Shown here piece after piece: positions 1-20,451 of a DNA stretch of 20,451 bases. The stretch lies in NCBI GenBank assembly GCA_022925895.1, contig JAKSYS010000831.1, forward strand, positions 1-20,451, given 5' to 3'. A program made the translations under genes and the position numbers. Under the pieces are notes generated by a model. The model was given only the letters and a program-made list of their open reading frames with translations, was not told where the DNA came from and made no database searches. Every line of letters begins with the position of its first letter. Position 1 is the stretch's first letter. Source of the stretch: Fragilaria crotonensis (lineage: Eukaryota > Bacillariophyta > Fragilariophyceae > Fragilariales > Fragilariaceae).

Positions 1-603
1 GAGTATGACCAGTATTGGTTCTGTACGCCGTCCTGTATCGTACTGTACTCCGATCAGTTGTCCTTCGACGATTCCCGGGCATTTTCATCGCGGAAATCAA
101 AGTCAACACATTTTTTGAAATGGCCCGGCTTCAAACTTCAAACCATAAGAGCAAGTCTTATCATAGGGTTAAATTTTTGACATTTTAACCCCTGGGGTCT
201 AAATTTTAGATCCTCCACGTCGAACGAAAAAAAGCAAGTCTTATCATTTTTAACTTCATAACTCAAACCCTTTTGAAGAACAGTATGGTAAAATCAAGAA
301 TCGAGCTCCCCTTCTATACTCGTCACTCGTCAACAACGACAACATTGCCGCGGCAAATTTGATTGCCGAAGCAAATCACACCCACAAGAGACTGATGACC
401 ATGGGGTGAGCATTGTGGAACGACAATGGAACAAAATCAACAGGAGTGTTCACATCTCTGCTCCTGAGAACAATGCGTTGTGGAGGTGACATTGTTGTGT
501 ATGCAGTACTACTAGTACTAGTCGTATGCATACATGTAGTGATGTGTGACATCCACACCATGCCTTGACGAGCAGAATTCGTGCCGAAAAAAAGGGGATA
601 GTT
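1..603. other. Left-edge non-coding stretch
   Basis: I see no supportable gene. Short open frames overlap each other on both strands and have no recognisable motif. A 14-bp direct repeat (gcaagtcttatcat) occurs at 151-164 and 234-247, 83 bp apart, in an AT-rich setting. The first 60 bases and about 505-530 contain several tactagtac/gtactgtac type words like those in the promoters further right. Confidence 0.5.
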
Positions 604-751
604 GTATATAATATATTGTTATTGTTGGACTTACCAATACAATATATTGGTATTGTTGGAAACGCCAATACAATATATTGTTATTGTCAGACGAACCAAT
701 ACAATATATTGGTAACAATATATTGCAATATATTGTACATACAATATATTG
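604..751. repeat. AT-rich tandem array built on the palindrome CAATATATTG
   Basis: The 10-bp self-complementary word CAATATATTG occurs exactly at 640-649, 671-680, 702-711, 716-725, 726-735 and 742-751, with one more near-copy at the left end. The first three lie in a 31-bp tandem unit (units begin at 634, 665 and 696 with ccaatac). The unit itself is nearly an inverted repeat (ccaata...tattgg), so the block could fold into several alternative hairpins or cruciforms. It sits about 480 bp left of the first recognisable frame of the decayed transposase. Whether it is an element end, a minisatellite or a MITE remnant cannot be told from the sequence alone. Confidence 0.85.
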
Positions 752-920
752 TTGCGCTTCCCTGCTTTAAACAGCGCCGCAATGGGAAGGAATCGAGGTG
801 ATTTTGATGGCCAAATGATGTCACGCTATGATGGAACAAAAACGACAGGAATATTTCGGCTAACCTTTCAGCGAAGAAGTTCCTTATCTGCCTCTTGATG
901 ATAGTTGAAAGAAGGAAGTA

Positions 921-1255
921 TTGAATGTTGCTAAATGGCTTCAACATGCCCAAGATACAGTGGCTGTTCTCAAGTCAAGCAAATACAACACTGCAAGACA
1001 CTGCAAGATCTACCAAATCAACAAGCACCAAACAAATGACACAAGACAGGAAATCATGGTACTACTACTATTCACAATGCGGCACCCCTACCACTGGCGA
1101 ATCCTGTGCAACAGTTAGTACTAACCACAACAGCTGTCGATTGCAATGCCGGCGGGGGCAAGACAATTTCTACAATTAGTGCTGTGAGTTCACCTCCTCT
1201 GCCTACCAAGAATACGGCAAGCCCTGAACTGTATGTCCTATTGGAACAGTCAAGA
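921..1255 (+). other. Possible decayed N-terminal extension of the transposase
   Basis: Open frames run through this stretch, including one at about 1049-1255 (frame of position 1049) that encodes a Thr/Ser/Pro/Ala-rich linker-like sequence and stops at the point where the next transposase frame begins. There is no conserved motif. The reason to link it to the transposase is only position, strand and codon continuity. It could equally be non-coding. Confidence 0.25.
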
Positions 1256-3125
1256 TGAATGTAACTTGTTTGGATTCAAACTACTGTCGACATTAGATGA
1301 TGTGAGAGATATGCTCAAGGTTCGTGTTGAGCTTTTGCAATCTGTTGGCAGGAGTGAAAACGGATGGCAAAAAGTTATCGAGGGTCATGATCCCGACAAC
1401 CTCTGTTCACCTTCCAATATCTTTGCTGTGAATGGATGATCAATAATCCTATGTCTAGCCTATAAATTGGCAATACTCCACATGAATAAGAAGACATGGA
1501 AAGAGTGTTGTCGGGGTGCCTGTTCACAACTCAATTTACTCGGTGGTGAACAAGCAACGCAGAATCGAGCTGTTCGCGACTGGAATAGCATAATTCGAGT
1601 TCACGGTAGTACATTTCCACATCCAAATCACGCAGTTTGATGTGGAAAGCAGCCACTACCATCCCTATTTCAAAAATACCCTTCTGCGATGGATGAGATT
1701 AGTATCCAGTTTGGTGTGAAACGGATTTTACGACGAAGCAAGTGCTAGTACCAAAGCTATTTCGTCAATGGCAGGCAGAGGTTCAACATAGTAAATGCAG
1801 GATCAAGGATCGAGATCCCCTGCTTACAAAGGAAATGCTTCTTTTTGAAGAATCGAATAAGTACCTTGAGTATTCCAACATGCTGGCGGTGGTTACACCG
1901 ACTCGAGTTCACATACAACATCCAGACGTGGGAAAGGGTACTATGTTGAAGGCCACAAGCGTGATGATGTTGTGGCATCTAGGAAAGCATTTTGTGAAAC
2001 TGACCTGACCGAGATTGAGCCATTGTGCTTGCAGGGGATACAAGTCTTGCAGCATGAGTTGGAGACTTCACTCAGTTTCTTGAATCCTGAATTCGGTTAT
2101 CGATTTATTGATGCTAACGGCAATGCTCACATAGAATTCCATGTCGACAATTGCTCTAGGTATATCAATGCAGATAAGACTCCTAAGCAAAGTGTTCGAG
2201 CACCACAAGGATCAAGGCAATCGAGATTTTTGGTCAAGACGAGAGTGTCTTCTCTCATTTTATTTTTCCAACAAAGAGTTGGATTGGACCGAATCAAGAA
2301 CAAGGACTTTCCCGAAGTCCCTTGGTCCCGAAGTCCCTTGGCGAGGGACTCATGATATCTGCATTCGTATCACGGGACTCTGGATTCGAAATGCCAATAT
2401 CTCATCAGCAGCTCGTAGAAATAAACTCCTTACGACAGGGCACAGAATACAAAGACAAAGTTGCTGCAACTCAAATACTGTCGACTGCTGCCAAGCAGCC
2501 TCTGACTGTATCGCCGTTTGTCAGCAGTCTCCTCATCGGTGCAACTAAGGGTGGATATTGGAATAGTTTCCACAAAGGCGGTTCAGTTGGAAGATGTCGT
2601 AGATTGTTTGAAGATTCTACGTCTCGAGCATGACTTCTTTGTCTTTCTTTTCGATCACAGCCAAGGGCATGCTCGAAGAAAAAATTGTGCTCTTGGTCCA
2701 TGGTGGATGTTGTCAGAGGAAGGGCGCGAGGCTCGAAAGCATGACATTCATACTCCTACTGATGAAGTCAATGCAAGAAAGCTTTCAAACAGAACAAAGC
2801 TCCAACTTGCAAATGCTCTGAGAGAAGAGGCGGGTATCACCGTGGATCCCCTTTGTCCCATGAACGAGATCAAAGAATTCGCCATTCGACATGGGGTCAA
2901 TCTACAGTATCGCAAGATTCATGTAATAGAAGGCTGGCTTGGAAAATCAAAGAGTCTGCTACAAATACTGTGGGAATGGGGATGGATAGATCCTTGTAAG
3001 TGCGAGGCATCGAAACAAGACAAGATTGCAGGCACCATCACAAGGTGGTTTTTGGTGACTTGAAAAAAATAAATTGAGTTCAAAATATATTGATAGTGAA
3101 CGGGGACTATTCACCAAATAAAACT

Positions 3126-3149
3126 ATAATCAACATTTATGTTGATTAT
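3126..3149. repeat. Perfect inverted repeat (11-bp arms, 2-bp loop)
   Basis: ATAATCAACAT, then TT, then ATGTTGATTAT. The arms are exactly complementary. It lies near the left end of the AT-rich block and could be part of an element end or a hairpin. Confidence 0.85.
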
Positions 3150-3189
3150 TCATCGTTTATTTTATTATGACGTTTTAAAATAATTACAT

Positions 3190-3441
3190 ACATCACTTGT
3201 TTTGTTGAGTTAGATCACCATGTGTATTGTGTCTACAATGTTTAAATTGATTACTATGACAATGTGAAATTCATAACAAGCTTAAAACTCTGAGTACGTT
3301 CACTAATTTTAAATGTATCACATATCATATTTTTGTTGATTTATATTGCCATGTAGATTGAGGGCTGACATGAAAATTGAATACTTTGACAATTTCCATT
3401 CAAAACTAGCATTACTAAACTCTGAGTTCACACACACAACT
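3190..3441. repeat. Two divergent tandem copies, period about 131 bp
   Basis: Matching landmarks are spaced 130-132 bp apart: ccatgt at 3218 and 3349, tgacaat at 3257 and 3387, and aactctgagt at 3286 and 3418. Between them the text aligns with many substitutions and small gaps, so the duplication is old. Confidence 0.75.
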
Positions 3442-3965
3442 CTGATCGAATCAAGTTTGAAACCAGATTGTTGCTCCACCTCTTCTCCTCATCCGAAGTC
3501 CACAATACACCACCAATGACAGCAACATTCTTTCTGGCTCAACCCTTATGGTGCCAGAAGCAAGTCAATCCTTGTTGCCTGCATCTGCATTGTGATGACA
3601 GTTGCAGTGTCCTCATTCTCCGAACAAGGACACCACAATTCTCGAATGTTGGTGCTTTTGCCATTAGAGGATTGAGGTGTTGTTGTTTTCTTGATCAGTC
3701 TTGTCGTTGTTGCTGTTGTGTGTGTTACACATACATTTTTGTGATTTGAATCCAGTTCGAGCATCCGCATTTTGAATTCCTGTAGAGATGTACAGAAGTC
3801 CTACGAGCACAACCTCTGGTAATTTTTGTTACAATTTCAAACCGGACAGAGCTGGAATAGTAAATTATTAAATATCAGCCATTCACCGGACCTTCTTATC
3901 CTTTTAAGTTAGAAATGACTTTTTATGGTGATATGAAAACACCAACTCAACCTCTTGGAAAAACG

Positions 3966-4115
3966 GTTGCTACTGCAGAAACAAATTTATGTTTTTGTTG
4001 ACTCCAGTAGAAATGAATTTATGGAATCCACCGTGGGTTGACTCCCACAGAAATAAACTTATTGGATCCACCGATTTTGTTTACTCCTAAAAAAATAAAC
4101 TTGTAATAGTTTTAT
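3966..4115. repeat. Degenerate minisatellite, unit about 40 bp
   Basis: Units start with gttgactcc or a variant at 3966 (gttgctact), 3997, 4037 and 4079. Each continues as agaaataaa-ttat-ggatccaccg with changes. Spacings are 31, 40 and 42 bp. It is non-coding and AT-rich. Confidence 0.75.
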
Positions 4116-4879
4116 AAGTCATCGATTCTATCACCAACTCAAAAGAAACATTACATTTAATAGGTTAAAATCTTAATATAAAAAATAAATACGTAGATAT
4201 CACTTTTTAATGTTGAAAATGACCATAATCATAACGATAAACAGTCATTATTGACTACAAGTAGATCAACTCACTTTATGCCATGTTGTGATGACAATTG
4301 CAATTGCCTCATTTTATACTACTGTTAACGGACGAAAAGATCCTCAAACAGGACAGCTTCTTGAATCGTCTTCGCTCCAAGCACTTATGGACCAATGTTC
4401 AGATTTCAAAGATGAAGAAACAGCACTACAGTTTCTTGAAAGCAATTAGGTTTGAGAGTTTTGTTCACTCCAAAGTTTCATTTCGAGGCAAGGGAATAGA
4501 GTACAATTGGCTGGGCATGTGTAAAAGCCAAAATGAGGACAACCCCAATTTGCGAGAAGAAAGGCCGAGCAAATTTCATTGCTTTTGTGATGAAATGCAT
4601 TTGCCCTGAAACGGTGTTGAGTAAGGAGAGGATTAGCTAGAAAGTTTTCTGCGCGTGTGAGAGCATACATATGCATGTATTATCACTTACTATCAAGAGA
4701 AAACGAATGCCATGCAAGCCGGAGGCCATCAAGTCACTCGAGATCCGACAGCGATTCTCAACATTGCCGAGGAACAACATCTGTTATACAAGGAGTTTGA
4801 GCAGTTAATGAAAAAGTTCAAGACACATCGCTGTGCCCTTAACTTTGACAATGGGTTTTGTCGAGGGAGAATTGATTGA

Positions 4880-6332
4880 GATACAATAAGCATACCATGA
4901 TTAATTGTCTGATGATGAGTTCAATCAATTGTGAGAAGTGCGGATGTGCAAGATATGAAACGCACTCGGAACAAAGATTTGATGTCCAAATTGATGACGT
5001 CCACTATAGAATTTACTATCGTACAATCTGTACCACAATGTACCTTGTGCGTGTTGATGGTGAAACCAGCCATACTAGCTATCATGAATTCTTTACTCTA
5101 GGTTATACACAACATTAGCTTCTATGTTGCAAGCAAGAGCAAAAGCACATGACAATGAAGCACTGCCTGACTGGACTGACTGTGAAAGAGAAGTATCAAT
5201 GACAAAACAGCATGTTCAGTATGAGATGCATCCAGATATTCTTGGGAGTGGACATGTCAAGAATCATACCATGGGTGATGGGTGGGGGGCTAGCGACACT
5301 CAAAGTAATGCGAGTAGCTTACTGCTGTGATTTCTCATAAAGTGTGCAGTATGCGTTATGTTCAATGACCATGCAAAAGTTGATGGGAAAGATTCTGCAA
5401 GATGTTGTGGAATTGGAGGTGTTCAAGTTAAGTAACATAAAGAAAATCTATGTTGAGCAAACACAACTGGAATGACTAGGATGGAAGGATATGATACCAA
5501 TGGTAACAGTTCAATAAATAAGTACTGGTCATCAGATTATGAGTCATGATTTAGATTTGGAATGATGCTGGATGTTGGTTTGCCTTACTCCACTCTATGG
5601 TGCCTTGACTCTGTATGTTTATCAGTCTCTCATTTATGGTGCATTGGACTGAATCCTTGTCCTCAGTTGACTCAGTACCATCCTCACCATTCTCCTGATC
5701 TGCCTGATCTAGTATCTTGAGTTCACAGGATGATGCCCATTTGTTGTCACTGCTCAATGCCATGAAGGTGTAGTACATGCTGCTCTGGTGTCCTCTGTGA
5801 ACTGTCTTGCTTGAATGGGGGGCTCTTCCAAAACATCCCTAATGACCTCTGTTGTTGTGACGATGGCCTTGACTTTCACAAGATAAATTTTGGGTGCAGT
5901 TGCTGTGGCTGTGGGCAGTGTCCTCTCCAGACTCTGAGAAGCAAGCCCGCATGTGGCTTGACGTAGGACAGATCGATGCAGTGCAAACGTGGGCTGCAAG
6001 GGGATCGTTGTACCCTGACCTGTCAAGGAGCACGCGGTCGTGTATGAGGGCATCTTTGCATGATGGGCGGTGCACCTGATACGATGACACTATATCTAGT
6101 GAACACTCCAGTGGTACTGAGACGTTGAGTACAAGACGTCTAGCTTGATTAATGGTGCCTGCCGCATGTCAAATTGCAAGATTCAAAATGTAAGCAAGGC
6201 TTCACGTCATTAGAAACCCCGATTGCACCTGTTTGGGAAACACACCCAGTTGATGTCTGGCTCATCGTTGAAGGCGGATGAAGAATTTTACAACACTGTA
6301 GTAGCCCATAAATGAAGTCACGGTGTCGACCG
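4880..6332. other. Unassigned stretch, possible gene relics
   Basis: No gene can be supported. On the plus strand, frames at 4876-5118 (Cys- and Tyr-rich) and 5124-5330 follow directly after the transposase stop and may be element sequence, but carry no motif I recognise. On the minus strand, two overlapping frames (6053-5754 and 5778-5551) could be one decayed reading frame of about 165 residues joined by a frameshift near 5770; its second half is acidic (Glu/Asp/Ser-rich). The last 270 bases (6060-6332) would be the 3' side of the methyltransferase gene. Confidence 0.4.
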
Positions 6333-7295
6333 TCACTCAAAGAAGTCCTTTGCTAACCTTAGAAACGCGAATTCAATGCAGTTTCCACCAGTCAATAGGT
6401 TTGGTTCTTTATGAAAAATGGCATAACCCGCGTCATGCAAATCCTCAAAGAACTTGTCGCTGATGCTATTCCAGGCGTGAACTTCAACCAGAATCTGTCG
6501 AATGTTTTGGTTCAAAATGTCCTTATGGGTGGACCATTCACAACCCTCGCAATCAATCTTAAAGATCTCAATCGTTCGACCAGTATGTCCAAGACGCTCC
6601 ATGGTGTCAGGAAGGCTGACAAACTCAAGACCTTCCAATCCTTTCTTTACTGTCATCGGCTTTCCGTAGCTAGATTTGAGGCCCCATGAGTGATAGTTGG
6701 AACGGTCAAGGCCACTTTGCTCCATCTGTTGAGAGTAATCAGTCGGATCAAAGACATGAATCTCACAATTGGGCAGTTGACGCTGCAGATCCAACTCAAA
6801 GGCAAAATTACCGTTGGATCCGATGCTGTAGACTAAACACTCCCTCTTTTTTGCAATGCGATGAGGGTCACATACCCATTTGTGAGCATCAGTATTGACC
6901 TGGCCGATGCTGATTTCGAACTGACAGGAAAAGTTGGGATCCCAATTGGCTGCGTAATACCTTGTAGCTGTGTCGTTGCTGCCGTTCAATCTGTTTTGAT
7001 AGGGCTGACTGGCGCTGGTAATGGCTTTCATGCGTTGCCACGCGTGAGCGGGAATGTCATCAAAGAACCCTAAACTCTCTCGTAAGGCCAATTGAAAGTC
7101 GTCATCCAACCTCGGCACTTCGGCCTTCTTGCTTTGACTGGAACCTTTTTCCTCCTTGTCACCGTCGTTCTGTTCGGCAATCGTTTTTCTTTTTGTAGCC
7201 GACGGAGTCGTACGGAATACAACTGACGCGAAGAGAAAAGTGAGTAGCACCACCCCACACACTTTATTGAAGGAATATCGTTCACTCTTCATCAT
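6333..7295 (-). CDS. METTL24-like membrane-anchored methyltransferase
   Basis: A 320-residue protein. An N-terminal hydrophobic segment (about residues 11-27) after a short basic stretch suggests a type II signal anchor, placing the catalytic part in the secretory lumen or outside. A Lys/Glu-rich linker (35-60) follows. The C-terminal domain has CDPHRI (142-147), the SAM-binding type motif YSIGSNGNFAFEL (156-168), VFDPTD (181-186) and FKIDCEGCEW (245-254), then a EVHAW strand (271-275). This order is that of the METTL24/Methyltransf_22 group, related to FkbM methyltransferases; substrate unknown. The start is MM at 7295, with the second Met equally possible. The length fits the family with no break. 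A partial broken copy lies upstream at 8309-8622 on the same strand. The family call is from recognised motifs, not from a search. Confidence 0.85.
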   Translation of the reverse strand: MMKSERYSFNKVCGVVLLTFLFASVVFRTTPSATKRKTIAEQNDGDKEEKGSSQSKKAEVPRLDDDFQLALRESLGFFDDIPAHAWQRMKAITSASQPYQNRLNGSNDTATRYYAANWDPNFSCQFEISIGQVNTDAHKWVCDPHRIAKKRECLVYSIGSNGNFAFELDLQRQLPNCEIHVFDPTDYSQQMEQSGLDRSNYHSWGLKSSYGKPMTVKKGLEGLEFVSLPDTMERLGHTGRTIEIFKIDCEGCEWSTHKDILNQNIRQILVEVHAWNSISDKFFEDLHDAGYAIFHKEPNLLTGGNCIEFAFLRLAKDFFE

Positions 7296-8308
7296 TGTGG
7301 ATCTGTGAGCGCGTTCTTGTTGATGTCAAACCATCAACGGGCGCAAGACCACCCCAAGAATGACGAAGTGCTCAGAAGGACAAAAGGTGTTTCTCCGTAC
7401 TTATTTATGATTACAATCTGGGTTACACATTTTTTTCCGCGACCACATGTTTTAATTTAAAACGGATGAGATTTTGTGTTTGAATGTTTGAATGCGCCGT
7501 TGAGAAATGTGTATTTGTGTTTTCTGAACTGCTCCAGTACAAGTACTCCGGTACCAGCAGGAACACTATGTAATTGTAAAATTGATGTTTGGTAGATCCG
7601 CCAAAATGATGTATACTTGTTCAGTGGCTTAACGTCACAAACGATCTAAGGCACTCTGTCAACAAGAGTACAAACGTCCCACAGTTTATCGCGAATACTT
7701 GATTTTGCATAGTGACTATTTAAGGCATGAGCTATCACCTGCGGTCTTCGTTCGAAAGTGTGTTCACGTCCCTGCTCCATGTGTCATGTGCATGGCTGGC
7801 CATTCTCAAGGATAGTAAACATCAGGTCATGGAACCCAGACAATTCCTACCACCACCACTCACCGCTGCCTGCGGCTCCCATCCGGCAACCGGCAACCAA
7901 CCTCAGGAACGCAAGTGCACCAGGTCACCCAACTCCAAACAATGCTCTCCGTACTCAGTACTCTACCTACTTATTAAGATCACATTCTTCTCTGCTGGAT
8001 GACCACAGGACTGATAACCATCATGTCCCGCCCAGCAAGGCTGTGTTCAACGAGTAGGACCCCATAACATTGTGCTAACTTCTTTTTGGTCTTCGACAAT
8101 GGTCTCGATCATTTTTTGCTGCCATCCTACATTTTGAATTTGCTGCGAAGTTTGTTCAAACGTGGGCAAGGCTTCTCATTGTTACGAACTCTATCCCTGC
8201 CGAGATTGGAAGCAAGCACACTTTGTACATGTTTCCATGATACCTATAAAAGTCTTATGAAGGTATAATGTAAATGCCGCCAAGCAAAGGTATCCATGTT
8301 AACGACCG
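7296..8308. other. Spacer between methyltransferase gene and its broken copy
   Basis: About 1 kb with no supportable gene. Overlapping plus-strand frames at 7727-8057 are rich in Pro/His/Ser and have no motif. The first part (7296-7600) should hold the promoter of the methyltransferase. A GTAC cluster occurs at about 7539-7556. The bases just outside the start codon (tgtgagcgc) are shared with the matching position of the broken copy. Confidence 0.45.
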
Positions 8309-8622
8309 TCAGTTAAAATATTCCTTTGCCAACTTGAGAAAAGCGAATTCCATGCACTTTCCAGCTGTGTACAGGTTTGCCTCCTTATGAAAAATGGCAT
8401 AACCCGCGTCATGCAAATCATCGAAGAACAGGACAGTATCGTTATTCACAATTTGCACTTCAACAAGTATCTGTTGAATATTTTGGTTATTGTGCGTCCA
8501 GAGCAGTGTGATTTGTTGCCGATGGAACAGTACGGAAAGCGACTGTCGCCCAAGAGAAGAGCGGGGATCACGACACCGCTCACTCGTACCCAGGAACATC
8601 TTGCACGCTTTTCACGCTTCAT
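8309..8622 (-). pseudogene. Internally deleted copy of the METTL24-like gene
   Basis: Read on the minus strand, the 5' end (ATG at 8622, MKREKR..., then a hydrophobic stretch) aligns in DNA with the first roughly 100 bases of the intact gene, including the leader gcgctcaca just before the ATG. The text then jumps to the last roughly 70 residues: NIQQILVEV, FFDDLHDAGYAIFHKEANL, GKCMEFAFLKLAKEYF and a TGA at 8309-8311. The intact gene has NIRQILVEV, FFEDLHDAGYAIFHKEPNL and GNCIEFAFLRLAKDFF at the same places. About 650 bp, including the SAM-binding motifs and the KIDCEGCEW motif, are missing. The two remaining pieces are in different frames. The copy is therefore non-functional as a methyltransferase. 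A same-strand position 1 kb away suggests tandem duplication followed by deletion. Confidence 0.88.
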
Positions 8623-9028
8623 TATTTTGGTTGTGTGAGCGCTCATTGTGCAACCAACCAGAAACGGATATCCGGCAACGGGTGCATATGAACAAACCGG
8701 CGTTTCTACCCATGCCCATGCCGATGGTCACGTCCTGCAACATGTGGCGACCGATGTATGACATGTGACGAGTGACGAGTCACGAGTGATCAGAAAGCAA
8801 AAAACGCTTCCTTTCTGTGGATGCGTACAGTAGAACCAGTGTCGAGTACTTGGACGTCAGTCACGTCTATGATACGGAGACCTCCAGTATGACATATCAG
8901 TCAACCCTACCAACTGTCCTGGTACAGTACTAACATACTACTGTTAGAGTACCAGCTACAGCATAACATATTTCCCTACCAGTAGCCGGTACTCCGACTG
9001 CCTCATAACTTTTCGTCGCAGGAATTGA
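8623..9028 (+). promoter_or_regulatory. Upstream region of the RsgA-like gene
   Basis: Contains a short direct repeat, gtgacga-gtgacga-gtcacga-gtgat (about 8764-8790), and a GTAC-rich segment (8920-8995: ggtacagtac, gagtacc, ggtactcc). No gene is seen. Promoter function is inferred only from position before the ATG at 9029. Confidence 0.5.
8853..8867. promoter_or_regulatory. Candidate bZIP/CRE-like site
   Basis: GACGTCAGTCACGTC contains ACGTCA next to a second half-site CACGTC. ACGTCA/TGACGT are the core words of CO2/cAMP-responsive elements known from diatom carbonic anhydrase promoters. It lies about 160 bp upstream of the RsgA-like start. A word this short can arise by chance. Confidence 0.3.
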
Positions 9029-10579
9029 ATGAGATCGATGATTGCAACACCGATAAGTTGCTGGAGGAACAACGCTCATGGGTTGCGACTAGATCGGCAG
9101 TTGCAAGTCACACTGCTGATGCTGTTGTTTGTAGTTCGGTGGTTCAATACTGACACGACTTGTGTCTTTTGCGCAGCCTATGTTCCAAACTCTGCATACT
9201 TGTCACATCAACATTCATCGCTTGCTCCTTCCTCGTCAACCAGGAGGAATCATGAACTTGGAATAGGTATAAGAGTGGCTGTGTCAAGGAAACGGCAGAG
9301 AAATAGGCGTGCAACGGATCGCCAACAATGTGTAAGGCTTTCGTGTCAAGCTTCAGACCATATTGTCACCAACGAAGAGGATGGAACACAAGCCAAGATA
9401 CTGGAGTCCATGGGTTGGGACGCACACTTCCAGAATCAGATCAGTGTTGATGGGGACGATAATGATCAATTTGATGCGAACTCGATTCCAGTTCGCGTCA
9501 CGGAAGTGAGAAGTAATGGTCTTCGAGTCGTGGGACCAGGACTGACAGAACAAATATTAATCCCACCATCCTCGGGACGAAAGCGGAATGATGTTGTTGT
9601 CGGCGACTGGATTTTACTAAGGTCGACAACAGAAGCTGATCACGACGAAAGTGACAACGACGATAACATTCATAACCACCAGCCACTCATCATCCATCGT
9701 CTCTTGAAACGAAAAAGTCTTCTCCAACGACGAGCACCTGGACCGAGTCGCAAGACACAGCTCATTGCTGCCAACCTCGACACTGTCTTTCTCGTTTCAT
9801 CCTTCAATCAAGATTTCAATGTGGCACGATTGGAACGATATATTGCCATGGCACTGGAGGCCGACGTTGCGCCCGTGATCGTCTTGACGAAGCGAGATGT
9901 CTACGATGGTACTACTGTGACAACGGATGATGATGACGACGTTGATGATGATGATGATGATGTTGCGAATGAGGACGTGATGGCCATGCTCGACTCGTAC
10001 GTGAGCGATGCGCAAGAGATTGCGGATTCAGTTCCAGTGGTTACATTGGATGCTCGCGGTGACGAACCACTCTCCAAATTGGCAAAGTGGTGCCGTCCCG
10101 GTCAAACTGTTGCCTTTTTGGGATCCTCAGGAGTTGGCAAATCAACGCTTGTCAATTCTCTTTGCGGTGAGAAGGTCGCTGCGACCGCTGCCATTCATGA
10201 AGATAGTGGTCAAGGGCGGCACACAACTACACGGCGACAGCTATTCTTCCTGTCGAACGGATGTTCCGTTATCGATACACCGGGCTTGAGAGAATTGCAA
10301 CTTCTGGATGTGTCCCGTGGATTGGCAGAAGTATTTTCAGATCTAGTGGAACTTTCAACGCAGTGTCGATTCAACGACTGTCAACATGACGGTGAACCAG
10401 GCTGTGCTGTGGAAGCGGCTGTGGAGCAGGGCACGGTTGACGGGGATCGTGTGGCACGATGGCAGAAATTGGTGGCTGAAGACCTGATCAATTCAAAGAC
10501 CATGATCGAGAGCAAAGCAAAAGTCCTTCAGAAACAAATGCGGCAAAAGCAAGCAAAGAAGAATAAGCGAAACAAATAA
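9029..10579 (+). CDS. rsgA: RsgA-type circularly permuted GTPase, probably plastid-targeted
   Basis: A 516-residue protein. Residues 1-53 hold a hydrophobic segment (about 27-38) and CAAYVP (48-53), a Tyr variant of the diatom ASAFAP plastid cleavage motif; a Ser/Arg-rich transit-like part follows. The OB-fold region is about 150-235. The GTPase motifs come in permuted order: G4 TKRD (287-290), then G1 GSSGVGKS (365-372), the switch GRHTTT (396-401) and G3 DTPG (416-419). The C-terminal zinc knuckle shows C446, C451, H453 and C459, all ligands present. The tail is Lys-rich. In bacteria RsgA acts in late maturation of the 30S subunit and has ribosome-stimulated GTPase activity; a plastid ribosome role is inferred here. 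Unusual: an Asp run (300-311) between G4 and G1, and LDAR where the G5 motif usually has a SA pair. The start is the first ATG; Met4 is an alternative. Confidence 0.93.
   Translation: MRSMIATPISCWRNNAHGLRLDRQLQVTLLMLLFVVRWFNTDTTCVFCAAYVPNSAYLSHQHSSLAPSSSTRRNHELGIGIRVAVSRKRQRNRRATDRQQCVRLSCQASDHIVTNEEDGTQAKILESMGWDAHFQNQISVDGDDNDQFDANSIPVRVTEVRSNGLRVVGPGLTEQILIPPSSGRKRNDVVVGDWILLRSTTEADHDESDNDDNIHNHQPLIIHRLLKRKSLLQRRAPGPSRKTQLIAANLDTVFLVSSFNQDFNVARLERYIAMALEADVAPVIVLTKRDVYDGTTVTTDDDDDVDDDDDDVANEDVMAMLDSYVSDAQEIADSVPVVTLDARGDEPLSKLAKWCRPGQTVAFLGSSGVGKSTLVNSLCGEKVAATAAIHEDSGQGRHTTTRRQLFFLSNGCSVIDTPGLRELQLLDVSRGLAEVFSDLVELSTQCRFNDCQHDGEPGCAVEAAVEQGTVDGDRVARWQKLVAEDLINSKTMIESKAKVLQKQMRQKQAKKNKRNK
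9926..9962 (+). repeat. GAT/GAC trinucleotide run inside the RsgA-like gene
   Basis: Nearly uninterrupted GAT/GAC codons with two GTT breaks encode the Asp run at residues 300-311. It lies in a loop between G4 and the next core strand, so length changes would probably be tolerated. Confidence 0.85.
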
Positions 10580-10849
10580 TGAGCATCGGTTCGTGGTAAC
10601 CACTGGAGTACTCTAGTAGCATTAAAAAATCCTCCTTGTGTACGTCCGTGTCAGCGGTCTTGACATCCAGTGTCGTGTGCGGGTGACAGTCACCGAGACG
10701 ATTATACAAGGATGAAAATCATCGAGCGCGCGTGGCTGATGGAATGAAGACATTTGGTTCACCTTCTGCCATTCCTTTGTATTATGGTTTCTCCTTTCAG
10801 TCCATCCTGTGTCCTTGGTGCAACTACCTGGCGCATTAATGGAAGTTCA

Positions 10850-12424
10850 TTACCAATCCAGGTCGATGCCATCCTCCACTTCATTCTCGACATCAATATT
10901 AAAGTCATGAACACAAACAAACTGATTCATCCCATTTGTCACCAAGGTGTCTTCGGACAGGCAGAGACTGTTGATGTTTGCCGAAAATCCATCCATGACA
11001 AAGAGTTCCTTCCCAGTCTTGTAATTCCAAGCGCGTACCGTTCCATCCACACCCGCGGACAGGATCGCGTTCGGATGGTACTGCAACGCTGTAATCTTGT
11101 TCTCGTGACCTTGAAATAAATGAGCTCGTTGCTTCATTCGCTGATTCGAGAGGCGAGGCCAATGTTCGAACATGGTTTTGTCCTCTCGTATCCTGGTAAG
11201 AATGTCCCATTGCTTTACAACACCATCCATGCCTCCGGTAATAAGACTATTAGCATCATCGGAACACGCAATGGCTGTCACTCCGCCTTCATCTTGATGA
11301 GCGAGGAAACGACCATTCGGAACAAGACAAACGTCTTCCATAGATGCCGCCTGCACCATTTCAGACACCAAATATGCAACGACGTGACCCGAACTCAGGC
11401 CCAAAAAGACGCGGTCGCCCTTGGCATCGACTGACAAGATGCGAATTGCCGCGCCAGTCGGTTCTTCCATCTGACATCTGTACACCAAATCGCCAGTCCA
11501 CATATCCCAGAGTGCCAACGATCCGTCGATCGACGCAGAAAAGAGAAGAACATTGGAAGCGATACTGACTTGTTTGAGAGCTACGATGCGATCCGAGTGG
11601 GCCTCCAGGTTTCGCAAGGGAAACACGCGTTCCCCGGAGACATCTGGGACGCTCCACACAGTCAAGTGACCAGCCACATCTGCGGTCACGACGATTGTCT
11701 CATCATCGACGTTTTCGGCGAGGAGGAGGGCCGATATCTCCTTTCCTTCGTGTGCCATGAATTGATGCACAACTTCGAATGGGATTTCATTGATATTAGG
11801 CTCCTCTTCGTCACTTCTCACCAGTTGCGATTCTACAGCCACCGTCAAATTCGAGGTTTCGACAATCTTGAGTTTGGATTCGAATTTCGTCCAATACTCC
11901 GTTCCCAGCTCTACCAGACACACACTACCATCAGTGCGCCCCACAAGAACATCTAATCCCAACGCTATTTTGGAAATGGTCGTGGAACCGTCAACACCGT
12001 CCGCATCTTCCTTGGCATTGTAACGATCCAAAGAAAACCCACGAACTTTCCAATTGCCTTGTTGCCAATTTTGAGTCAGTTTCAGTTCCTTCTCCTGCTG
12101 AAATCCCTCGGCTGCTTTCTGCAATCCCAATGTCGGGGACGACAAAGATGATGATGATGACGATAAAGACTCGTCGCCGGCCCAGAAGTTATCGCCAAAG
12201 TCACTAAACTCAATAGGCCCGTCGTTGTCGTTGTTGTTGCCGCCATCGTTGTCGTTGTCATTCAATAATCGAATCAAAGAATTGCCCTGCCAAACTTCAC
12301 GATTAGAAGAGGACGGCAGAACCACAAAGGCATCGAGAGAGTGAAACAGGAGAGTCAGAGAGGCAAGTGAGGTACGTATCATGGTCATTTTTTCGTCGGA
12401 ATTGTTCCTTTTTCTTTTCTGCAA
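10850..12424 (-). CDS. WD40 repeat protein with plastid-type leader
   Basis: A 524-residue protein. The first ATG gives a charged head; Met13 or Met15 gives a cleaner signal peptide (IRTSLASLTLLFHSLDAF), where DAF (31-33) looks like the Ala-Phe cleavage point of a diatom plastid presequence. A low-complexity Asn/Asp/Gly and poly-Ser part (54-95) follows. The WD40 part spans about 150-510. Clear blade ends are GHLTVWSV (252-259), GSLALWDMWTG (301-311), GVVKQWDIL (401-409) and GTVRAWNYKTG (461-471), with weaker blades before and after, consistent with one seven-blade propeller. Such proteins are scaffolds; no catalytic domain is seen and no partner can be named. The acidic C-terminus is short. 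The 3' end faces the RsgA-like gene, 270 bp away. Confidence 0.88.
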   Translation of the reverse strand: MQKRKRNNSDEKMTMIRTSLASLTLLFHSLDAFVVLPSSSNREVWQGNSLIRLLNDNDNDGGNNNDNDGPIEFSDFGDNFWAGDESLSSSSSSLSSPTLGLQKAAEGFQQEKELKLTQNWQQGNWKVRGFSLDRYNAKEDADGVDGSTTISKIALGLDVLVGRTDGSVCLVELGTEYWTKFESKLKIVETSNLTVAVESQLVRSDEEEPNINEIPFEVVHQFMAHEGKEISALLLAENVDDETIVVTADVAGHLTVWSVPDVSGERVFPLRNLEAHSDRIVALKQVSIASNVLLFSASIDGSLALWDMWTGDLVYRCQMEEPTGAAIRILSVDAKGDRVFLGLSSGHVVAYLVSEMVQAASMEDVCLVPNGRFLAHQDEGGVTAIACSDDANSLITGGMDGVVKQWDILTRIREDKTMFEHWPRLSNQRMKQRAHLFQGHENKITALQYHPNAILSAGVDGTVRAWNYKTGKELFVMDGFSANINSLCLSEDTLVTNGMNQFVCVHDFNIDVENEVEDGIDLDW

Positions 12425-12948
12425 GCTGTGAAAGTTCTGTATGGTAGTACAGTACCTGTGCCAAAGTTGTACGGAGCAGTTGTGGGTTGTAGCACAGATG
12501 TACTACGAGGTACTTGTACCAGAGTCTACGTCTATGCATAAGAACTTCCGACGCACGCCGGGGTACTGTTCCAAGGTACTGTAGTACTCTACCGGTACAG
12601 TATCATTGTAATGGAAGGTGCGGCAAATGTGTGAGAGCGTACGACATGGTATGCTACATACCGGGTATGATATAAAGAGTTTAGATTTTAGATACGCGCC
12701 TACCGCTATGATAGTGTCCACATGTCACATGTATCTGAGCTCATTCAGAAACCGTCATTTACCGATTATTGTTAAGTAGTTATGTGTACTCCGAGTACTT
12801 GTACCAGGTACTGGAGTACGAAGTGTATTTCTGAAATGGCATCACGGGTCGCTGTCGTCGCATGTCATGTGCCGTTTGCAATGATGACAGTTGATGTATA
12901 TCATCATCAAGCGACACACAATATAAGCCATACAGTGTTCACTGCAGT
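12425..12948. promoter_or_regulatory. Divergent promoter region, rich in GTAC words
   Basis: It lies between the starts of the WD40 gene (minus) and the oxygenase gene (plus), so both promoters should be here. I count about ten GTAC tetramers in 12441-12600 and five in 12782-12820 (for example gagtacttgtaccaggtac). Because GTAC is self-complementary these can act on both strands. No other gene is seen. Confidence 0.6.
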
Positions 12949-14218
12949 ATGTATGAAGCGATGACATCCAACAGAAAGGTTTGGGTGAGGCTTCTTTTGA
13001 TCCTTTCCTGGCAACACCGAAGTCTTGGTCTGCATTCCATCACCTTCCCGTTGACCAGAAACTACACTCCGGACCATGGAGCCTCCCTACTGGAATCCTT
13101 TCACAAAGTGGTTGACTCGACCGATTTCTTTGTTGCATCATCGACACAACCCGGACGGTGCTTAGTGCCACTATTTGGCGACGATGTTACGGTGACCTTT
13201 GGTCCCGCTTCTCAAGTGCCCATCACTGAATATGTCCTAACCGTCCAAGGATCGACGCTCACAAAATCAGATTTTGCGTGGATTCTGCTCAAATTCTTTG
13301 AATGCAAGGAGTCCTTCGAGCCAATTAGTAGCACCACGGCGTTGCGTAAGGCAGTTGCAGAACATTATAACGCCCAACCTCCACATCCAGGATACAATGC
13401 CGAGCTCACAGCTGGAAATGGGAAACGTTTGGCCATGCTAGATTCCAATGCTCTGGCCCAGTTGAAAAAGGATGGTTTTGTTGTGCTCAACATGGACCTC
13501 AAAACTTCCAAAGCCAGCAATCAAATGTTATCCGAATTTTTGGTCCAAAGCACCGGTCAAGGGCTCTCGGTTCGAAGGGACACAGTTGCATTTTTGGACA
13601 AGAAAGATGCAATGGCATGTGGTTTGGAGGAACAATACAACTTCCTAATGAGTATTGCATCTCATCTCAACCACCATTTCTCATTCCCAAATTCTGCGTA
13701 TCAACCATTAGCGCCAGGCACCCATTCAAGGCCTCTGACCAATCCCAAACACATTCAGGCAGCCGAGTATGGCATGGGCGGATTCTATGTCGCGCACAGG
13801 TACGTCAGTAGCTTTAGAAACCGAGCAAGGACATTCAAACGCATACAATGATCTGAGTTACTCCCTACATGTTTACAGTGACAATTCCATTGCAGACGAG
13901 AACATTCGAAGTAACTTTCGGTGCTACACCTGTATCCTGTATTGCAATGATGATTGGACTGCCGTCGATGGCGGGGCTCTTCGAATCTACCGCGATAGCT
14001 CCGAGTTGAAGGTTCCAGCTGATGCACTTACTCAGTGCTCGCATCAAGACATTTTCCCAGAGAATGGGAGATTGGTCATTTTTGATTCCAAGCTTGTCCA
14101 TTCCGTACAACGTGTCAGTCAGGACAAACGTCGACGCGCTCTGACCCTTTGGATACTACGGCCTGAAGATAGTGGTGCACGTGGCGACGTTTACTACTTT
14201 GGCGAACATGTATCCTAA
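12949..14218 (+). CDS. Prolyl-4-hydroxylase-like 2OG-Fe(II) oxygenase, one intron
   Basis: Two exons, 12949-13799 and 13879-14218, give 396 residues. The N-terminus (MTSNRKVWVRLLLILSW) is a likely signal peptide, with Met1 at 12949 or Met5 at 12961. Residues 40-160 show no known motif. The oxygenase domain begins near LKKDGFVVL (172). Splicing creates YGMGGFYVAHSDN, supplying the iron ligands H283 and D285; the third ligand is H358 (LVHSVQ) and R368 is the likely 2-oxoglutarate contact. RCYTCILYCNDDW and GGALRIY are typical core strands. These enzymes hydroxylate Pro or other residues using O2 and 2-oxoglutarate; a secreted or ER substrate is suggested by the leader. The first exon's frame would stop at 13849-13851 without splicing. 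The gene shares a promoter region with the WD40 gene. Confidence 0.88.
13800..13878 (+). other. Intron of the oxygenase gene (79 bp, phase 2)
   Basis: The donor is GTACGT right after CACAG, and the acceptor is TTTACAG before TGACAATTCC. Removing it joins two frames and restores the HxD iron-binding motif exactly (AG|T gives Ser between His and Asp). The length is not a multiple of three and it carries a stop in frame. Confidence 0.93.
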
Positions 14219-14401
14219 GAGACGAAGGCTTGTGTATAACATATCTTATCTTCGACGCTACGAGGAACTGCAAGATATTGCTATTCAATTTCTTGCAAGA
14301 CTCCAATCGGATCGTCTTATTCTTGTTCTCGCGCATCGCAATTAACTACTGTGTCATGTGTAGAGAGTAAAATGGAACAGCAGTCATGGGGAGCACCTCT
14401 T
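14219..14401. other. Convergent 3' spacer
   Basis: 183 bp between the stop codons of the oxygenase gene and the 874-residue gene. It probably holds both 3' untranslated ends. No further feature is seen. Confidence 0.5.
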
Positions 14402-17026
14402 TCATACATGATATCCAGTGATAGTCATCTCGATAGGATGGGAAGCAACGGCTATGTCATTAACGTCGTCATCTGTTGGTGGAGGGTCACGACCTTGCTT
14501 CGTCTCAGCCACTGATGGAGCTGCAATGCTATAATCGTCGTACTCAGCAAAATAGTTCTCATTCGTCCGGGTCTTGCTCTCAATCATGGAGTTGGAACCA
14601 CCAGACGTGACTCGAGTAGGACCAGATGTGGATGCAACGTGTGTTGAGCCAAGACAAATACCATCGCCACCAAAGGCGATGGGAACGGGTATCATGAGGC
14701 GAGTGCTGCCGGCATTCTCGCGTTCGCGAATCTCCTGCTCCTGAAACTTCTTTTGATACAGCTCAAGGATTTTTGTTTCCGATGCGATGTTCATCTCGTG
14801 AGTGTTGGCCGTAAGGTCACCGACAGAGGCGTCATCAGCTGGGCAAATGACGGGAGGTACGTCTGCTTGAAGCGATTCGCTCTTAGCGGGCGGATCTCGT
14901 TCCCCTTGATGATGAGTGAAACCGAAGAACTCGGAGAAGGACTTTCCAAGCGGAGCAGGCTTCTTCGGCAAAGCTGGCTGTCGAGCAAGAGCTCTCGTGG
15001 ACCCAGAAGGGAAATCATGAATCCCCCTCGGAGAAGAATCTGTTTGGCCGCGACTCGCATCCTGCTGATTCTTACCTGGCATTTGCGACGACACAAGCCA
15101 ATCTTTCGCTGCGGAAGCTGGGGACGGCGGAATGGTCTTGGTCGCTTCAGCTTGCGAGTTGGAACCCTTGCTGCCTGCACTTGCTGGCTTCATGACGTCC
15201 TTGCTTTCCAAAACATTGTCCCCGTCGGACTTTCCTTGCTGTTCAGATCGCGTAGGATGAGACTGGTCGAGAGGGCTGCCAGCGTATACTTTAGGGCGAC
15301 GACAAACTTTGTCGATCCATGAAAAGTATCTAGCACCCTCCTTCTCGGCTGCATTAAGAGTGTCACGATCCGTGTAAAGGGTGTATTCGTCGTCGTATTC
15401 GTCCCCGCCCTTAACAGCAGAGCATACAGGGATCTTGTAGGAACGGCCAAAGATGTCAGCAGTGACGTGGGTTAAATCGTCCCGGATGTCGTTCATCAAT
15501 TGATTCAAACGACCCTTCGTATCTCGAGAAATAACGGAGTCATTCTCATCTAGGTTGCCCTCCATCATGGGAAGAGAAGCACACATCGGCATCCGTAGTT
15601 TTCGTCCAAAGAAATCAATTTCTATCGGACTCACGCCTTCATGCTCCTCCGCTTCTGGAGTCGTGGCTTCAACTTTCTTCTCAAACGAAAGTGTATACGT
15701 ATCTTCATCGTTGTCTTTTTCTTTGCCTTCTGCGTTGTCCCATGCAAAGAAGCCAAGCTTGTCTTCATTCGTCGCGTACGTTCCAGATCCCACGCTGTGG
15801 CCTTCATTATCGCCTTCGTAGGTGTCGTCGAAGGTGCCATCATAGGTGCCGTCGAAGGTGTCGTCAAAGGTATAATCCTGGGAACTAGGAGTGCCGATCG
15901 ACTCGTCATCGACGGGATGGGTCGAATCATCTTTGACTGGCGGGGCATCATTGGAAGGTTTCGGGGTGCTTTGGTCGATTTGATCGTCATTTGTCGCTTC
16001 CTTCGGTGTCAGTTGCTTCGGTGAAACAACCACGGAATTCCGACTTAAGAAGTCGCCAACCAAGAAAAACGCCTTTTCAAGCTCAGATCCCCTCTCGTAA
16101 ACTTCTAGCGACACCCTCAAAATAGCATCGCCGTTGGGATCCATCGAGTATGCACTAGCAAAGGCTTGGCATACTGCTTCATTTGGGACCTTGGGCTTCT
16201 TCTGTCTTTGAAAGAGTCGCTGCAGCGCCGTTCGTTTCGTGGGCATCTCTTTAGGACGTGGAGAAATCGCAATCATAGGGTAGCCACTGAAACCACCCTT
16301 CCAGCCAACAGCCTTATTGGCAGGTGGCCTTGCTGCAGCAAGACTCAATACAGGCAAGTCCAGCTGAACAGGACGACCATTCTTGCATTCACCTCCAGAG
16401 ATAGCAAGGGACGCAACACCAAAAGGAAGAGCGATTTTGTGTTCCTTGTCATCGTCCTCCGTTAAGGCAATCATCAGGTCGAACGACATTGGAGCAAATC
16501 GCTGATCCCCAATGGATTGTAAATTTGCTTCAAAGGTCACAATTGAACCCAAGATACCAGTGTCTGAAGACCATACTGCGACATGCCTCTGCGGACGATC
16601 CGCGGTATTGGTAGTATTGGTCGCCGTCTCGTCATCCTGGATCTTACCTTGCTGTCCAACAACAATGTCATCAGATGGTGAGCGAGTCAATGGTTTTGAC
16701 TGTGTAGTCATTCCCCTGATGATGGAGTTGCGGGAAAAGGCAACTATGGACTTCATTTGCGTGGGCTGAGCCGGGGCGACTGTCGACATGACCTTGTCTC
16801 GGCATTTCGATCGATCTACAGTTATGCCAGCAAGTCCCAACACCGTTACTCGGACCACGTGATTGTTTCGAACACTCATGGGTTGGCCTTCCTTGTGGGG
16901 CGGTTGTTGGGGCACCATGGATGTCATTGTTAACGACGGACAAGGTCCCTGTTGGACCTTGGAGTTGTATAATAGGTGAGATGCTTCCTTTGCTTTTTCC
17001 TCGCATTCGTACGAAGGATTTTTCAC
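14402..17026 (-). CDS. Large acidic protein of unknown function with internal repeats
   Basis: An 874-residue protein, not recognised as a named family. The possible start is Met1 at 17026; Met34 or Met50 (MSVRNNHVVRVTVLGLAG) are alternatives that begin at the first ordered part. Residues 54-230 alternate strands and short loops (VVRVTVLGLAG, HVAVWSSDTG, FDLMIALTEDDDKEHKIALPFGVASLAI, split here only by my reading) and could be a C2-like fold; this is weak. A short-unit repeat (385-406) is FDDT-FDGT-YDGT-FDDT-YEGD. Two gap-free copies of a longer unit start at D471 (DFFGRKLRMPMC) and D524 (DIFGRSYKIPVC), each followed 19 residues after the Cys by RDT. The rest is Ser/Pro/Asp/Glu-rich and probably disordered, with a conserved-looking QKKFQEQEIRERENAGS coiled segment near the C-terminus. 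There is no signal peptide or membrane segment. It is likely cytosolic or nuclear; the job is unknown. Confidence 0.8.
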   Translation of the reverse strand: MKNPSYECEEKAKEASHLLYNSKVQQGPCPSLTMTSMVPQQPPHKEGQPMSVRNNHVVRVTVLGLAGITVDRSKCRDKVMSTVAPAQPTQMKSIVAFSRNSIIRGMTTQSKPLTRSPSDDIVVGQQGKIQDDETATNTTNTADRPQRHVAVWSSDTGILGSIVTFEANLQSIGDQRFAPMSFDLMIALTEDDDKEHKIALPFGVASLAISGGECKNGRPVQLDLPVLSLAAARPPANKAVGWKGGFSGYPMIAISPRPKEMPTKRTALQRLFQRQKKPKVPNEAVCQAFASAYSMDPNGDAILRVSLEVYERGSELEKAFFLVGDFLSRNSVVVSPKQLTPKEATNDDQIDQSTPKPSNDAPPVKDDSTHPVDDESIGTPSSQDYTFDDTFDGTYDGTFDDTYEGDNEGHSVGSGTYATNEDKLGFFAWDNAEGKEKDNDEDTYTLSFEKKVEATTPEAEEHEGVSPIEIDFFGRKLRMPMCASLPMMEGNLDENDSVISRDTKGRLNQLMNDIRDDLTHVTADIFGRSYKIPVCSAVKGGDEYDDEYTLYTDRDTLNAAEKEGARYFSWIDKVCRRPKVYAGSPLDQSHPTRSEQQGKSDGDNVLESKDVMKPASAGSKGSNSQAEATKTIPPSPASAAKDWLVSSQMPGKNQQDASRGQTDSSPRGIHDFPSGSTRALARQPALPKKPAPLGKSFSEFFGFTHHQGERDPPAKSESLQADVPPVICPADDASVGDLTANTHEMNIASETKILELYQKKFQEQEIRERENAGSTRLMIPVPIAFGGDGICLGSTHVASTSGPTRVTSGGSNSMIESKTRTNENYFAEYDDYSIAAPSVAETKQGRDPPPTDDDVNDIAVASHPIEMTITGYHV
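15809..15874 (-). repeat. 12-bp tandem repeat encoding (F/Y)D(D/G)T units
   Basis: Five four-residue units in a row (FDDT, FDGT, YDGT, FDDT, YEGD). In DNA they read as ggtgtcgtcgaa/ggtgccatcata type 12-mers. The repeat sits in an acidic, likely disordered part of the 874-residue protein. Confidence 0.85.
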
Positions 17027-17705
17027 ACATATTTTTTGCCATGTGATGTGGAATTTCTCGATACTCTAAAATTTTGGTCGTGTATGCGTAATCCTAGTAC
17101 AAGTTTGCATGCGAGAAGATACCTTTTCATAACGATATAAAGCATAAGTCTGGCGTGCGGACGTCCGGACATCGATTTTTTTTAGGGGATGCTGCCTTCA
17201 TCCTCTAAATGACTTGGGCGCGCCATTTACGGGAGTTAATTCTCCGTTCGCAGGAAATTGAGCCGTTCAGGGAGGCCTGTGTAAGTGGTGGTTTCATACC
17301 TTATCAATGAAGGACGATAGTCAGCGCCTGTCCTGCGAGCCTTCCAGCTTCATTGATTCCGTTGCTTTGATGCACATGAAATAATATGTCGCTGGTAAAA
17401 ATACTACACCGCTCTTAAACAACAGTTCATCGTGGTACATAGTACATAGACGCAGTAGACATGCAATCCCAAACGCACTTCAAAAGGCGTCCAGAGAAAG
17501 TTGCACACGGAGTACAAGTACTGTATGCATAGGTCTACTGCAGAACCTGTTTAAAAGTGTGTACTGCGTACGTTGTTCATGTAGTACATAGTTGGACATA
17601 CCTGGTACTGTACCGTGATCAGCAGCAACAACAACAAAAAACAGTTTTCCTGGGTCTGTGTATGAATACCCGGTGTTAAAAGGTGGTGGCTATTGATCAA
17701 CGACC
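17027..17705. promoter_or_regulatory. Divergent promoter region of the 874-residue and membrane-protein genes
   Basis: 679 bp with no gene seen. It includes conserved blocks shared with the copy at 19921-20451: gtgcggacgtccgg (with the palindrome GGACGTCC at 17159-17166), a T8 run, and atttacgggagt followed by aattctccgtt. A 10-bp stem (ttaggggatg/catcctctaa, 17182-17191 and 17199-17208, one G-T pair) lies between them. GTAC words cluster at 17510-17612. Confidence 0.55.
17099..17690. repeat. Long direct repeat, copy 1
   Basis: From acaagtttgcatgcgagaagatacc to aaaaggtggtggc, this aligns along its length with 19921-20451, offset 2822 bp, with substitutions and several indels. It ends 15 bp before the ATG of the membrane-protein gene. 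Confidence 0.9.
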
Positions 17706-18353
17706 ATGATGAAGCCCACGCTGTTGAACGTTGCGGCAATTGTATCCATTATTCTGTGTATTGTCCTCTGTGTCATTGAAACAGTGCTCAAAATAGTGGA
17801 AGGAGGACCGCCCAGCGAAGTCGGCTTGATTGTCGTATCGTATCTGTTGATTACGACCTTGGCCGTCATTGTAATCTTCGGCAAGTTAGGACCACACCCA
17901 GCAAAACATGATGACATTACTGAGTGGATTACGTCATCAATGTGTTTGGTGTTTGCAATAATGCTGTTGGTACGGTCCTTGATTAGCTGGGATCCTTTTT
18001 ATCTTGTTGTTGCCATCGTTTGCGTTTTGGGGATTGCTGTACACTCGGCGCGGCAATGTGGTCTCATTGCTAAGCCCCTCGCTACGCCTCCCACGACCCC
18101 ACCATTTTCTCGACTCAGTAGGGACAGCAGAGTTAATATCTGGATTCTCTTGCTCTGGGTCGTTAATTTGATTCTTGTGACGTGGGACAGTGGGAGAATA
18201 TGGGAACCCATCAGTTTTGGAATGGTGGCAGTCTCTTGCGGGATCGTGGCGTTCAGTCCATCTATTGACTACGCTGACGTAACAGACGCAGAGACTCTGG
18301 GGGCGCAACAGGACGGATCCGTCGCTAGTCATTACGAGGGAATGCCAGTATAA
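17706..18353 (+). CDS. Six-segment membrane protein of unknown function
   Basis: A 215-residue protein. Hydrophobic segments lie at about 7-29, 38-60, 74-91, 97-113, 143-160 and 167-184. The loop 114-142 is Pro/Thr/Ser/Arg-rich (PLATPPTTPPFSRLSRDSR). The C-terminal tail (186-215) is acidic and soluble. Conserved-looking charged/aromatic points near membranes are ISWDPF (93-98) and TWDSGRIWEP (159-168), which resemble each other and may mark a duplication of a three-segment half. I do not recognise the family; no transport or enzyme motif is visible. The start is MM at 17706. The whole upstream region is duplicated at the right edge of the window, which suggests the gene belongs to a tandem family. 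Confidence 0.72.
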   Translation: MMKPTLLNVAAIVSIILCIVLCVIETVLKIVEGGPPSEVGLIVVSYLLITTLAVIVIFGKLGPHPAKHDDITEWITSSMCLVFAIMLLVRSLISWDPFYLVVAIVCVLGIAVHSARQCGLIAKPLATPPTTPPFSRLSRDSRVNIWILLLWVVNLILVTWDSGRIWEPISFGMVAVSCGIVAFSPSIDYADVTDAETLGAQQDGSVASHYEGMPV

Positions 18354-18737
18354 GTGCGGCTGCCGTCGCCTTTTGAAAAAGTGTCATTGTCATCTGTAAG
18401 CCATTGTGGAGAAGTTGAGGAGGCTCCCGAAGATCCCGTGCGATAAGCCGATGGTATCATCGTTCATGATCACCGCTGGAAGACTTGAGGGATCTTTTCA
18501 TTGCCTGGAATGTGGCACGTGGTTGTTGTGTTACATTCTCGCAGCGCCATCACTCATGATTTGAACATCAAGGGCTCAAGTTGCGTAGCCTGTATACTAA
18601 CCGGTCCGCCGAGTAGAAGATAGTCTTCCATCAAACTGCAACTACATCATAGTCAGCGCACAAAATGAAACTGGACTCCGACTCCTTTTTCTACGCTCTG
18701 GAAAGGTGACCGGTCGTACCGCTTCCGTTGAAGACCC
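18354..18737. other. Convergent 3' spacer
   Basis: 384 bp between the stop codons of the membrane-protein gene and the DUF3783-like gene. No gene or strong repeat is seen; it likely holds both 3' ends. Confidence 0.5.
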
Positions 18738-19484
18738 TTAAGCGATATAACTAGTATCATCTTTCAACTCTATGCTGGTGGCGTCCAAATGGTCGCCCGA
18801 AATCTCTTCCAGGACCTGTTTCAAAGATTTTCCCATCGCGTTGGGAACAGCCTTTGCGCATGCCGCAGTTACTCCAATCTCGAGGTATATTTGGCTTGCA
18901 ATTATGTTATAACTTGCCATCATTTCTCGATTGTCAAAGCCAGAAAAGAACAAGACTGGACATGCACGATCGCTTCCAACAACATCTGCAGCATTAAGAG
19001 TAGTACTCGAAGAAGTTGTCGTCCCACTCATGTCAGAATCCATAATCTGACTCAATGCTGCTTCCACCGAGCATCCGAGCAGATTATTCTGGTCTTGGTG
19101 GTTGTCAATTCTCGCAAGTCGGACTCCTTTGCGATGCGCCAACGGAGCTCCGTCAGACAGGATATCTTGTATCTCTTCGTCGTCGATTTCGGAGGGCACC
19201 TTGTAAAGCATAATGGCAGGACCGGGACCATAACTTTCTGTTTCTTCCAGCTTGATAAAGTCACCATCTCGAGATTGCAAGAAATTAGACAACGAGTTGA
19301 TCAATCCCATTGACAGCACCGTTTTCGATGTTTGTCGATGATAGGCATTTCTGCCAACTGAAAACGCGTTTGACGATGTTCCCATCAGAACTGAGGCAAT
19401 TAAAAGTAGACCTGGAAGCATGATCGAGGTATCACTGTGAACTGTGATCGGAATGTGAGCAAGGCGCTTAGAGTTAAAATGCAT
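18738..19484 (-). CDS. DUF3783-like small protein with plastid-type leader
   Basis: The open frame allows 248 residues from 19484, but Met22 at 19421 is the likely start. From there MLPGLLLIASVLMGTSSNAF is a signal peptide ending in an Ala-Phe motif (NAF, 39-41), followed by a Ser/Arg/Thr/Lys transit-like stretch (42-56), as in diatom plastid presequences. The C-terminal part (about 174-232: CPVLFFSGFDNREMM, then VTAACAKAVPNAMGKSLKQV and EEISGDH) fits the DUF3783 pattern: a short strand, an SGF-D turn, a helix, then a small strand and a final helix. An N-terminal part (90-127: PAIMLYKVPSEIDDEE) has a similar strand-turn-Asp/Glu pattern and may be a second, diverged copy. Between them is a Ser/Thr linker (152-163). 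Function is unknown; a plastid stroma location is inferred. The family call is tentative. Confidence 0.72.
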   Translation of the reverse strand: MHFNSKRLAHIPITVHSDTSIMLPGLLLIASVLMGTSSNAFSVGRNAYHRQTSKTVLSMGLINSLSNFLQSRDGDFIKLEETESYGPGPAIMLYKVPSEIDDEEIQDILSDGAPLAHRKGVRLARIDNHQDQNNLLGCSVEAALSQIMDSDMSGTTTSSSTTLNAADVVGSDRACPVLFFSGFDNREMMASYNIIASQIYLEIGVTAACAKAVPNAMGKSLKQVLEEISGDHLDATSIELKDDTSYIA

Positions 19485-19920
19485 TTATGCATACGGAGTC
19501 AACAACAACGACGTCTGTCATGGTCGTCAGAATCAGCTCAGAGCAAGCACTTATACACAGTGCATAGTACATGTACTGTATATATGTATTACAAGTCTAT
19601 GCACGACAGCTGTGACGATCCCATGTACGGAGTACTCCAGTACCTGTATTTTTGCTGTATCAGTACGGAGTGGTACTGTAGCATTCTCCCTCGGTTTGCT
19701 TAGTACAAGTACTGGTACTGTACAAGGTATGAGCTCTTGCTGGCAGCAGTTCCAGTCTTCCAGTACATTCAGTACATACTACATAGTACCAGTACTGTAC
19801 TCATCAGATTTCGGACAGCGGTTGACACATCATTCAAGACTCCAAGGCTTCAACTTGAATCGCTCTTCCCTTTTTTATAAGCATCTCATTTAATGGGCGC
19901 GTCGGTAGTACATACAATAC
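19485..19920. promoter_or_regulatory. GTAC-dense region upstream of the DUF3783-like gene
   Basis: Between 19561 and 19801 I count 16 GTAC tetramers in about 240 bp (for example agtacaagtactggtactg and ggagtactccagtacc). About one would be expected by chance. No gene is supported: the short plus-strand frames overlapping here are repeat translations. Confidence 0.6.
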
Positions 19921-20451
19921 ACAAGTTTGCATGCGAGAAGATACCTGGTACAAGTACGAGTACCTTTTATAGTACATAACGATAGAAAGCATATCTGGTG
20001 TGCGGACGTCCGGGCATCGATTTTTTTTAGAGGATGTTGCCTTCACGCTCTAATCGACTTGGGCGCCATTTACGGGAGTCAATTCTCCGTTAGCAGGAAA
20101 TTGAGCCGTTCTGGGCTCAGAGAGGCCTTGGAGATTTTCATACCTTACATGTCAATTAATGACGATAGTCAGAGCCTGTCAGCGAGCCTTCCAGCTTTAT
20201 TGATTTCGTTGTTACGATGCACATGAAATACATGTCCCTGGTACAAATACTCTACATGTATATGGACACCGCTCTAAGCCAGCAGGTCATGTAGACATGC
20301 ATTCCCCACTCCAGAACCTGCTTACATGAACTCTGAGTACAGTGCACGTTATACTTGTACTTGTATGTATGAAACGCATACATGCCGTGATCAGCGGAAA
20401 AAAAACCTGGTGTCCTTGGACACCGCATGCATATTCGATGCAAAAGGTGGC
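19921..20451. repeat. Long direct repeat, copy 2 (runs into the right edge)
   Basis: Matches 17099-17690 from acaagtttgcatgcg to aaaaggtggc at the last base. The shared order is: gcggacgtccgg, a T8 run, atttacgggagtcaattctccgtt, gaaattgagccgttc, gacgatagtcag, gagccttccagctt, gatgcacatgaaata, accgctcta, gtagacatgca, cagaacctg, ccgtgatcagc and aaaaggtgg. Copy 2 has a 19-bp addition (19946-19964) and lacks about 60 bp present in copy 1. In copy 1 the gene ATG comes 15 bp after this point. Confidence 0.9.

Follow-up and report, generated by a model that had tools for sequence, protein, structure and literature searches.

The window analysed here is the whole of contig C814 of the Fragilaria crotonensis assembly, 20,451 bp long, and its right end is the contig end. 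Close to that end, on the plus strand, lies a gene for a membrane protein, M1 (17706..18353), an open reading frame of 215 aa with six transmembrane helices by hydropathy and no convincing family. It is preceded by copy 1 of a duplicated upstream region (17099..17705, plus strand), which was delimited by the direct repeat, by alignment and by its sharp left edge. Downstream of M1 follow a 3′ flank (18354..18737) and, on the minus strand, an open reading frame of 248 aa for a DUF3783-like protein, D1 (18738..19484). Next to D1 is a spacer (19485..19920) for which no second copy was found and which carries 17 GTAC words in 436 bp. The spacer leads into copy 2 of the upstream region (19921..20451, plus strand), which ends where the contig ends.

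The M1 protein resembles DUF5391 (PF17369) in a weak match over residues 38–123 (E = 1.7e-4). The score of 22.2 bits, however, is below the 25.7-bit cut-off, and the product of the second copy of the gene, M2, has no Pfam match at E ≤ 0.01; the match is therefore probably an effect of hydrophobicity. M1 also matches PF03134 at 12.8 bits, again below cut-off. M has no match in NCBIfam at E ≤ 0.1 and none among the PDB sequences at E ≤ 1. Neither viral contigs (8 pattern matches) nor genome contigs of bacteria and archaea (24 pattern matches) yielded a confirmed relative of M. Residues 176–232 of D1 match Pfam DUF3783 (PF12646) at 20.9 bits, under the 27-bit cut-off, and the PDB sequences gave a single match at E = 0.17. 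At the start of the D1 protein, NAFSVG comes after a hydrophobic stretch, an arrangement that we take to be reminiscent of diatom plastid-targeting leaders.

Further to the left, at 12949–14218 on the plus strand, there are two overlapping frames. The second contains a 2OG-Fe(II) oxygenase domain (PF13640, 58.6 bits), and together they have the appearance of one gene interrupted by an intron or by a change of frame. The interval 606–752 holds 31-bp tandem units and palindromic AATATATTG words.

The repeat and the second membrane-protein gene

An earlier note on this DNA had described 19921–20451 as a repeat of 17099–17690 in the same orientation at a spacing of 2822 bp, and this direct repeat is real. 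The first 26 nt of the two copies are identical. When copy 1 was searched against the assembly (62,107,879 bases in 881 contigs, by a DNA search that skips very common words), copy 2 was matched at E = 9.5e-75 over 17128–17405, and its 26-nt edge was matched separately at E = 1.1e-4. A global alignment of 17099–17705 with copy 2 up to the start codon contains 63 differences in 490 aligned bases and many gaps. The left edge is sharp: 17 of the 60 positions preceding the copies agree. With very common words skipped, copy 1 as a query found no third upstream copy in the 62.1-Mb assembly, and a reciprocal search with 19490–20451 found no further copy either.

The same note had predicted a paralogue of the membrane protein just past the right edge, and the assembly contains one. 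A search with the M1 protein (17706–18350) led to one other place, C875:125969–126610 on the minus strand (E = 2.3e-116), and to no third M gene. The gene at this place, M2, is intact: it covers query residues 1–215 at 87% identity, has no stops and encodes 214 aa. As C875 is 126,633 bp long, 23 nt separate the ATG of M2 from the contig end.

The ends of the two contigs fit together. C814 terminates in ...AAAAGGTGGC, the reverse strand of C875 opens with GTGGCGACTATTGATCAACGACCATG, and the corresponding sequence of copy 1 is AAAAGGTGGTGGCTATTGATCAACGACCATG. The five nucleotides GTGGC are common to the end of C814 and the start of the C875 reverse strand. Merging the contigs on this word gives copy 2 the same length as copy 1 at this point and brings the two into register; the ATG then lies 18 nt beyond the end of the window, which corrects the 15 bp proposed before. 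A 5-nt overlap is weak evidence of a join by itself. Both contig ends lie within 5 nt of one point of the unit, which is strong, albeit indirect, evidence that C814 and C875 are neighbours. From these ends in register, we infer that the two contigs are physically adjacent and that copy 2 continues on the reverse strand of C875 into M2. On this basis C814 and C875 can probably be joined in the assembly, and the case illustrates that predicting from a repeat left incomplete by a contig end can succeed.

A longer tandem array could also be envisaged, in which further upstream–M–D units were collapsed or dropped between the contigs and M2 is the last of at least three copies. A collapsed repeat could likewise leave both contig ends within 5 nt of one point of the unit, and the published description of the assembly gives an estimated BUSCO completeness of 81% (PMC9476933); nevertheless, a simple join restores the register, and searches of the assembly, with very common words skipped in the DNA search, found neither a third M gene nor a third upstream copy, which makes such an array distinctly unlikely. 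The published assembly of F. crotonensis SAG 28.96, seemingly the one analysed here, was built from Nanopore reads with Canu (PMC9476933). With these reads and this assembler, a 2.8-kb repeat should not break the assembly. Most of the high-numbered contigs that we saw are short (C861, 13.4 kb; C867, 10.9 kb), and C862, C869, C870 and C875 measure 126–318 kb. These four may result from a late split or renaming, a possible explanation of the break between C814 and C875.

Extent and origin of the duplicated unit

Beyond the upstream region, the homology runs on through the gene (50 mismatches in 645 aligned positions), the 3′ flank (15 in 155), an intergenic part (17 in 139) and the tail of D (19 in 171), and then stops sharply. 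At this right edge, 22 of 60 flank positions agree, and the 300-nt flanks of the unit give alignment scores no better than shuffles. The edges of the unit are at 17099/19921 and 18911/21604 in the coordinates of the joined sequence, and copy 1 of the unit, 17099–18911, measures ~1.8 kb. It comprises the upstream region, the M gene, its 3′ flank and the tail of the DUF3783-like gene, of which only the 3′ part, 18738–18911, is taken in. The duplicated 3′ flank is common to C875, apart from 64 nt (18535–18598) that are absent from copy 2 in the alignment. The second copy of D is a truncated remnant at C875:125446–125637, which corresponds to residues 182–245, is 73% identical and contains 2 stops. 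The unit is thus neither the full 2.8 kb, with M and the DUF3783-like gene, nor M alone, the two extents that had been put forward. A 2.8-kb tandem unit would need an additional deletion; placing a 1.8-kb stretch 1 kb downstream needs one event. Either course may have been taken.

These observations make it very probable that the locus is the product of a local segmental duplication in the diatom nuclear genome, with copy 2 lying across an assembly break. The two copies share their orientation, are spaced by 2822 bp and share homology over their flanks with discrete edges, as in a duplication of the local, tandem type. A stretch of ~1.8 kb (17099–18911) would have been duplicated into a position about 1 kb downstream of itself. 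Copy 2 would lie over the assembly break, its upstream part ending C814, and M2 and the rest standing at the end of C875. Since the neighbour gene is truncated in copy 2 and has its full 248-aa frame in copy 1, copy 2 is probably the derived copy, and the copied tail of D would be a remnant. Judged from their sequences, M1 and M2 are both intact, and they are probably working paralogues that would have inherited their promoters.

It is very improbable that M1 and M2 are instead two alleles of a single locus that the assembler left unmerged: both upstream copies are on one contig, and neither the ~10% divergence at silent sites nor the truncated neighbour in copy 2 looks allelic. The reading of the repeat as a dispersed or mobile element merely situated upstream of the gene can be set aside almost entirely: the upstream region does hold GTAC words of the kind enriched in sampled non-coding DNA, but the homology is continuous through M and the 3′ flank into D, a comparison of edge stretches of 25 and 35 nt yielded no common word longer than 4 nt that could be a target-site duplication, and, instead of the many scattered genomic copies that the earlier note associated with such an element, the 62.1-Mb assembly yielded no copy elsewhere in a search that skips very common words.

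Divergence of the two copies

A local segmental duplication as outlined above is in line with the divergence of those parts that are free to drift, which is similar at synonymous sites of M (17/160) and in 17099–17405 (24/291) and fits one event. The latter figure was obtained after realignment with other gap costs. It does not differ significantly from the synonymous sites (p = 0.40), from the 3′ flank (15/155, p = 0.60) or from the intergenic part (17/139, p = 0.22), in comparisons that have little power because they are based on one sequence pair. The remaining upstream sequence, 17406–17705, is more diverged, with 39 differences in 199 aligned bases (20/114 and 19/85). After the realignment, the mismatches in 17099–17405 are not clustered (variance, p = 0.45; maximum, p = 0.57). 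The suggestion that conserved blocks within the repeat mark regulatory sites thus finds no support: as the blocks diverge about like synonymous sites and like 3′ non-coding DNA, regulatory constraint is not shown. They have the appearance of stretches that neutral drift has left between indels. In a first MAFFT alignment, 17128–17405 had shown 37 mismatches in 272 positions, clustered to a degree (window variance) that none of 3000 shuffles reached. The clustering disappeared on realignment, and regulatory conservation was rejected. We attribute the clustering to a misaligned patch near 17270–17290, which makes this result alignment-dependent.

Within the gene, the comparison of M1 with M2 shows differences at 17 of 160 synonymous sites (dS 0.114) and at 34 of 482 replacement sites (dN 0.074; NG86). 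The resulting dN/dS of ~0.65 does not fall significantly below 1 (Fisher p = 0.18). Indels, counted in the MAFFT alignment, are few in M compared with the flanks: there is one, of 3 nt and in frame, in the 648 bp of M, whereas the 607 bp upstream contain 14 and the 558 bp downstream contain 3. This points to coding constraint, with a deficit in M that is significant against the pooled expectation of 9.5 (p = 0.0008) and not significant against the downstream-only expectation of 3.5 (p = 0.14). With open frames of 215 and 214 aa, M1 and M2 are likely, if unproven, to be both working genes.

The identity between the two genes is patchy. Replacement differences are clustered (28 codons, p = 0.016), and the clustering of synonymous differences is not significant (14 codons, p = 0.44); when the labels were shuffled among the changed codons, the clustering of replacements was not significant (p = 0.13). 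Gene conversion was rejected as the origin of the patches, given that replacements are clustered and synonymous differences show no significant clustering; the patchiness therefore seems to lie in the protein. Predicted helices 1–6 contain 1, 8, 7, 0, 4 and 0 replacement codons (20 of 28), and 1, 2, 0, 2, 2 and 0 synonymous changes (7 of 14). Helices 2, 3 and 5 hold 19 of the 20 replacement differences located in helices. Six of 20,000 random placements were as uneven as the observed spread of replacements, for helix borders taken from our own hydropathy plot and a pattern seen before testing. This unevenness suggests that the predicted helices 2, 3 and 5 are relaxed or diversifying.

The indels in the upstream region include GTAC-bearing pieces in the MAFFT alignment. 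In a sample of 87.7 kb of non-coding DNA (86 stretches outside stop-to-stop frames of at least 150 codons, from 20 samples, L013–L032, and the window), GTAC occurs 650 times, about twofold the 298 expected from first-order Markov copies. Spacings of 5, 6, 7 and 8 bp between GTAC words were observed 27, 39, 37 and 25 times, ~18- to 39-fold the 1.0–1.4 expected for each. It is conceivable, although unlikely, that the upstream drift stems largely from gain and loss of GTAC arrays with a 5–8-bp pitch rather than from ordinary substitution, in combination with selection on the proteins that is limited to helices 2, 3 and 5. In the upstream pair, 4 of 16 GTAC words and 528 of 1150 other 4-mers are conserved, which does not amount to a significantly faster turnover of GTAC (p = 0.13). 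Candidate causes of such arrays would be a mutational process or the binding of an abundant factor to these sites. Our literature search found no paper on GTAC in diatoms. The M1/M2 pair can be used as a natural comparison of non-coding drift in F. crotonensis, GTAC arrays included.

Local duplication in this genome and in other diatoms

The G+C content of the genome is 47.5% in 200 kb sampled. Silicon transporters (PF03842) were matched at 19 places in the assembly, 18 of them over the cut-off, which was exceeded in none of the 14 control genomes. Three of these matches lie in one 1456-aa open frame (C97:29749–33762, plus strand) and two in one 1008-aa open frame (C771:21664–24330, minus strand). 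Multi-unit SIT genes occur in Synedra.

Self-comparison of 20 sampled 10-kb stretches (thresholds of at least 100 bp and E ≤ 1e-10) revealed repeats in 11, arrays and near-identical pairs included; among the four longest repeats per stretch, all are direct. One stretch, L029, contains a direct duplication of 1.08 kb at 87.7% inside one long open frame. A second local duplication is present on the contig analysed here: a Methyltransf_22 gene (6333–7295, minus strand) is accompanied by a truncated copy of its 3′ part at 8286–8599 (minus strand). This remnant, 1976 bp away, is 76% identical over 203 nt and covers positions 197–252 only of PF13383.

M1/M2 is an ordinary local gene duplication, one more pair of orphan membrane-protein paralogues among many local duplicates in diatoms. 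Among open-licence publications retrieved for F. crotonensis or for duplications in diatoms, none names the pair in its title or in the opening lines of its abstract. The Seminavis robusta paper counts 4594 tandem-duplicate genes in that species and 5670 in Synedra acus, and describes tandem duplicates as less constrained than dispersed ones (PMC7335047). Like the tandem duplicates reported there (PMC7335047), M1 and M2 are nearby paralogues on the same strand. Unlike them, M1 and M2 are two members of an orphan family, with a neighbour gene and a spacer between the copies, a truncated neighbour in the copied stretch and an assembly break inside copy 2.
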